From contig NZ_OX296583.1 in the NCBI RefSeq assembly GCF_946463545.1, forward strand, positions 1,620,902 to 1,684,901: a stretch of 64,000 nt of DNA, in the 5' to 3' direction. A program made the translations under genes and the position numbers. Within the stretch, counting starts at the first letter, position 1, and each line of letters opens with the position of its first letter. The notes below the pieces were generated by a model. That model saw only the letters and a program-made list of their open reading frames with translations. It was not told the origin of the DNA and did not search any database. The DNA is from Methanothermococcus thermolithotrophicus DSM 2095. Lineage in GTDB: Archaea > AGJL01 > Methanococci > Methanococcales > Methanococcaceae. Shown one piece after another: positions 1 through 64,000 of this stretch.

Positions 1-541
1 CCTCTCCTCTTTCAGATGGTTTTATGTCCTTTAAAATCTCAAAAATTTCAGGTTCGAATTTGTAAATACCTGCATTTATTAAATTTGATTTTGGATTGTT
101 TGGCTTTTCTTGGAGCTCGGTTATATTATTTTCATCATCAACAACTACAACACCAAAGTTTTTAGGATTTTCCACCTCTTTCAATGCCATGGCGTTCTTA
201 TATTTTATAAAATCCTTTAAATCATCTTCAAAGATAACGTCCCCATTTAAGACTAAAAAATCGTTATCAATAAAATCTTTTGCCATTAAAACAGCGTATC
301 CAGTACCATCAAATCCCTTCTGCTCTATGAACTTGATTTTTCTGTTTCCTTCAAAATATCTTATTATCATCTCTTTTTTGTATTTAACGATTAAATAGAT
401 GTTATCAACAAAATCTTCAATTTTTTCAACAATCCATTCTAAAATAGGTTTTCCTGCAATTGGAATCATTGGTTTTGGTCTATTTTCTGTCAATGGCATC
501 AATCTTGTCCCATTTCCTGCACACAAAATCACAGCATCCAT
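1..541 (-). CDS. Sugar-1-phosphate nucleotidylyltransferase, GlmU-like (N-terminal part; runs off window)
   Basis: The visible protein starts MDAVILCAGNGTRLMPLT, the G-x-G-T-R nucleotide-binding signature of NDP-sugar pyrophosphorylases, followed by RPKPMIPIAGKPILEWI. About 180 residues are visible and the C-terminus lies outside the window. In Methanococcales the gene next to glmM is usually the bifunctional enzyme that acetylates glucosamine-1-P and uridylylates it to UDP-GlcNAc. That role is inferred here because the C-terminal left-handed beta-helix cannot be seen. It lies just downstream of glmM on the same strand, separated by 29 bases, so the two are probably cotranscribed. The ATG follows a GGTGATTAA Shine-Dalgarno region. 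Confidence 0.85.
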   Translation of the reverse strand, partial: MDAVILCAGNGTRLMPLTENRPKPMIPIAGKPILEWIVEKIEDFVDNIYLIVKYKKEMIIRYFEGNRKIKFIEQKGFDGTGYAVLMAKDFIDNDFLVLNGDVIFEDDLKDFIKYKNAMALKEVENPKNFGVVVVDDENNITELQEKPNNPKSNLINAGIYKFEPEIFEILKDIKPSERGE

Positions 542-570
542 TTAATCACCAAATATAATGTATTTATTAG

Positions 571-1926
571 TTATTTATTAATTAAAGCTTTTTTTACCAA
601 GTTCATACCTTTTTCTAGGAGCTCTTTTGCAAATTTATTATTCTTTGCCTCAACCCTAATTCTAACATAAGGTTCTGTTCCAGAAGGCCTTATCAATATC
701 CAGCCATCTTCTAAACTAAACCTTACACCGTCTATGGTCTCAGGAGTTGTTTTAAATGCTCCTTCTCCATTTTCAACAACATAATCCATAACCTTTCCCT
801 TTTTCTCGTCCGGACAGTTTAATTTTTCCCTTAAATTTACATAGGATGGGACTTCGTCCATTATCTCGTATAATTTTTTATCGTAAAATTCCATCATTTC
901 CAGGATTCTCAATCCAGAGAGTATCCCATCTGGTGTTAAATGCACATCCCTATGTATCCATGTTCCAGAAGGTTCTCCACCAAAAATAGCATCATATTTT
1001 TCAAGAGCTCCTGAGACTGCAACATCTCCAACCTTTGTTCTAATTACTTCAGCATTTAAATCACTTAAGTATTCTTCAATAGCCATTGATGCATCTATTG
1101 TTGTGATTATGATCTTTTTGCTTTTTTTGACTACGTTAGCTTCACAGAGGTACCTTGAAAATGCTGCCAACAACTTATCAAAATCTGTTAACCTACCTTT
1201 TTCATCTATTGCTATCATTCTATCGGCATCGCCGTCGTGAGCTATCCCTATGAAATCCCTGCCCTTACTATTCAGCCCGTTAATAATATCCATGGTTTCG
1301 ATTAAGTTCTTTTTATTAGGTTCTGGCATCCTACCTATAAATCTACCATCTACATGAGAATTTAGGGATAAAGTCTTACATCCAACTTCAGTAAATAAAT
1401 ATGGAGAAACCAAACAGCCTGCAGAATTACCGCAATCCACAACAACGTTATGTTTTTTGTTTAAATCTATATTCTCCAAAATAAAATCCATGTATTTTTT
1501 AATGGCAGTTTCATCTTTCCAAACTTTACCAACACAGTTCCAATCTGCCCTTTTAAAATTCTCGTTAAAAACAATTTCTTCTATCTGACTTTCCTGCTCA
1601 GGTTTAAATGCAGTTCCATCTTTATTAAATAGTTTTATCCCGTTATATTCGGGGGGATTGTGGGATGCAGTAATCATGATTCCAGTATCATAATTTCTTG
1701 TTGAAAATCCTAGAACTGGCGTTGGAGCCATGCCTATTGTTGTTACTTCACATCCTCCATTTAGTAAACCGGTTATTAATGCACTTTCTATTAGTTGCCC
1801 GGTTGTTCTAGTATCCCGTCCAATTACAACGTTGTTAACTTTCTTTGATAACGCAAATCCTACTTCGTATGCAATTTTTGGGTCAAGGTTTTTCATCCTT
1901 ATTCCCGAAGTTCCAAATAACTTCAT
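571..1926 (-). CDS. glmM: Phosphoglucosamine mutase (phosphohexomutase family)
   Basis: This alpha-D-phosphohexomutase probably converts glucosamine-6-P to glucosamine-1-P for UDP-GlcNAc synthesis in the cytoplasm. All four family motifs are visible: the phosphoserine loop TASHNPPEYNG near residue 87, the Mg-binding loop DGDADR near 232, the sugar-binding loop GEPSGT near 318 and the phosphate-binding loop RPSGTEPYVRIR near 415. The length of 451 residues is normal. The start is supported by an AGGTGG site just upstream. It is the first gene of a two-gene unit with the GlmU-like enzyme, which favours glucosamine over mannose as substrate. A phosphomannomutase activity cannot be excluded from sequence. 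Confidence 0.9.
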   Translation of the reverse strand: MKLFGTSGIRMKNLDPKIAYEVGFALSKKVNNVVIGRDTRTTGQLIESALITGLLNGGCEVTTIGMAPTPVLGFSTRNYDTGIMITASHNPPEYNGIKLFNKDGTAFKPEQESQIEEIVFNENFKRADWNCVGKVWKDETAIKKYMDFILENIDLNKKHNVVVDCGNSAGCLVSPYLFTEVGCKTLSLNSHVDGRFIGRMPEPNKKNLIETMDIINGLNSKGRDFIGIAHDGDADRMIAIDEKGRLTDFDKLLAAFSRYLCEANVVKKSKKIIITTIDASMAIEEYLSDLNAEVIRTKVGDVAVSGALEKYDAIFGGEPSGTWIHRDVHLTPDGILSGLRILEMMEFYDKKLYEIMDEVPSYVNLREKLNCPDEKKGKVMDYVVENGEGAFKTTPETIDGVRFSLEDGWILIRPSGTEPYVRIRVEAKNNKFAKELLEKGMNLVKKALINK

Positions 1927-2070
1927 TTTTCCACCTATAAATTAATGAATATTACTAATTATTAAATTAATCATACAAAATAAATCATAGTATATCTAAA
2001 TAATACACCATATTGACCTCATGGACGACTATACTTAAGACATATAATCATATAATCATGTGCATAATAC

Positions 2071-2080
2071 ATATATAAAT
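2071..2080 (+). promoter_or_regulatory. TATA box for the heptose operon, probably leaderless
   Basis: The box atatataaat is centred about 25 bases before the ATG at 2100. No Shine-Dalgarno lies between them, so the transcript may begin at or next to the start codon. The 173-bp region 1927-2099 separates divergent glmM and this operon. Confidence 0.5.
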
Positions 2081-2099
2081 TTAAAAACAATTTATAATT

Positions 2100-3056
2100 A
2101 TGCTATCTAAAGTACTTGAAAGAATCGAACGTAAATATGAACACGATGATAGTAAAATAAAATATTTTTCAGAGATATTAAATGAATTCTATAAGAACAG
2201 GGAATTTAATAATGAGTGTGAGAGCTCACTGGAGTATGTAGGATTATATAAAAAACATGATTTGTTGTTGTATGGGAAGAACTATCCGCTGTTTAAATCC
2301 ATTCTGTACTTTAATGAAGTGCCATTATTTAAAAGCGAAACTCAGGCAATAGTTTTTTTAAAGAAAAACGGTTTTAATCCATCAAAAACTTATTTTGATT
2401 TAAAAGATTCTGAAAGGATTGAATTGGGAAATAAGCTAATGTATTTGATATTAAAAAAAGTCCCCAATGAATTTATTGATTATGTTCCTAAGCTAGTATT
2501 TGGGGATTGTTATTATTTAAAAAAATACAACATTGAACTTGAGGAGTATGTTTCAAAATTAAATGCATTATCAAAAATTAACGAACATGGGGAAATTGAA
2601 AAATCCATAGTTTATCAGAAACTGCCCGATGAGGATCTGGTTAAAAAATACAGGATGGATCTTGCAAAATCCATAAACCTATTTAATAAAATGTTGGAAG
2701 ATAAGGAAATAAACCATACAACCATCGAGTATAATAATAAAAAATTTACCTGTCAGTATATTTATATCAAACAATCTATTTGGGATAGGATTAAAGGTTG
2801 GGTATTTGGCTCAATTAAAGCGGAGCACTATCCTGCCCTGGTGAATATTGCCTACTCAAATCCTAAGATTGATTATTTAAAACCGTTTTTTATACTTAAT
2901 GAAGACGGATATAGAATAAATGTCTTTGCAAGGGTACCAAAACTCTTATATTTTAAATATAACTTAACTTTAAATCATATGAACTTGACTGGTAAACATA
3001 CTTACTTTGGTTCTTGGAGTAATGAGCTTATGTATGAGTTTTTAGGGAAGGGGTGA
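2100..3056 (+). CDS. Hypothetical protein, first gene of the heptose operon
   Basis: I do not recognise this 318-residue protein. It is soluble (no membrane segment or signal peptide), lysine-rich and mostly helical in its first 200 residues, with an aromatic C-terminal part ending [13 protein letters not shown]. No convincing enzyme motif is visible. It lies four bases before gmhA, and the gmhA Shine-Dalgarno (GGGGTGATTTT) overlaps its stop codon, so the two are translationally linked. A job in heptose or surface-glycan synthesis is inferred from position only. Confidence 0.6.
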
Positions 3057-3060
3057 TTTT

Positions 3061-3618
3061 ATGAAAAAATATTTTGAAGAAAGTGCTAGAGTTAAGTTAG
3101 ACTTTATTACCAATAATGAAGATAATTTAAAAAAGTCTATTGAAATAATAACAAATGCTTTAAAAAATGGCAACAAGATTTTAATCTGTGGAAATGGGGG
3201 CAGTGCAGCAGATGCTCAGCATTTTGCCGCTGAAATAGTAGGTAGGTTTAAACTGGAAAGGAATGGATTTCCAGCAATAGCATTAACTACTGATACATCC
3301 ATATTAACGGCAATTGGGAATGATTATGGGTTTGATAATATTTTTAAAAGACAGGTTGAAGCATTAGGTAATGAAGGAGATGTTTTAGTTGGAATTTCAA
3401 CTAGCGGAAATTCAGAAAATGTTATAACCGCCATAGAACTTGCCAAAAAGATGGGAATTTATACAATTGGATTGTTGGGAAAATCAGGGGGAAAATTAAA
3501 GGACATTGTTGATTTACCATTGATTGTTCCATCAGATAATACTCCAAGAATACAGGAATGTCATTTAACAATATATCATATAATTTGTGAGGAAGTAGAA
3601 AAAAACTTAATGAAGTAA
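3061..3618 (+). CDS. gmhA: Sedoheptulose-7-phosphate isomerase
   Basis: GmhA converts sedoheptulose-7-P to D-glycero-D-manno-heptose-7-P, the first step of ADP-heptose synthesis. It is a single SIS domain of 185 residues, the usual length. [16 protein letters not shown] (residues about 48-63) carries the phosphate-binding loop and the zinc-ligand histidine, TSGNSENV is the second SIS loop, and the C-terminal helix [16 protein letters not shown] has the expected Glu and His ligands. It is followed directly by the other three genes of the pathway, all closely spaced. Confidence 0.93.
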
Positions 3619-3628
3619 TTGGGATAAA

Positions 3629-4108
3629 ATGATAATCAAAAATAGAAAATTATTAAAAGATATTGTTTTGGAGTTAAAGAATCAAGGATGTAGGCTAGTG
3701 TTTACAAATGGATGTTTTGATATTATTCATAAGGGGCATGTCAGGTATTTAAATGATGCTAAAAAATTTGGAGATATTTTGATAGTAGGTATTAACTCCG
3801 ATGAGTCAATTAAAAAAATAAAGGGAGATAAAAGACCCATCATCCCATTGGAATCAAGGGTTGAAGTTTTAGATAGTTTAAAACCTGTTGATTTTGTAGT
3901 TCCATTTGATGAAGAAACTCCTATAGAGTTGATAAAAATAATAAAACCCCATACTCATGTAAAAGGTGGGGATTATCGGGAAGAGGATTTACCTGAGGCA
4001 AAAATAATCAAAAGCTATGGTGGAGAAGTTAAAATAATTTCATTAGTTGAAGGTTTTTCTACAACAAATATTATAGAATGGATTTTAAAGAAATACAAAA
4101 AGGGATAG
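3629..4108 (+). CDS. rfaE2: D-glycero-beta-D-manno-heptose 1-phosphate adenylyltransferase
   Basis: This is a cytidylyltransferase-fold enzyme equivalent to the C-terminal domain of bacterial HldE; it would make ADP-heptose from heptose-1-P and ATP. FTNGCFDIIHKGHVRYL (residues about 25-41) contains the HxGH nucleotide-binding motif and GINSDESIKKIKGDKRP is typical of RfaE domain II. At 159 residues it is a stand-alone domain, so this organism encodes the kinase and transferase separately. It starts 11 bases after gmhA. Confidence 0.92.
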   Translation: MIIKNRKLLKDIVLELKNQGCRLVFTNGCFDIIHKGHVRYLNDAKKFGDILIVGINSDESIKKIKGDKRPIIPLESRVEVLDSLKPVDFVVPFDEETPIELIKIIKPHTHVKGGDYREEDLPEAKIIKSYGGEVKIISLVEGFSTTNIIEWILKKYKKG

Positions 4109-4109
4109 C

Positions 4110-5015
4110 ATGATATGTATTTTGGGAGAGGTAATGCTCGATAAATACACCTATGGAAAAGTTGAGAGAATAAATCCTGAAGCTCCGGTTCCGGTGTTGA
4201 GTGTTGTTGAAGAAAAATATACCCTCGGCGGGGCAGGGAATGTTGCAAATAATGTAATGTCATTAAAACATAATGCATTTTTGTTGAGTGTCTGTAATAA
4301 CGATTTATTTGGAGAATGCGTCAGAAAATTATGTGATGAGAATGGAATTAAGTACTTCTTTTTAACAGATGGGAGGCCCACAATCGTAAAACACAGATTT
4401 GTTGCTTTGGGATACAATCAACAACTCCTTAGGGTTGATCATGAGGAAAAAAACCCATTGGATGGTAAATATACTAAGGTTATTGTTAAAAAGATATTGG
4501 AGTTAAATCCCAAGATTTTAATTGTTTCAGATTATGCCAAGGGGCTTATAACTAAAAGTTTAATGGATAATATAATAAAACACTTCAAGGGAAAGATTTT
4601 AGTTGATCCAAAACCAAATAATATTAATCTTTACGAGAATGCCTATTTAATAAAACCAAATTTAAAAGAAACTTCCGAAATTCTTGAAAGGAGAATAGAA
4701 AATACAGATGAAGATGTGGAAAAAGCAGGTTTAGAACTGGTAAATGAATACAACACCAACGTTGTAATCACAAGAAGCGAGAAAGGTTCAACCTTAATAA
4801 CAACTGACGAAGAGATTTATCACATTCCAACAAAGGCTAAGGAAGTTCACGATGTTTCAGGTGCTGGAGATACATATATTGCCACACTTGGTTATGCTTT
4901 GGATCATGGGTATGATTTAGTTGATGCTGTAAAGTTGGCAAATAAAGCGAGCTCAATAGTAGTTGGAAAAGTTGGAACTGCAACAGTTAGTTTGGAGGAG
5001 CTATTTGATGAATAA
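4110..5015 (+). CDS. rfaE1: D-glycero-beta-D-manno-heptose-7-phosphate kinase (PfkB family)
   Basis: This PfkB-type sugar kinase matches HldE domain I and would make heptose-1,7-bisphosphate. GEVMLDKYTYGKVERINPEA at the N-terminus is diagnostic of RfaE1, GGAGNVANN forms the substrate site, and DVSGAGDTYIA near residue 250 holds the catalytic Asp of the PfkB signature. The length of 301 residues fits the stand-alone domain. Only one base separates it from rfaE2, and it overlaps gmhB by eight bases. A PfkB kinase rather than a GHMP kinase points to the beta-anomer, ADP-linked pathway. Confidence 0.92.
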   Translation: MICILGEVMLDKYTYGKVERINPEAPVPVLSVVEEKYTLGGAGNVANNVMSLKHNAFLLSVCNNDLFGECVRKLCDENGIKYFFLTDGRPTIVKHRFVALGYNQQLLRVDHEEKNPLDGKYTKVIVKKILELNPKILIVSDYAKGLITKSLMDNIIKHFKGKILVDPKPNNINLYENAYLIKPNLKETSEILERRIENTDEDVEKAGLELVNEYNTNVVITRSEKGSTLITTDEEIYHIPTKAKEVHDVSGAGDTYIATLGYALDHGYDLVDAVKLANKASSIVVGKVGTATVSLEELFDE

Positions 5016-5517
5016 GGTAATATTTTTAGATAGGGATGGTGTTATCAATAAACGATTAATTGGGGATTATGTTAAAAAAATAGAAGAATTCGAACTATTG
5101 CCAAAGGTAAAAGATGCATTAATTGAATTTAAAAAAATGGGTTATTTGTTAATAGTAATTACCAATCAGCAGGGAATTGGAAAAGGTATCATGACTGAGG
5201 ATGATTTAAGGGCGGTTCATAATTATATGCTAAAACTTCTTCCAGAGGTTGATGATATCTTTTACTGTCCACACTTGGATGGAACTTGCAGCTGTAGAAA
5301 ACCTGGAAATGGCATGCTCTTAAAAGCCGAAGAAAAATGGAATATAGATTTCAATAAGAGTTGGATGATTGGGGATAGCGAGAGCGATATAATCTGTGGA
5401 AAGAGCGTAGGTTGTAAAACCATAAGAATATTACATGATGATAATGAGAAAACAGACGCAGATTTTATTGCTAAAAGTTTATTTGAATGTATAAATATTG
5501 TAGATGAATTAAAATAA
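5008..5517 (+). CDS. gmhB: D-glycero-beta-D-manno-heptose-1,7-bisphosphate 7-phosphatase
   Basis: This HAD-family phosphatase removes the C7 phosphate between the kinase and adenylyltransferase steps. FLDRDGVIN holds the catalytic aspartates, VITNQQGIGKG is the typical GmhB second motif, and CPHLDGTCSCRKP supplies the Cys/His zinc site of GmhB. MIGDSESDI is the last HAD motif. I chose the ATG at 5008 (169 residues) because it is preceded by GGAGGAG and because the longer frame from 4963 would add 15 unrelated residues inside rfaE1. Confidence 0.92.
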   Translation: MNKVIFLDRDGVINKRLIGDYVKKIEEFELLPKVKDALIEFKKMGYLLIVITNQQGIGKGIMTEDDLRAVHNYMLKLLPEVDDIFYCPHLDGTCSCRKPGNGMLLKAEEKWNIDFNKSWMIGDSESDIICGKSVGCKTIRILHDDNEKTDADFIAKSLFECINIVDELK

Positions 5518-5539
5518 ATGATATTATTTAGGTGGAAAA

Positions 5540-6916
5540 ATGAAATCTATTATCTTAGCAGGGGGAAGCGGAACTAGATTATGGCCGTTAAGCCGTGAAT
5601 ACTATCCAAAGCAGTTTTTAAGACTTAAAAAATTCAAAAAATCTTTATTTCAAAAGACCTTTGAAAGAACATTAGGTTTAACAGATGATATAAGCGATAT
5701 CTACGTAATTACAAATGAAAAGCATAAATTTATAGTTCTTGGGCAGATAGAAGAATTGGGATATGAATTCAACGAAAATAACATTTTAATTGAGCCAGTT
5801 GGAAGAAATACCCTTCCAGCCATCTATTATGGTGTAAAAGAAATTAAAAATCATGGCGATGATGTTGTAGGGGTTTTTCCATCCGATCAGTTGATTGATG
5901 ATGAGGAGGAGTTTACAAGTACAGTAAAAAAAGGCGAAATAATAGCAGATAATTATATAGTAACATTTGGAATAAAACCTAATAAACCACATACTGGCTA
6001 TGGTTATATAAACCCTTCCGAAAAATTGGAGAATATAGGATATAAAGTTGAAGAATTCAAAGAAAAACCTAATTTAGAGACCGCAAAAGAATACATAGAA
6101 AAAGGATACCTATGGAATAGTGGTATGTTTTTATTTAGAACCGATCTTTTTGAAGAAGAAGTTAAAAAACATTGCCCAGAAGTATACCAGGCATTTAACT
6201 CAGACAACATAAATGAAATTTACGAAAATGTCCCAGATATTTCAATAGATTATGGAATCATGGAAAAATCCGATAAAGTTGCCGTAGTGCCGTTAAATAT
6301 AAAGTGGAGTGATTTAGGTAGTTTTGATGCATTTTATGAAGAATTTGAAAAGGATAAACATGGAAACGTCACATATGGTGAGAATGTTTTAATAGATTCT
6401 AAGAATAATTTAATAAACATCCATGATGGGAAATTGGTTTCTCTAATAGGAGTAGAAGATTTAATTGTCGTTGATACAAAAGATGCCTTATTAGTATGTA
6501 AAAAAGAACACTCTCAAAAGGTTAAAGATGTTGTTAAAGAGTTAAAAGAGAGAAATGATGAAAGAACAAAATTCCATAAAAAGGTTCATAGACCTTGGGG
6601 CCACTATACAATTTTAGAAGAAGGTCAATTTTATAAGATAAAACGGATTACAGTTTTGCCGGAAAAGAAACTGAGCTACCAATTACATCATCATAGAAGT
6701 GAGCACTGGATAGTTGTTAAAGGTACGGCCAAAGTTGTTGTTGAAGGAGAGGAATATTTTGTTAGAAGCGGAGAAAGCACATTTGTTAAAAGTGGTTTAA
6801 AACATAGATTGGAAAATCCTGGAAAGATACCTTTGGAAGTTATTGAGATACAGGCAGGAGAATATTTAGAGGAAGACGATATTGTAAGGTTTAATGATGA
6901 ATGGGGGAGAGAATGA
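5540..6916 (+). CDS. manC: Mannose-1-phosphate guanylyltransferase / mannose-6-phosphate isomerase
   Basis: This type II bifunctional enzyme makes GDP-mannose. The N-terminal transferase shows [20 protein letters not shown] at residue 5, the site FKEKPN near 174 and WNSGMFLF. The C-terminal cupin (from about residue 350) has RPWGHYTILEEG and the metal-binding histidines of LHHHRSEHW. The length of 458 residues is near the family norm. An AGGTGG site precedes the start. It follows the heptose genes with a 22-base gap, so mannose and heptose probably enter the same glycan. Confidence 0.93.
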   Translation: MKSIILAGGSGTRLWPLSREYYPKQFLRLKKFKKSLFQKTFERTLGLTDDISDIYVITNEKHKFIVLGQIEELGYEFNENNILIEPVGRNTLPAIYYGVKEIKNHGDDVVGVFPSDQLIDDEEEFTSTVKKGEIIADNYIVTFGIKPNKPHTGYGYINPSEKLENIGYKVEEFKEKPNLETAKEYIEKGYLWNSGMFLFRTDLFEEEVKKHCPEVYQAFNSDNINEIYENVPDISIDYGIMEKSDKVAVVPLNIKWSDLGSFDAFYEEFEKDKHGNVTYGENVLIDSKNNLINIHDGKLVSLIGVEDLIVVDTKDALLVCKKEHSQKVKDVVKELKERNDERTKFHKKVHRPWGHYTILEEGQFYKIKRITVLPEKKLSYQLHHHRSEHWIVVKGTAKVVVEGEEYFVRSGESTFVKSGLKHRLENPGKIPLEVIEIQAGEYLEEDDIVRFNDEWGRE

Positions 6917-6955
6917 ATAAAATATAAGTTAATCAGTCATATTCATTGTGATAAA

Positions 6956-8182
6956 ATGAATGGTATAAAACTAATTATATTTCCAGGTTATTATGTTCCT
7001 CATATTGGCGGATTAGAAACTCATGTGGATGAATTTGTTAAGTATCTATCAAAGGATGAAAATTATGATATTTATGTATTTGCACCAAATATTCCAAAAT
7101 ACAAAGAGTTTGAAATAAAACATAATAATGTTAAAATTTATAGATATCCTGCATTCGAAATTATATCAAATTATCCTGTCCCAAATATTTTTAATATTAA
7201 ATTTTGGAAGATGTTTTTTAATATATACAAAATTGATTTTGATATTGTCATGACAAGGACTCGATTTTTTTCAAATACATTATTGGGATTTTTCTTTGCA
7301 AAATTTAGATTGAATAGGAAAAAGTTGATTCACGTTGAACATGGAAGTGCGTTTATTAAGTTAGAGAGTGAATTTACAAATAAAATGGCTTATATGTATG
7401 ATATTGTTCTTGGAAAACTTATATTTAAAAAATCTGACTATGTTATAGCAATATCAAAGGCGGTTAAGGATTTTATAACAGAAAATTTTATTGATGACAG
7501 TAACATTCCCATAATATATCGAGGATTAGAAATTGAATATATTGAAAGTATTGAAAAAAATAAATATATTGAGAAAAAATTTAAAGATAATAAAAACCTA
7601 TCCGTTTTTAATATCACTCGCAATACTCGTGATAAAATAAAATTATGTTTTGTTGGAAGACTGTATAAATGGAAAGGTGTCGAAAATATTATAAAGGCAT
7701 ACAAGGAGCTCCCAAAAAATATAAAAGAAAAAACTGTTTTAATTATTGTAGGTTATGGTGAGGACTTAGAAAGACTTAAAAAACTTTCAGGAGATTATTT
7801 GGATAACAGCATTTATTTCACTGGGAAAAAAGATTTTAAAGATGCAATAGGGATTGTCAAAGCGTCTGATATTTATATTCACTCGTCTTATAAGGGTGGC
7901 GGTTTGTCGAGCTCATTGTTGCAAGCCATGTGTTGTGGAAAGGCAATTGTTGCAAGTCCTTATGAAGGTGGGGATGAAGTCGTTATTGATGGAAACACAG
8001 GTATTTTGTTAAAAGATAACAGTCCCGAACAAATTAAAAATGGAATTATTAAATTAATTAAAAATAAGGAGTTAATAGAAATTTACGGGAAAAATGCAAA
8101 AAAATTTATAAAAGATAATTTTAATTGGCAGAGCTCTGTTGAAAAATATAAAAAGATTTTTAATAAATTATTGAAAAAATAA
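6956..8182 (+). CDS. Glycosyltransferase, GT4-type (GT-B fold)
   Basis: This is a 408-residue GT-B glycosyltransferase. The N-terminal acceptor domain begins LIIFPGYYVPHIGGLETHV, the typical glycine-rich start of GT4 enzymes. The C-terminal donor domain has LCFVGRLYKWKGVENIIKAY near residue 229 and the nucleotide-sugar site around SSYKGGGLSSSLLQAMCCGK near 317-336. Donor and acceptor cannot be told from sequence. It lies between manC and the flippase on the same strand and probably extends the glycan repeat unit at the inner membrane face. Confidence 0.88.
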   Translation: MNGIKLIIFPGYYVPHIGGLETHVDEFVKYLSKDENYDIYVFAPNIPKYKEFEIKHNNVKIYRYPAFEIISNYPVPNIFNIKFWKMFFNIYKIDFDIVMTRTRFFSNTLLGFFFAKFRLNRKKLIHVEHGSAFIKLESEFTNKMAYMYDIVLGKLIFKKSDYVIAISKAVKDFITENFIDDSNIPIIYRGLEIEYIESIEKNKYIEKKFKDNKNLSVFNITRNTRDKIKLCFVGRLYKWKGVENIIKAYKELPKNIKEKTVLIIVGYGEDLERLKKLSGDYLDNSIYFTGKKDFKDAIGIVKASDIYIHSSYKGGGLSSSLLQAMCCGKAIVASPYEGGDEVVIDGNTGILLKDNSPEQIKNGIIKLIKNKELIEIYGKNAKKFIKDNFNWQSSVEKYKKIFNKLLKK

Positions 8183-8207
8183 ACAAAAGTTTGAAATCGG
8201 GATTTAC

Positions 8208-9470
8208 ATGGTAAAGAAACACTACAACAATTTAAAAGATAGATTATATAATCTTGCAAAAAAGTACTCTTCAAAGGTAGGTTTGGACCTTCCATATTTT
8301 ATAAAAGGAGGGTTTTGGTTAAGTATTGGACAATTCTTCGGAACTTTAAAGGGGTTTATTTTAAGTATAGTTTTTGCTAATTTGCTGTCAAAAGAAGTTT
8401 TTGGAGAGTATAGTTTTGTAATGACAGTTTTAGGTATTGCAGGGATTTTTGCACTTCCAGGAATGGGTGTTGCAGTTGTTCAGGCAGTTGCAAAAGGTTA
8501 TGAAGGAACATATTTTAGAGCTCTGAAAGATGTTTTTAAATGGAGTTGGCTGGGCGGTTTATTATTGTTATGCGTTTCTGTTCATGAATACTTCTTTGGA
8601 AGATTTAATTTAACATTAATATTTTTAATATTGTCGTCTTTATTTCCTTTTTATTCCATTTCTGGATTTTATTCCGCATTATTAAATGGTAAAAAAAGAT
8701 TCGATATTCTGACTAAATTATCTTCTTTTTTTAACATTATTTCAACAATTTTAATAGTTGCCGTAGTATTCTTTACAGAGAGTGTTTTTTGGATTTCTGT
8801 AATTACTGTTTTAGTTCAAATCCTGATTAATGGATATTTTAGTTTATTCTATGTTAAAAAATATGTAAAAAATAATGAAATTGATGAACATAGTATCGAA
8901 TTTGGAAAAAATATTAGTTATTCTCAGGCATTTTCAAATATTGCCAACAACTTTGATAGTTTGGTTATCGCTTATTTTTTAGGATTTTCTAGTTTAGCCA
9001 TTTTTAAAATTGTTACATTACTTCCAAATCAGATTAAAATGTTAGCAAATGCATTTACGCCCATGTTACTGCCTAAAATTGCCTCCCAGGATTTGAGCAA
9101 AAAGGATTTAATGAAACATTTTAAAAAGTTTTTTTTAGTTGTTGTTTTTTTAATTTTAATTTATTGGGTAGTTGCCCCTTTCATCTTTAAATGGTTTTAC
9201 ATACAATACTATGACTATGTATGGTTAAGTATGTTATACCATATGAGTTTTATAGTTATGTTATACATATTGCCATTTAATTATTTAATAAAAGAAAAAA
9301 AAGGAGATTTAATAAATAAATTTTATAATTACTCTGCCATATTATTAATAGTACTAAGTTTAATTGGAATTTATTTTTATGGACTTTTAGGAGCAATTAT
9401 GGCAAGAATTATTCATAGGTCATTTGTAATGGTAATCACATTTCTATTTTTTTTCAAGTACTGCAAGTAA
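8208..9470 (+). CDS. Oligosaccharide flippase, Wzx-like (MOP superfamily)
   Basis: This is a 420-residue polytopic membrane protein with about 12 hydrophobic segments. It has the family layout: a short basic N-terminus, a first helix around GGFWLSIGQFFGTLKGF, and a repeat-like second half starting near residue 230. It would flip lipid-linked oligosaccharide to the outer face. It is the last plus-strand gene of the operon, and its final 27 bases overlap the convergent gene downstream. It opens a 13 kb stretch with no GAGCTC after 8523 and stronger A+T bias, suggesting acquired DNA. Confidence 0.88.
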   Translation: MVKKHYNNLKDRLYNLAKKYSSKVGLDLPYFIKGGFWLSIGQFFGTLKGFILSIVFANLLSKEVFGEYSFVMTVLGIAGIFALPGMGVAVVQAVAKGYEGTYFRALKDVFKWSWLGGLLLLCVSVHEYFFGRFNLTLIFLILSSLFPFYSISGFYSALLNGKKRFDILTKLSSFFNIISTILIVAVVFFTESVFWISVITVLVQILINGYFSLFYVKKYVKNNEIDEHSIEFGKNISYSQAFSNIANNFDSLVIAYFLGFSSLAIFKIVTLLPNQIKMLANAFTPMLLPKIASQDLSKKDLMKHFKKFFLVVVFLILIYWVVAPFIFKWFYIQYYDYVWLSMLYHMSFIVMLYILPFNYLIKEKKGDLINKFYNYSAILLIVLSLIGIYFYGLLGAIMARIIHRSFVMVITFLFFFKYCK

Positions 9471-10175
9471 TTTATTTTTTAATTTATTATATATCTTATT
9501 AAGAATTATTATTAAATACCGCACTATTGAATTTTTAATTATTTTCTTTCCAATAAAATATTTATCTATATCTTTTAATCTATTATCCGAATGTTCCAAT
9601 ATTTGTTTCCATTTTTCAGGATATTTCGAACCTATTGCAAAAATATAAATACTGCCATTACTCCAATCATTGAAATTTATATAAATCAGTTTCATATTAT
9701 TTCTTCTAAAAAGTTCTTCAATGGCAAGTGGTGTAATTCTCCAATAATCGCCATACTCTGCATGTTGCTCTTGAAGGAAGGGAATAACTACTATAACTAC
9801 ATCTTTGCTTAATTCGCATAAGTTTTTAAATGCTATGAATATATCAAATATATGTTCCAATGTTGTATGATTAAATACCACATCAAACTTTTGTTTTAAT
9901 TCATCAGGCAAAGGTTTTGTTAAATCTAGAAATATCTCATTTTCCAAATTCCCCTGGAATCCCCTAAATTCCGATTCATAATTTGAAATCCAATATTCTG
10001 ATGAATGTATAAAATAATCCATATATCTTTTTCCTTCTTTGTCGATATCTTTCCAACCACTGACATTAATGACCTTGCCATGAAATAAATGTGCAAATTT
10101 TTTAAGCTCATTATTTGACCATATCCTTGGTATTCTAAATTTTTTGTCCAAATATAAAAATTTTAATTTGTTCAT
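9444..10175 (-). CDS. Methyltransferase-like protein (class I SAM type, divergent)
   Basis: This 243-residue protein has a Rossmann-like order: GKVINVSGWKDID near residue 33, an acidic second strand (EIFLDLTKPLP) and FDVVFNHTTLEHIFDI near 99, the post-motif II block typical of SAM methyltransferases with an ExxEH-like loop. The glycine-rich SAM loop is degenerate, so activity is uncertain. It is the last gene of the minus-strand glycan gene run that starts near 23.8 kb and overlaps the flippase end convergently. Confidence 0.6.
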   Translation of the reverse strand: MNKLKFLYLDKKFRIPRIWSNNELKKFAHLFHGKVINVSGWKDIDKEGKRYMDYFIHSSEYWISNYESEFRGFQGNLENEIFLDLTKPLPDELKQKFDVVFNHTTLEHIFDIFIAFKNLCELSKDVVIVVIPFLQEQHAEYGDYWRITPLAIEELFRRNNMKLIYINFNDWSNGSIYIFAIGSKYPEKWKQILEHSDNRLKDIDKYFIGKKIIKNSIVRYLIIILNKIYNKLKNKLLAVLEKK

Positions 10176-10184
10176 TTTTACCCC

Positions 10185-10655
10185 TTATTTTAGACTTCTT
10201 ATTTTATTTGCAGGAACCCCTCCCCACAGTTCATAAGGTGGGACATTTTTAGTAACAACGGCTCCTGCGGCTATAACACTACCTTCACCTATCTTCACCC
10301 CTGGAAGTATAATGGCCCCAGAACATACCCATACTCCATCTTCTATTATTATTGGTTTGCTTATATGGGGTCTACTCGTGTAAGGTCTAGTTAGGTCCAG
10401 ACCTCCAGTATGCAATTGAGCATACGATGAAATATGGCAATATTTACCAATTTTTATTTTATCTCTTGCATTTAGAACAACGCCTTCACTTAATCTTGAA
10501 TAATTTCCGATTTCTATATTGTTACTCCCGCGTATAATCAGTTTTCCATCAAGATATACTCCTTTACCAAATTTTATATATTTCCAATATTTAATTTTTC
10601 TTAAATTACTTTTAATGACGACATACTTACTAATTACAATTTTTTTAAGACTCAT
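10185..10655 (-). CDS. Sugar O-acyltransferase, hexapeptide-repeat (LbH) family
   Basis: This 156-residue left-handed beta-helix protein resembles WcaF and maltose acetyltransferases. Hexapeptide coils run from about residue 30 to 140 (GNYSRLSEGVVLNARDKIKI, ISKPIIIEDGVWVCSGAIIL, GVKIGEGSVIAAGAVVTKNV), ending in the usual PPYELWGGVPAN tail. The histidine of SSYAQLHTGG may be catalytic. It would acetylate a glycan sugar using acetyl-CoA. It is nine bases from its downstream neighbour. Confidence 0.85.
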   Translation of the reverse strand: MSLKKIVISKYVVIKSNLRKIKYWKYIKFGKGVYLDGKLIIRGSNNIEIGNYSRLSEGVVLNARDKIKIGKYCHISSYAQLHTGGLDLTRPYTSRPHISKPIIIEDGVWVCSGAIILPGVKIGEGSVIAAGAVVTKNVPPYELWGGVPANKIRSLK

Positions 10656-10697
10656 ATTATCCCGCTTATCTTTTTATCTAACTTGAAAGCGCACGTT

Positions 10698-12188
10698 TTA
10701 TTTTGTGATATTAAGTTTGAATAATATTTTATTTTTGATAAATATGCTGCCCAACACCAAGTATCTAATAAAATTTCGAGAATTAATACGATTTATATTT
10801 TCCCCAATAATTTTTATTAATGAATTATTTTTATTTAAATAAGCCATTAGTTTTGCATAATCTTTTTCGTCCATTTTATCCCTAAACACGGGTACTGTAT
10901 ATTTACCTACATTTATGTCATAAGATTGCCATTCAAGATTGTCATAATGCTTAAACCATGAAAACTCCTTTGGGATTATTTCTCGTTCTTTTGCAATATT
11001 ATATAATGGGGTTCCTGGATAAATTTTCATAAATGATATTGCTTTTTCACTACATCTTATACCATCCCGGAACTTTAATGTTTCTAATGCCATATTAAAA
11101 GTTTCCCCGGGGTGACCTATGCTAAAAAAACATTTAAGATGTATGTTTAAATCATTGCACCATTTTATAACATTCTTAACTTGTTCAATAGTAATTCCCT
11201 TTTTAATAACATTGTCTAACAACCATTGATTAGAAGATTCAACACCCATTGCAACACCCGTGCATCCTGCTTCTTTCATTAGTTTTAATAAGATATAATC
11301 TACAGTATTTGCCCTTATTTCACAAAACCATGAAATTTTTTCATTTAAATTTTTATCAATCATAAGATTACAAAAATCAACTGTTCTTTTTTTCGATAAT
11401 GTAAATGTGTCATCAAAGAAGTATATGCCATTATATCCGTATTTGTTATATACCAATTCTATTTCTTCAATTATATTTTCAGGCGATCTAAAAGTTGTTT
11501 GACGACCCCATTGATCAGCCACAGAACAAAATACACATTTGTATGGGCATCCTCTACTACCAATCATATTAGTACCCTTAACTTCTTTTGGATTGGTTCC
11601 GGGAATATGCAATGGTGGAAATTTTTTTACATTTAGTGCATCCCTATCAGGAAATGGTATTTTATCCAAGTCTTTTATTCTAGATCTTCTTGGATTTACA
11701 ATTATATTTTCTCCATCCCTATATACAATTCCCAAAATATTGTCTATATTATCTTTTAAGCTATTATTTTTTAATTCTTTAAGTAATTCGCAAACAGTTA
11801 ATTCACCTTCTCCGATTATCCCTATGTCTATTGCCCTACAATTTTTTAATGTATCCATTGGTTCTAATGTGATGTGTGGCCCTCCACTAAATACCAATGA
11901 ATTCTTGAATTTACTTTTAATTATTTCCGATGCTTTTTTGACGGAATATCTATTGTGGGTGTTCATGGATATTCCAAAAACAACTTCTTCATCTTTTAGT
12001 CCTTTATTTTTAATTTTATCCAATTCTCTAATTAACATCTCAAACGGATTTTCATAAAAACTTAAATCAATAATATCCACATCCGCTAATTTTTGATAAA
12101 CCACATAGGATGCTACATAACCTAAACCTAAATGTGGCATTAAATTTTTATTCAATGTACTGGTAATATTAATTAAAATTAATTTCAT
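10698..12188 (-). CDS. Radical SAM protein with cobalamin-binding domain
   Basis: The N-terminal 150 residues form a B12-binding-type domain and the central part is a radical SAM core with GSRGCPYKCVFC (CxxxCxxC cluster motif) near residue 205. Later blocks include YFFDDTFTLS, GVAMGVESSNQWLLDNVIKK and HLKCFFSIGHPGET, typical of this class. It may methylate or rearrange a sugar or lipid; the substrate is unknown. I chose the ATG at 12188 because a GGAGGG site precedes it; this start overlaps the upstream gene by 20 bases. The B12 histidine signature is not obvious. Confidence 0.82.
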   Translation of the reverse strand: MKLILINITSTLNKNLMPHLGLGYVASYVVYQKLADVDIIDLSFYENPFEMLIRELDKIKNKGLKDEEVVFGISMNTHNRYSVKKASEIIKSKFKNSLVFSGGPHITLEPMDTLKNCRAIDIGIIGEGELTVCELLKELKNNSLKDNIDNILGIVYRDGENIIVNPRRSRIKDLDKIPFPDRDALNVKKFPPLHIPGTNPKEVKGTNMIGSRGCPYKCVFCSVADQWGRQTTFRSPENIIEEIELVYNKYGYNGIYFFDDTFTLSKKRTVDFCNLMIDKNLNEKISWFCEIRANTVDYILLKLMKEAGCTGVAMGVESSNQWLLDNVIKKGITIEQVKNVIKWCNDLNIHLKCFFSIGHPGETFNMALETLKFRDGIRCSEKAISFMKIYPGTPLYNIAKEREIIPKEFSWFKHYDNLEWQSYDINVGKYTVPVFRDKMDEKDYAKLMAYLNKNNSLIKIIGENINRINSRNFIRYLVLGSIFIKNKILFKLNITK

Positions 12189-13293
12189 AGTTTCCCTCCA
12201 AACACTTAGAGATAATCTCTTTAGCCCTCTTTTCCCAAGTATATTCCTTAACCTTCTCAAATGCATTATTTACTAATTTATTTTGCATTCTATTATCATT
12301 TATAAGTTCTTCAATCTTTAGCGCTAAATCTTTTTCATTATCTGGTTTAAAAAACAGAACGTCATCTTCACTAACGACCTCCCCAATACTTGGCAAATCA
12401 CTTGCTATAATAGGTCTCTTTGACGCCATGTATTCGAATAACTTCAACGGGGAAGTATATTTAACTGAAATTTCATATTTAGAAGAATTTGGGATAACTA
12501 AAATATCTGATACTTTTAAAAATAAAGGAATTTTAGAATTTTCAATAAAAGGAACAAAAATAATGTTTTTATTATTATATTTTTCTTTCAACCTAATCAC
12601 TTGTTCTTCATTACCTCCAACAACCAAATAAACAATATTTTCTTTATTTTTTAAATAGCCATAAGATTTTAAAAATGTTCCATATCCTTTCCATTTCTGC
12701 AAACTTCCTGTATATGATATTATCGTTTTATTTTTTGGTAAATTTAATATTTTCCTTGCCTCATTTTTTGAAATATCAACATCAAACTTATCTAAATCTA
12801 CACCATCATGTAATACATGTATTTTATTATCATTAAAATCATTTTTTATTAATTCTTCTTTTAAACCTTTACTGATAACTACACATCCATGTAAATTTTT
12901 AAAAGTTTGTTTAAATAGAAGGTGCCACAACTTACCATTTGATAAATCATGCAATTCATAAATTACCTTCTTATTTTTAAAGAATTTTGAAACTAAAAAA
13001 GCAAATATTAAATCCCTGGTATAAACATAATTATAATTATTTTTTATATTTAAAAATCTCAAGAATAACAACAAACTTCTAAAATAATAATTTATAAAAG
13101 GTTTCAAAGAAATTGTATTATAATCAACATCTTCATTATAAATTTTTTTGATATTATAGTTATCATTATTAAAACTCATAAGAGTAATATCCTGCCCAAT
13201 TTTTCTAAATGCCTTACACATGTTTAAAACTTGAATCCTATTTGCACATGGTTTTGAAAAATCTGCATTATGGACATATAAAATCTTAGTCAT
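12169..13293 (-). CDS. Glycosyltransferase, GT4-type
   Basis: This is a GT-B enzyme of about 374 residues. The N-terminal domain begins KILYVHNADFSKPCANRI; the donor domain has ISYTGSLQKWKGYGTFLKSY near 193 and the E-x7-E-like region SPLKLFEYMASKRPIIASDL near 282. I prefer the ATG at 13293 because GGTGA lies six bases before it; another ATG sits two codons upstream. Its start overlaps the end of the next gene upstream by eight bases, showing tight operon packing. Sugar specificity is unknown. Confidence 0.87.
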   Translation of the reverse strand: MTKILYVHNADFSKPCANRIQVLNMCKAFRKIGQDITLMSFNNDNYNIKKIYNEDVDYNTISLKPFINYYFRSLLLFLRFLNIKNNYNYVYTRDLIFAFLVSKFFKNKKVIYELHDLSNGKLWHLLFKQTFKNLHGCVVISKGLKEELIKNDFNDNKIHVLHDGVDLDKFDVDISKNEARKILNLPKNKTIISYTGSLQKWKGYGTFLKSYGYLKNKENIVYLVVGGNEEQVIRLKEKYNNKNIIFVPFIENSKIPLFLKVSDILVIPNSSKYEISVKYTSPLKLFEYMASKRPIIASDLPSIGEVVSEDDVLFFKPDNEKDLALKIEELINDNRMQNKLVNNAFEKVKEYTWEKRAKEIISKCLEGNYEINFN

Positions 13294-14452
13294 CACCATT
13301 CACCAGTTTATAAATTTCATTAACTCTTTTTCCATAGTTTTCCCAAGTATGTTGTTCAGCCTTTTTTCTCGCCCTTTTTCCAAACTCTTCGATTTTGTTT
13401 CTATTATTGTAAAAAAATAAAATTTTCTCTTTTAAAGCTTCAACATCTTGTGTAGGGATTATGAAACCATCTAAACCATTTTCAACAATACTTCCGGAGT
13501 TTGCAGTGGTTATAACCGGTAGTCCGCATGCTAATGCCTCATAAATTGATTTTGCAGAACCTTCTAGTAATGAAGGAAACGCATAAACATGATTTTTTAG
13601 AAGTTCCTCGTGTAGATTATTTACAAAACCATGCAACCTTATATTGTATTTCTCAGCATCTTTAAGATATTTTTTAACTTCCGGGTAAACTCTGCCGTAA
13701 ATATTTAATTCAGCATCATTTAAATCCAATTCCTTCCAGGCTTGAACTAAATATCGAATACCTTTTCGACTATTAACATTCCCTGAGAATGCGACTTTAA
13801 ATGACTCATTATAATCTTTTTCATTAGGTTTGAATTTATTTATATCTACTCCAAAAGGTACTACAAAAATTTTATTTTCATTAATTCCTTCATTAATTAA
13901 TGATTTTTTCACAAAATCCGATGGAACAACATAATAATCAATATATTTTAAAGAATTCTTTACATATTTTGGTGTTTCAAGTTTGTCCTTTCCAACTAAA
14001 TCAAATAATTCTTTGTTTGTAAGAATATTTGGAAGTGCCATAGTCGCATCCTGAATTACTACCATATTTTTGTTTTTAGATTTTACATGGTTATATATAT
14101 TCGGCAAATAATCCCATGAATGAATTATGCTAATATTTTTCAATTTATTTAATTTTCTTACCGTAAAATATTCAAAAATATCATTTTTTACTCTTCCTGC
14201 TGGAAAATTTTTTGAAATATATATGGGAATTGCCGTAAATACTTTCATAATAAAATCAGCATAAGGAAAACATTGGACAATATTAAACTCCTTTTTTAAA
14301 TCTTTATTATATCCTCTACATAATATAGTTAAATTATTATTTTTGGAGACTTCATTTGCTATTGGTAATGCCCTGGCTCCAATGGTATTCCTAACACCAA
14401 AATCAGAATTTAGAATAAATATAATTTCTTCTTTTTTTTTAAACTTGCTAAT
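13286..14452 (-). CDS. Glycosyltransferase, GT4-type, with apparent ATT start
   Basis: The donor domain is clear: VAFSGNVNSRKGIRYLVQAW and PSLLEGSAKSIYEALACGLP with the E-x7-E motif. The first conventional ATG is at 14248 (320 residues), which cuts off the front of the GT-B fold. The open frame continues upstream for 68 codons with convincing N-terminal GT4 sequence (EEIIFILNSDFGVRNTIGAR) to a stop at 14465-14467. No ATG, GTG or TTG occurs there, but GGGGGTGA lies four bases before an ATT at 14452, which I take as the start. A GTG at 14460 would be in frame only if the A9 run at 14432-14440 gained one base. It could also be a slightly damaged gene. Confidence 0.75.
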   Translation of the reverse strand: MSKFKKKEEIIFILNSDFGVRNTIGARALPIANEVSKNNNLTILCRGYNKDLKKEFNIVQCFPYADFIMKVFTAIPIYISKNFPAGRVKNDIFEYFTVRKLNKLKNISIIHSWDYLPNIYNHVKSKNKNMVVIQDATMALPNILTNKELFDLVGKDKLETPKYVKNSLKYIDYYVVPSDFVKKSLINEGINENKIFVVPFGVDINKFKPNEKDYNESFKVAFSGNVNSRKGIRYLVQAWKELDLNDAELNIYGRVYPEVKKYLKDAEKYNIRLHGFVNNLHEELLKNHVYAFPSLLEGSAKSIYEALACGLPVITTANSGSIVENGLDGFIIPTQDVEALKEKILFFYNNRNKIEEFGKRARKKAEQHTWENYGKRVNEIYKLVNGDD

Positions 14453-14672
14453 TTTTTCACCCCCTTACTAATATGTGATCGATTTATTATTTTTAAGCCC
14501 TCTTGCAATATTGAAATATTTATTAATGCCATATTTTAAAGTTCATTCTTAAGACTTTGTTAAAATTTTTACAAAGTTTACTTGAGTATTAAGCTTCTTA
14601 TTTGTGAGTCCCAGATCATATTTATGTTGTTGGTTATTATTGGTTAATTAATTGTATTCTGAAAAAATTTAT

Positions 14673-15389
14673 TCACTTCCATGCATAAGTAGTCATATGG
14701 CCTTTTTTTTCGGTAAAAACATGATATCCAAATTTTTTAAAATATTGTTCTAAAAATTCATATGTTTGTTTGCCGTTTACATTGTGGTATGATGCAATTG
14801 CCCAGAATGCGGATCCTTTTTTTATTAGATTTCTTGCACCAACAACTGCATTAACTTCTTCACCTTCTATATCCATCTTAACAAAAGATACATCTTTGTA
14901 ATTGATAGAGTTATCTTTTAAAAAAAGATCAATAGATGTAACAGGTACTATTAAATCACCTTTTTCCATTTCAATTTTGGAACTTCCACCTTTTCCTATA
15001 AATCTAATTTCTTTCTTGATATTACTAATTCCTAATTTATGAAGTTCCACATTGTTTAATTTGTTTAATTTGATGTTGTCAGTTAGGATTTTATAATTCC
15101 AAGGAATGGGCTCAAACGTGATTACTTTCCCATTAGTTGCTTTTTTAGCAGCATATAAAGTAAAGTATCCCACATAAGCACCAATATCCAGAACAATATC
15201 ATTTTTATTAATATCCCTTTTTTTAATATAATTTTCTATCTCTGGATTAAATTCTGCATATTTGTTGAAAATCTGTCTTTTTACTTTAACATTTACTCCC
15301 CTTAAATTCACTAATTTAGTCCCTATTGAGAAACCGTAATATATTTTTTTGAATAATATTGAATCTTTTATCACTTCTGGTAATACCAT
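14673..15389 (-). CDS. FkbM-family methyltransferase
   Basis: This is a SAM-dependent methyltransferase of the FkbM family, which commonly O-methylates glycan sugars. DIVLDIGAYVGYFTLYAAKK near residue 66 is the SAM-binding loop, VITFEPIPWNYKIL is motif II, and FVKMDIEGEEVNAVVGA near 167 is the family hallmark. I chose the ATG at 15389, placed five bases after GGGTGAC. About 220 bases of A+T-rich DNA (14453-14672) with no gene separate it from the glycosyltransferase downstream. Confidence 0.85.
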   Translation of the reverse strand: MVLPEVIKDSILFKKIYYGFSIGTKLVNLRGVNVKVKRQIFNKYAEFNPEIENYIKKRDINKNDIVLDIGAYVGYFTLYAAKKATNGKVITFEPIPWNYKILTDNIKLNKLNNVELHKLGISNIKKEIRFIGKGGSSKIEMEKGDLIVPVTSIDLFLKDNSINYKDVSFVKMDIEGEEVNAVVGARNLIKKGSAFWAIASYHNVNGKQTYEFLEQYFKKFGYHVFTEKKGHMTTYAWK

Positions 15390-15394
15390 ATGCG

Positions 15395-16486
15395 TCACCC
15401 TTCATAAATATATAAAATTTTTTTAATGTTTTCAATCCAATCAATAAGTTCATAAGTTGCTTTTTTACAATTTTCTTTCATTTCATCTTGAACGGATGGA
15501 TTGTATAGTATATTTTTTATCGATTTTGCAATTTCTTCTGGATTCTTATCAACTATATATCCGGTTTTCCCATTTATAACAACCTCAGGCAAACCCCCAA
15601 CTTTTGTGACAATTACCGGTTTTCCAAAAGGATAAGCAATAGGAATTATACCACTTTGCGTAGCATCGTGGTATGTTAAGGCCACTAAACATGTCTTTTG
15701 GAAATAATAAGGAATGTCTTCTTCCGCAATATATTTATCATGTATTTCAATATATTCTTTAAGTTTGTTTATTAGTTTTTTATAAGGTTTTAAATCACCT
15801 TCACCGGCAATAATGAGTTTAAATTTACATCCTTCCTCTTTTAAAATCAATAAAGATTTAAGTAGTAAATCCAAACCCTTATACTTTAAAATTCTACCAA
15901 AAAATAATATAGTATAGGGTTCTTCCCTAATGTTATCTTTTTTATATTTTAATAGAAATGCATAATGCCCATGTGGGTAAATAATAATTTTGTTTTTTGA
16001 AATATTAAATTTCTTTAAAACCATATTTTTTAAAAATTCGCTATGAATTATTATATAGTCTCCCAATTTCATCTGTATTTTATTTATAATTCCCTGTATA
16101 TTTCCTCTGGGTTCTCCAGTATGTTGAATTGGATCGTGTTGTGTAAATATTATTTTATAACCTAGAAGTTTAAATATTAGCGCATACAATATACTCCAAG
16201 GGTGATTATCTAAAAAATGTAATGCTGTAGGGTTTATTTTTAGTATTTTGAGAAACAAATCAATATGCTGACATATATTTAAAGTTTCAATAATAAATTT
16301 TTTAATAGACGGGTTTGAATTAATTTCTATTAGTGAAGTATTATTATATTCTATAAATTCTTTTTTCGAGTATTTTGGACATACTAAATAGACCTTTTTA
16401 AAGTTACTTAATGCATTGGCGTATTGTGTAGCATAATGCCACATTCCACTCCTACCATAAAAACTAAACAATATTATTTTTTCCAC
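15395..16486 (-). CDS. Glycosyltransferase, GT4-type
   Basis: This 363-residue GT-B enzyme has ILFFGRILKYKGLDLLLKSL near residue 192 and the donor-binding block LTYHDATQSGIIPIAYPFGK near 270. GKPVIVTKVGGLPEVVINGK follows, as is usual for GT4. Its N-terminus (ILFSFYGRSGMWHYATQYAN) resembles enzymes that act on lipid-linked acceptors. Translation starts at GTG with GGTGGTT upstream, and the gene overlaps the next upstream gene by 13 bases. Specificity is unknown. Confidence 0.87.
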   Translation of the reverse strand: MEKIILFSFYGRSGMWHYATQYANALSNFKKVYLVCPKYSKKEFIEYNNTSLIEINSNPSIKKFIIETLNICQHIDLFLKILKINPTALHFLDNHPWSILYALIFKLLGYKIIFTQHDPIQHTGEPRGNIQGIINKIQMKLGDYIIIHSEFLKNMVLKKFNISKNKIIIYPHGHYAFLLKYKKDNIREEPYTILFFGRILKYKGLDLLLKSLLILKEEGCKFKLIIAGEGDLKPYKKLINKLKEYIEIHDKYIAEEDIPYYFQKTCLVALTYHDATQSGIIPIAYPFGKPVIVTKVGGLPEVVINGKTGYIVDKNPEEIAKSIKNILYNPSVQDEMKENCKKATYELIDWIENIKKILYIYEG

Positions 16487-17223
16487 GAAGCAACCACCAT
16501 TTTTTTATCGGTTAAAGTAATATTTTCATAACCTATGTCCTTAAGAATATCCATCACTTCGAAATATGTTATTCTACCGTTAATTTCATGATCGGCCATT
16601 ATTAATAATAAAGGTTTGAACTTTTTAAGAATATCTTTCATCCCATTTAAAGCATCAATTTCTGCTCCTTCGATATTCATTTTAATTATGTCAATCTTTT
16701 CCATATGTTGAAATAGATAATCTCCCTTCATAATTTGAACTTTAGTGATGCCTTTTCTATAAATAGTTGATCCAGCCCCTCCTGCTGATAACATCATTTC
16801 TTGATTTGTTTTTCCAAGGCCCATATTTAATATTTCAATATTATTACATTTATTTATGTCAATATTCTTTTTTAAAAGTTTCATGGCTGTTGGATCAGGT
16901 TCTATGCAGATTACCTTACCTGTCTTATTGTTTTTAGCACAAAAAATGGCAAAAACTCCGTAAAATGCCCCACAATCTAAAACTACGTCACCTTCTTTAA
17001 TATTACAAAATTTTAAATAATCTTCAACTTCGTTCTTATTATCGATCATTGTTATTGTCTTTATAAGTTTTATTTTTGTATTTTTTATTTCTATTGTTGT
17101 AATTCCTATGGGGATGCTTAGTATTTTATAAAATATTAGTCTAAGTATTTCTTTATATTTGCCTTCAGGTACAATCTTTGATAAATTTTGGCATAATTTA
17201 AAAAACAATTGTCTATTGCACAT
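16474..17223 (-). CDS. FkbM-family methyltransferase
   Basis: This is the second FkbM-type methyltransferase of the locus. VVLDCGAFYGVFAIFCAKN is the SAM loop, VICIEPDPTAMKLLKKNI is motif II, and IIKMNIEGAEIDALNGM is the FkbM hallmark with Asn in place of the usual Asp. I prefer the ATG at 17223, with GAGGTAT eight bases upstream, giving 249 residues and an 11-base overlap with the preceding gene. With the gene at 14.7-15.4 kb it suggests that at least two hydroxyls of the glycan are methylated. Confidence 0.83.
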   Translation of the reverse strand: MCNRQLFFKLCQNLSKIVPEGKYKEILRLIFYKILSIPIGITTIEIKNTKIKLIKTITMIDNKNEVEDYLKFCNIKEGDVVLDCGAFYGVFAIFCAKNNKTGKVICIEPDPTAMKLLKKNIDINKCNNIEILNMGLGKTNQEMMLSAGGAGSTIYRKGITKVQIMKGDYLFQHMEKIDIIKMNIEGAEIDALNGMKDILKKFKPLLLIMADHEINGRITYFEVMDILKDIGYENITLTDKKMVVASWKK

Positions 17224-18457
17224 GATTATATACCTCAATATACTTTTTAATGATATCATCAATATTAAAATTTTTTTCTATATTTTTTCTTGCTTCAATT
17301 TTCATAACATTGTGTAGTTCTTTATTGCTATACAATATATTAAGTTTTTCAGCATAATCCTCATAATCTTTATTTTTTATTAAAAAGCCAGTTTTACCAT
17401 TAATTATTGAATCTTGAACACCAGGAATATCAAATCCAACTACTGGTAAGCCGCATGCCTGTGCTTCTAAAACCACATTTGGAGAACCTTCGGATTTTGT
17501 ATTTAGATGAACCATAACATCTCCAACATTGTAATGGATTATTAGTTCATTTATATCATTTATAAACCCCTCTGAGAATTTAACATAATCTAATAGTTTT
17601 TTTTCTTTTAATGCATTTACTAATTTTTCTTTATCATCACCATCACCAATGATAAAGAATTTTATTTTTTTTGCATCATGCTCATTTACTAATTTTTCAA
17701 TTATTTCCGGAAGTTTTAAAATACCCTTTCCTTTTGTTATTCTTCCAACATACAAGATTACGAACTCATCTTCGTTAAATCCAAATTTTTTTCTTAAAAT
17801 ATTTCGTTCATTTTCAGGGAGTGGCTTAAATAATTTAATATCAATTCCATTGGGTATCCAAACAATTTTATTGGGGCTTATCATATATTGTTTTATCAAT
17901 CTATTGAGTTCATATTTGTTTTGAACAATAATTTTATCTACTAATCTCAATAGTATGGGCAACATTAATATATATTGAAAAATTGAATAAGGTATTGCGA
18001 TAGGATTCCAACTAAATCCACCTCCTCTATGATGTGCTATTATTTTTTGTTTTTTTAATTTTAGTATTGGGACTACAAAATCAAATATTAAATAATAATA
18101 AGTATTTAGATGCCAAATAGACACTTCTGATTTTTTGATATTAAATATTTGATTTAATAGTGATAGTGAAATTTCCAAAGGTATTGTTAGCTTGAATAAA
18201 TTAACATACACTAAATTCATATTAAAACCACATCTATGTTTTAAAAGTAAATTATCATATTCTTTATATATTGTAAAAAATACGAATTTAGGTGAATATT
18301 TTGTAAATTCAGATGATTTTATCAATCTACAAAGTATTTTCGTTATGTGTGTCTCTAAATTTTCATAAAATTCTATTGTAATATTATTTTTTAGAAACCA
18401 CTTTCGTTCAAAAGAATGAAATAAGACAATATTAATATTTGTTTTACCTTTTTTCAT
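17213..18457 (-). CDS. Glycosyltransferase, GT4-type
   Basis: This 414-residue GT-B enzyme has VILYVGRITKGKGILKLPEI near residue 232 and the block LNTKSEGSPNVVLEAQACGL near 316 with the paired glutamates of the donor site. A strong GGTGGGTGA site lies before its ATG. It overlaps the upstream methyltransferase stop by four bases. The first 100 residues are unusually hydrophobic for GT4 and may touch the membrane. Confidence 0.88.
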   Translation of the reverse strand: MKKGKTNINIVLFHSFERKWFLKNNITIEFYENLETHITKILCRLIKSSEFTKYSPKFVFFTIYKEYDNLLLKHRCGFNMNLVYVNLFKLTIPLEISLSLLNQIFNIKKSEVSIWHLNTYYYLIFDFVVPILKLKKQKIIAHHRGGGFSWNPIAIPYSIFQYILMLPILLRLVDKIIVQNKYELNRLIKQYMISPNKIVWIPNGIDIKLFKPLPENERNILRKKFGFNEDEFVILYVGRITKGKGILKLPEIIEKLVNEHDAKKIKFFIIGDGDDKEKLVNALKEKKLLDYVKFSEGFINDINELIIHYNVGDVMVHLNTKSEGSPNVVLEAQACGLPVVGFDIPGVQDSIINGKTGFLIKNKDYEDYAEKLNILYSNKELHNVMKIEARKNIEKNFNIDDIIKKYIEVYNHVQ

Positions 18458-19422
18458 TGTTTTTCACCCACCACCATCAAGTGTGGATAACTCAAAGAAT
18501 TATAAATATATTTGTCAAAACATTTTAAAAAATCTAAATTCTTTGGGAGATTTATGGATTTATCACCATAATTTTTATTATTTTTTTGATTCCTTATGTT
18601 ATTTAACATTCTAGTTCTAACAAGTGGCAGTGCTAAACATTTAATGTGGTATTTTAATATAGCGCATGGCAGTTTAAGTGTTGATAATATCAAACTATCC
18701 TCCCAATCCCCATAAAACGAATATGTTTGGATGTTATATATCCCAAATTCATTTAACAATAGTGTTAATGATTTTGGTGAAAAATAATGAAGATGTGCAG
18801 GTGGTGAAACCCAATCCCAGTATTTTCCACATATTTTATAGTTTAAAGAGCCCATATTTGGAGTAGTTATTATTATTTTACCTCCTTTTTTTAATTTAGA
18901 GAGTGCTTTTTCTAAATAAGTCTTTGGATTCGTAAAATGTTCAATAACATCAAACATTGTAATGATGTTAAAATATTCATTTTTTAAGTTATTTTCAACA
19001 TTTAAAAAATCCCCGATTATTACATCTATTTTTTCATCTAAAATACTATCTTTTAATTTTATTAAATCTTTATCAATATCTACCCCAACAATCTCCTTCA
19101 CACCTGAATTATAAAAACATTTAATAATATCGCCCTTTCCAGACCCTATATCTAAAACTTTTTTATTTGTGATATCAGTATTTAGCATTTTCAAAATTCC
19201 TGAAAATTTATTAATATTTTTTAATTTTTGATTGTTTGGAAGAGTAAATATTTTAGAATAATAGAAATCTAACATTTCTTTTGTAGGTGTTGGATTTACA
19301 AATAACAAACCACAATTTTTACATTCATAAAATTTAAAAGAACCCAATAAATTGGTTTTTGTAAATTTATAATATGGGTTATTTCCACATATTGGACATT
19401 TAATGTCGTTATTACTGTTCAT
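18454..19422 (-). CDS. Class I SAM-dependent methyltransferase with N-terminal zinc-finger-like motif
   Basis: Residues 7-40 carry two CxxC pairs (CPICG and CKNCG) like the small zinc domain found in sugar C- or N-methyltransferases. VLDIGSGKGDIIKCFYNSG near residue 85 is the SAM loop, and ITMFDVIEHFTNPKTYLEKA followed by GGKIIITTPN is the classic type 11/23 methyltransferase region. I chose the ATG at 19422, six bases after GGTGA; the longer frame would begin in a different gene. The target is probably an activated sugar or lipid-linked glycan. Confidence 0.84.
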   Translation of the reverse strand: MNSNNDIKCPICGNNPYYKFTKTNLLGSFKFYECKNCGLLFVNPTPTKEMLDFYYSKIFTLPNNQKLKNINKFSGILKMLNTDITNKKVLDIGSGKGDIIKCFYNSGVKEIVGVDIDKDLIKLKDSILDEKIDVIIGDFLNVENNLKNEYFNIITMFDVIEHFTNPKTYLEKALSKLKKGGKIIITTPNMGSLNYKICGKYWDWVSPPAHLHYFSPKSLTLLLNEFGIYNIQTYSFYGDWEDSLILSTLKLPCAILKYHIKCLALPLVRTRMLNNIRNQKNNKNYGDKSINLPKNLDFLKCFDKYIYNSLSYPHLMVVGEKQ

Positions 19423-20668
19423 CTTTTTCACCAACAATGTTTTTAATCTCGTTAAATACAAGTTTTGGCGTAATGGTCTTTATACATATATTTTCACCAC
19501 ATTCTCTAATTTCACAGTTTTCAATAATTCCTTTTATAATTGTGGATTTACTCATAAATGGGCCCCATTTAAAGGGATTTTCCCTAGAAAAAAGTATGAT
19601 ATTTGGTATTCCTAATATATCTACTATATGGGAAGGTCCCCCATCTATACCCATATATATGTCAATATCCTCAAGTTCTTGTAAAAATATATCTAAATTA
19701 CGACAAAAAATATATTTTATATTGCTTTTATGTTTTAGTTTATTATATATACGGTTAAATTCTTTTTTTTCATAAATACTATAGTATACTTTTACATAAT
19801 AATTATTGTCTATTAACATGTTAATTAAAGCCAAAAAATTATCCAGTCCCCAATCACGACATTTTTCCCCGCCAAATCCTAAGTGGACACCTACTATTTT
19901 TTTATCGATTTCACCTGTTTTTCTTAGGTATTTAAATCCATTTAATGCAAGATTGGTATTTAAGTTATAATTATGTATATTGAGGGCTTCTAAGAATTTT
20001 AAAAATTGCAAGATAATATTTTCATCCTCAATATATTGTATCTTAAAGTCATACAAAAAACTAAATGGAGAAAGTTCAAAACCACAGATTTTTTTAATTT
20101 TTAAAATTTTCATAATTAACGCATTTCTTCTTCTGCCTACTAAATCAATCCCGTATTTGCTATTAGAATAACATTTTAAAACTTTTATATATTCTTTTAA
20201 ATCATATTTCATAAATTTATATAAGCTACCTATTCTTTTTGTTATTTTTGCCATTTCTTTATAATCAATGCACAAATTTCTATTGCTTAAAGGGATTATT
20301 TCATCAACATAGGGTATTTTTTTTGCTAACTCGTAATTCGATGGGCTAGTTATTAATACAACATTATAATTTGGAAGTTTTTCTTTTAAAATCGACAGTA
20401 ATGGTATTGTTATTGCTAAATCACCTAACCTATCTTGTTTAAATATTAAAATATTGTGTTTCATTTCCTGTGTGTTAATATAAAAATATTTTAAAACTTT
20501 CCGGAAAATTGCGACACCCAATGATATTATTTTATCAACAATACGTCCCATTAAGTGAATTTTTGACACTTTTGTATTTTTAGAACTGTATGGGCAATTT
20601 TTATTTACAATTACTATTTTTATTTCTCCATTCATGGATTTATAATTTTTACAAATTACATTATCCAT
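19412..20668 (-). CDS. Glycosyltransferase family 9 (ADP-heptose:acceptor heptosyltransferase type)
   Basis: GT9 enzymes transfer ADP-activated heptose in bacterial lipopolysaccharide. Visible features are FKQDRLGDLAITIPLLSILK near residue 75 (the D-x-[LI]-G-D acceptor motif), GVHLGFGGEKCRDWGLDNF near 278 and MGIDGGPSHIVDILGIP near 354 with the conserved D-G-G-x-x-H. The length of 418 residues is somewhat above the bacterial norm because of about 60 extra N-terminal residues. Its presence in the same locus as the ADP-heptose genes at 3-5.5 kb makes a heptosyltransferase role plausible. I chose the ATG at 20668 after GGTGG. Confidence 0.85.
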   Translation of the reverse strand: MDNVICKNYKSMNGEIKIVIVNKNCPYSSKNTKVSKIHLMGRIVDKIISLGVAIFRKVLKYFYINTQEMKHNILIFKQDRLGDLAITIPLLSILKEKLPNYNVVLITSPSNYELAKKIPYVDEIIPLSNRNLCIDYKEMAKITKRIGSLYKFMKYDLKEYIKVLKCYSNSKYGIDLVGRRRNALIMKILKIKKICGFELSPFSFLYDFKIQYIEDENIILQFLKFLEALNIHNYNLNTNLALNGFKYLRKTGEIDKKIVGVHLGFGGEKCRDWGLDNFLALINMLIDNNYYVKVYYSIYEKKEFNRIYNKLKHKSNIKYIFCRNLDIFLQELEDIDIYMGIDGGPSHIVDILGIPNIILFSRENPFKWGPFMSKSTIIKGIIENCEIRECGENICIKTITPKLVFNEIKNIVGEKDEQ

Positions 20669-22545
20669 TTTTTCCACCATTTAACAAATAAAAACAACCT
20701 AATCTTGTAAATATTATAAAGCTTATTATTTTTCTTTAAAATTTTAGTTTTATAAAATTTAACCAAGTGCTCCAACCCAACGTCTTCTAAAATAGCAATT
20801 CCATTATCCAAAATACTGCCATATTTTTCATTCAAAATCCACTTATCCAATGGCGGTTCAAAACCTCCCTTTCCCCTATTAACTATCTCATCTAGCAAAA
20901 TATCCTTAATAATCTCCCTCATTAGTTTTTTTGTTTTAAAGAAATTAACTTTAAATTCATTTGGGATTTTTTGGCTAAATTCTGCAAATCTGTAATCTAA
21001 AAATGGACTTCTAACCTCCAATGCATTTGCCATCGATGCTCTATCAACCTTAACTAAAAAATTATCAGATAATGTTCTAAACAGCAAATCAAAAATTCTT
21101 ACCGTTTCTGGTAAATTGTTATTTGTTATTTCCATACAATATTTTAAATTATTTTCCACCCAATACTTTCCTTTTTTTCCATATATAAAATCTCCCTCCA
21201 ATAGCTCAGAATAAAATTTGTAATTTTCAGCTAGAGAGAGTTTAACAGCCTCTTTGATTAAAAATAAAAAATTAAAATTTTTTAATAAATTTATATCAAG
21301 TATTCTTAAAAATAACATTCTAATAGACTCTGGAATCTTTTTTAAATATTCTATTCTTTTACTAATTAAATGAAACCTATAGCCTCCAAAAATCTCATCT
21401 CCACCATCCCCACTCAGAGAAACAGTAACAAATTGTTTCGCCAATTCACTAACCTTATAAGTTGGAAAACCACTGTAATCTCCAAAAGGTTCATCATAAA
21501 TCCAACTATATTTATCAATTAATTCTTCAAAGTCCTCCTCCTTAAAATAATAATGGTGGTGATTGGTTTTAAAATGATCTTTAACTATGTTAATATAATA
21601 GGTCTCATCATATTTTCCTTCGAACCCTATTGAAAAAGTATGCAACTTACTTAAATCAGTATACTCTTTCATAATTCCAACAACCGCTGAGCTATCCAAA
21701 CCACCACTTAAAAATGCTCCAACAGGTACGTCAGAACGCATTCTTATTTTTACAGCATCACAAAGTAGTTTTTTTCCTTCTTCAATTAACTTTTTTTTAT
21801 CATAAACTGGATTATAATCAGGGAGCTCCCAGTAATATTCTTTTTTAATTTCTTTCTTATTTAAGTCAAAAATCAAATTCTGCCTAGCTTCCAATTTAAA
21901 AACATTCTTATATATTGAATAGGGAGATGGAATAAAGCCCAATGAAAAGTACAAATCAACAGCATCTTTATTAATATTTTCTTTTTTATTTATTGGTTTA
22001 ACAGATATTATTCCCTTTAATTCAGAGGAAAAAATAAATTCTTTCCCGTCCCAATAGTAATAAAATGGTTTTTGCCCCAACCTATCTCTTGAGCAAAAAA
22101 TGATATTCTTTCTCTTGTCAAAAATACAAAAAGCCCACATTCCATTGAATTCTTTGACACAATCAAAGCCTAAATTATTATACAGTTTTAAAATAACCTC
22201 AGTATCTGTTCCAGTTTCAGTTTTTAAATTATATTTTTCCTTTAATTCTAAATAGTTATAAACTTCTCCGTTATAGGCAATGATTATATCGGCATTATCT
22301 AATCCACTATCTTCGTAGATAATTTTATCCTTTTCAATATTATATCCCATAGGTTGATGTCCTTTTTCACTTAAATCCAATATTGATAACCTAACATGCC
22401 CTAAACCGATGGAATAATCTTTTTTAAAACTGGTGTATGTGCCATCATCATCAGGGCCTCTATGTTTTATGGATTTATTCATTAATTCGAGCTCTTCCCT
22501 TAAAATATCTTCATTAAATCTAATTATCCCATTTATTCCGCACAT
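20656..22545 (-). CDS. asnB: Asparagine synthase (glutamine-hydrolysing) or amidotransferase paralogue
   Basis: The N-terminal class II glutaminase domain starts MCGINGIIRF, so Cys2 becomes the nucleophile; RHRGPDDDG and NGEVYNYLEL follow. The synthetase domain has the ATP loop SGGLDSS near residue 297 and SLSGDGGDEIFGGY near 386. The length of 629 residues is typical. I chose the ATG at 22545 because Cys must follow Met directly and GGGGGC lies upstream. In surface-glycan loci such enzymes often amidate sugar carboxylates, so it may amidate a uronic acid made by the adjacent dehydrogenase instead of making asparagine. Confidence 0.87.
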   Translation of the reverse strand: MCGINGIIRFNEDILREELELMNKSIKHRGPDDDGTYTSFKKDYSIGLGHVRLSILDLSEKGHQPMGYNIEKDKIIYEDSGLDNADIIIAYNGEVYNYLELKEKYNLKTETGTDTEVILKLYNNLGFDCVKEFNGMWAFCIFDKRKNIIFCSRDRLGQKPFYYYWDGKEFIFSSELKGIISVKPINKKENINKDAVDLYFSLGFIPSPYSIYKNVFKLEARQNLIFDLNKKEIKKEYYWELPDYNPVYDKKKLIEEGKKLLCDAVKIRMRSDVPVGAFLSGGLDSSAVVGIMKEYTDLSKLHTFSIGFEGKYDETYYINIVKDHFKTNHHHYYFKEEDFEELIDKYSWIYDEPFGDYSGFPTYKVSELAKQFVTVSLSGDGGDEIFGGYRFHLISKRIEYLKKIPESIRMLFLRILDINLLKNFNFLFLIKEAVKLSLAENYKFYSELLEGDFIYGKKGKYWVENNLKYCMEITNNNLPETVRIFDLLFRTLSDNFLVKVDRASMANALEVRSPFLDYRFAEFSQKIPNEFKVNFFKTKKLMREIIKDILLDEIVNRGKGGFEPPLDKWILNEKYGSILDNGIAILEDVGLEHLVKFYKTKILKKNNKLYNIYKIRLFLFVKWWKKWIM

Positions 22546-22546
22546 T

Positions 22547-23809
22547 TCAAAGCCCCCAATATATAATTCCTCTGCTTTCAACACCTTTTTTATCAAATTT
22601 TCTTTTAATATCTATTAAAATGCCATTTTCATTTAAACAATTTAAAACATCATATTTGGAAAATTCATTATGGTCCACAGCATAAATGACTACATCATAT
22701 TTTCCTTTTGGTTTTTTAATGTTTTTAACTCCAAAAATTTCATCCTTATCTATTAATGGTTCAATTAAAACAATATTTTCAATACCAAAGTCTTTTAATT
22801 CATTGATTAATTCTTCAACCTTACTTTCCCTTAAATCTGGGACATTTTCCTTATATGTTCCACCAAATATGCAGATTTTTGTATCTTTAATTAATTTGTT
22901 ATTTTTAATTAATAGTTTTACGACTTTATTTGCCACAAACAAAGGAACATTTTCATTTATCCTTCGTCCTGCTAAAATCAACTCAGGAATGTATCCTGCT
23001 TCAATGGACTTCGTTGCCAAATAATAAGGGTCTTCGGGAATACAATGTCCACCTACAAATCCAGGGTAAAATCTTAAAAAATTCCATTTTGTAGATGCCG
23101 CATCAAATACCTCTTTACTATCAATATTGAGTTTATCAAAAAGCATTGCTAGTTCATTAAATAATGCAATATTTATGTCCCTTTGGATATTTTCAATAAC
23201 CTTTGCAGATTCCGCAACTCTTATTGATGAAGCAGGATAAACATTTGTTATTTTTCCATATGTTTCTAATAGCACATCTGTTGTTTCTTTATCGCATCCT
23301 GCAACAATTTTTGTGATTTTATCAATTGTATGGCTTAGGTCTCCAGGATTTATTCTCTCTGGACTGTATCCTATGTAAAATTCACCCAATTTCATACCAC
23401 TTTCTTTTTCTAGTATTGGGAGGCAAAATTCCTCTGTGCATCCGGGATATGTCGTTGATTCATAAACTACAATTGCTCCCTTTTTCAAATTTCTACCAAC
23501 AATTTTTGATGCACTCTCCAAAAATCTTAAATCTGGTTTTTTATCTTTTGTTGTCGGTGTTGGGACGGTTATGATGATAACATTTCCTTCTTTAATTCTT
23601 TTTTCATCATTTGTAAATATGATATTGTCATTAATTTTTTCAAAATCCTCTTTTTTAATTTCGCCAGTTCTGTCAATTCCGTTATTTAGTTCATTAATTC
23701 TTTTTTCACTTATATCAAATCCAATAACTTTAAAATGTTCTGCAAAACGAACTGCTAATGGTAATCCTACATATCCAAGTCCAATAACACATATTTTTGG
23801 ATTTTTCAT
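22547..23809 (-). CDS. Nucleotide-sugar dehydrogenase (UDP-HexNAc 6-dehydrogenase type)
   Basis: This enzyme of the UDP-glucose/GDP-mannose dehydrogenase family oxidises C6 of a UDP-sugar to a uronic acid using NAD. IGLGYVGLPLAVRFAEHFKV is the NAD-binding fold, YESTTYPGCTEE and GYSPERINPGD are typical of the WbpA/TviB/WecC branch, and GFVGGHCIPEDPYYLA near residue 259 contains the catalytic Cys. The length of 420 residues is normal. The branch suggests a HexNAc uronate, which would fit the next-door amidotransferase and epimerase; exact substrate is inferred. Confidence 0.87.
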   Translation of the reverse strand: MKNPKICVIGLGYVGLPLAVRFAEHFKVIGFDISEKRINELNNGIDRTGEIKKEDFEKINDNIIFTNDEKRIKEGNVIIITVPTPTTKDKKPDLRFLESASKIVGRNLKKGAIVVYESTTYPGCTEEFCLPILEKESGMKLGEFYIGYSPERINPGDLSHTIDKITKIVAGCDKETTDVLLETYGKITNVYPASSIRVAESAKVIENIQRDINIALFNELAMLFDKLNIDSKEVFDAASTKWNFLRFYPGFVGGHCIPEDPYYLATKSIEAGYIPELILAGRRINENVPLFVANKVVKLLIKNNKLIKDTKICIFGGTYKENVPDLRESKVEELINELKDFGIENIVLIEPLIDKDEIFGVKNIKKPKGKYDVVIYAVDHNEFSKYDVLNCLNENGILIDIKRKFDKKGVESRGIIYWGL

Positions 23810-23829
23810 CGTTTTTCACCAATTTTATA

Positions 23830-24810
23830 TCAGATATTTTTAACCCAATCCCAATTATTTTTTATCCAATTACAAAATCTTTTTAATCCTTCTTCAATTT
23901 TAACTTCTGGATTGTACTTTAATAACTCTCTTGATTTTGTTAAATCTGCCCATGTTTTTTCAACATCTCCAGGTTGAATTGGCATATAATTTTTTATCGC
24001 TTTTTTTCCAGTATATTTTTCAATCAAGCCTATGGCATATTCTAGCTCTGTTGGATTATCATTTCCTAAATTAAACACTTCATAATCAAAATCCTTTTCA
24101 ATGGATGATAAAATACCGTTAACTATATCCGATACATAAGTAAAGTCCCTCATCATTTTTCCATAGTTATAAACGTCTATTGGTTTTTCCAGCAGGATAT
24201 TTTTTGTAAATTTCCAGAACGCCATATCTGGCCTTCCCCATTCACCATACACTGTAAAAAATCTCAATCCAACCATTTTAGTACCATACAAATGATGATA
24301 AGTATGTGCCATGAGCTCATTAGATTTTTTTGTTGCAGCATATAATGAAACAGGATTATCTACCTTATCGTCCTCGCTAAAAGGGACCTTTTTATTCCCT
24401 CCATAGACCGATGAAGAAGATGCATAAACAACCTTTTCTATATCAAATCTTCTTGCAAGTTCAAAAATATTCAATGTCCCCAATAGGTTTGATTTTTCAT
24501 AAGCCCAAGGATTCTCCAAGGAGTACCTCACTCCAGCCTGAGCTCCCAAATGAACTATTAAATCAATATTTTTGTCTTTTAAATTTTCAACTAATTTATC
24601 GTATTCTGAAAAATCTAACTTTATAAAATTGTAATTATCATATTTTTTTAGAATTTCATTTCTCTTTTCTTTTAGTAGTGGGTTGTAGTAATCGTTTAGA
24701 TTGTCTATTCCAATTATATTTATATCTTCATAATTATCCAATATCCTTTTACACAGGTGAAAGCCTATAAAACCCGCACTTCCAGTCACTAAAATATTAT
24801 TGTATTTCAT
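23830..24810 (-). CDS. NAD-dependent sugar epimerase (UDP-glucuronate/galacturonate 4-epimerase type)
   Basis: This extended SDR has ILVTGSAGFIGFHLCKRIL at the start, the active-site YAATKKSNE (YxxxK) near residue 158 and HLGAQAGVRYSLENPWAYE, a sequence characteristic of UDP-glucuronate 4-epimerases. The length of 326 residues fits. It is the first gene of the minus-strand glycan run and directly precedes the dehydrogenase that would supply its uronic acid substrate. Upstream lies a 250-bp gap holding the inverted-repeat element. Confidence 0.87.
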   Translation of the reverse strand: MKYNNILVTGSAGFIGFHLCKRILDNYEDINIIGIDNLNDYYNPLLKEKRNEILKKYDNYNFIKLDFSEYDKLVENLKDKNIDLIVHLGAQAGVRYSLENPWAYEKSNLLGTLNIFELARRFDIEKVVYASSSSVYGGNKKVPFSEDDKVDNPVSLYAATKKSNELMAHTYHHLYGTKMVGLRFFTVYGEWGRPDMAFWKFTKNILLEKPIDVYNYGKMMRDFTYVSDIVNGILSSIEKDFDYEVFNLGNDNPTELEYAIGLIEKYTGKKAIKNYMPIQPGDVEKTWADLTKSRELLKYNPEVKIEEGLKRFCNWIKNNWDWVKNI

Positions 24811-24909
24811 TTTTTCAACCTTTTTTATCCCTCAACCGATCATCATGGCTATTGTTGATAATTCTGATTTTCATTTATAAATATTTTCAACTTCAACTTT
24901 CACCTAAGT

Positions 24910-25059
24910 TATAGTGGTGTGCAATTTTAACTAAACTTATTTCATACTATTTAAAATTAAATTGGGGTAAAAATTACTTTATTTAATTTAACGAATAAAG
25001 AAATATTCATGATAAATATCTGTAATTATATAGTTCGATAAGTCATGCACACCACTATA
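24910..25059. mobile_element. 150-bp element with 14-bp perfect terminal inverted repeats (MITE-like)
   Basis: Tatagtggtgtgca at 24910-24923 is matched exactly by its reverse complement at 25046-25059. The interior of about 120 bp is very A+T-rich and has no coding capacity. The outermost TA at each end could be a TA target duplication, as in IS630/mariner-type elements. It sits in the gap between the epimerase gene and rmlB. A paired regulatory site is the main alternative. Confidence 0.55.
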
Positions 25060-25060
25060 T

Positions 25061-26014
25061 TCAAAAACCTTTAACCAAGGGTTCCCACCACCATCTATTG
25101 TTGATATACCATTCAACGGTAGCTTTTAATCCTTCCTCAAAGTCCATACTTGGTTTCCAACCGAGCTCCCTAATTTTTTCAGTGTTTATTGAATATCTAA
25201 AATCATGCCCTGGTCTGTCCTCAACAAAATTAATTAAGCTCTCTGGCTTATTCAGGTACTTTAAGATAAGTTTTACAACATCAATGTTTTTCCATTCATC
25301 ATTTGCCGCTATGTTGTAAACTTCCCCAATTTTTCCTTTTTTCGAAACTAAATCTATAGCTTCGCAATTATCCAGTACATAGGTCCAATCCCTAATATTT
25401 GTACCATCGTTGTATATTGGCAATGGTTTATCGTGCATTGCTAAAAGAATCATCTTTGGAATAAGTTTCTCTGGAAAATGGTATGGCCCATAGTTGTTAC
25501 TTGAACGGGTGACAATAACCGGAGCTCCGTATGTTTTATAATAACTCTTACAGAGCAAATCTCCAGAAGCCTTACTTGCCGAATAAGGTGATGAAGGATC
25601 CAATGGATCATCTTCCTTAAACGAGCCTTCAACAATACTCCCATAAACTTCATCGGTACTTATACTAACGAATTTATCTATATCATACTTTCTAACGTAT
25701 TCCAATAAATTATAAACTCCAAGGATATTTGATTTAATAAAAGGTTCTGGGTCTTTTATTGAGTTATCAACATGAGTTTCTGCCGCAAAATTGTAGAGTA
25801 TATCGACCTTTCCTATATTTTCTAAGTCTTTTGGATTTGCAATATCTCCTTTGATAAAAGTTATTTTATCTTTAATATCCTTTAAATTCTCAATTCTACC
25901 GGAATAGGTTAAGTTATCAAAAACAATTATCTCATCATGGGGGTATTTGTTAACCATCATTCTAACAAAATTACAACCGATGAATCCGGCCCCGCCTGTA
26001 ATCAGTATTCTCAC
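25061..26014 (-). CDS. rmlB: dTDP-glucose 4,6-dehydratase
   Basis: RmlB turns dTDP-glucose into dTDP-4-keto-6-deoxyglucose, step 2 of dTDP-rhamnose synthesis. MRILITGGAGFIGCNFVRMM is the NAD fold, FAAETHVDNSIKDPEPFIKS and STDEVYGS are RmlB hallmarks, and YSASKASGD near residue 143 is the active site. NNYGPYHFPEKLIPKMI is also characteristic. The length of 317 residues is slightly short but complete. It starts at GTG after GGTGGAA. The stop lies directly against the inverted-repeat element. Confidence 0.93.
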   Translation of the reverse strand: MRILITGGAGFIGCNFVRMMVNKYPHDEIIVFDNLTYSGRIENLKDIKDKITFIKGDIANPKDLENIGKVDILYNFAAETHVDNSIKDPEPFIKSNILGVYNLLEYVRKYDIDKFVSISTDEVYGSIVEGSFKEDDPLDPSSPYSASKASGDLLCKSYYKTYGAPVIVTRSSNNYGPYHFPEKLIPKMILLAMHDKPLPIYNDGTNIRDWTYVLDNCEAIDLVSKKGKIGEVYNIAANDEWKNIDVVKLILKYLNKPESLINFVEDRPGHDFRYSINTEKIRELGWKPSMDFEEGLKATVEWYINNRWWWEPLVKGF

Positions 26015-26055
26015 TGTTCCACCTTTTTCAATTATGTTATTTATTTATAATTTTA

Positions 26056-26928
26056 TTATTTAACTAATCTTTCCAAATATTTTCCATAATCTGTCTTTAA
26101 TAGTGGTTTAGCAAGTTTTAAAAGTTGTTCCTCGGATATCCACCCATTACGATATGCAACTTCTTCCAAACATCCGATCATTAATCCCATTCTTTTCTCT
26201 ATTGAATAGATAAAATTACTTGCCTCTAAAAAGCTATCGTGGGTTCCTGCATCAAACCATGCCGTTCCCCTTGGTAAAAGCTTTACTTTTAACTTTCCCT
26301 TCTTTAAATATTCATTATTTACATCGGTTATTTCCAGCTCCCCTCTCCAAGAAGGCTTTATTTGTTTGGCTATATCAACAACTTCATTATCATAGAAGTA
26401 CAATCCAATTACTGCATAATTTGAAGGTGGATTTTTTGGTTTTTCTATGATTCCTTTTACATTTCCATTACTATCAAATTCAACAACACCGTATCTTTCT
26501 GGATCTTTAACATACTGACCAAAAACAATCCCTCCTTTTTCTTTTGAAAGTTCCTGTCTTGCGTTTAATAAAAATCCAGTTAATCCACTCCCATATACGA
26601 TATTGTCCCCAAGTATTAGGCACACATCATCATCGCCAATAAACTCCTCTCCGATTATAAATGCCTCTGCCAATCCTTTTGGTTCTAACTGTTCTTTATA
26701 GTGCAACCTTATTCCCAAATGTTCCCCGTTTCCCAATAATTTTTTATATTTTGGTAGCTCCTCTGGAGTACTTATAATTAGTATATCCCTTATTTTGGAA
26801 AGCATCAATATGGATAGTGAATAATATATCATCGGTTTATTATATATTGGCATTAGGTGCTTATTCCCAGCATAAGTTATAGGATAAAGTCTTGTTCCAG
26901 AACCTCCTGCTAAAATTATTCCCTTCAC
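26056..26928 (-). CDS. rmlA: Glucose-1-phosphate thymidylyltransferase
   Basis: RmlA makes dTDP-glucose from glucose-1-P and d[23 protein letters not shown] is the family start, [15 protein letters not shown] and [11 protein letters not shown] follow, and [20 protein letters not shown] plus [19 protein letters not shown] are clear RmlA blocks. The length of 290 residues is exactly typical. It begins with GTG after GGTGA and lies between rmlC and rmlB in one operon. Confidence 0.94.
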
Positions 26929-26957
26929 TGTTTCACCAACTATTTGGAGTTTTTTTA

Positions 26958-27515
26958 TTATTTATATTCAAAATTGTTATCGGCTTCTTTTAATGTAGGA
27001 TGATTTTTATCCTTTTCTGAAAGTATAGGGTCCTTTATAGGCCAATTGATGTTTATATATTCATCATTCCAGATAATTCCTGCATCGTCATTTGGGGAAT
27101 ATTCTGCAGTACATTTATAGGTTACTTCTGCCTCATCACTTAAAACACAAAATCCATGGGCAAATCCTTCTGGAATATATAGCATTTTTTTGTTTTCTTC
27201 CGATAGAATAACTCCTACATATTTCCCATAGGTTGGAGAACCTTTCCTTATATCTACGGCTACATCAAATATTTCTCCCTTTAGACATGTAACCAATTTT
27301 CCTTGAGCATTTGGATTTTTTTGATAATGCAGTCCTCTTAAGACTCCTTTTTTAGATTTGGAGCAATTATCTTGAACAAACATTTTATCTATTCCAATTT
27401 TAGAGAACTCACTATATTTGTAGGTTTCCATAAAAAACCCTCTATCGTCCTCAAAAACCTTTGGTTCTATCAATACAACCTCAGGGATTTCTAATCTTTT
27501 AAAAATAAAAGGCAT
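26958..27515 (-). CDS. rmlC: dTDP-4-dehydrorhamnose 3,5-epimerase
   Basis: RmlC is the third enzyme of dTDP-rhamnose synthesis. [33 protein letters not shown] (with the catalytic His) and [19 protein letters not shown] are diagnostic, and [13 protein letters not shown] completes the cupin. I chose the ATG at 27515, seven bases after GGTGA, giving 185 residues. It leads the operon rmlC-rmlA-rmlB. The missing rmlD is found at 62.8-63.7 kb. Confidence 0.94.
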
Positions 27516-27642
27516 TTTTTTCACCAATGTTTAGTATTATCAATTCCTTTTCATCAAGCTTTAATATACAATAAACTACTTATTAACTATAAATATAACT
27601 TTTTGCATTTTAATAAACACGTAATAAAAAAATGGTGAATAA

Positions 27643-28176
27643 ATGGACAAAAAAATAGAGAAATTTTTAACAATTATATTGTCAATTCTACTTATTGCGT
27701 CCATTCTTACAACCGTATATCTTATTCACGCTCCAAAAGTGGGGGAAAGGTTTACAGAGTTTTATATATTGAATGAAAACCTAAAGGCATACGATTATCC
27801 AACCAATTTAAAATATAACGAAAATGCCACAATAATTATAGGGATAAGAAACCTTGAATACCGACCTATGAACTACACTGTTTTGGTATTTTTATCTAAT
27901 AAAACATACGATTACAATGACACAGTATATTTGGATCAGGTGAATAATTGGAATGGATTTTTATCTTACAACTATGCCCTTTCAAAGAAAGTTCATTTAA
28001 TCCACCATAATGAAACAGTGTTGATACCTTTGAACTTCTCAATAAACAAGACGGGGGTTCATAAAATAGAGTTTATCCTACTGGACGAATCTTCTGAATT
28101 AGGTTTGAAAAAAGTATATAGGGAGTTACATCTTTGGACGAATGTATCAAAAGACGAAAATAAAAGTTTAATTTAA
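27643..28176 (+). CDS. Membrane-anchored DUF1616-like protein
   Basis: This 177-residue protein has one N-terminal membrane helix (residues about 9-30) followed by an extracellular beta-rich domain with several N-glycosylation-like sequons (NAT, NYT, NKT, NET, NFS, NKT). The domain NATIIIGIRNLEYRPMNYTV resembles DUF1616 proteins of euryarchaeal surface loci. The function is unknown. It stands alone on the plus strand between the rml operon and a pair of small membrane proteins. Confidence 0.65.
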   Translation: MDKKIEKFLTIILSILLIASILTTVYLIHAPKVGERFTEFYILNENLKAYDYPTNLKYNENATIIIGIRNLEYRPMNYTVLVFLSNKTYDYNDTVYLDQVNNWNGFLSYNYALSKKVHLIHHNETVLIPLNFSINKTGVHKIEFILLDESSELGLKKVYRELHLWTNVSKDENKSLI

Positions 28177-28180
28177 TCGG

Positions 28181-28232
28181 AGTGAGCGAAGCGAACGAAG
28201 AGCTATGAAATTACGAAGTAATTTCATTTAAC
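28181..28232 (-). repeat. Two-hairpin palindromic element, copy 1
   Basis: Hairpin A is atgaaatta-cgaag-taatttcat (28205-28227), the linker GAGCTA at 28200-28205 reads TAGCTC on the minus strand, and hairpin B is gtgagc-gaa-gcgaac (28182-28197). The order matches the other copies in this window. It lies just after the stop of the DUF1616-like gene. Confidence 0.7.
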
Positions 28233-28317
28233 TACCAAAGCTTTTCAAAGCTTTCAAGATAAAAGTGGGGACTAGGTTTTGAGATACTTTTCTTAAAGGT
28301 TTCTAGGGGGCTTTCAT

Positions 28318-29082
28318 ATGGCTATTGATAGTTATTTAATAAAAAAAATAGTAGGTTTCCTAAGTGTAATGTTGGGCTTAGGGTTTTTAATAAATGGATA
28401 TTTAAACGATATATTTTATTTTATTAATCTTGGGATAGGTTCAATATTGATCGGAACGGTTATTTTAATATTTTCACATGAAAAATATTTAAAATACGAT
28501 ATAAGTTCAACCATCTTCAACGATTATATTGATTTAATAAGTAAACTAATAAAAAATTTGGAAATAAGTACAAAAGGTATTGTCATTCCTCCTCGACATA
28601 ATATAAAAAATGGGGCCATATTTCTTCCATTAAATGAAGATTTTAAAATAAATTTTGCAGTAATAGATGATAATATTCTATTTGTAAATTCAGATAATAA
28701 GAAAGAAATGGGCATCGTGTTTTCTCCACTTGGAAAGGGATTTATCAACATGTTGGATAAACAGGGGGAAAGTATCGATGAAGTGTCAAAAGAAATATTT
28801 GATGAACATCTATCCTACGCCTTAAGTTTATTTGATATGGGGGATGATGTTAATATAAAATATAAAGATAGGGATATAACAATATCATATAAAATAAAAG
28901 AGAATGAAGCATGTAAGAAGCTTAAAAAAGAAAAATTATGCGAAAAGATTCCATGTCCCGTATGTGGTTTTGTAATTTTAGGTCTGGCGAGAAATTTGAA
29001 TAAAGTGTTAAAGATAAATGAAATAAAACAGGAGAATAATAATGTAATTATTAAGTTATCAGTGATTGAACAAACTCTTTAA
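28318..29082 (+). CDS. Hypothetical membrane protein with C-terminal CxxC motif
   Basis: This 254-residue protein has two membrane helices (about residues 10-26 and 31-52) followed by a soluble domain with IPCPVCG near residue 216. I do not recognise the family with certainty; it resembles archaeal paired-cysteine proteins of the DUF58/MoxR neighbourhood. Its last residues (VIEQTL and stop) come from a palindromic element whose hairpin begins at 29070, so the native C-terminus may have been replaced. A GGGGG site precedes the ATG. Confidence 0.7.
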   Translation: MAIDSYLIKKIVGFLSVMLGLGFLINGYLNDIFYFINLGIGSILIGTVILIFSHEKYLKYDISSTIFNDYIDLISKLIKNLEISTKGIVIPPRHNIKNGAIFLPLNEDFKINFAVIDDNILFVNSDNKKEMGIVFSPLGKGFINMLDKQGESIDEVSKEIFDEHLSYALSLFDMGDDVNIKYKDRDITISYKIKENEACKKLKKEKLCEKIPCPVCGFVILGLARNLNKVLKINEIKQENNNVIIKLSVIEQTL

Positions 29083-29125
29083 GTTTGTAGCTTCTTGAGA
29101 TCGAAGCAAATCTTCGATTTGCTGA
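29065..29125 (+). repeat. Two-hairpin palindromic element, copy 2 (covers a gene end)
   Basis: It has the ATTGAA head at 29065-29070, the hairpin acaaact-cttta-agtttgt (29070-29088) and the TAGCT linker. The stop codon of the upstream gene lies inside the hairpin loop. The following bases, to 29160, hold further hairpins such as acgaaacc-ttc-ggtttcgt at 29129-29147. Confidence 0.7.
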
Positions 29126-29171
29126 CTCACGAAACCTTCGGTTTCGTCGAGTCGAAGCAAATTTCTTTGGA

Positions 29172-29225
29172 ATTGAACAAAAATTATTTCATAATTTTTG
29201 TAGCTCCAACGAAGTTGGTGATTTG
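29172..29225 (+). repeat. Two-hairpin palindromic element, copy 3
   Basis: This copy is perfect: ATTGAA head, an 11-bp stem with a TTC loop (29177-29187 paired with 29191-29201), the TAGCTC linker at 29201-29206 and ccaac-gaa-gttgg at 29206-29218. Confidence 0.75.
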
Positions 29226-29242
29226 CTGAGAAACGAGAGAAT

Positions 29243-29285
29243 TTAAAACCGAAGGTTTTAAGTCACCTTCGCTTTGCTCAGGTGA
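29243..29285 (+). repeat. Two-hairpin palindromic element, copy 4, supplying a Shine-Dalgarno site
   Basis: Hairpin ttaaaacc-gaa-ggttttaa at 29243-29261 is followed by arms tcacc and ggtga at 29263-29285. The last arm reads GGTGA five bases before the next gene's ATG, so the repeat seems to provide its ribosome-binding site. Confidence 0.65.
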
Positions 29286-29289
29286 TTGA

Positions 29290-29529
29290 ATGAAGTATAA
29301 GTTGATATTTTTAATCCTATTGATTCCTTTTATAACTTTTATATCCATTTTTGTACGTGCAATTGATCTATATGTTACTTTGTTACTAATCGCTTTTCTT
29401 ATTGGTTATGAACTATTTAGGCCTTACTTCTCTAAAAGAACACAGGAAAAACTCGAAGTAATAGTGTACTTGGGAATCATAATATTCATAATAATTGTAT
29501 TTAAAAAAGTAATGGAAATTCTTGGTTAA
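29290..29529 (+). CDS. Small membrane protein, function unknown
   Basis: This 79-residue protein is almost entirely hydrophobic, with three likely membrane helices (about residues 3-22, 27-43 and 57-75) and a short charged loop FRPYFSKRTQEKLE. No family is recognised. The GGTGA five bases upstream supports the start and comes from a palindromic repeat. It ends two bases before the convergent membrane gene. Confidence 0.65.
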   Translation: MKYKLIFLILLIPFITFISIFVRAIDLYVTLLLIAFLIGYELFRPYFSKRTQEKLEVIVYLGIIIFIIIVFKKVMEILG

Positions 29530-29530
29530 C

Positions 29531-30172
29531 TCAATCGTTAACTTTTTTCAAGTTATATATCAATAACATTATTCCAGAGAAACCTATAAGGATAGAACAC
29601 TGAGATCTTGCATCACTTAATACATTGGGATATTGAACGTATAAAATGTAAAGAATTAATATTGGAATGGATACCATAGAAAATACCGTTAACAATAAAG
29701 TTCTATTGACTTCCCTACCAAAATTGAATGAAAATCCTTGATTTTCATAGCTCACCTTCACTTCGTTCAGGTGATTTAAGTAAATTGCGTACATTAAAAA
29801 TAAAACATACACCAAGGTTGTCGATTCAATGGATTCTATCCCCAAATACATAAGAAGGTATGCAAAAATTAAAGGAGCTAAAAATACCAAATATTTTGTT
29901 TCAAATGATGTATCCCTTTTTAAAATAAGATCTAAACCCAGAATTGAAGGAACTATTAGATAGATTATAATATAAAGAAAATCATAAGAAAACAAATTTC
30001 CAATAACTATATTGTTTGAAGCATAAATTAAACATATTATATATGCCAATAATCCATAGACTTTTTTAAAATAGGAAATTAGAAAAGAAATTAGTAGGCC
30101 CAATAAAACATATTCGCTATTTAAAAAATTTAAAAATATAATGCCCTGAAAAAGCAAGAGAATCCTATACAT
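29531..30172 (-). CDS. Polytopic membrane protein of the MoxR/DUF58 cluster
   Basis: This 213-residue protein has about six membrane helices and no recognised motif. It overlaps the DUF58 gene upstream by eight bases, so it is the last gene of the DUF4350-like/MoxR/DUF58 operon. Residues near 135-150 (LNHLNEVKVSYENQGF) are encoded by an inserted palindromic element on the opposite strand; they form a hydrophilic loop, which may be why the insertion is tolerated. Confidence 0.7.
   Translation of the reverse strand: MYRILLLFQGIIFLNFLNSEYVLLGLLISFLISYFKKVYGLLAYIICLIYASNNIVIGNLFSYDFLYIIIYLIVPSILGLDLILKRDTSFETKYLVFLAPLIFAYLLMYLGIESIESTTLVYVLFLMYAIYLNHLNEVKVSYENQGFSFNFGREVNRTLLLTVFSMVSIPILILYILYVQYPNVLSDARSQCSILIGFSGIMLLIYNLKKVND
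29723..29775 (+). repeat. Two-hairpin palindromic element, copy 5, in-frame inside a membrane-protein gene
   Basis: ATTGAA at 29723-29728, perfect hairpin atgaaaatc-ctt-gattttcat (29728-29748), TAGCTC at 29748-29753 and hairpin B caccttc...caggtg to 29774. It is antisense to the host gene yet leaves its frame open. Hairpin B is nearly identical to the one in copy 7 near 48.6 kb. Confidence 0.75.
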
Positions 30173-31583
30173 GTTTTCTCCTTCTTAGTTTTTTAAGAAT
30201 GTTATCTATTTTGTCATTACATGTTAAATCAACAACAGTAATGCCTTTATTTCTTAAGTTTTTAATGACTTTTTTCCTACTTAGGTAGTGATCATAAAGT
30301 AGTTTTAAAATTTCTTCGTCTATCTCATGTTCTTTAATGTTTAGAGATGGGGAGTAAACAGCATACACTATTATCTTAAATCCCTTTCTAGTTAACATAT
30401 TTACACTTTTTAAAAAGGGAGATATATTTGTATCCAAATCTGTGAATATCATTACAGTCCCGGCGTTCATCTTGATAAGTCGTTTTGCACATTCAAAAAT
30501 TCCAAAACATCCTTTTTTACTTTTAGATAAATATGAATGGAGTATAAAATCCTTGTTTTTATTGTCCTTGTATAGTGTTATAGGCGAAGGATAATACTTA
30601 TCCAATAAAATAGGTTTGAGATTCAATAATTCCTTTTCCATTATATTTTTTAGCTTGTTTTTTTCCAAATATATTGACTTCAATATCCTGTAATCGTCGT
30701 GTATAAAAAGATGTTGATCGTTTTCGCTATCCGAGCTCTTTAAAAAACTCATCAAAATATCAGTTACATAGTTGATTTTATTTTTATTTTCATCAACACT
30801 TTTTCTCATACTATATCCTGCGTCTAAAATATAGTAAATAGGACTATCCCCTCTGTAAGTCATCTTTCTTACAATTAACTCGTTGATACATATGGATTTT
30901 TTCCAGTCTATTCTCTTAACATCCTCTCCAAATTCGTATTTCTTTAATTCGTCAATTTCAGGCTCTGTAATAAATTTAATTGTTGAATTTAACATTGCCT
31001 CTTTTTCAATACTATGTTTTAATCCTTCAACTGATGGCATCACTTGAAATACAAATGATTTAGAATAATAGTGGGAGTTTAATTCCATTTTATCAAATAT
31101 ATTTCCTTCCAACAGGATATTTAACTCTCCTTTCCTGTGGGGTGTTACTTCAACAAAATACTCCATATATTCCATGTTTTCGTCAAGTTTTTCATTTATC
31201 ACCTTGATTGTTCCATTATTCGATTTAAATAACATGTATGGGATTATATTTTTTGAATATAGTTTAAAAAGAATAATTGAAGGATGATGTTCTTTTAATT
31301 TTATATTATTTGAAACCAAATCCCCTGAGAAAGGTCTTGATTTTTGGGATCCAACACTTTTAAAAAGGGTTGGGTCGTTAGGATTTTGCTCGATTAGGGA
31401 ATATTTAACAGGAGAGGCTTTAAAAATCATGAGGTTTTTATGAAACATTTTTTCTGTAAAATAGGAGTATATAAATATAAATGCTCCCAGTAGGGTGGGG
31501 TATAGATTACTTAAAATATATCCATTGGCATAAAAAATTAATGCAGTTACCAAAAGTATTTTATTGTACAATGTTTTATCCAT
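30165..31583 (-). CDS. DUF58 domain protein
   Basis: This 472-residue protein has two N-terminal membrane helices and a cytoplasmic DUF58 domain, a VWA-like fold. The hallmark is EFGEDVKRIDWKKSICINEL near residue 217, followed by PIYYILDAGYSMRKS, a degenerate metal-ion site. DUF58 proteins work with MoxR AAA ATPases, encoded just upstream here, probably in assembly or maturation of a surface or membrane complex. That role is inferred from family context. Confidence 0.85.
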   Translation of the reverse strand: MDKTLYNKILLVTALIFYANGYILSNLYPTLLGAFIFIYSYFTEKMFHKNLMIFKASPVKYSLIEQNPNDPTLFKSVGSQKSRPFSGDLVSNNIKLKEHHPSIILFKLYSKNIIPYMLFKSNNGTIKVINEKLDENMEYMEYFVEVTPHRKGELNILLEGNIFDKMELNSHYYSKSFVFQVMPSVEGLKHSIEKEAMLNSTIKFITEPEIDELKKYEFGEDVKRIDWKKSICINELIVRKMTYRGDSPIYYILDAGYSMRKSVDENKNKINYVTDILMSFLKSSDSENDQHLFIHDDYRILKSIYLEKNKLKNIMEKELLNLKPILLDKYYPSPITLYKDNKNKDFILHSYLSKSKKGCFGIFECAKRLIKMNAGTVMIFTDLDTNISPFLKSVNMLTRKGFKIIVYAVYSPSLNIKEHEIDEEILKLLYDHYLSRKKVIKNLRNKGITVVDLTCNDKIDNILKKLRRRKHV

Positions 31584-31683
31584 TAAATCCCCTTGATACC
31601 CTTATCTTGTTTATGGTATATATTGTTGGTTATTATGGTGCTTCCACAACCATATACTCGGTTTAAGCATAATTATCTATTAA

Positions 31684-32607
31684 TTATCTAAAATCACCTT
31701 TTGGTACTTCTACATTGTTTACAATATCTTTTAATATTTCTTCTGTTGAACTCTCTTCCTCATAATCAACTACCAACCTATGAGAAAGAACTTTTAAAAC
31801 ATTGTTTTTTACATCATCTGGAATTACATATGTTCTACCATCCAAATAGGCATGAGCTCTTGCTACTTTTAATAAATGAACACCTGCCCTTGTACTTGCC
31901 CCTAATGTTATTCTATCATCTTTTCTTGTTGCAACAACTATGTCCCTTATGTAGGTCAATATTGGTAAAGAAACATGAATTTTTTTCACTTCATCACAAA
32001 TACTATTCAATATTTCTTTGTTTACAATCGGTTTAACTTCTTCTTCGATTTCCATGGTTTTTAATTTTAGTACATTCAATTCATCCTCTTCATCCAAATA
32101 ATCCAAGGATAATTTCATCATAAACCTATCCAATTGAGCAACTGGCAGTGAATAGGTACCTTCAAACTCTACAGGGTTTTGAGTGGCAATAACGATAAAA
32201 GGTTTTGGTAAATTGTATGTTTTTTTACCGACCGTGATACTGTTCTCTTCCATACTTTCTAACAATGCAGATTGGGTTTTTGGAGACATTCTGTTTATTT
32301 CATCCACTAAAACAAGGTTAGCAAATAATGGACCTTCCATAAATTCGAATGTTCCAGATTGTAACTTATAAATATCCCCTCCGGTAAGATCTGAAGGAAT
32401 TAAGTCAGGTGTCCCCTGTATTCTAGAAAACTTTAAATTTATACATTTTGCAAATGATTTTGCCATTGTGGTTTTTGCCAAACCTGGGAGCCCTTCAATT
32501 AATATATGCTCATTTGATATCAAACACATGAATAGATCGCGAATAACCCCATCCATTCCTACGATATTTTTTTTTAGTTCGTTTCTAATATTTTGGAACA
32601 CATTCAT
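31684..32607 (-). CDS. MoxR-family AAA+ ATPase
   Basis: This 307-residue AAA+ ATPase has the Walker A GLPGLAKTTMA (about residues 39-48), Walker B ANLVLVDEINRMSPKTQ near 100, the sensor IATQNPVEFEGTYSLPVAQL and a C-terminal lid with GASTRAGVHLLKVARAHA. These are textbook MoxR features. It lies between the DUF4350-like gene and DUF58. The 100 bases to DUF58 contain no gene. MoxR proteins act as chaperone-like remodelers with VWA partners. Confidence 0.92.
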   Translation of the reverse strand: MNVFQNIRNELKKNIVGMDGVIRDLFMCLISNEHILIEGLPGLAKTTMAKSFAKCINLKFSRIQGTPDLIPSDLTGGDIYKLQSGTFEFMEGPLFANLVLVDEINRMSPKTQSALLESMEENSITVGKKTYNLPKPFIVIATQNPVEFEGTYSLPVAQLDRFMMKLSLDYLDEEDELNVLKLKTMEIEEEVKPIVNKEILNSICDEVKKIHVSLPILTYIRDIVVATRKDDRITLGASTRAGVHLLKVARAHAYLDGRTYVIPDDVKNNVLKVLSHRLVVDYEEESSTEEILKDIVNNVEVPKGDFR

Positions 32608-32679
32608 AATTTCACTTTAAAAATCTTGTTGTTTTTTTTAACTATTTAGTTAATTCAATTTATAATACACTATTCTATT

Positions 32680-33666
32680 TTACTTTATTTTATCTAATAT
32701 CTTATAAACTATATCCTTGCTCATATTATATTTTTCTGCCATTTTAAAAATTTCACTTTTTTTGTTAGATTTCATACTTGAGCTCTTCTCCTGTATTTTA
32801 GATATGACCTTACGAAGGATCGAACTAGATAGGATTTTATTAAAGATATTGCCAATATTTTCTGTTATGGTACTAATTAACAATATGAATATCGATAGAT
32901 ACATAATAGAAGTTGGAAGGATGTTATTTTTCACAGTTATTGTTACTATATTTTGAGGATTTACATCAGAATGATGAAACTCATCGATATATATTATCTT
33001 ATTTGTGTAGTTAAAGTACGATTTTAAAAACTCATTATTGTATGTAAATAAAGTATTTGTAAATAGATCAGGATCTGAAATTAAAATTATTTTTCCATTC
33101 CCGTATTTTTTCTCTATTATTATAGGATAAGATCTCTCACTTAATGGAATTGGGTACTTATTTACGTTACTTGAGGAACTTGAAGAGAGTATGGTCTTCC
33201 CATCCCCATCTATTGATGTTGGGTTATTTAACACTACATAACTATCAAATATATTACTATTCCCTATTGCAATAGGTCCGGCTAAATCGTAAAGTGGTTT
33301 TTTCAAGAATCTATTTGATACATTCATCGATTTCAAAAGGGAGTTTCCCTTGTTAAAGTCATCTGCGACAACAAGAATATTTCCGGCATATACGTAATTT
33401 CTTAAAAGGTGCCCTTCATCCTCAGAGAACTCCACATCTGGGCCTATTATAAACAAAATTGAATTATCCCTTAAATTAGAATATGGATATATTAACGGTT
33501 TTATAGTATTGCTATTGTGCATTAATTTTAAAAAGTTAGAACACCCATTTTCTTGGGTGTTAAATATACTGTAAGTTTGGGTAGTTTTAATGGTAGGAAT
33601 TAATAACGGCATAGTAACAAAACCAACCAATATCACCATTAAAATTATATAGTGTTCTATTTTCAT
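32680..33666 (-). CDS. DUF4350-like membrane protein
   Basis: This 328-residue protein has an N-terminal membrane helix (about residues 8-24), an extracellular domain (residues 30-235) with VEFSEDEGHLLRNYVYAGNI and IDEFHHSD, and a second helix near 255-272, followed by a basic cytoplasmic tail. The layout fits the DUF4350 proteins that precede MoxR/DUF58 operons in archaea. Assignment rests mainly on layout and context. It is divergent from the nif operon, separated by the nif promoter. Confidence 0.7.
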   Translation of the reverse strand: MKIEHYIILMVILVGFVTMPLLIPTIKTTQTYSIFNTQENGCSNFLKLMHNSNTIKPLIYPYSNLRDNSILFIIGPDVEFSEDEGHLLRNYVYAGNILVVADDFNKGNSLLKSMNVSNRFLKKPLYDLAGPIAIGNSNIFDSYVVLNNPTSIDGDGKTILSSSSSSNVNKYPIPLSERSYPIIIEKKYGNGKIILISDPDLFTNTLFTYNNEFLKSYFNYTNKIIYIDEFHHSDVNPQNIVTITVKNNILPTSIMYLSIFILLISTITENIGNIFNKILSSSILRKVISKIQEKSSSMKSNKKSEIFKMAEKYNMSKDIVYKILDKIK

Positions 33667-33833
33667 ATACGCACCCTAAAGTTTACTTCTAAAATTTTTA
33701 AATGAAGTTTATAAAATAGTTTTTTATTGTTACACTTCTGGTATTTGCACTATTTATGGTTTGATATAGTTAAACTTAATTTTTTTATGGAAGTTAGTTT
33801 AATTTATTAATTTAAATTTTTAAAATAAAAAAG

Positions 33834-33841
33834 TTTATATA
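33834..33841 (+). promoter_or_regulatory. TATA box of the nif operon
   Basis: TTTATATA preceded by a purine-rich BRE-like run (aaaataaaaaag). The predicted transcription start, about 25 bases downstream, falls just before the first operator. Confidence 0.7.
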
Positions 33842-33870
33842 TTATAAATACATATGTCTGCTTGTTGACA

Positions 33871-33884
33871 GGAAATATATTTCC
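33871..33884. promoter_or_regulatory. NrpR-type operator 1 of nif
   Basis: GGAAatatatTTCC, matching the GGAA-N6-TTCC operator known for the nitrogen repressor NrpR in Methanococcus maripaludis. It lies at the expected start site, so bound repressor would block transcription when nitrogen is plentiful. Confidence 0.9.
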
Positions 33885-33903
33885 GTGTAATTAGCATAAT
33901 ATG

Positions 33904-33917
33904 GGAAATATATTTCC
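33904..33917. promoter_or_regulatory. NrpR-type operator 2 of nif
   Basis: A second GGAAatatatTTCC, exactly 33 bases downstream of the first (same-face spacing of about three helical turns). Tandem sites allow cooperative NrpR binding. Confidence 0.9.
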
Positions 33918-33928
33918 GAACTAAATAA

Positions 33929-34804
<876 letters not shown>

Positions 34805-34874
34805 TTTGTAAAAATGAAAATTAAATTAATTAATGACTCCGCTATTAATTTTTAATAACTGATATGGTGACATA

Positions 34875-35192
34875 ATGAAGATGATAAAGGCAATTGTTAG
34901 GCCAGATAAAGTTGATGATATTGTAGATTCCTTAGAAAACGCTGGTTATCCAGCATTTACAAAAATAAACAGTGTGGGAAGAGGTAAGCAAGGAGGATTG
35001 AAGGTTGGTGAAATATTCTACGATGAATTGCCAAAAACCATATTATTAATTGCTGTAAATGACGACGAAGTAGATGAAGTTGTGGGATTGATAAAATCTT
35101 CAGCCAGTACTGGAAACTTTGGAGATGGTAAAATCTTCATCCAACCTATTACTGAGGCATATACAATTAGAACCGGAGAAACAGGAATTTAA
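34875..35192 (+). CDS. nifI1: PII-family nitrogenase regulator NifI1
   Basis: This 105-residue GlnB-like protein starts MIKAIVRPDKVDDIVDSLEN and has the PII C-terminal signature TGNFGDGKIFIQPITEAYTI. NifI1 and NifI2 together block nitrogenase after ammonium addition by binding NifDK, as shown in M. maripaludis. The T-loop (KINSVGRGKQGGLKVG) lacks the uridylylated Tyr of bacterial GlnB. It has the usual archaeal position between nifH and nifD. Confidence 0.95.
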   Translation: MKMIKAIVRPDKVDDIVDSLENAGYPAFTKINSVGRGKQGGLKVGEIFYDELPKTILLIAVNDDEVDEVVGLIKSSASTGNFGDGKIFIQPITEAYTIRTGETGI

Positions 35193-35206
35193 TAGTTGGT
35201 GAAGTT

Positions 35207-35593
35207 ATGAAGGAGGTTATAGCAATAATAAGGCCCAATACAGTTTCAAAAACTGTAAAAGCACTTGATGTAGTTGGTTTTCCAGCAGTAACAATGGCCG
35301 AGTGCTTTGGAAGGGGAAAACAAAAAGGATATTTTTCAGCAAATCTACCTGAGATTGTTGATATCCAAAAGATCATAGAAGAAGGAGAAAAGGAAGGAAG
35401 ATTTATCAAATACATTCCAAAGAGGCTGATATCCATAGTGGTGGACGATGCTGATGTTCCTTTGGTTGTTGGAATAATCTCAAAAGTAAACAGAACAGGA
35501 AGTTTTGGAGATGGACGTATATTTGTTTTACCAGTGGAAGAGGCCATTAGAGTAAGGACCGGAGAAACTGGAGAAATAGCCATAGGAAACTAA
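35207..35593 (+). CDS. nifI2: PII-family nitrogenase regulator NifI2
   Basis: This 128-residue partner of NifI1 begins MKEVIAIIRPNTVSKTVKAL and has a longer T-loop region (FGRGKQKGYFSANLPEIVDI) than NifI1, as is normal for NifI2. The C-terminal TGSFGDGRIFVLPVEEAI is the PII signature. It senses 2-oxoglutarate and ATP with NifI1 and controls nitrogenase directly. It starts 14 bases after nifI1. Confidence 0.95.
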   Translation: MKEVIAIIRPNTVSKTVKALDVVGFPAVTMAECFGRGKQKGYFSANLPEIVDIQKIIEEGEKEGRFIKYIPKRLISIVVDDADVPLVVGIISKVNRTGSFGDGRIFVLPVEEAIRVRTGETGEIAIGN

Positions 35594-35629
35594 ATTAGTA
35601 TAAAACGATCAGTGAATCAAAGAAACAGT

Positions 35630-35775
35630 GGGAAATCAAAAAAGTTATTTACGGGAGCGAAGCGGAGGTTATCCCTCCAAGAATTACTCGATTTCCCAAT
35701 TTTCAGCCCATTTTAACATATTGGAAATCGAAGGTTCCCATATATCTTATGCTTCGCTAACGCTCAGAAAAGGTG
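35630..35775. repeat. Hairpin-rich palindromic insertion between nifI2 and nifD
   Basis: Nested inverted repeats: tgggaaatc (35630-35638) against gatttccca (35690-35698), ggagg-ttatc-cctcc (35664-35678), and GAA-loop units such as ggagc-gaa-gcgg. The style matches the palindromic element family but the order is less clear. A GGTGAGA site at the end serves nifD. Confidence 0.55.
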
Positions 35776-35782
35776 AGAATAT

Positions 35783-37219
35783 ATGCCATACATATTATTA
35801 GATTGTGATAAATTTATTCCAGAAAGAATGAAACACACGTATGTTTACGATCCTGAAGAAAATATTCTTCCAGCATGTAATACCAACACAGTTCCAGGAG
35901 ACATGACTGAAAGAGGCTGTGCGTTTGCTGGATCAAGAGGTGTGGTTGGAGGGCCTATAAAAGATGCTATTCACATGGTTCACGGACCGATAGGATGTGC
36001 CTACTACACCTGGGGAACAAGAAGGGCATTATCTGATAACGAATTCCACAGAAGATACTGCTTCTGTACTGATATGCAGGAATCAGATATCGTATACGGC
36101 GGTGAAAAAACACTGGAAAAAGCATGTCTTGAAGTCATGGAGGAATTCCCAGAAGCTAGCGGTACATTCATATATACAACATGTCCTACGGCATTAATCG
36201 GGGATAACGTAGATGCAATAGCAAGAAATATTGAAAAAGCTACAAAAAAACCTGCTATTGCTATTAACAGCCCTGGTTTCTGTGGTGTATCTCAGTCTAA
36301 GGGTCACCACGTTTTCAACATGACATTCTACAAATGGTTGAAATTAAAAAGAAAGGAATTCCCAGAAAAATGTATGCCTGAAGAGGAAAAAACCCCTTAC
36401 GATGTAGCTCTGATCGGGGACTACAACATGGATTGGGATGTTGCAGTTATCAAGCCATTACTTGAAAAAATTGGATGCAGATATGTGACAACATTCACTG
36501 GAAATGCATCATTGGATGAGCTCTTCCAGTTAATGGATGTTAAATTAAACATAGTACACTGTCAAAGATCAGCTGAGTATATTGCCCAGATGATAAATGA
36601 TGGATTTGATATACCATATACAAGAGCTACATTCTTTGGGCTGTCAGATATAGCTGAATCACTTTACGATGTTGCTAAAGCTCTGGATTTACCAAAAGAA
36701 AGAGTTGACCAGGTTATAAAAGAAGAAATGGAAGCCATACAACCTAAACTTGACTACTATAAGTCAAAATTGGAAGGAAAAACCTGTATGGTATATGTCG
36801 GGGGACCAAGAACCTGGCACTGGATAAAAGCTATGAAAGATCTTGGGGTCGAATACGTTGCTGCATGCTGTACATTCTCCCACACAGATGATTATGAAAA
36901 GATGAACAAGAACTTCAAAGAAGCTGGAATAAAAGACATATTAGTTATAGATGCACCAAATGAACCAGAACTTGAGGAAGCAGTAAAAACACTTGATCCA
37001 GACTTTATGCTCGTAGGATTAAAAGAAAGATACTTATTCAGAAAATATGGAGTTCCAACAATTAATTCCCACTCTTACGAAGAAGGTCCATATGCAGGTT
37101 ACAGAGGATTTGTGAACTTTGCAAGAGACGTTTACAAAGCGGTATGCCACCCAGTATGGAATGTGTTAAAAGAAGGTGAGGATAAATTCAAAAACTTTAA
37201 AGGGGATTTAAATGAGTGA
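35783..37219 (+). CDS. nifD: Nitrogenase molybdenum-iron protein alpha chain
   Basis: The 478-residue alpha subunit carries the P-cluster cysteines in ACNTNTVPGDMTERGCAFAG and HGPIGCAYYTWGTRR. The cofactor Cys is in NIVHCQRSAEYIAQMI near residue 260, equivalent to Cys275 of Azotobacter. The cofactor His is in SHSYEEGPYAGYRGF near 422. It resembles Mo-type NifD in context because the neighbours are NifE, NifN and a molybdate transporter, and no vnfG/anfG is present. It overlaps nifK by eight bases, so the subunits are made in step. Confidence 0.95.
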   Translation: MPYILLDCDKFIPERMKHTYVYDPEENILPACNTNTVPGDMTERGCAFAGSRGVVGGPIKDAIHMVHGPIGCAYYTWGTRRALSDNEFHRRYCFCTDMQESDIVYGGEKTLEKACLEVMEEFPEASGTFIYTTCPTALIGDNVDAIARNIEKATKKPAIAINSPGFCGVSQSKGHHVFNMTFYKWLKLKRKEFPEKCMPEEEKTPYDVALIGDYNMDWDVAVIKPLLEKIGCRYVTTFTGNASLDELFQLMDVKLNIVHCQRSAEYIAQMINDGFDIPYTRATFFGLSDIAESLYDVAKALDLPKERVDQVIKEEMEAIQPKLDYYKSKLEGKTCMVYVGGPRTWHWIKAMKDLGVEYVAACCTFSHTDDYEKMNKNFKEAGIKDILVIDAPNEPELEEAVKTLDPDFMLVGLKERYLFRKYGVPTINSHSYEEGPYAGYRGFVNFARDVYKAVCHPVWNVLKEGEDKFKNFKGDLNE

Positions 37220-38618
37220 AGTCAACGCAGGCGAAATCTGTTACGTAAAAAAACAGAGAAAAGGAACAATTAATCCAAACAAAATATGCCAACCGATAGG
37301 AGCAATGTGGGCAACAGTTGGTGTAAAAGGTACAATTCCATTTGTTCAAGGTTCCCAGGGGTGTACCACCTATGTTAGGTATGCATTCAACAGACACTTT
37401 AGGGAACCTGTATCTATAGCTACAGCATCTTTCCACGAACATGCTGCAGTATATGGTGGTATGAGCAACCTTGTTGATGGTTTGACTAACTTGGTAGCAA
37501 GGTATGATCCATATTCAATATCAGTAATTACAACGTGCTCCTCTGAAACCATTGGGGATGATATAGAATCATTCATAAGGGCGGCTAAAAAGAATATTGC
37601 CAAAAAATTAGGTGAGGAAAAGGCAGAACTACCAATCATTCCAATCCACTGTCCATCATACCAGGGGAGCCACGTCACAGGATATGACAATGCAGCAAAG
37701 GCTTTCATCAACTACCTTGCAAAAAAAGATGATGAGAAAGAACCCCATAAAATAAACATTATTCCAGGATTTGGTGTTAACCCTGGAGATATACTTGAGA
37801 TAAAGAGAATGCTTGAAATGTTTGGATTAAAGGATCGTGAAGATTACTCAGTATTATTCGATATAAGTGAAACTCTCTACCAACCACTTAGAGAACCGCT
37901 TGGTGAAATACCACACTTCCCAAGACTTGGAACTGAATTGGACGAATTCGTAGATTCTGCAAATGCAAAAGCTACCTTTGCCCTATGTAGAACTGCTGGA
38001 GGAGCTGGTGCAGAAATACTCAGAAGAAGATACAAAGTTGATGCATATTATGGATTGCCAATAGGCTTGAAGAACACCGATGACTTCGTAATAAATGTTG
38101 CAAAGGTCACAGGGAAAAGTATTCCAGATAAGCTCCTTGATGAAAGAGGTAAACTTATAGATGCAATTGCTGATACCATACATTATACAATGGATAAAAA
38201 AGTAGGTATATTCGGTGACCCGGACTTCGTAGTTGCAGTAGCAAGATTCTGCTGTGAAATTGGGATGAAACCGGTTGTTGTAAATACACAGACACCTTCA
38301 AGAACATACCAAAAAGAAATGGAAGCTATTGCCAAAGAACACAATGTTGGCATTGAAGTGCAGTTCTCAGACCTTTGGGACTTTGAGAAGTCAGTTAAAG
38401 AGAAGGAAGTAGATTTACTCATAGGACACCCAAGAGGTGGAGTACCAATAGCCAAAGATATGGATATTGGACTTGTTAGAATGGGATTCCCAATATACGA
38501 TAGAGTTGGGCACTTTAGATGGCCTATGGTAGGATATATGGGAACTTTAAGATTCTTTGATGATATAGTAAACACAATACTTGATACGAAAGTCCCATGG
38601 GATCAAAAACAACAGTAA
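37212..38618 (+). CDS. nifK: Nitrogenase molybdenum-iron protein beta chain
   Basis: The 468-residue beta subunit supplies the other P-cluster ligands: Cys in NPNKICQPIGAMWATVGVKG, GSQGCTTYVRYAFNRHF and TTCSSETIGDDI. It lacks the N-terminal extension of proteobacterial NifK, the usual archaeal form. HCPSYQGSHVTGYDNAAKAF and HPRGGVPIAKDMDIGLVRMG are standard. Its ATG lies within the last codons of nifD. Confidence 0.95.
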   Translation: MSEVNAGEICYVKKQRKGTINPNKICQPIGAMWATVGVKGTIPFVQGSQGCTTYVRYAFNRHFREPVSIATASFHEHAAVYGGMSNLVDGLTNLVARYDPYSISVITTCSSETIGDDIESFIRAAKKNIAKKLGEEKAELPIIPIHCPSYQGSHVTGYDNAAKAFINYLAKKDDEKEPHKINIIPGFGVNPGDILEIKRMLEMFGLKDREDYSVLFDISETLYQPLREPLGEIPHFPRLGTELDEFVDSANAKATFALCRTAGGAGAEILRRRYKVDAYYGLPIGLKNTDDFVINVAKVTGKSIPDKLLDERGKLIDAIADTIHYTMDKKVGIFGDPDFVVAVARFCCEIGMKPVVVNTQTPSRTYQKEMEAIAKEHNVGIEVQFSDLWDFEKSVKEKEVDLLIGHPRGGVPIAKDMDIGLVRMGFPIYDRVGHFRWPMVGYMGTLRFFDDIVNTILDTKVPWDQKQQ

Positions 38619-38639
38619 TTAGTAAAAAAGGATGATATC

Positions 38640-38963
38640 ATGTCTGATATGAAGATTAGATTGGCGAAGTTCTATGACAAGATGGGGAGAGCAGTAAATG
38701 ATGGCGATGAATTTGTGTATGCCACATTTCAGATAGGAAAAGAAGATAAACCAGTTGAAGGGGATGTACTCGTACAGGTAACCAACCTTAAAGGAATTCC
38801 CATAATTGTAGCAAAATACATCATTGAGAAATACGGCTATGGTGGTTATGGAAAACCAAAAGATGTAGGTAGTCTTGATGATGTTAAAAAATTTGGAGTT
38901 CCAGAAGAAACCATAGAAGAAATAAGGAACATTTGTAAATCCAAAGGTATTGACTGGATCTAA
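38640..38963 (+). CDS. Small nif-operon protein, function unknown
   Basis: This is a 107-residue soluble protein between nifK and nifE, 21 bases after nifK and on the same strand. The sequence (KIRLAKFYDKMGRAVNDGDE near the start, KYGYGGYGKPKDVGSLDDVK near residue 62) does not match NifX, NafY, VnfG, AnfG or AnfO as I know them. It has one Cys, a glycine/tyrosine turn and an acidic helical C-terminus ending GIDWI. An accessory or assembly role in nitrogenase is inferred from position. Confidence 0.75.
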   Translation: MSDMKIRLAKFYDKMGRAVNDGDEFVYATFQIGKEDKPVEGDVLVQVTNLKGIPIIVAKYIIEKYGYGGYGKPKDVGSLDDVKKFGVPEETIEEIRNICKSKGIDWI

Positions 38964-39038
38964 TGCTTGGATATGCTACAATTACGATGTGCTGCAATAA
39001 TTCATAACTGATTCATAACTGCCACTTTTTCCCTATTG

Positions 39039-39057
39039 GTGAAACCTCTGGTTTCAC
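39039..39057. other. Hairpin in the gap before nifE
   Basis: Gtgaaacc-tct-ggtttcac, an 8-bp perfect stem with a triloop. It resembles the palindromic element hairpins and may also attenuate transcription. The remaining 38964-39181 is A+T-rich without a gene and could hold a second promoter for nifEN. Confidence 0.5.
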
Positions 39058-39181
39058 ATTTTAAATATTAATATTATTGTGAGAATTTACCTGCGAGAAA
39101 TGTTGGTTATTTGAGTATTATGTTTATCATGATTATTAATTAAAGATTATTTAAAAGGTTATTAATAAATCGTGTGATACT

Positions 39182-40504
39182 ATGCCTTACAAAGTACTTA
39201 ACTGTGACAAAGAAAGACCAGATCGAACTATGCACTGTACTGTTAAAAGTGAGGATGCTGTTATCCCAACCTGTTCTAAATTCACCTTACCGGGTGATTC
39301 TAGTGAAAGATCATGTGCATTTCATGGATGCAGGGTAGTAATATGTAACCAAATAAAAAACGTGGTTCATCTAGTACATTCTCCCATGAGCTGTGCATAC
39401 CATTCATGGGATTACCGTTCCCAATCATACGGATACGGATTTACAACAGATCTTCAAGAAAGCGATATAATATTTGGTGGTGAAGAAAAGTTATTTGAAG
39501 CCATATTAAAGGCTGCAGAGGAGTTCAATCCTGATGCAGTTTTTGTATATGAAACATGCACTCCAGCACTAATAGGAAACGATATACAATCTGTAGCAAA
39601 AAAAGCCAGTGAAAAATTAGGGATACCAGTACTAGCTTTTAATTGTGCAGGTTTTAAAGGTGCAAATCAGAATGCTGGGCATAAAATAGCAAACGAACAG
39701 CTCTTTCAATTAATAGGTACCCGAGAGTGTGAAACCACACCTTACGATGTAAATCTTATAGGAGATTTTGGTGTAAAAGATGCAAAGGTTATAGAGGAAA
39801 TGTTGGGTAAGATAGGAGTTAGAGTCTTATGCTCATTTACAGGTAATGCATCTATTGACAAAATAAGGGTCATGCACAAAGCAAAGGTCAACATCGTACA
39901 CTGCATGAAAAGTTCAATGAATTTAGCCAAAATGATGAGGGAAAAATATGGAATTCCCTATGTGACTGCAAATTTCTTTGGTATTGAAAGCTGTTCAACT
40001 GCGCTGAGACGAATAGGCATGGTTCTTGGGATAGATGAAGAGAAAATTGAAAAGGTTATAAGTGAAAATCTAGAACAAGTGAAACCAAAATTGGAGTTCT
40101 TTAAGGAGAAACTTGAAGGTAAGAAGGTCTTTATATGTCACGGTGCTCAGAGGGTTCTTCACTATATCAATCCTCTTAAAAATGACCTTGGAATGGAAAT
40201 AGTAGGAATAGCCACTTACTTTGGAAATGAAGAAAATTACGAGAAAATACTTAAGAGGGTTCCAGAGGGGACCATCATAATTGACAATCCAAATACTCAC
40301 GAGCTCGAAGAGATAATACTTGAATGTAAACCTGATATATTCGTATCCGACAATAAAACAAGGCAGCTCCTATACAAACTTGGAACTCCATTCATATACG
40401 GAAGGGGGATAAAAAGAAGTTATGTAGGATTTGATGGCTTTGTAAATTTTGCAGAGGAAGTTTATGGAACGGTTAACTCAAAGGTCTGGAAACTTATACG
40501 ATAA
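39182..40504 (+). CDS. nifE: Nitrogenase cofactor biosynthesis scaffold NifE
   Basis: NifE forms with NifN the scaffold on which the iron-molybdenum cofactor is finished. Conserved cysteines are in PTCSKFTLPGDSSERSCAFHGC and VHSPMSCAYHSWDYRS, and NIVHCMKSSMNLAKMM near residue 242 corresponds to the cofactor Cys of NifD. The histidine of NifD is absent, as expected for NifE. The length of 440 residues is normal. GTGATACT precedes the ATG. Confidence 0.94.
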   Translation: MPYKVLNCDKERPDRTMHCTVKSEDAVIPTCSKFTLPGDSSERSCAFHGCRVVICNQIKNVVHLVHSPMSCAYHSWDYRSQSYGYGFTTDLQESDIIFGGEEKLFEAILKAAEEFNPDAVFVYETCTPALIGNDIQSVAKKASEKLGIPVLAFNCAGFKGANQNAGHKIANEQLFQLIGTRECETTPYDVNLIGDFGVKDAKVIEEMLGKIGVRVLCSFTGNASIDKIRVMHKAKVNIVHCMKSSMNLAKMMREKYGIPYVTANFFGIESCSTALRRIGMVLGIDEEKIEKVISENLEQVKPKLEFFKEKLEGKKVFICHGAQRVLHYINPLKNDLGMEIVGIATYFGNEENYEKILKRVPEGTIIIDNPNTHELEEIILECKPDIFVSDNKTRQLLYKLGTPFIYGRGIKRSYVGFDGFVNFAEEVYGTVNSKVWKLIR

Positions 40505-40580
40505 TTTAGTGAGCCATAAAACTGTAGATTGTGAAATGATTAATGTGATTAATGTCGGGAAAGGGTTATGAGGTGAAATT

Positions 40581-42149
40581 ATTTCAATCGAAGTTATTAA
40601 CGAAGAAAAAAGATCACTAACTGTGAATTCCCCAAAAATGGATCAGTTGTTGGGGGGAGTATTTGCAGCACTTGGCATATATAAAACCGTTCCACTTATT
40701 CATGGTTCCCAAGGATGTGCCAGCTATGTAAAGAGTATAATAACAAAACACTTTAAAGAACCTGTTGAAATTGCCACTACGGGTTTTTATGAAGTTTCGG
40801 CAATATATGGGGGCAGAGATAACCTGATCTATGGTATTAAAAATATTGTAAAAAACAAACAGCCGGATTTAGTAGTGGTGATGACAACAGGTTTAAGTGA
40901 GACTATTGGTGAGGACATACAAGGTGGATTAAAAAAAGCCACTGAGGACCTTAGCAAGTGTCACGGTAAATCTACAGGTACTGCAAGCACTTCTAATACG
41001 GCCAAGTTCTGTAAATACGATGAAACGAAACCATGCAACTGTTCAAATCAAAATCATAATGGACAGAGAGGCTGCGAACGTAGAAAATCACGTTGCGGTG
41101 AGACGCAGAAAAGATGTGAGGGTAAAAAATCAAAGTCTTCAGCCAACGTTGTTGCAGTAAGTACCCCATCTTATGTAGGCACCCACATAAATGGATATGA
41201 CAGTACCCTAAAAGAAATTATCAAGGCACTTGTAATGGAAGAAAAAAATAAAACTGGCAGATGTGGAAAGGGCAGTAGTGGCAAATGCAACCCTTCAGGA
41301 CGTTCAAATAAAATAAATATAATACCTGGAGTGGTGAATCCAGGTGATGTTAGAGAAATAAAACACATATGCAGGGAAATGAACATATGTTACACCCTGC
41401 TTACAGATATTACCTCACTTGACCGTCCATTGAGACGTCCAAAGGAAAAGTTTCCAGAATGTGAAACAACAGTTGATGCCATAAAAAGAGCTCCGAATTC
41501 AAAGGCCACAATATCATTTGGAATCGAAGGTATTAGTGGGGCAAAATATCTTGAAAACTTTGGGGTTACATCCTACAATCTAAAGTTCCCAATAGGAATT
41601 GAAAATACAGATAACTTTGTAAAGACATTATCTGAAATATCAGGTAAAGAAATTCCAGATTCCATATGGGACGAGAGAGGCTATGCAATAGATGCCATGG
41701 TAGATGCAAACGGTGTTTTGAGAAACAGAAAAGTTGCAATATTTGGTGATCCAGATAAAGTTATAGGTTTAACAGATTTTGCATTTGAAATGGGAATGAA
41801 AGTCATAGCTGTCCTTTCTCCTACTAAAACTCCATATTTCACCTCTGAAATGGAAAGAATATCAAGGGAGAATGATGTAAAAATCACCGTATTTGAAAAT
41901 GGCGATTTATATCAGCTCCATAAGTTCATAAAGAAAAATCCTATCGACCTGATTATCGGGGATTATAGGGGAAGATATATAGCAAATGAAGAAGAAATAC
42001 CTTTGCTTAGGGTTGGATTCCCAGTTATCGATAGGTACGGATACCATAGGAAACCTATGTTAGGATATAGTGGAGCATTGAGAATTGCAGAAGATGCTGC
42101 AAATCTCTTGGTAGGATCATCAGAAACCTATAAAACTTTACACATTTGA
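40581..42149 (+). CDS. nifN: Nitrogenase cofactor biosynthesis scaffold NifN with cysteine-rich insertions and apparent ATT start
   Basis: NifN partners NifE. The core is clear: VNSPKMDQLLGGVFAALGIY, LIHGSQGCASYVKSIITKHF and VSTPSYVGTHINGYDSTLKE. A GTG at 40623 gives a start, but it lacks a ribosome site and would delete the usual first residues. The frame continues upstream (ISIEVINEEKRSLT) to GAGGTGA at 40570-40576, with ATT at 40581 (or 40578) as the best start. Two hydrophilic insertions are not in ordinary NifN: about 64 residues encoded at 40953-41144 with seven cysteines (CKYDETKPCNCSN, RRKSRCGETQKRC), and about 23 residues at 41241-41309 (GRCGKGSSGKCNPSGRS). They could bind metal. Confidence 0.9.
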   Translation: MSIEVINEEKRSLTVNSPKMDQLLGGVFAALGIYKTVPLIHGSQGCASYVKSIITKHFKEPVEIATTGFYEVSAIYGGRDNLIYGIKNIVKNKQPDLVVVMTTGLSETIGEDIQGGLKKATEDLSKCHGKSTGTASTSNTAKFCKYDETKPCNCSNQNHNGQRGCERRKSRCGETQKRCEGKKSKSSANVVAVSTPSYVGTHINGYDSTLKEIIKALVMEEKNKTGRCGKGSSGKCNPSGRSNKINIIPGVVNPGDVREIKHICREMNICYTLLTDITSLDRPLRRPKEKFPECETTVDAIKRAPNSKATISFGIEGISGAKYLENFGVTSYNLKFPIGIENTDNFVKTLSEISGKEIPDSIWDERGYAIDAMVDANGVLRNRKVAIFGDPDKVIGLTDFAFEMGMKVIAVLSPTKTPYFTSEMERISRENDVKITVFENGDLYQLHKFIKKNPIDLIIGDYRGRYIANEEEIPLLRVGFPVIDRYGYHRKPMLGYSGALRIAEDAANLLVGSSETYKTLHI

Positions 42150-42497
42150 GCCATTTGAGCAAAATTTATTTTTGCGAATATCTTTTATTTTAAGATATTT
42201 TTACTTTTATTTTTTATTTTTTAACAACTATATATTGTATTTAACAATATAAAAAGGTTTTTAACCGTTTTTTGGGGAAAACGACTAATCTTTGTATTTT
42301 TCAGCTAAAATATGGAAAATAATATATACCAAAAAATATTAGTTAGCAATTATATTAAGTTAGTATCTGTATAAAATAGTAATTAATATTAATTAACATA
42401 TTGTAAAAATGATGAATTTTGAAAAAATAAACGATATCGACAATAAAATACCCCAGTATCGAAAAGTTTATATAATATTATTATATATCATGTGATA

Positions 42498-42511
42498 GGA
42501 AAGAGATTTCC
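42498..42511. promoter_or_regulatory. NrpR-type operator 1 of mod
   Basis: GGAAagagatTTCC, about 31 bases downstream of the TATA start, the same layout as at the nif promoter. Confidence 0.85.
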
Positions 42512-42530
42512 TTTATTATGTTATAAAGTA

Positions 42531-42544
42531 GGAAATATACTTCC
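42531..42544. promoter_or_regulatory. NrpR-type operator 2 of mod
   Basis: GGAAatatacTTCC, exactly 33 bases after the first, the same spacing as at nif. Molybdate uptake is therefore probably repressed together with nitrogenase. Confidence 0.85.
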
Positions 42545-42565
42545 GATTAAAATATGGGGGATATT

Positions 42566-43381
42566 GTGAAAAAGGCATTATTGCTTATATTGGGTGTTAT
42601 CGTAGCATTTTCTGGATGTGTTGATAATCAACCAGATGTAAAAATAACAAACTTTGAAGATCTAGGAAACGATGGAGTAACAATATCCATAGGAAACCCA
42701 GATCACGTTCCAGCAGGAAAATATGCGGTCAAAGTCATAGATAACTTGAAAAGATCGAATCCAGAACTTGCAGATAAAATATTAAAAAACGTGGTTTCAA
42801 AAGATGCCAATGTTAGGGCAGTTTTGGATAAAGTAGTTTCAAAAGAAGTGGATGCAGGATTTGTTTATAGAACCGATGCGTTTATGGAAAAAGATAAAGT
42901 AGAAATCATTACAATTCCAAAAGAAATTAATGTAGTCCCTGAATATCCTATTGCAGTATTAAAAGACAGTGATAATAAAAAAGAATCAAATGAGTTTGTG
43001 AAATTTGTTCTTTCAAAAGAAGGGCAGGAAATACTAACAAAATATGGGTTTGTAAGTCCAATAGATAACCCAAAACCTTACAGTCCTGAAAAAATTGAAG
43101 GAACTATTGTAGTTTATGCTGCTGCGTCATTAACAGATGCATTTAAAGATATAGGAAATGAATTTGAAAAAGAGACAGGATGTAAAGTAAAATTATTATT
43201 TGCGAGCTCAGGTTCTCTGAGGCAGAAAATAGAAGGTGGAGCAGTAGGTGGAGAAAGTGGAGCAGATGTATTTGCTTCAGCAAGTTTAAAACATATGAAT
43301 CTTCTTGAAAATGAAGGATCTGTAGAAGACCACACCATATTTGCAAAGAATGAACTTGTAGTTATAACTCCAAAACAATAA
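42566..43381 (+). CDS. modA: Molybdate-binding lipoprotein ModA, circularly permuted
   Basis: This is the substrate-binding protein of the molybdate ABC transporter. The GTG at 42566 follows GGGGGAT and gives a lipoprotein signal KKALLLILGVIVAFSGC with lipobox Cys18. The rest is in swapped order. Residues 24-168 (ITNFEDLGNDGVTISIGNP, HVPAGKYA, ending KYGFVSPIDN) match the second part of ModA. Residues 180-271 (IVVYAAASLTDAFKDIGNEF, FASSGSLRQK, ending KNELVVITPKQ) match the first part. A linker KPYSPEKIEG joins the old ends. Nothing seems to be missing, since 271 residues is the family length. The new ends fall at a domain-crossing strand, so the fold could survive. It lies directly behind the NrpR-type sites. 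Confidence 0.88.
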   Translation: MKKALLLILGVIVAFSGCVDNQPDVKITNFEDLGNDGVTISIGNPDHVPAGKYAVKVIDNLKRSNPELADKILKNVVSKDANVRAVLDKVVSKEVDAGFVYRTDAFMEKDKVEIITIPKEINVVPEYPIAVLKDSDNKKESNEFVKFVLSKEGQEILTKYGFVSPIDNPKPYSPEKIEGTIVVYAAASLTDAFKDIGNEFEKETGCKVKLLFASSGSLRQKIEGGAVGGESGADVFASASLKHMNLLENEGSVEDHTIFAKNELVVITPKQ

Positions 43382-43415
43382 TTCCAAAGAATATCCTGCA
43401 AAACAAGTGGTGGAC

Positions 43416-44186
43416 ATGCGACTAATAATCTTTAGATTTTTGATGGGGCTAAGTATTGGTGTATTTATTTTATTGGTAATCATGCCCTTTGTGGCATTAT
43501 TATTCAACATATTTTCAAGCCCTTTAGATATGACTATTGATTACCAATCAATACTACGTCCCTTAATTTTAAGTGTAACTACTTCTCTTGTATCAACGTT
43601 AATCTCACTTTTTGTTGGGATTCCACTGGCATATATACTCACTTACAAAAAATTTCCACTGAAAGAAATATTTGATACCATTGTTAACCTCCCTCTCGTA
43701 GTACCTCCAACTGTTGCAGGATATTTGCTTTTAATAACTTTTGGAAGGTACGGATTGGTGGGATACCCACTACATGTATTGGGGATCACGATAATGTTCA
43801 CGACTTTTGCAATTGTTATGGCCCAGACGTTTGTAGCCCTTCCTTTTATGGTTAGAAGTATTAGGGCTTCTCTTCAAGATATATCTCCGTCATTAATTGA
43901 TGCTGCAAAAACACTTGGTGCAAGTGACTATGAAATATTTAAGGAGATAATTTTGCCTTTATCAAAAGCTGGAATTATATCTGGAATAATATTGACTTAT
44001 GCCAGAGCAATAGGAGAATTTGGGGCCACAGTGATGGTCTGTGGGCTTTTAGACACCCTACCTATAGCAATATTCAATAACGCATTGAGTGGAAACAGAG
44101 ACATTGCAAATATCCTATCATTAATTCTAATTGTTATATCGTTTGGAATTCTGGCGTTATTTAAAAGAATTGCAGCCAAAGATTGA
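43416..44186 (+). CDS. modB: Molybdate ABC transporter permease
   Basis: ModB is the membrane subunit. It has about six helices and the ABC-permease EAA loop DAAKTLGASDYEIFKEIILP near residue 168, followed by ARAIGEFGATVMV, typical of molybdate and sulfate permeases. The ATG at 43416 begins MRLIIFRFLMG and gives 256 residues. It follows modA by 34 bases. GGTGG stands close to the ATG, so the start could also be the GTG at 43407. Confidence 0.92.
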   Translation: MRLIIFRFLMGLSIGVFILLVIMPFVALLFNIFSSPLDMTIDYQSILRPLILSVTTSLVSTLISLFVGIPLAYILTYKKFPLKEIFDTIVNLPLVVPPTVAGYLLLITFGRYGLVGYPLHVLGITIMFTTFAIVMAQTFVALPFMVRSIRASLQDISPSLIDAAKTLGASDYEIFKEIILPLSKAGIISGIILTYARAIGEFGATVMVCGLLDTLPIAIFNNALSGNRDIANILSLILIVISFGILALFKRIAAKD

Positions 44187-44229
44187 GGTGGGATATATTG
44201 GATATAAGTGGTAAAATACGGTGGAACTT

Positions 44230-45396
44230 ATGATAGAAATTAGTAATGTATCTAAAGGACTAAATGGGCAAGAAATTTTAAACGACATAAATTTAAGTGT
44301 AAATGATAACGAAATAATGGTTCTATTAGGACCAAGTGGTTGTGGAAAAACCACCCTTCTAAAAATTATAGCAGGATTGGTAAAACAGGATACTGGCAAC
44401 ATAATAGTTAACAATACAGTGATAAATAATCTCCTTCCGCAGAAAAGAAATATAGGGTTTGTTTTCCAGGAGTACGCCCTATTTCCACATAAGAATGTTT
44501 TTGAAAATATAGCCTTTGGACTAAGAATAAGGAAGATGCCAGAACATGAGATTAAAAATAGAGTAAATGAAATAATGGGAGCTCTTGAAATTGAGCATCT
44601 AACGAATAAAAAAATATCTCAACTGAGTGGTGGACAGAAACAGAGGGTTGCACTAGCAAGGGCTTTGGTAATAAATCCCGATGTTTTACTATTGGATGAG
44701 CCATTAAGTGCTTTAGATCCAGTTTTAAGGGAAAAGTTAAGGGAGGAATTAAAAATCACACTGAAAAAATTGGGGGTTACTGGAATCTATGTGACCCACG
44801 ATTTAACAGAAGCCATGTTGTTGGGGGATAATGTTGCAGTAATGAATAAAGGAATAATTCAACAGATTGGAAAGCCTGATGAAATATTTTATCATCCAAA
44901 AAACGAATTTGTTGCAAAATTTGTTGGGGTAAAGAATATTTTGAAAGGAACAGTATTAAAATTAGAAAATGACACTGCAATAGTGGAAATAAATGGTAAT
45001 AACAATTCAAAAACATCGTTTAAAATAAGAGTTAGGAAATATCCAATATTCGAAACCAGAAAAGAGATATCCCTATGCATTCATCCAGAGGATGTTGTAT
45101 TGGATAGGGTTAAAACCGGAGATGTTGAAAATCAAAGAATTAGGGAGCTCCTTACATCATTTGGAAATAACACAATAAGGGGAAAGGTTATCGACATAGT
45201 TCCAAATGGTTCAGTATTAAAAGTTGCTGTAGATATAGGTAGTATGGAGATGTATGCAATTACCACAAGAAATTTATTGAAATACGATATAAATGATGAA
45301 GTATGGGTTTCATTCAGTAAAGATGCCCCCCACCCAATGTGTGGTAAAAAGTGCAAATCTAAAAATCGAAAATCTTCATGTAAGTGTAAAAACTGA
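44230..45396 (+). CDS. modC: Molybdate ABC transporter ATP-binding protein with cysteine-rich tail
   Basis: ModC drives molybdate import. LLGPSGCGKTTLLKIIAGL is Walker A (about residue 34), QLSGGQKQRVALARALVI is the ABC signature, and LLLDEPLSALDP is Walker B. A C-terminal regulatory domain of TOBE type runs from about residue 235. The last 18 residues, HPMCGKKCKSKNRKSSCKCK, hold four cysteines and many lysines, unusual for ModC. The ATG at 44230 follows GGTGGAA; 388 residues is normal. Confidence 0.92.
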   Translation: MIEISNVSKGLNGQEILNDINLSVNDNEIMVLLGPSGCGKTTLLKIIAGLVKQDTGNIIVNNTVINNLLPQKRNIGFVFQEYALFPHKNVFENIAFGLRIRKMPEHEIKNRVNEIMGALEIEHLTNKKISQLSGGQKQRVALARALVINPDVLLLDEPLSALDPVLREKLREELKITLKKLGVTGIYVTHDLTEAMLLGDNVAVMNKGIIQQIGKPDEIFYHPKNEFVAKFVGVKNILKGTVLKLENDTAIVEINGNNNSKTSFKIRVRKYPIFETRKEISLCIHPEDVVLDRVKTGDVENQRIRELLTSFGNNTIRGKVIDIVPNGSVLKVAVDIGSMEMYAITTRNLLKYDINDEVWVSFSKDAPHPMCGKKCKSKNRKSSCKCKN

Positions 45397-45455
45397 TTCA
45401 AAAATATTTTATATATGTTTTCATCTACCATAAATTAATATTTAGGAGGTATACA

Positions 45456-45950
45456 ATGTCAGCCATAACAATCAAAAAAGATATAGACGAGATTAAAAGG
45501 AAGCTAACTGAAAAAAATACTGAAGTTTTAATGGTAATAGGTTGCGGTAAATGTGCAAAGATCAGTAAAACTGGAGGTCCTGATGAAGTAAAAGAGATGA
45601 AGAAAATATTAGCTGAAAATGGGTTCAAAATATTTGAACATGATGAATTACCTGATTCCTTAGAAGATAGTTTATGCAAATACGATGCTGTTAAGGCATT
45701 GGCAGAAGATGTTGGAGGGAGCTCCTTTGATTCCATATTGGTACTTGCATGTGGGGCAGGTTTAAAATGTGTTGCAGATAATTTTGAAAATAAAAAAGTG
45801 ATTTCAGGGTTAAACACCATAGGAGTGGGCATAAAAGACAAACTCACATGTATTGCATGCGGTGATTGTAGTTTTGATGACGGCATGTGTAAAAGATTGG
45901 CAATACTTGAAGAGATAAATGAAAATTTGAAAAAATCATATTTTAATTAA
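45456..45950 (+). CDS. MetV-like zinc-binding protein (methylene-THF reductase C-terminal type)
   Basis: This 164-residue protein resembles MetV, the small zinc-binding partner of MetF in some anaerobes. VIGCGKCAKISKTGGPDEVK near residue 29, VLACGAGLKCVA near 94 and KLTCIACGDCSFDDGMCKR near 130 hold the paired cysteines of the family. No MetF is next to it, so in this methanogen it may serve another one-carbon or redox enzyme. A strong TAGGAGGT site precedes the ATG. It follows modC by 60 bases and may share its transcript. Confidence 0.75.
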   Translation: MSAITIKKDIDEIKRKLTEKNTEVLMVIGCGKCAKISKTGGPDEVKEMKKILAENGFKIFEHDELPDSLEDSLCKYDAVKALAEDVGGSSFDSILVLACGAGLKCVADNFENKKVISGLNTIGVGIKDKLTCIACGDCSFDDGMCKRLAILEEINENLKKSYFN

Positions 45951-46002
45951 TTTTATTTTAATATATTTCGCAAGAAGTCCCTTTCTATAAGAGAGACGTA
46001 AT

Positions 46003-46794
46003 TCACAAGGACCTTTTAAAGAATTCATCATATTTATTGATATCATCTTTTTCAGGGCTTTTATTTCCATAATACACTTTTTCAAATATTTCTGTTATTG
46101 TTTCTATTCCCTTAATGTTACCATACCTATTGCATATCTCTCTTGGAGTTAGGGATTTATGGGCATTTAGTTTACTAATAAACCTGCAGTATGCTTTAAT
46201 TATGCCCTCAACATATTTTTTATTGGTTATTAAACTTACAAACATGGGATAAATATCCACTATTTCTTTTTTAATGGCTTCAAATGTATTATTATCATTT
46301 ATACTATCTACTATTGTGTTACCTCTTTTATATCCTCTTTTAATGAATCCCGCAATCACAAACAAAATAAGTGATATGCTCAAAAGCCACATGTTGTTAT
46401 TTTTACCGATTAATCTCGAATTTAAATCATACTCAAAAAATGTCCCTGTATTTATAAAATATTCAACAGAATGTAATCTCATCTGTTCAAGTATCTTCGT
46501 TGGAATGGTTATATTTGATTCCATCATCTCTTCAATGTCGTTATATTCATGTGTTTTTTTATAATAGGTTGCCAAATGCACAACATAGTTTATCTCATGA
46601 TTGTCAAAAATATTTTCAATAGGGACTTTATCTATATCATAAAATGTTATATTATCTAACAAATGGTCTATTCTCCAAGTGTTGGAAAAACTTCTTTTAA
46701 GAATTATTACCTCATAATTTTGATTTATTAATTCCTCTAATAAATGACTTCCTATGAACCCAGTGGCTCCTGTCAGTAGTACTGTTTTGGACAT
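46003..46794 (-). CDS. Chimeric protein: truncated sugar epimerase fused to DUF4129-like membrane protein
   Basis: Residues 1-123 (counting from the ATG at 46794) are an SDR sugar epimerase front: SKTVLLTGATGFIGSHLLEE, VVHLATYYKKTHEYND and FINTGTFFEYD. It stops before the YxxxK catalytic motif. The frame then continues without a break near 46410-46428 into MWLLSISLILFVIAGFIKRG, a membrane helix, and a C-terminal domain with SLTPREICNRYG and FEKVYYG, typical of DUF4129, the tail of transglutaminase-type membrane proteins. GGTGGGAT supports the start. A deletion between two unrelated genes is the likely origin. The epimerase half is probably inactive. Confidence 0.72.
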   Translation of the reverse strand: MSKTVLLTGATGFIGSHLLEELINQNYEVIILKRSFSNTWRIDHLLDNITFYDIDKVPIENIFDNHEINYVVHLATYYKKTHEYNDIEEMMESNITIPTKILEQMRLHSVEYFINTGTFFEYDLNSRLIGKNNNMWLLSISLILFVIAGFIKRGYKRGNTIVDSINDNNTFEAIKKEIVDIYPMFVSLITNKKYVEGIIKAYCRFISKLNAHKSLTPREICNRYGNIKGIETITEIFEKVYYGNKSPEKDDINKYDEFFKRSL

Positions 46795-46802
46795 TATCCC
46801 AC

Positions 46803-47576
46803 CTATTCTTTCCATATTTTCCATGGTGCATTGCCTGAGCTCCACATTTCTTCCAAGTCCATCTTATCTTTTAATTTATCCATAGGTTTCCAGAAACCGT
46901 CATGGAAATAAGCCATTAATTCCCCATCTTTTGATAATTTTTCCAGAGGTTCTCTTTCCCATATTGTATTGTCGTCTTTTATGTAGTTAATTACTTCTGG
47001 CTCCAATACAAAAAACCCCCCATTTATCCAGCTATCTTTATTGTCCATTTTCTCAGCAAAACTTGTAACTTTATTGTTTTCCAATTTTAATGCCCCAAAT
47101 CTTCCCTCAGGCTGTGTCGCAGTAACTGTTGCCAGCTTACCATGGCTTCTGTGAAATTCAATGAGCTCTTTTATGTTAATATTTCCTACTCCATCACCAT
47201 AAGTTAGCATAAATGTCTCATCATCTAAGTATTTGGCCACCCTCTTGAGTCTACCGCCAGTCATTGTATTGAGTCCAGTATCTACAAGAGTAACCTTCCA
47301 TGGTTCAGAATAGTTGTTGTGTATTTCCATACTGTTATTTTTAATATCTATTGTTACATCACTATTATGCAAAAAGTAATTGGCAAAATACTCTTTTATA
47401 ACATATCCTTTATATCCAAGGCATATCACAAAATCATTAAATCCATAAGTAGAATATATTTTCATAATATGCCATAAAATTGGTTTTCCCCCAATTTCTA
47501 CCATTGGCTTTGGTATGCTGTGAGTTTCTTCTGCCAATCTTGTTCCAAAGCCTCCTGCTAAAATTACTACTTTCAT
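46803..47576 (-). CDS. rfbF: Glucose-1-phosphate cytidylyltransferase
   Basis: RfbF makes CDP-glucose, the precursor of CDP-linked dideoxy sugars. [40 protein letters not shown] and TGGRLKRV are diagnostic and the length of 257 residues is exact. A GGTGAAACT site precedes the ATG. CDP-glucose 4,6-dehydratase (rfbG) is not next to it; instead the chimeric epimerase fragment follows by eight bases. The pathway seems to have been cut by a deletion at this place. Confidence 0.92.
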
Positions 47577-48151
47577 AGTTTCACCATTACACTTAATTTA
47601 AAGTAATGTTACTAAAAAATTCATCATATTGTTAAATTCTAGTCCCCTTTTGTTAAAATGCCCCATATGGAAGATAAATTTAATAAAGAGTTATTAGCAT
47701 ATATAAATTACCCTCAGAGCTCCGTTAATCCCAACTAAACCAACACTCTAACAACCTTCCTAACTTTCATATTCTTAGAAGTCAGAGTATAGTAACTAAC
47801 TGTATAATAATTTATAACTTTATTATATCAATAAATTATAAATAATTATTCCTAATTTTCAAAATAAAAGGAAAAGCATGAAAGATATATTAAATCAACG
47901 AATCCAGAAATAAAATTAATTTAATTACGCAATTAAAACATATAAAAAATTAACTGAAAAAATAGAAAAATCCCATAATTAAAATAAAACTACCAGTATT
48001 TTAAAACGAAACAAGACAGTAGAAGAGCAGACCTATGCAGATGATTAAATGATCATTCTTAACCACATGAAATCAACTGAGCTCCCAAAATACATAAAAT
48101 ATCGGAGCTCCCTAAATGAAAAATTATAGTCATATTAAATTGAGGGCATAA
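47577..48151. other. 575-bp gene-poor region with GAGCTC repeats
   Basis: No intact gene is seen. It is very A+T-rich, with GAGCTC sites at about 47718, 48079 and 48104. The block at 48070-48130 (aatcaactgagctccc, then atcggagctccctaaatga) matches blocks near 49.1, 50.3 and 51.6 kb. A short stretch around 48005-48045 resembles decayed coding sequence but I cannot assign it. Confidence 0.5.
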
Positions 48152-48589
48152 TTATAAAAACCTAATAAGTTGTATGTATTCTTTTTTTATTTCGTTACCT
48201 ATATTATCTTTTTTAACATCCAATCTTTTTTGTAGTTGTTTAAACCTGTTTTTCTCATAGAACTTAATTAATTTTTCATTATTTAAGGTCTCAATTAAAA
48301 CAACTCTTCCACCAACAACTTCATGGGCATCATAAATATTGGAAATAGCACTTTCTAATAGATAACTCCCACTAATCTCATTCCAAAATATATCATTTTT
48401 TCCCAACTGTCCGATTAAATAAATTGGAAACTCTGTTTTATCTTTTGAAATTCCATCTAATCTTTTCAACGTCTTCTTTGAAACTTCTTCAACAATTTTT
48501 AAAATAGACGATGTTAAAGTAAAGTACCCTAAAATATTGGTGGTTCCTTTTTTCATAACCAAATATGTTCTGCTTTTGTTTTTTTATTC

Positions 48590-48647
48590 AATCACCTGAA
48601 CGAAGTGAAGGTGAGTTATAAAAATCACGAAGCGATTTTTATTCAAA
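48590..48647 (-). repeat. Two-hairpin palindromic element, copy 7, splitting the GNAT toxin
   Basis: Read on the minus strand: TTTGAA head, stem taaaaatcgc/gtgattttta with TTC loop (48619-48641), TAACTC linker, then hairpin B (48593-48613). Hairpin B is nearly identical to that of copy 5 at 29.75 kb. Confidence 0.78.
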
Positions 48648-48730
48648 TAAAATAGAAGAATTTTTTAAAAAATTTTCCACATCTATATTTTTAGAGCATT
48701 TAAATGTATTGAGTAAGTTTTTAACTTTTC

Positions 48731-48769
48731 GTAGCGAAGCGGAGAGCAACGAAATGCGAAACATTTCGT
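48731..48769 (-). repeat. Two-hairpin palindromic element, copy 6, in frame in the toxin front
   Basis: Hairpin A acgaaatgc-gaa-acatttcgt (48749-48769), linker gagagca, hairpin B gtagc-gaa-gcgga (48731-48743). It keeps the surrounding frame open. Confidence 0.68.
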
Positions 48770-48811
48770 CTAATTCTTTACCATGGTTATTTAATAGGAT
48801 TTTTAAAGGAA

Positions 48812-48988
48812 TTATAACGGCATGTTCTTCGCCCATTTAACCCCCTCTTTTAATGCCGTCCTTGTTCTTATCCTGATCTCTTCTGATATTGGTGATTCTT
48901 TTGAAGGTTTTTCCAATTCCTCCAATAACCATTTAGCAACTTTTTTATCTTTAATAATACAAACACCCTCTTCCAATAATGTTGCCAT
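48812..48988 (-). CDS. Small antitoxin-like protein
   Basis: This 58-residue protein (MATLLEEGVCIIKDKKVAKW at the start, helical and charged, ending KWAKNMPL) is not firmly recognised. It overlaps the start of the GNAT toxin gene by 25 bases, the usual antitoxin-first arrangement of type II toxin-antitoxin operons. The ATG at 48988 follows GGGTGA; the GTG at 49000 belongs to that ribosome site. An antitoxin role is inferred from order, size and overlap. Confidence 0.6.
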   Translation of the reverse strand: MATLLEEGVCIIKDKKVAKWLLEELEKPSKESPISEEIRIRTRTALKEGVKWAKNMPL

Positions 48989-49000
48989 AATTTCACCCAA

Positions 49001-49311
49001 TTATCACATTTATCAAATTATCAATATTTTATTTGCAACAACCCGTATCTACGTGTGAGTTACCATTTTATTATATTATATCCACAACAATATATAAATT
49101 ATTGGATATATTAGAGCTCACCTTAACCACTAAAATCAACTGAGCTCTGAACATATAAAGACACTTATCGGAGCTCCTCTAAATGAAAGATTATTAAAAG
49201 AGCTCACCTGAATCCTCGTGACAGTTACTATCGAAATATTAAATAGTAATGGTTAATATATTATAATTATATTTTCTATAAAATCAACTGAGCTCCTATC
49301 ATGGTGAAATT
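49001..49311. other. 311-bp region with clustered GAGCTC repeats
   Basis: No gene is seen. Five GAGCTC sites lie between 49113 and 49295, in the repeated context atcaactgagctc and atcggagctcc...ctaaatgaaa. A TATA-like tatataaatt at 49091-49100 could serve the HEPN-MNT pair. Confidence 0.55.
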
Positions 49312-49728
49312 ATGGAATTATTCAAGCAATTAAAAGAAGATTTTAAAGAATATAAACATTCTTGCATGGGAATAATTCTCTTTGGTTCTTATGCAACGGG
49401 GGATTTTACTAAAAAAAGCGATATTGATGTATGTATTGTAAATCCAAAAGATAATAATTACTATTTTGAAATATTGAGAAAATTAGGGGGAAAATACGAT
49501 TTAAAAATTTTCGAGGAGCTCCCACTATATATTCAAATTAACATAATCAAAAACTTCAAAGGTAATGTAATATATGGTGATGAGTTAGAGCTCTCGGAGT
49601 ATTTTTATAAGTTTAGAAAACTTTGGAGGGATATGGAACATAGGATTAAGGAAAATACTTTTTCAAGCGTTAGGGAAAAAATTCTTTTAAGGAGGAAATT
49701 CAATGAGCGAATCAAAGAATTCCAGTAG
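49312..49728 (+). CDS. MNT-type nucleotidyltransferase antitoxin
   Basis: This 138-residue minimal nucleotidyltransferase has GIILFGSYATGDFTKKSDID (GSx10DxD motif, residues about 20-40) with both aspartates. Such proteins (MntA) add AMP groups to a Tyr of the HEPN toxin and so neutralise it. It overlaps the HEPN gene by 26 bases, the usual arrangement. The start is supported by GGTGA. It appears intact. Confidence 0.85.
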   Translation: MELFKQLKEDFKEYKHSCMGIILFGSYATGDFTKKSDIDVCIVNPKDNNYYFEILRKLGGKYDLKIFEELPLYIQINIIKNFKGNVIYGDELELSEYFYKFRKLWRDMEHRIKENTFSSVREKILLRRKFNERIKEFQ

Positions 49729-50170
49729 ATTGAATAGGTACTTTAAAAAACTTGAAAAGTTCGAAGAGGAATACGATATAATTCAAAAATATGATATTAC
49801 AGATGAGATTACCCAAAGAGCTCTGATGTATTCCCTACAAATATGTGTGGAAGTTTCTATGGATATTGTAGCAATGATTGTAAAAGATATTGGGGCAGTA
49901 GTTGAAGATGATTACTCAAATATAAAAACACTTACTGACAAAAAAATATTATCTGAGGAAGATGCAGCCCTTTTAAAATTATACAATGGATTAAGGATTG
50001 AACAAAACTCTTCGAGTTTTGTAGCTCTCCGCTCCTTCGGAGCTCCGAATGCAATAGTTCATAAATACGATAATATTAATCTCGAGGTAGTTAAAGACGG
50101 CTTGCATGGGATTGATGAAGTGTATGAAATTATTATTAAGTTAATAGAAGCATTTGAGAAAATAGATTAA
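49703..50170 (+). CDS. HEPN-domain (HepT-like) toxin with 17-residue insertion in the active site
   Basis: HepT toxins are RNases whose site is RX4HXY. Here the expected LRNAIVHKYD is interrupted: after GLR come 17 residues (IEQNSSSFVALRSFGAP), then NAIVHKYDNINLEVV. The insert is a palindromic element of exactly 51 nt (49997-50047), so the frame is kept. Without it the protein would be about 138 residues, a normal HepT. The Arg is moved away from the His/Tyr pair, so RNase activity is probably lost or changed. The target Tyr of the MNT partner remains. GGAGG precedes the ATG. Confidence 0.85.
   Translation: MSESKNSSRLNRYFKKLEKFEEEYDIIQKYDITDEITQRALMYSLQICVEVSMDIVAMIVKDIGAVVEDDYSNIKTLTDKKILSEEDAALLKLYNGLRIEQNSSSFVALRSFGAPNAIVHKYDNINLEVVKDGLHGIDEVYEIIIKLIEAFEKID
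49997..50047 (+). repeat. Two-hairpin palindromic element, copy 8, in-frame 51-bp insertion in HEPN gene
   Basis: ATTGAA head, perfect 9-bp stem acaaaactc/gagttttgt with TTC loop (50002-50022), TAGCTC linker, then gctcc-ttc-ggagc (50031-50043). Its limits are fixed by the break in the HepT motif. Confidence 0.85.
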
Positions 50171-50354
50171 TTAAAAGATTTTTATATTTTTCTTCAAAAG
50201 CTTATTATTAAAAAAGAACTTATATCATAACCAATATATTTTTTTCAATTTATCCCAAACATAAAAAATATCAGAACTCCCATAAATGAAAATTATTAAA
50301 AATTCCATACTCCATATAAATAACTGAGCTCTGAAAACATAAACTAAATGAAAA

Positions 50355-51446
50355 TTAAACCACCTTTTTAATAGCATTCCAAATTAAAAATGATTGTGGT
50401 TTTAATGTTCCTTCTTGTGGGTTTAGGAATAATATATTTTCTTTGATTAAATAAATATACACGAGGGTAGGAATTTCTTTTTTTGAAATGGTATATTTAT
50501 CTTTAAATAGGCTTAATGATTTTAAAATATCTTCTTTTTCAATTTCTACAATATTTTCCCCAATTTTTACCTTTGGTTTTAAATAATCCATAATTTCAAA
50601 TTTCGCATCTAATTTTTGAATTTCATCATTCAGTAGGAACCCCAAAACTTCATTTAAATCTTTAAAACTACTTTCTTCAACTACATAAGCTATATCCTTT
50701 GGTTTCCCCCCAACATATGAATATATTTTTTCTTTATCACTATCAGAGAGTGCGACCCCATTTTCTTTTGCTAAAAAGCCCATAAATGCTATTGCAGTTT
50801 CCTTATCAAAATCATCAACTAAAAGATGTTTTGCCCTACCTTCGAGCTCCCCAGTATTATACACATATTCAGCAAATAGACTATCAGAAGTTAAACAAAA
50901 CACATGGCATAAGTGCTGTTCCTTTGTTAGTGAGACTAAGAATTGAAATAGTTCTTTTAATAGGTATTTTTGACCATTTGTGGTTACTTCCTTTATCATC
51001 TGAAGTTCGTCGAGAATTAAAATAGGGGTTCTACCACTCTTTTTAGTTTCTAAAACCACATCATTTAAATACTGAAAGGCATCGTTTATTTTTTCTTCAA
51101 ATAGTTTGTTAAATTCTACTTCTGGAATGGGAATTCCTGTTAAAGTTTTTGTGGTTTTAGTGATTAGATTTATTACCTCTGATTTGTCCTTTATTTTTTC
51201 TAAGATTCCCTCTTTTTTTGTGGTAAATATCGCCTCTATGAAGTCTCTTTTTTCAGATATTAGGTAGGTTCTAAAATTTATATAAAATACTTTGTAATTA
51301 TCGTCTAATTTGTTGTTTATTATATGGTTGATTAAAGTAGTTTTACCACTGTTTATGGAACCGTAGATGAAATAGATATCATTTGGCTCTTTGTTCAAAA
51401 TGTGAAGGATTTCTTTAATTTCCTTTTCTCTGTTGAAGAATTTCAT
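50355..51446 (-). CDS. Archaeal AAA-type ATPase
   Basis: This 363-residue protein belongs to the archaeal ATPase group common in Methanococcales. [11 protein letters not shown] opens it, [16 protein letters not shown] (about residue 28) is Walker A, with a Ser-Ile-Asn start instead of the usual Gly-Pro, and [15 protein letters not shown] (near 140) is Walker B with the sensor glutamate. The C-terminal winged-helix part ends with [10 protein letters not shown]. No DUF234 nuclease domain is visible. GGTGAAACT supports the start. It stands alone among repeats; the function is unknown. Confidence 0.82.
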
Positions 51447-51633
51447 AGTTTCACCAATATAAAATGTGTGAAGAGCAGTATTTCAAACTTACCACGGTAA
51501 TAAAACAGTCTTAACTGAGCTCATCTTAACTCATTATATATAAAAAATAAAACTTAGATTTATATTCCTATTCAAATTTATGAATAAACTGATAACTGCC
51601 GGAGCTCCCCTAAATTAAATCTAAGTATTAGAC

Positions 51634-51675
51634 GAAATCACGAAGTGATTTCCTTGCTCTCTTGCCACACAAGAG
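51634..51675 (+). repeat. Palindromic element, copy 9
   Basis: Perfect hairpin gaaatcac-gaa-gtgatttc (51634-51652), linker ttgct, then ctcttg-ccaca-caagag (51659-51675). It lies after a small broken gene; the second hairpin could also end its transcript. Confidence 0.65.
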
Positions 51676-51682
51676 AAAAGAA

Positions 51683-51872
51683 TTATTTATTATTTTTTTC
51701 CAGTAATTCTATAATTCTATCCAATTTTTCGTTCATCAATTCCATCTGCCCAACCTAAATTTTCTATTTTATCTCTAAATCCTACATGTTGAGTTTCCGA
51801 AGCGTAGCTTCGGGTTACAAAATCCGGAGGATTTTGTTCAATTCCGTATATCCTTAACTCATAAGTGGTTGC
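51683..51872 (-). pseudogene. Small protein gene with element insertion and probable frameshift
   Basis: From a GTG at 51872 behind AGGTGAG the frame reads MATTYELRIYG, then a 17-residue insert IEQNPPDFVTRSYASET (51792-51842), then QHVGFRDKIENLGWADG, stopping at 51717. In the next frame the sequence continues as MELMNEKLDRIIELLEKNNK to a stop at 51683, a convincing amphipathic helix, so one base seems to be missing or gained near 51745. The insert is exactly 51 nt and shares IEQN, FV and RS with the HEPN insert. The original protein is not recognised. Confidence 0.55.
51792..51842 (-). repeat. Two-hairpin palindromic element, copy 10, 51-bp in-frame insertion
   Basis: On the minus strand: ATTGAA head, perfect stem acaaaatcc/ggattttgt (51817-51837), linker aaccc, then perfect ccgaagc-gta-gcttcgg (51797-51813). 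It has the same length and reading frame as the HEPN copy. Confidence 0.82.
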
Positions 51873-52062
51873 CACATTCTCACCTGATAATCTATTATTA
51901 TATATCATTCACATTTTTAAACATACGGTTCAAATCCTATCTAACAGTAGTATCAAAGTTCAAAACCTGACTTTCAAATATCAATTATAACAATAATAAA
52001 CATTGATTTACTCATTTCATAAAATTTATTTTTAGGGGACGTATTTATCGGAGCTCCCGTTC

Positions 52063-52930
52063 TTATCTTCTAAAATCATCCAAATCATAAACCAAATAAT
52101 TCTCTTCTCGAAGCTCCTCCTTACCATCAATACTTTTTGCTATCAGACAAAAATAATAATTTTCAGATTTCAAATTAACAAGTTGTGATTTTCTTTCCAA
52201 ATCCTTTAAAATCCCTCTCGCCTCTCGTAATGTCAATTTCTTCCATTTTACTTCTGCAAATAAAACCTTTTCATTATTCTTAGACATTGCCACAATATCT
52301 ATTTCTTCACCTTTATGCCACCATCTGCCTATTTTGGAAAATCTAAATGGGAGCTCCCCTTTTTTTGAAAGATTAAGTAAAAACTCTTTTGCAATATCTT
52401 CGAATATATGTCCTAAATACTGGTTAAATCGTAAAAAATCTATAGTATAAGTTTCAATTTCTATCTCTCCCTTATTAGGATATACAAAATTAAACCAAAA
52501 TCTAAAAAAATTGTCTTTTATTTTATACTGCCCCTTCTTACTCTTTGGACTATCAGTAATTGGAATTTCTCTTTCAACAAACTCCAAATTTATCAGTGTT
52601 TTTAAGTATTTGGGCAAATCATTTGCCCTAATTCCCGTAAAGTTAGATATTTCGCTGATTCTATTATATCCCAAAGCTATTGCTTCAAGTATAAAATAAT
52701 ACCTATGGACATCCCCAACTCTTCCTCAAAATAAACTCTGGTTCTTCATACAATATAGAGGTCTTTTTAAAAACATTTTGTAGGAGCTTCTCTTCAAAAT
52801 TCTTTCCAAAAAATAGTTGAAATATATTGGGGAAAACTCATCGGTTATCACTACGGTTCTTTTACATTTACACATATCAGAAATTCAAGGGCATTTCTAA
52901 AGTCTTTCACTGTTTTTCACTTCAACAGAC
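52063..52930 (-). pseudogene. Decayed archaeal ATPase gene with DUF234 nuclease-like C-terminus
   Basis: An open frame (52063-52674) encodes the DUF234-type C-terminal half: NFFRFWFNFVYPNKGEIE and the nuclease-like GEEIDIVAMSKNNEKVLFAE with EVKW (PD-(D/E)xK pattern). Upstream, in shifted frames, are recognisable pieces of the same family: GDVHRYYFILEAIALGYNRI, then LYEEPEFILR and KRTVVITDEFSP. At least two frameshifts are needed and the Walker A part is missing. The gene is therefore dead, though the C-terminal part could still be translated. 52931-53093 holds no gene. Confidence 0.75.
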
Positions 52931-53093
52931 GGTAGATCGTATTTTTTAGATATTGTTAAATTATATTTTTAAACCTAGTTCTGAAAAAAATAAAAAAATA
53001 AAAAATATATCGGAGCTCCAATAATACGTTATTTTTAAAATAGAATAAGACCTTCTATTTTTATAAAAGCAATTCCAAAGGATTTACCTCGAT

Positions 53094-54752
53094 TTAATGA
53101 TTTCCAGGAATGATTAAATCCCTTTCACCTGCAGGTTCAAATTCCCTCAGAGCTCCTTTTGCAATGCACTTTCTTGGCCATTTAAAGTCAAATACCAAGT
53201 GCTTATCTGCAAATGCTACTTTAACAAGTGGGTTGAAGCAGAAAGCGTCTCCTCTTGCAGCGTGTGGTGCCTGGGCTATACCTGTATATTCTGGCTGATG
53301 CCCCACATTCATGGCATAGTTTGGATAGTTTGGACCTCTTGCTTCGTGCAATGCACCCTCGTCAGCTCTAATGGATACAGAGTTTGCAGAACCACACTGA
53401 TCTTGTAAGTCGTATCCATAGAATCCCAATCTGCTGTGGTATTCTTTATGTAATAGCTGACTTAGATACCATCCATTAATTCCAGCATTTGAGTTTCCTG
53501 TGGCAAATGCAACTGAACAACCTGCCGCTGCTGCAACAACCCCAGTTCTTTGAGAACCTCCAAAGTGGTCTTCCAATAATGTAGGGTATTCATCATACTG
53601 TTCCATACCATATAATGTTACTTCTGTTGTAATATCCCTCACAACATCCATTGAAGCTTCTACACCGCACAATCCATATTTGTCTTCCACATAGTCTTTA
53701 CCATAATACACAAAATCATCCAAAATATCGTCTGTATAGGTTGCACTTGCATACTGTGTAAATCCTACCCCTCCTGACATGTAGGAGCCAAGCCATACTT
53801 GGTCGTAGAATGTTGCAGCTGCACCAATTACTTCCAAAGTCACTTCCGCAGGGTCATCACACACCCTTGATGTTTGGATTATGTCGGCAAATATTCCAAA
53901 TGGAACTCCCCCTGGCTCATTTGCCCCTCTTGCCCTTCTTGCAGGAAGTATTGTTCCCATCTGAATAACATCTGCGTGTTTTGCCGCATATGAGAAGTCA
54001 GCAATTGCGGCTTCCCCAGCACAGAGTTTGTATGCCGTAATGAATGACATTCCAATCTGCATGGCAGACCATCTTGAAACTGTTCCACCATCACAGCACC
54101 TTACAACTACTGTTGGAACCCTTGAAACCTGATATGTTTTATTTCCAATGTATTTTTTTAACATCTCTGCCTGCTCTTCTGGGAACTCTTTGTTTATGTC
54201 GATTAAAAATCTTTTGTCGAGCTCATCTGCTAACTCATCATTTCCGGTAAATATCTTTGCATAGCAATCCCAAACTAAACCTGGATGAACCTCAACCATG
54301 TGCTCCTGAACAACGGCACCTCCTGGCAGTGCGTGATTAACTGTTTCCATATATTCATTTATTGTTTCAGGCGTAACCTCTACACCAAGCCTTTTTTCAA
54401 GAACAGCATGTCCTGTATCCATACCTACAATAACTGTCCTTTTAATATCATCTACAAGCTGCTGAATTGCCGCATTGTTGCAGAAGTGCAAATCGTCCCC
54501 TTCTACATATTCGTCTGTTCCAGATATTTTATAGGTCATCAATGTTCTTTGCCCCAATGGAACCCCAATATCTGGGTTGTATCCAGGAATTCCCCTTTTT
54601 GATGTTATTTCCTGAGCTGCTTCATAGAACTCTCTTTTTCTTGCAGACTGTTTCCATCCTCCGAAGCAGTAAAAGCTCGTATATTTTTCTTTTGGGTCTT
54701 CTTCGAACTTTTCCTTCAACGCCTTTAAGAACAGTTTCTTTTCAGCATCCAT
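53094..54752 (-). CDS. mrtA: Methyl-coenzyme M reductase II alpha subunit
   Basis: The alpha subunit of the enzyme that releases methane from methyl-coenzyme M with coenzyme B, using nickel F430. All signature regions are present: [10 protein letters not shown] (methyl-His), [15 protein letters not shown] (methyl-Arg), [12 protein letters not shown] with thioglycine Gly446 and Cys453, and [18 protein letters not shown]. The length of 552 residues is normal. It overlaps the gamma gene by one base (TAATG). The order B-D-G-A without mcrC identifies isoenzyme II (Mrt), which in other Methanococcales is made at high hydrogen. Confidence 0.95.
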
Positions 54753-55555
54753 TATTCCTCACCTAATCTCTTTTTCAAATCCTTTTTAAATGAGTTCATA
54801 CCAAATCCCCCCTCACTCCTTGCTACATGTATTGTTTCAACAACTTCCAATGCCTCTTTGTCTTCCCTCATTCCAATATTGTCCTTTCTATAAATGGTCG
54901 TAATTTTTGCAAGATATTCCTGTGGAAGCGGTTCTCCAACATCTACTGGTTCATCCAAAGGTATTCCAACCTGTTCCTTTACATACAGAACATGCCCTGT
55001 TTTTTCATCATAGATGTATCTCTGTAACCCATCAAACATGAGCCCATTTTCATCAAGCCTCAATGAGTGCCCATGCACAGTAGCTCCCCTCATACCACAT
55101 GTTGCAGGGTCAAAGATTTCTGTTTCAACTAACCACTTTGAAATCTTTTCCAAGTCGAGCTCCCTTATTTCAATAACCTGCCTTCCTGAGAGTGTTCCAG
55201 TATCTACCCCTCTGAATCTCCACATGTAGGTTCTGGCCCTATCGTATGGCTGAGCAGGTGCGTTATACATGGAATCTGCAAACTGAATATACCTGACCCT
55301 TATACCTTCTTTTGCTCCATCAATTGGTTCTACAAGGTCTTTGATAGCATCTTCCTCAAAGTCCATTTCTTCCAGTGGTGGATGAACTGTCCTATAACTT
55401 TCTCCAGGGTTTCTATGCCCTAAAACCCTAACTAAATCATCATCTGAAATTTCCCTTAATTTTTTTAATTTAAAATTTGGGTTCATATGCCTTCTTCTAT
55501 TTTCACCTATTATCGTTTCCCCAGGGTAAAACTGCGGTTTATAATTCCCTTTCAT
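54752..55555 (-). CDS. mrtG: Methyl-coenzyme M reductase II gamma subunit
   Basis: The 267-residue gamma subunit begins [20 protein letters not shown] and has [20 protein letters not shown] and [20 protein letters not shown], standard McrG blocks. It helps form the coenzyme entrance. Its ATG follows the mrtD stop directly (TAA ATG) with GGTGA just upstream, so it is tightly coupled in the operon. Confidence 0.95.
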
Positions 55556-56050
55556 TTAATCACCTTTAATCATCTTAACTTTATCAGAAGTTCTTGCAGT
55601 AGGGTCAACCATTCCTATTAATCTAGGGTCTATTTTACCCTCAAATCCTTCTCCATACTTTAAATAGTCGGAAACCGTTGGTTTCACTTTTGTAAATGCT
55701 CCCATATTCAAGCTGTAGCCAAATGGAAGTGCTTTTTTACATATTTCATCTAATTTTTTTGAGAGCTCTACACTTTTTTCGTATGGAACTGTAATGATAA
55801 ATTTCCCAACCTTAACGGTTAATTCAACGTCTTTTCCATTAACATTGATGACTTTCCTATCTGGATGATTTACTGGGGTACCTCTTGCAGGTCCGTAATA
55901 AACATATTTTGGTAAAGATTGGCCATGAATAATTACTCGTATTATATCCTCCCCAAGACTATAAACTGAATTTAATACCTTTTCAGTGGTTTCAGGCTTT
56001 AAATACCTGTAAGGGAATATCTGAATATCTACAGCTTTTATTTCTTCCAT
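55556..56050 (-). CDS. mrtD: Methyl-coenzyme M reductase operon protein D
   Basis: McrD-type protein, not part of the mature enzyme; it is thought to help assembly or F430 loading. It has VDIQIFPYRYLKPETTEKVL at the front and ARGTPVNHPDRKVINVNG in the middle. I chose the ATG at 56050 (164 residues) after GGTGAAATT; the longer frame upstream lacks a ribosome site. The 121 bases to mrtB hold no gene. Confidence 0.93.
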   Translation of the reverse strand: MEEIKAVDIQIFPYRYLKPETTEKVLNSVYSLGEDIIRVIIHGQSLPKYVYYGPARGTPVNHPDRKVINVNGKDVELTVKVGKFIITVPYEKSVELSKKLDEICKKALPFGYSLNMGAFTKVKPTVSDYLKYGEGFEGKIDPRLIGMVDPTARTSDKVKMIKGD

Positions 56051-56171
56051 AATTTCACCTACGAGTTTTGTATGAATAGAAGTATGCAATATACCGTATT
56101 TTTGATGATTATACCCTATCTCTAATTTATCTAAGGCATGAGCATGGATTTGTTAGTGAATATTTGTCAAA

Positions 56172-57506
56172 TTAGAGTGTATCTTTAACCTCTGAGGCCC
56201 CCAATGCAACGTGCTTTAACGGCTCTCTCAGATAGTCAATCGCACTATAAACCATACCTACCAATGAAGATGTTTTTTCAACGGAAAACATCTGAGTCCC
56301 TGCATCAAGGCACATGGCAGCAGCGGCACATGGAATGGCAAATCCTTTACTATGTCTTGTAACTACGTGGTTTCCATGGAATGTTCCTGGACCTCCACCA
56401 CCATAAATAGAATGGCTGAAAAAGCTGAAACCTACTCCAGTTCCCTCTGTTCTACCGAAATCAACACCCGGCAGTCCGGTTTCATATTCGAGAATATCGT
56501 TGTAATAAAGCACCGTTGAAGCTACACCCTGTGCAGCTCTTGCTGCCCCAACATTTACCATGATAGATGCAACCAATCCTGCTGCTGCATAAGCATTCCA
56601 CAATGCCCAGTCAGCAGGTTCATAAACTACAAATCCTGATGGCATGGTTTTTACTGGTCTAATAACTTTGTCCTCCAGAGCTCTTTCAACAACTGATGCT
56701 ACAACAGTTCCCACTGTTCCGTTTTTACCATTTTCCTTAACAATCTCATAAACTAGGTTGTTTGCATTTAACCCCTGGAATGCCAAACCGAGTAGGTGAT
56801 ATCTTTCAAATGCACCTACTGCATCCCCTGTTTCAAACATTGCCGTTTGTTCTAAAATGGATGATAACGCCACGGCATTTAATGTCTTTTTTCTTGTGAT
56901 TGCCACGACATGGTTTGCCATGATATTTCTCAACCCATATCCAAGACCTTCAAGCATTACAGGGGGACCAAGCAATGCCGCAATATTTGCACCATGGAAA
57001 TCTATTGATTGAGGATATCTTCCCAAAACTGCAGTTTTAATATTTGGTGCATTAAACATATTCACATCAAAAGTATCAACTATTGACTGAGTTACCGCAG
57101 CTCCTGTGGCTAAGGTGGATATTGTATAATCAGCAGCTACTTTTAACCTCTTTGAAGGCATTTGAACAAGCATTTGATTTCCTTTGTTAATCAATCTAAC
57201 AACTGTGTCATCTCCATCATGTACTTGAATCAATTTTTTTACCTTTTCAGCAATAATTTCGGCATTTTCTACTATTGGCAAATCAAGTTCTCTTCCAGGG
57301 CAGACGCAAGCCTTACCTCCAATTGCCCCGTTTTTTAGTGCGTTCTGGATTCCAGATAGATTTACTGCAACAGACCTTTTAACATCACCAATTATTTTCT
57401 CTACCGTTGGATTAATAATCGGGCTTATGGCATCCAATGGCACATTTTCTTCAAGAAGTTTTCCCTTTTCATCATACAAATCTATTTTATCTTCATATAT
57501 GGTCAT
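56172..57506 (-). CDS. mrtB: Methyl-coenzyme M reductase II beta subunit
   Basis: The 444-residue beta subunit heads the mrt operon. [20 protein letters not shown] at the front, [13 protein letters not shown]-like region near residue 93, and [20 protein letters not shown] with [20 protein letters not shown] near 345-390 are the typical blocks near the active site. AAGGTG precedes the ATG. The A+T-rich DNA just upstream (57520-57620) must hold its promoter, but I cannot pick one TATA box. Confidence 0.95.
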
Positions 57507-58291
57507 TCTAACACCTTATTTTATACTATACAATAATAACTTTCCATATAATTATAATATTTAGTATATAATATTTTTCATTAAATATTAAATAGATAAG
57601 ATTATATACTGAAAAAATATTAAAACTACCATACTGCAAAATAAAATTATAATATTATCCTAAATAAATACCTTAAAATACCTGCCAAATGACGTAAAAA
57701 GGGCATTTTGTGATTAAATATTACACAATATGCTGACTATTCTGGCCATCAATATTGCCTCAAAAATCTGTGGACGCACAACAAAAACTAAAAAACTAAA
57801 ATTATAGTATTTCCACCACACATGTTCTTCATCAGTCAAACAAGTAAAGGCAAATGGATATTCATTTCAAAACAATAATAATCATGCCCCTTTACCATTT
57901 TGTTAAACATTAGATGAAATTCCAATAAATTTCAGCAGCTCTTGGATATTTATGAAAACCCATTCGGCTTTATTACATGGGCGAAGCGAGATGTCATTTT
58001 ATTTTTTTGATTTTCATTACTTTCCTTTGCTTAGCTTGAAAACTTCGTGGAAATACCATGCTAAGTTTTAACAGATTTACCGGAGTTATAGCGGTAAATT
58101 TAAGAGGGGTTTTATTTGTTAGATTTGTGGTTCCTATGGTTGTTTATGACCCCCCAAACTATCGTTTATAATAACTTATATATAATACTTTCTGTTTATT
58201 TTGTAATATTATTAATGAATTAATTATATAATAATAATATGAAATAATCAAAATAATAAAATAAATATTAAATGTAGAGCTAGGTGGTATA
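57507..58291. other. 785-bp divergent intergenic region between mrtB and the ornithine cyclodeaminase gene
   Basis: No gene is seen. The two ends are very A+T-rich and should hold the two promoters. The middle has hairpins: acatgggc-gaa-gcgagatgt near 57975-57995, in the style of the palindromic elements, and atttaccg (58075-58082) against cggtaaat (58092-58099). A small RNA or regulator-binding region is possible but unsupported. Confidence 0.5.
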
Positions 58292-59506
58292 GTGAATATT
58301 GAAGTTATTGAATTAAAAGGACATATAATAGATTCCAATATATTGTCAAAAACACTGGATAAAGTTACAATGATGGGCGGGGATTTTAATATCGAACATC
58401 TTGATGTTGGAAAGACAAATAATGATGAGTCCTATGCAAAAATTCTTGTTAAGGGGAAAGACCATAAACATTTGGACGACATATTACGAGAAATTCAGCA
58501 AATCGGCGCCATAATCTCAACAAAGAATGTAAATACTAAAAAAGCTCCAAAGGATTGCGTCTTGCCAGATAATTTTTACGGTACCACAAATTTACCGACA
58601 TATGTTAAAATTGATGGAGTTTGGAAAAAAGTCAGGGATATAGAAATGGATTGTGTAATAGTAATCGAAACAATAAATGGGGAAAAAATCCCAGTATGTA
58701 AAAGAATGGGACTTATAAAAGAAGGCGAAGAAGTAGTTGTTGGTTATGATGGAATAAGGGTGGTTCCACTGGAAAGGACGAGAGAAAAGGATGTATTTGG
58801 ATTTATGCAAAGTGAAGTATCTCCTGAAAAACCACTTGAATATTATTCAAAAACCATGATGGATGAAATGAGGGAAATTAAGAAAAATAATGGAAAAATC
58901 ATATGGGTCGTTGGAACAGCAATAGCTCACACCCGAGCTCATACTATATTAGAGGAGCTCATAAGGAAGGGGTATGTTGATGCACTGTTTTGTGGAAATG
59001 GATTTGCCACAATGGATATAGAATATGCACTGTTCAATACAACCCTTGGTATGAACAATGAATGTAATGTGGTTAAAGGAGGATATAAAAGTCATCTTGT
59101 GGCAATAAATGAGATGTGGAAACATGGTGGAATAAAAAACGCCGTAGAAAAGGGAATTTTAAAAAAAGGCGTATTATACGAGTGTGTGAAAAATAACATC
59201 CCCTATGTGATTGGTGGCTCTTTAAGGGACGATGGACCTTTACCAGATACCATAAGGGATGTGGTAAAAGCACAGGATGAGATGAGGAAATACATCCAAG
59301 AGGCCGATATGTGTGTTATATTGGCTACGATGCTTCATGGTATTGCCACCGGAAATATGCTGCCAGCATCGGTTAAAACCGTTTGTATTGATATGAACCC
59401 TTATGTCGTTACCAGATTGCAGGATAGGGGGACACATCAGGCACTTGGTATTGTATCTGACCCCTGTGCATTTATGCACATGTTAAAGGATTTGTTAAAT
59501 GAATAA
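58292..59506 (+). CDS. Archaeal ornithine cyclodeaminase-type protein (TIGR00300 family)
   Basis: This 404-residue protein matches the archaeal family that includes the M. maripaludis ornithine cyclodeaminase, which turns ornithine into proline and ammonia, unrelated to bacterial Ocd. The N-terminal domain (ELKGHIIDSNILSKTLDKV, PDNFYGTTNLPTYVKIDGVW) resembles the LOR/SDH domain, and the C-terminal Rossmann part has VVGTAIAHTRAHTILEELIR, FCGNGFATMDIEYALF and ATMLHGIATGNMLPASVKTV. It starts at GTG after AGGTGG. Function is by family. Confidence 0.85.
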   Translation: MNIEVIELKGHIIDSNILSKTLDKVTMMGGDFNIEHLDVGKTNNDESYAKILVKGKDHKHLDDILREIQQIGAIISTKNVNTKKAPKDCVLPDNFYGTTNLPTYVKIDGVWKKVRDIEMDCVIVIETINGEKIPVCKRMGLIKEGEEVVVGYDGIRVVPLERTREKDVFGFMQSEVSPEKPLEYYSKTMMDEMREIKKNNGKIIWVVGTAIAHTRAHTILEELIRKGYVDALFCGNGFATMDIEYALFNTTLGMNNECNVVKGGYKSHLVAINEMWKHGGIKNAVEKGILKKGVLYECVKNNIPYVIGGSLRDDGPLPDTIRDVVKAQDEMRKYIQEADMCVILATMLHGIATGNMLPASVKTVCIDMNPYVVTRLQDRGTHQALGIVSDPCAFMHMLKDLLNE

Positions 59507-59552
59507 AAAATTAAAAATTAAATAAAATTAATAAACTAAAAACGGTAAAAAA

Positions 59553-60695
59553 ATGGATAACATGAATGCTATACAGAAAATAAGGAATGAATTGAACAGT
59601 TATTTTTTAGAAAGGAAGGAAGAGATAGACATTGCCCTAACTTCAATTTTGGCAAATGAACACTGTATATTTTTGGGAAATCCAGGTGTTGCAAAATCCC
59701 AGTTAATCAGAGCGATTTCTTCCCATATATCTGATGCAGATTACTTTGAAAAACTCATTACACGATTTTCAACAGAGGATGAGTTATTTGGTCCTTTAAG
59801 CATTAAAGAACTTAAAGATAATGATAGATTTATTAGAAAGACGGAAAATTATATGCCCGATGCAGAAATTGTATTTTTAGATGAGATTTTTAAGGCAAAC
59901 AGTAGCATATTAAATGCACTGTTGTCCATAATAAACGAAAGAATATATCACAATGGTGATGAAGTCCAGAGAGCTCCGTTGATAAGTTTGTTTGGAGCAT
60001 CCAATGAACTGCCAGAAGAAAATGGATTGTTTGCCTTTTATGACAGATTCTTGTTTAGGAAAATCGTTAAAAATATAAACAACCGTGAAAATTTAAAAAA
60101 ATTGGTTTATTTAGATGAGGATTACAAACCAAAAACAAAGATTACTGTAGAAGACATTAAGAAATTACAAAAAGAGGTTGAAAAAGTTAATATCGATGGT
60201 ATTGTCGATTATCTGCTGGATATAAAAATGAAATTGAACCATCACAACATATTTATATCAGACAGGCGGCTTAAAAAATCCATTAAGGCAATAAAAAGCT
60301 ATGCATTGTTAAATGGGAAAAAAGAAGCTGATGAAAATGATTTGGAAATACTAAGACATATATTTTGGGACGAAGTGGAGGACTACCTTACGGTATCAAA
60401 GGTTATTTTTGAATGTTCAAACTCATATTCCCAGAAGGCATTGGAAAAAAAAGAGATTTTGGACAATCTAAAAAAGGAATTAAAATACATCAACACTAAA
60501 AAAATCAAAAATTGTGGAAAGGATTATAACAAACTTATTGAAATGCTCTGCAAGGTTGGATATATAAAATTAGAACTAAAAAAAATGAGAAATGAGGCAT
60601 TATCAAACGGCAAATCCTCGGAGGTTATAGATAACATATTAAATGACTGCAAAGAGTTTGATAAAATCATTGAGGGGTTGTTGAATGAATTATAA
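59553..60695 (+). CDS. MoxR-family AAA+ ATPase, RavA-like
   Basis: This 380-residue AAA+ protein has Walker A FLGNPGVAKSQLIRA (about residues 40-54), Walker B AEIVFLDEIFKANSSILNAL, and FGASNELPEENGLFAFYDRF, the RavA-branch sensor region. The C-terminal 140 residues are helical. It forms a unit with the HEAT-repeat gene (11-base overlap) and the VWA gene downstream, like bacterial RavA-ViaA, which remodel metalloenzymes and respiratory proteins. The role here is unknown. Confidence 0.88.
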   Translation: MDNMNAIQKIRNELNSYFLERKEEIDIALTSILANEHCIFLGNPGVAKSQLIRAISSHISDADYFEKLITRFSTEDELFGPLSIKELKDNDRFIRKTENYMPDAEIVFLDEIFKANSSILNALLSIINERIYHNGDEVQRAPLISLFGASNELPEENGLFAFYDRFLFRKIVKNINNRENLKKLVYLDEDYKPKTKITVEDIKKLQKEVEKVNIDGIVDYLLDIKMKLNHHNIFISDRRLKKSIKAIKSYALLNGKKEADENDLEILRHIFWDEVEDYLTVSKVIFECSNSYSQKALEKKEILDNLKKELKYINTKKIKNCGKDYNKLIEMLCKVGYIKLELKKMRNEALSNGKSSEVIDNILNDCKEFDKIIEGLLNEL

Positions 60696-61350
60696 AAATA
60701 AGGATTATAATGAGTATAATTATTATAAAAAAATGTTTAGATTGGATAATATATCAAAATTAAAGGCATTAACTGAAATATACAATAAAGATGTAGATGA
60801 TATAATAGGAATGAATATATTGGATGACATATTTGCACTAATTAGGGAAACGCGAGAAAGGGATTTTGCAGACATTGTTTATGAGTTTCAGACATTAGAT
60901 ACTAAAAATAGGGAAATAATATCCCTTGGAATAAAAATCATTGGAAAGGTAGGAGAAAAGTATGCGGAAGAGGTTTATAACTACATACCTTATCTTATAA
61001 AATCACTTGATAGCGAATTCGATATAATAAGACATGCCAGTGCCGGAGCTCTGGCAAAAATTCCCTCAAAATTAACAATTTATTCCTACCCAAAACTTAT
61101 AAAAAATTTAAATAATGAAATTTATGCAGACGCCATTGTTTCTTTGATTTTTAAGACAGAGAATAAAGAAGCGTTATTGTTGGATTTGTATAAAAAATTT
61201 TGTGATAATTATTCCCCATGTATATTGTATATATTAAATAAAATTAAAGAAAGAGATGAGAGTTTAATAAATGATTTTATACCTTTGATTTTGAAATATG
61301 AAGATAAATACAACAATGCAGATAAAGAATGCTTAGAAAATTTGATTTAA
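60685..61350 (+). CDS. HEAT-repeat-like protein
   Basis: This 221-residue all-helical protein has repeats of HEAT type; the clearest is IPYLIKSLDSEFDIIRHASA with GALAKI near residues 95-122, and a preceding pair around ISLGIKIIGKVGEKYAEEVY. HEAT scaffolds bind other proteins. It overlaps the MoxR gene by 11 bases, so it is probably a third partner of the MoxR-VWA pair, which is not part of bacterial RavA-ViaA. Confidence 0.75.
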   Translation: MNYKNKDYNEYNYYKKMFRLDNISKLKALTEIYNKDVDDIIGMNILDDIFALIRETRERDFADIVYEFQTLDTKNREIISLGIKIIGKVGEKYAEEVYNYIPYLIKSLDSEFDIIRHASAGALAKIPSKLTIYSYPKLIKNLNNEIYADAIVSLIFKTENKEALLLDLYKKFCDNYSPCILYILNKIKERDESLINDFIPLILKYEDKYNNADKECLENLI

Positions 61351-61651
61351 ATAAATATGATGCAGCCGTTGAGACTCTGTCTGTTTATATTTTTATTTCT
61401 TTTTCATTTGGTAGTTAAGGATATCCATATTAATCTGTTTAATTTAAATTTAAATTTTTTAGGTCTTTTTATACAGAGCTCCGATATTGTTAATCTCATA
61501 ATCTAAATATAACCAAAAAATTTATAAATTTTGAGTAATATTATTATAAAATTAGTAATATAATTTATGATTTAATATAATATTAGTAATATAATTTATG
61601 ATTTAATATAATAATAGTATTACAATATATGTTAATATAGATTGTGATAAT
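61351..61651. other. 301-bp gap with a promoter-like region for the VWA gene
   Basis: No gene is seen. It holds a GAGCTC repeat copy (cagagctccgatattg near 61475-61490) and a 31-bp tandem duplication. The strongly A+T-rich end suggests that the VWA gene has its own promoter. Confidence 0.5.
61551..61612. repeat. Perfect 31-bp tandem duplication
   Basis: Two identical adjacent 31-bp units (61551-61581, 61582-61612), each starting attagtaatataatttatg. They lie about 40-100 bases before the VWA gene and each contains TATA-like sequence, so the duplication may change promoter strength. Confidence 0.85.
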
Positions 61652-62836
61652 ATGGAATGCAATGCAATAAAACACGATAAATATGACAAACTCGTCTGGA
61701 ATGAAAATAAGCATAAACTATCCTATTGTGCCCAATATTTGGATGAAAACAGAATAGAAGATATATTTTATCTGTTTTTTAAATATCATGTGGAGGTTGT
61801 AAAACATGACCCGATTATAGACGCTATTATGAATAACAGGCATTACAAAAACATAAAGGTCATTACTAGTTTGGATGAGTCCTATTCCGCTATTGCCACA
61901 TCCTACTTTTCTGAAAAATTCGATAAAAAAAAGAAAGAAGAAAAAGAGGATTATGACGAAAATATGGTAAATGATATAAGTGACATTATGGAGGAGCTCG
62001 GTAGTTATATGGAGGATATCTCGTCTTCAATAAATACCATCTGCGGCAAAGGTAATGGGGTAAAAAGCTATACAAATCCAAAGAAAAAAATGGAATTGGC
62101 AGAAGAGCTCCTAAAAAATAGACGGTTAAATGAATTCATAGAAAAATTGGGAAAATTTAAAAAGATGGCATTGAGAAAGCAGAAAACAAAAATAAAACAC
62201 TTCAATGGGGAAAAGCACGATATAAAATACGGTAGTGATTTGTCAAAATTGCTTATAACTGAAGTAAAAAACCTATCTGATGAATGTTTATATGTTGATT
62301 TTTTAAAAAGATTTTCAGAGCATAAATTGCTAAATTACGAGATTCTAAATCATGATGATACCAAAGGAGATTTTATCGTGTGTCTGGATTTAAGCGGTTC
62401 TATGAGGGGGGCGAAAGAAATCTGGGCTAAGGCAATTGCATTATCACTGTTGGAAATTCAGTTGAGGGACAAAAAAAGGTTTATCTGTATATTATTCGAT
62501 GATGATATCCGGGAAATAAGAATATTTGATAAAAAACCATGTTCAGAGGAGATTATTGAATTTGCATCTGTGTTTTTTGGAGGGGGAACAAATTTCGAGA
62601 AGCCTATTAAAAAGGCACTGACTTTCAATGGAGATATCGTTTTTATAACTGATGGGGAGTGTGATATGCATAGGGAGTTTATCATGTATGTTGAGGAAGT
62701 TAAAAAAGGAAAAATCTTCACATTCTGTATAAATACAAAACCTACTGTTAGTTTAAAAAGAATATCTGATAGTGTAATTACAATTCACCAGCTAACTTCA
62801 AGGAGTGCAGAAGAATTATTTGATACTATTATTTAA
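61652..62836 (+). CDS. VWA-domain protein, ViaA/CoxE-like
   Basis: This 394-residue protein has a helical N-terminal part (residues 1-235, very Lys/Glu-rich) and a C-terminal VWA domain with the metal-ion site DFIVCLDLSGSMRGAKEIWA (DxSxS near residue 245), FFGGGTNFEKPI (the Thr) and DIVFITDGECD. The layout matches ViaA, partner of RavA-type MoxR ATPases. It lies behind the MoxR and HEAT genes after a 301-base gap. Confidence 0.87.
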   Translation: MECNAIKHDKYDKLVWNENKHKLSYCAQYLDENRIEDIFYLFFKYHVEVVKHDPIIDAIMNNRHYKNIKVITSLDESYSAIATSYFSEKFDKKKKEEKEDYDENMVNDISDIMEELGSYMEDISSSINTICGKGNGVKSYTNPKKKMELAEELLKNRRLNEFIEKLGKFKKMALRKQKTKIKHFNGEKHDIKYGSDLSKLLITEVKNLSDECLYVDFLKRFSEHKLLNYEILNHDDTKGDFIVCLDLSGSMRGAKEIWAKAIALSLLEIQLRDKKRFICILFDDDIREIRIFDKKPCSEEIIEFASVFFGGGTNFEKPIKKALTFNGDIVFITDGECDMHREFIMYVEEVKKGKIFTFCINTKPTVSLKRISDSVITIHQLTSRSAEELFDTII

Positions 62837-62843
62837 TACAAAC

Positions 62844-63740
62844 TTAAATAATCTTTTTTAATTCATTTAAACATTCATCAACTTTCTTTAATTTAATATT
62901 AAGTAATTTTTCAACCTTTTCACTATTCAAAGAAGTATTTTTTGGTCTATTCGCTTTCCATCCTAACTCAGAGCTCCTAATGGGATTAATTAAATCACCA
63001 TTTAAGTCAAAAACCTCGGCAACCTTCAAGGCAAATTCATACCTACTTAATCTCTCACTCCCTCCGAAATGAAGCAGTTTATTAACATCTTTTTCGTAAA
63101 TCTTAACAATTCCATCAACGAGCTCATTAACATAGGTTGGAGTATTCCATTGGTCAACAACTACATTAATTGTTTCACCAGCTTTCAACTTCTCCAAAAC
63201 CCACATAAGAAAATTAACTTTAACTGGGCTTATGCAGTAAGGAACAGATATTCTAACAATCGAAGTTAAATCATAATCTAATTCATTTAAAAGTCTCTCC
63301 CCTTCTGCCTTAGTATATCCATAGTAGTTAATGGGATTTATTTTATCTTCCTCAGTATATGATCTTTGATTTTCACGGTTGCCGTCAAAAACATAGTCAG
63401 TTGATATATGACATAGCGGAGCTCCGATTTCTTTGCAAGCTTCTCCAAGATATTTAACAGCAAGGGCGTTTGTCTTATATGCTAAATCCCTCTCAGTTTC
63501 ACACAAATCTACATTGGTTATTGCAGCAGTATTTACAACAAAGTCGGGATTTATTTTTTTAATGGTTTCTTTAATTTTATTTTCATTGGTAATGTCTACA
63601 ATGTATTTATCAACATCATCCTTAAAAAATTCCTTATTGCTCCTGGTTACAATATGAACCCTATAATCTTCCAGTCCTAAATACTTCTTAACCATTTCAT
63701 AGCCAACCATCCCCAAACCAATAATAGCCACATTTTCCAT
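62844..63740 (-). CDS. rmlD: dTDP-4-dehydrorhamnose reductase
   Basis: RmlD is the last enzyme of dTDP-rhamnose synthesis. NVAIIGLGMVGYEMVKKYLG is the NAD(P) fold, NTAAITNVDLCETERDLAYK, HISTDYVFDG and YYGYTKAEGERLL (YxxxK) are diagnostic, and WNTPTYVNELVDGIVKIYEK follows. The second residue of the usual G-x-x-G-x-x-G is relaxed here (GLGMVG). The length of 298 residues is normal. It lies 35 kb from rmlCAB, near a UDP-glucose dehydrogenase. Confidence 0.88.
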   Translation of the reverse strand: MENVAIIGLGMVGYEMVKKYLGLEDYRVHIVTRSNKEFFKDDVDKYIVDITNENKIKETIKKINPDFVVNTAAITNVDLCETERDLAYKTNALAVKYLGEACKEIGAPLCHISTDYVFDGNRENQRSYTEEDKINPINYYGYTKAEGERLLNELDYDLTSIVRISVPYCISPVKVNFLMWVLEKLKAGETINVVVDQWNTPTYVNELVDGIVKIYEKDVNKLLHFGGSERLSRYEFALKVAEVFDLNGDLINPIRSSELGWKANRPKNTSLNSEKVEKLLNIKLKKVDECLNELKKII

Positions 63741-63797
63741 ATTATAACCCCGAAGGTTTTATTCATCATTATCTAAAATTAAAAAGAAATTGCCAAT

Positions 63798-64000
63798 TTA
63801 TTGTATCCCGACCCCCATATATTCAAATCCTAAACTTTTAACTTTTTCCTCGTTCAATATATTTCTCCCATCAAATATAACCCTTTCCTTAACTAAATCT
63901 CCAATTTTTTCCCAGTCTTCCTTATTGAAATCATACTCAGTTGCTATTATAATTCCATCAACATCTTTAACTGTCTCATAAACACTTTCAAACACGTATA
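63798..64000 (-). CDS. UDP-glucose 6-dehydrogenase family, C-terminal fragment (runs off window)
   Basis: The visible 67 residues include DGIIIATEYDFNKEDWEKI and FDGRNILNEEKVKSLGFEYM, the C-terminal domain of UDP-glucose/GDP-mannose dehydrogenases, with the DGRN motif. The start lies beyond the window. It would make UDP-glucuronate, a substrate for the epimerase at 23.8-24.8 kb. It is 57 bases upstream of rmlD on the same strand. Confidence 0.82.
   Translation of the reverse strand, partial: YVFESVYETVKDVDGIIIATEYDFNKEDWEKIGDLVKERVIFDGRNILNEEKVKSLGFEYMGVGIQ

Follow-up and report, generated by a model that had tools for sequence, protein, structure and literature searches.

Natural circular permutation has a described precedent among the binding proteins of ABC importers. 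TpMglB-2 (Tp0684), which binds glucose and is a Type I lipoprotein of Treponema pallidum, is a published natural circular permutant, for which the class 'Type Ic / Cluster Bc' was proposed; it still binds its ligand and closes, and the authors raised tethering as a factor that might favour such a topology (PMC4990184). The molybdate-binding protein ModA is represented by solved structures from E. coli (1AMF), C. difficile (4kd5) and L. monocytogenes (7tav). For the thermophilic diazotroph Methanothermococcus thermolithotrophicus, a nifHI1I2DKXEN cluster with adjacent modABC has been described, together with diazotrophic growth that tolerates tungstate; of the three modA genes, the nif-adjacent one alone is accompanied by modBC, and in the transcriptome it alone is strongly induced under N2 fixation, with a log2FC of 5.5 (PMC9765008). 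That paper does not mention a permutation of modA.

The present analysis deals with a window of 64,000 nucleotides of M. thermolithotrophicus DSM 2095 (contig NZ_OX296583.1), to which all unprefixed coordinates refer, and with the modA gene at 42566..43381 on its plus strand. With a probability of about 0.88, this gene would encode a complete circular permutant of ModA that works as a molybdate-binding lipoprotein, feeds its own ModBC and, in the Methanococcaceae, stands under nif-like control. The permuted protein is like the three ModA of known structure in sequence family, predicted elements, ligand residues and modBC context, and differs from them in the order of the halves, the termini, the lobe that is lipid-anchored and the presence of a new linker. 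The family that it represents is the Type II, ModA-family counterpart of TpMglB-2, and like it is lipid-anchored. Both are natural permutants and binding lipoproteins of ABC importers, whereas TpMglB-2 belongs to the Type I sugar-binding proteins and had around 100 residues moved, in a part that is poorly conserved. Membership of Cluster Bc, with its Type I sugar-binding fold, was considered for the window protein and rejected, as it matches ModA and Type II families only. This is apparently the first permuted ModA to be described, natural permutation of other binding proteins being already known; no report of one was found in the non-subscription literature searched.

The Order of Parts in the Window ModA

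The gene encodes 271 amino acids followed by a stop and was identified from profile, phmmer and model evidence. Its start codon is GTG, and an alternative in-frame ATG is possible at 42554. A signal peptide with a lipobox cysteine (...AFSG-C18; 42566..42619, plus strand) was read from the sequence and the alignment, in which this cysteine is invariant in all 18 permuted proteins (alignment A2). What follows is the normally C-terminal part of ModA, now placed first (residues 24-168; 42635..43069, plus strand), as delimited by alignments to 1AMF and to the profile TIGR01256. An 11-residue linker, PKPYSPEKIEG (residues 169-179; 43070..43102, plus strand), joins what was the C-terminus to what was the N-terminus, and its length and sequence differ between permuted relatives. 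The normally N-terminal part comes last (residues 180-271; 43103..43378, plus strand), by alignment with residues 2-91 of 1AMF, and the chain stops just past the strand VVITPK.

In the profile search, TIGR01256 (modA) matched the window protein with 168.2 bits, above the curated cutoff of 62.5 for the family, in two stretches of reversed order. The best of these pairs query residues 19-161 with profile positions 85-217 of 217, so that the end of the profile lies at the start of the protein. A phmmer search of solved structures aligned residues 104-231 of E. coli ModA (1AMF) with query 28-163 and residues 2-91 with query 178-270, and chance is excluded as the source of the ModA match by an E-value of 2.5e-49. 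Because the 1AMF segments align in swapped order, the halves are reversed without duplication. Nothing substantial has been lost, and every part of the parent chain is present once, rotated. The window protein thus departs from the normal N-to-C order of the ModA halves. The sequence-only reading had called it a full-length circular permutant, a description upheld by the TIGR01256 match, the 1AMF alignment and the rotation of 20 elements in the predicted model; the separate alignment of the two parts that it proposed places each on ModA in swapped order, and no normal-order ModA aligns with the protein end to end. The WtpA/TupA tungstate-binding proteins are related archaeal Type II oxyanion-binding proteins, and an identity with them was rejected, the scores lying far below the WtpA cutoffs (47.6 bits against 355 for NF003196 and 32.3 against 242.75 for TIGR03730).

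An artefact of assembly or annotation, in which two modA fragments had been placed in the wrong order, is next to inconceivable. The one observation in its favour is a frameshift near the start of modA in a draft genome (L035), and against it stand the single-contig genome of the window, an unchanged order of the halves across three genera whose assemblies are closed or independent, as well as in bacteria from other sequencing groups, and a conserved reading frame with dN/dS of about 0.2. An assembly error at the junction, which the earlier reading had kept in view, is refuted because six other genomes of the family and independent bacterial MAGs share the order. A split gene or pseudogene is likewise excluded by the intact frames and the dN/dS values, with the frameshifted draft copy L035 as the exception. 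In that copy the shift is of one base (L035:16482-16640) and is either a sequencing error or the mark of a young pseudogene.

Predicted Structure

The AlphaFold2 model of the permuted ModA, made with 18 permuted relatives as the alignment, reached a pLDDT of 91.1 and a pTM of 0.83; a canonical Methanococcus ModA run likewise served as the control (pLDDT 85.4). After the signal helix, the elements of the control run E H E H E H E E and then H E H H E H E H E E H H, and those of the permuted model run H E H H E H E H E E H H and then E H E H E H E E. Comparison of the two lists shows the control's 20 elements cyclically rotated, one-to-one, with none missing and none duplicated. The missing strand that the earlier reading had named as a sign against permutation is therefore not seen, all 20 elements being matched after rotation, and the predicted model has the complete two-lobed Type II fold. 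The new C-terminus after VVITPK is where a chain of the known Type II topology leaves lobe I, and the new ends coincide with the crossing of the chain between the lobes.

In Foldseek searches, the canonical control aligned with crystal structures of ModA over 230-237 columns, with a best TMt of 0.96 (E 2.6e-30), whereas the permuted model matched the ModA 7tav over only 160 columns and found its best full-length sequential matches in PstS2 (4h1x) and OpuAC. This pattern, full-length for the control and partial on ModA for the permuted model, is what a permutation would demand of the two models. It also carries a warning: to a profile of fixed order or a sequential search of structures, only half of such a permuted protein is visible.

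The two sequential matches come from other families. PstS2 of Streptococcus pneumoniae (4h1x) matches the fold of the permuted model over 251 columns and runs colinear across the permuted junction (query 127-217 with chain 104-193), unlike it in belonging to the phosphate family, at 15% identity. Because it is colinear across the junction in both sequence and fold, PstS2 looks like a Type II protein that was naturally permuted on its own account and now has its halves in the order seen here; no published statement of such a permutation was found in the literature searched. OpuAC of Bacillus subtilis (2b4m, 3chg) gives a full-length sequential match over 270-278 columns, with a low TM-score (TMq 0.46-0.49), and is a member of the betaine-binding family; presumably it is permuted relative to ProX. 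The earlier statement that natural permutation is rare in binding proteins holds as far as rarity goes, but precedents exist in TpMglB-2 (PMC4990184) and apparently in PstS2.

Conservation and modelling together suggest that the permuted chain would take up the usual two-lobed ModA fold, close on molybdate and dock on ModB in the normal way. The N-terminal lipid anchor would now be attached to lobe II and not to lobe I.

The mod Operon and Its Control

The nif operon nifH-I1-I2-D-K-X-E-N (33929..42149, plus strand) lies immediately upstream of mod; its extent was read from the ORFs, and its gene names were assigned by comparison of the gene order with PMC9765008. Between the two operons, an archaeal promoter-like element of the BRE/TATA type, CGAAAAGTTTATATA, was read in the sequence upstream of modA (42460..42474, plus strand), and a similar string is present upstream of modA in L034 and L035. 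A scan for GGAA-N6-TTCC gave two NrpR-type operators on the plus strand, GGAAAGAGATTTCC at 42498..42511 and GGAAATATACTTCC at 42531..42544. The nif promoter upstream of nifH has such a pair at 33871 and 33904 (33871-33917), and the operator pairs of the mod and nif promoters have an identical spacing of 33 bp. At least one such operator is found upstream of the permuted modA in 7 of 7 Methanococcaceae copies, and the same scan found none upstream of the bacterial and other archaeal copies.

Downstream of modA lies modB (43407..44186, plus strand), a molybdate ABC permease (TIGR02141, 204.1 bits against a cutoff of 182.6) that the trees place in a clade associated with permuted ModA, and then modC (44221..45396, plus strand), the ATP-binding subunit with a TOBE domain, recognised from its ORF and profile searches. 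The sequence-only reading had taken modB, modC and the NrpR-type operators to be intact, and all were confirmed to be intact, both GGAA-N6-TTCC operators included. A modB gene directly follows the permuted modA in each of the 27 non-redundant loci, and modC comes next wherever there is enough flank, with the exception of L160, where the ORF after modB has no modC match. In four Methanococcaceae loci (the window, L037, L038 and L039) the mod operon is located 3' of nifN. In Desulforudis the permuted mod operon stands 3' of a different, bacterial nif cluster. Its ModABC proteins are 61-65% identical to those of the window, as against 54-56% and 46-47% for NifD and NifK, and because these identities differ, mod need not have travelled with nif.

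The gene 3' of modC in the window (45456-45950) encodes a cysteine-rich protein of 164 amino acids that has no Pfam or NCBIfam match. A relative is also located 3' of modC in five other loci (L036, L037, L038, L039 and L054), and the protein is possibly linked to the mod operon.

Ligand Positions and Function

The ligand positions of E. coli ModA considered here are S12, S39, A125, V152 and Y170. All five are kept in the window protein, as S188, S215, A50, V83 and Y101, respectively. Across the permuted set, the equivalents of S39, V152 and Y170 are invariant (27/27) and that of A125 is kept in 26 of 27. The equivalent of S12, a serine in the window, is a glycine in L037, L038 and L039 and a valine in eleven deltaproteobacterial-type copies (L063-L066, L150-L156), and these replacements may reflect a changed oxyanion preference. 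Pairwise dN/dS values of permuted modA were 0.12-0.24, and the gene is under purifying selection in independent genomes.

The gene order of the window is the published nif-modABC order, and the genome has three modA homologues, the same number as was reported. Because both agree, we infer that the window modA is the one induced under N2 fixation (PMC9765008). The permuted ModA is a real and conserved protein and most likely a functional one, since purifying selection, the ligand positions, the nif-spaced operators and the published induction all speak for its working. The claim of the sequence-only reading that it is probably functional thus gains support from dN/dS, the ligand residues and the operators, and from the induction described in PMC9765008.

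It is very unlikely that the permuted protein has taken up another job, as a tungstate or other oxyanion receptor or a regulatory one, and is no longer a molybdate donor. The glycine at the S12 position in three Methanococcaceae copies and the valine in 11 deltaproteobacterial-type copies would fit such a change, as would the tungstate-tolerant diazotrophy, which means that selectivity may differ (PMC9765008). However, the window protein retains all five ligand positions, its mod operon adjoins nif and has nif-type operators, and mod is transcribed more strongly when N2 is fixed with Mo (PMC9765008).

Distribution and Evolutionary History

Permuted modA was found at 27 loci, all with the same order and break points, the half order being verified at each locus with separate half queries and half profiles. 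Six more Methanococcaceae genomes have a full permuted ModA (61-82% identity), the frameshifted L035 being one of them, which makes three genera when that of the window is counted. Among GTDB representatives, permuted ModA of full length turned up in Desulforudis/Desulfotomaculum MAGs of the Bacillota (around 62% identity), in three other Euryarchaeota (41-46%) and in Tharpellota/"Deltaproteobacteria" (34-35%). Further permuted copies came from phylum-wide searches, in 10 of 395, 3 of 23, 2 of 399 and 1 of 296 genomes, and in the order of Desulforudis 4 of 113 genomes had one. The Nitrospirota copy (L056), on a contig of 5.5 kb, is the only one among the 296 genomes of its phylum and may be mis-binned. 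Plasmid-borne permuted copies were also sought and rejected, since the ten best plasmid matches were all two pieces joined, as expected of normal-order modA, at 38-40% identity. The permuted order, for which the earlier reading had suggested a search of relatives, is thus no oddity of a single gene: it marks an old family, spread over archaea and bacteria, that has a ModB clade to itself.

Permuted and normal ModA coexist within the same order of methanogens. Two more ModA homologues of normal order (L040:9237-10211 and L041:7668-8444) share one genome; neither was seen to adjoin a modB of the permuted-clade type, and the L040 copy lies beside two putative membrane proteins.

For the ModA tree, the halves were aligned separately and then concatenated, with support given as ultrafast bootstrap/SH-aLRT; the canonical ModA rows were gathered by similarity to the permuted query and are a non-exhaustive sample of normal ModA. 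The permuted ModA proteins form one clade (99/98), as do the ModB proteins that adjoin them (100/97), and because each forms one clade, a single old permutation followed by cross-domain transfer is favoured, though without proof. The tree of the C-half alone also gave one permuted clade (93), and that of the N-half alone, with 90 columns and poor resolution, gave two changes instead of one. The idea that halves of separate ModA lineages had been fused was set aside on the one C-half clade (93), the N-half being too short to decide.

Two or more origins, with the Tharpellota/deltaproteobacterial-type proteins permuted independently of those of the archaea and Bacillota, are improbable. The deltaproteobacterial-type proteins do have a long linker, a long branch and a valine at the S12 position, and an AU test of one ModB alternative, which joined them with nearby canonical rows, did not reject it (p-AU 0.26). 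Against separate origins are break points that are equal within a few residues and the clade support for both ModA (99/98) and ModB (100/97).

Tandem duplication followed by trimming is a standard route to circular permutation, and we infer that the permuted modA arose in this way. After a tandem duplication of modA, copy 1 would have lost its first part and copy 2 its second. This would have happened once, in the distant past, and archaea and bacteria living in anaerobic habitats would since have exchanged the permuted modABC operon. No tandem modA intermediate was found within the permuted clade. A Desulfovibrio MAG carries two normal-order modA genes in overlapping tandem (L070:5851-7294), which are unrelated to that clade and show the sort of arrangement through which a permutation by duplication has to pass.

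What the New Topology May Mean

Whether the rearrangement was of use to its bearers is a separate question. The balance tips slightly towards a selectively neutral permutation, with normal ModA function and a new topology that brings no advantage. Many normal modABC operons exist in the same order of methanogens, some of them near nif, and two-lobed proteins generally tolerate permutation (PMC4990184). On the other side, long-term retention and the constant pairing with one ModB clade hint at co-adaptation without proving it. A more speculative idea, to which we give rather low credence, is that the permuted ModA and its matching ModB clade co-evolved, and that anchoring by lobe II alters how the protein is held over the importer or released from it. 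If this is true, a change in the topology of a binding protein would have been selected for tethering, and the operon would have spread between the domains of life as a docking-mode unit.

It is seldom that a natural permutation can be studied with its two forms, its partner transporter and its phylogeny all available. The permuted ModA family makes it testable whether the lobe that bears the lipid anchor matters to docking on the importer, a matter raised without a test for TpMglB-2. In a model thermophilic diazotroph, the only modA induced for N2 fixation would be the permuted one.
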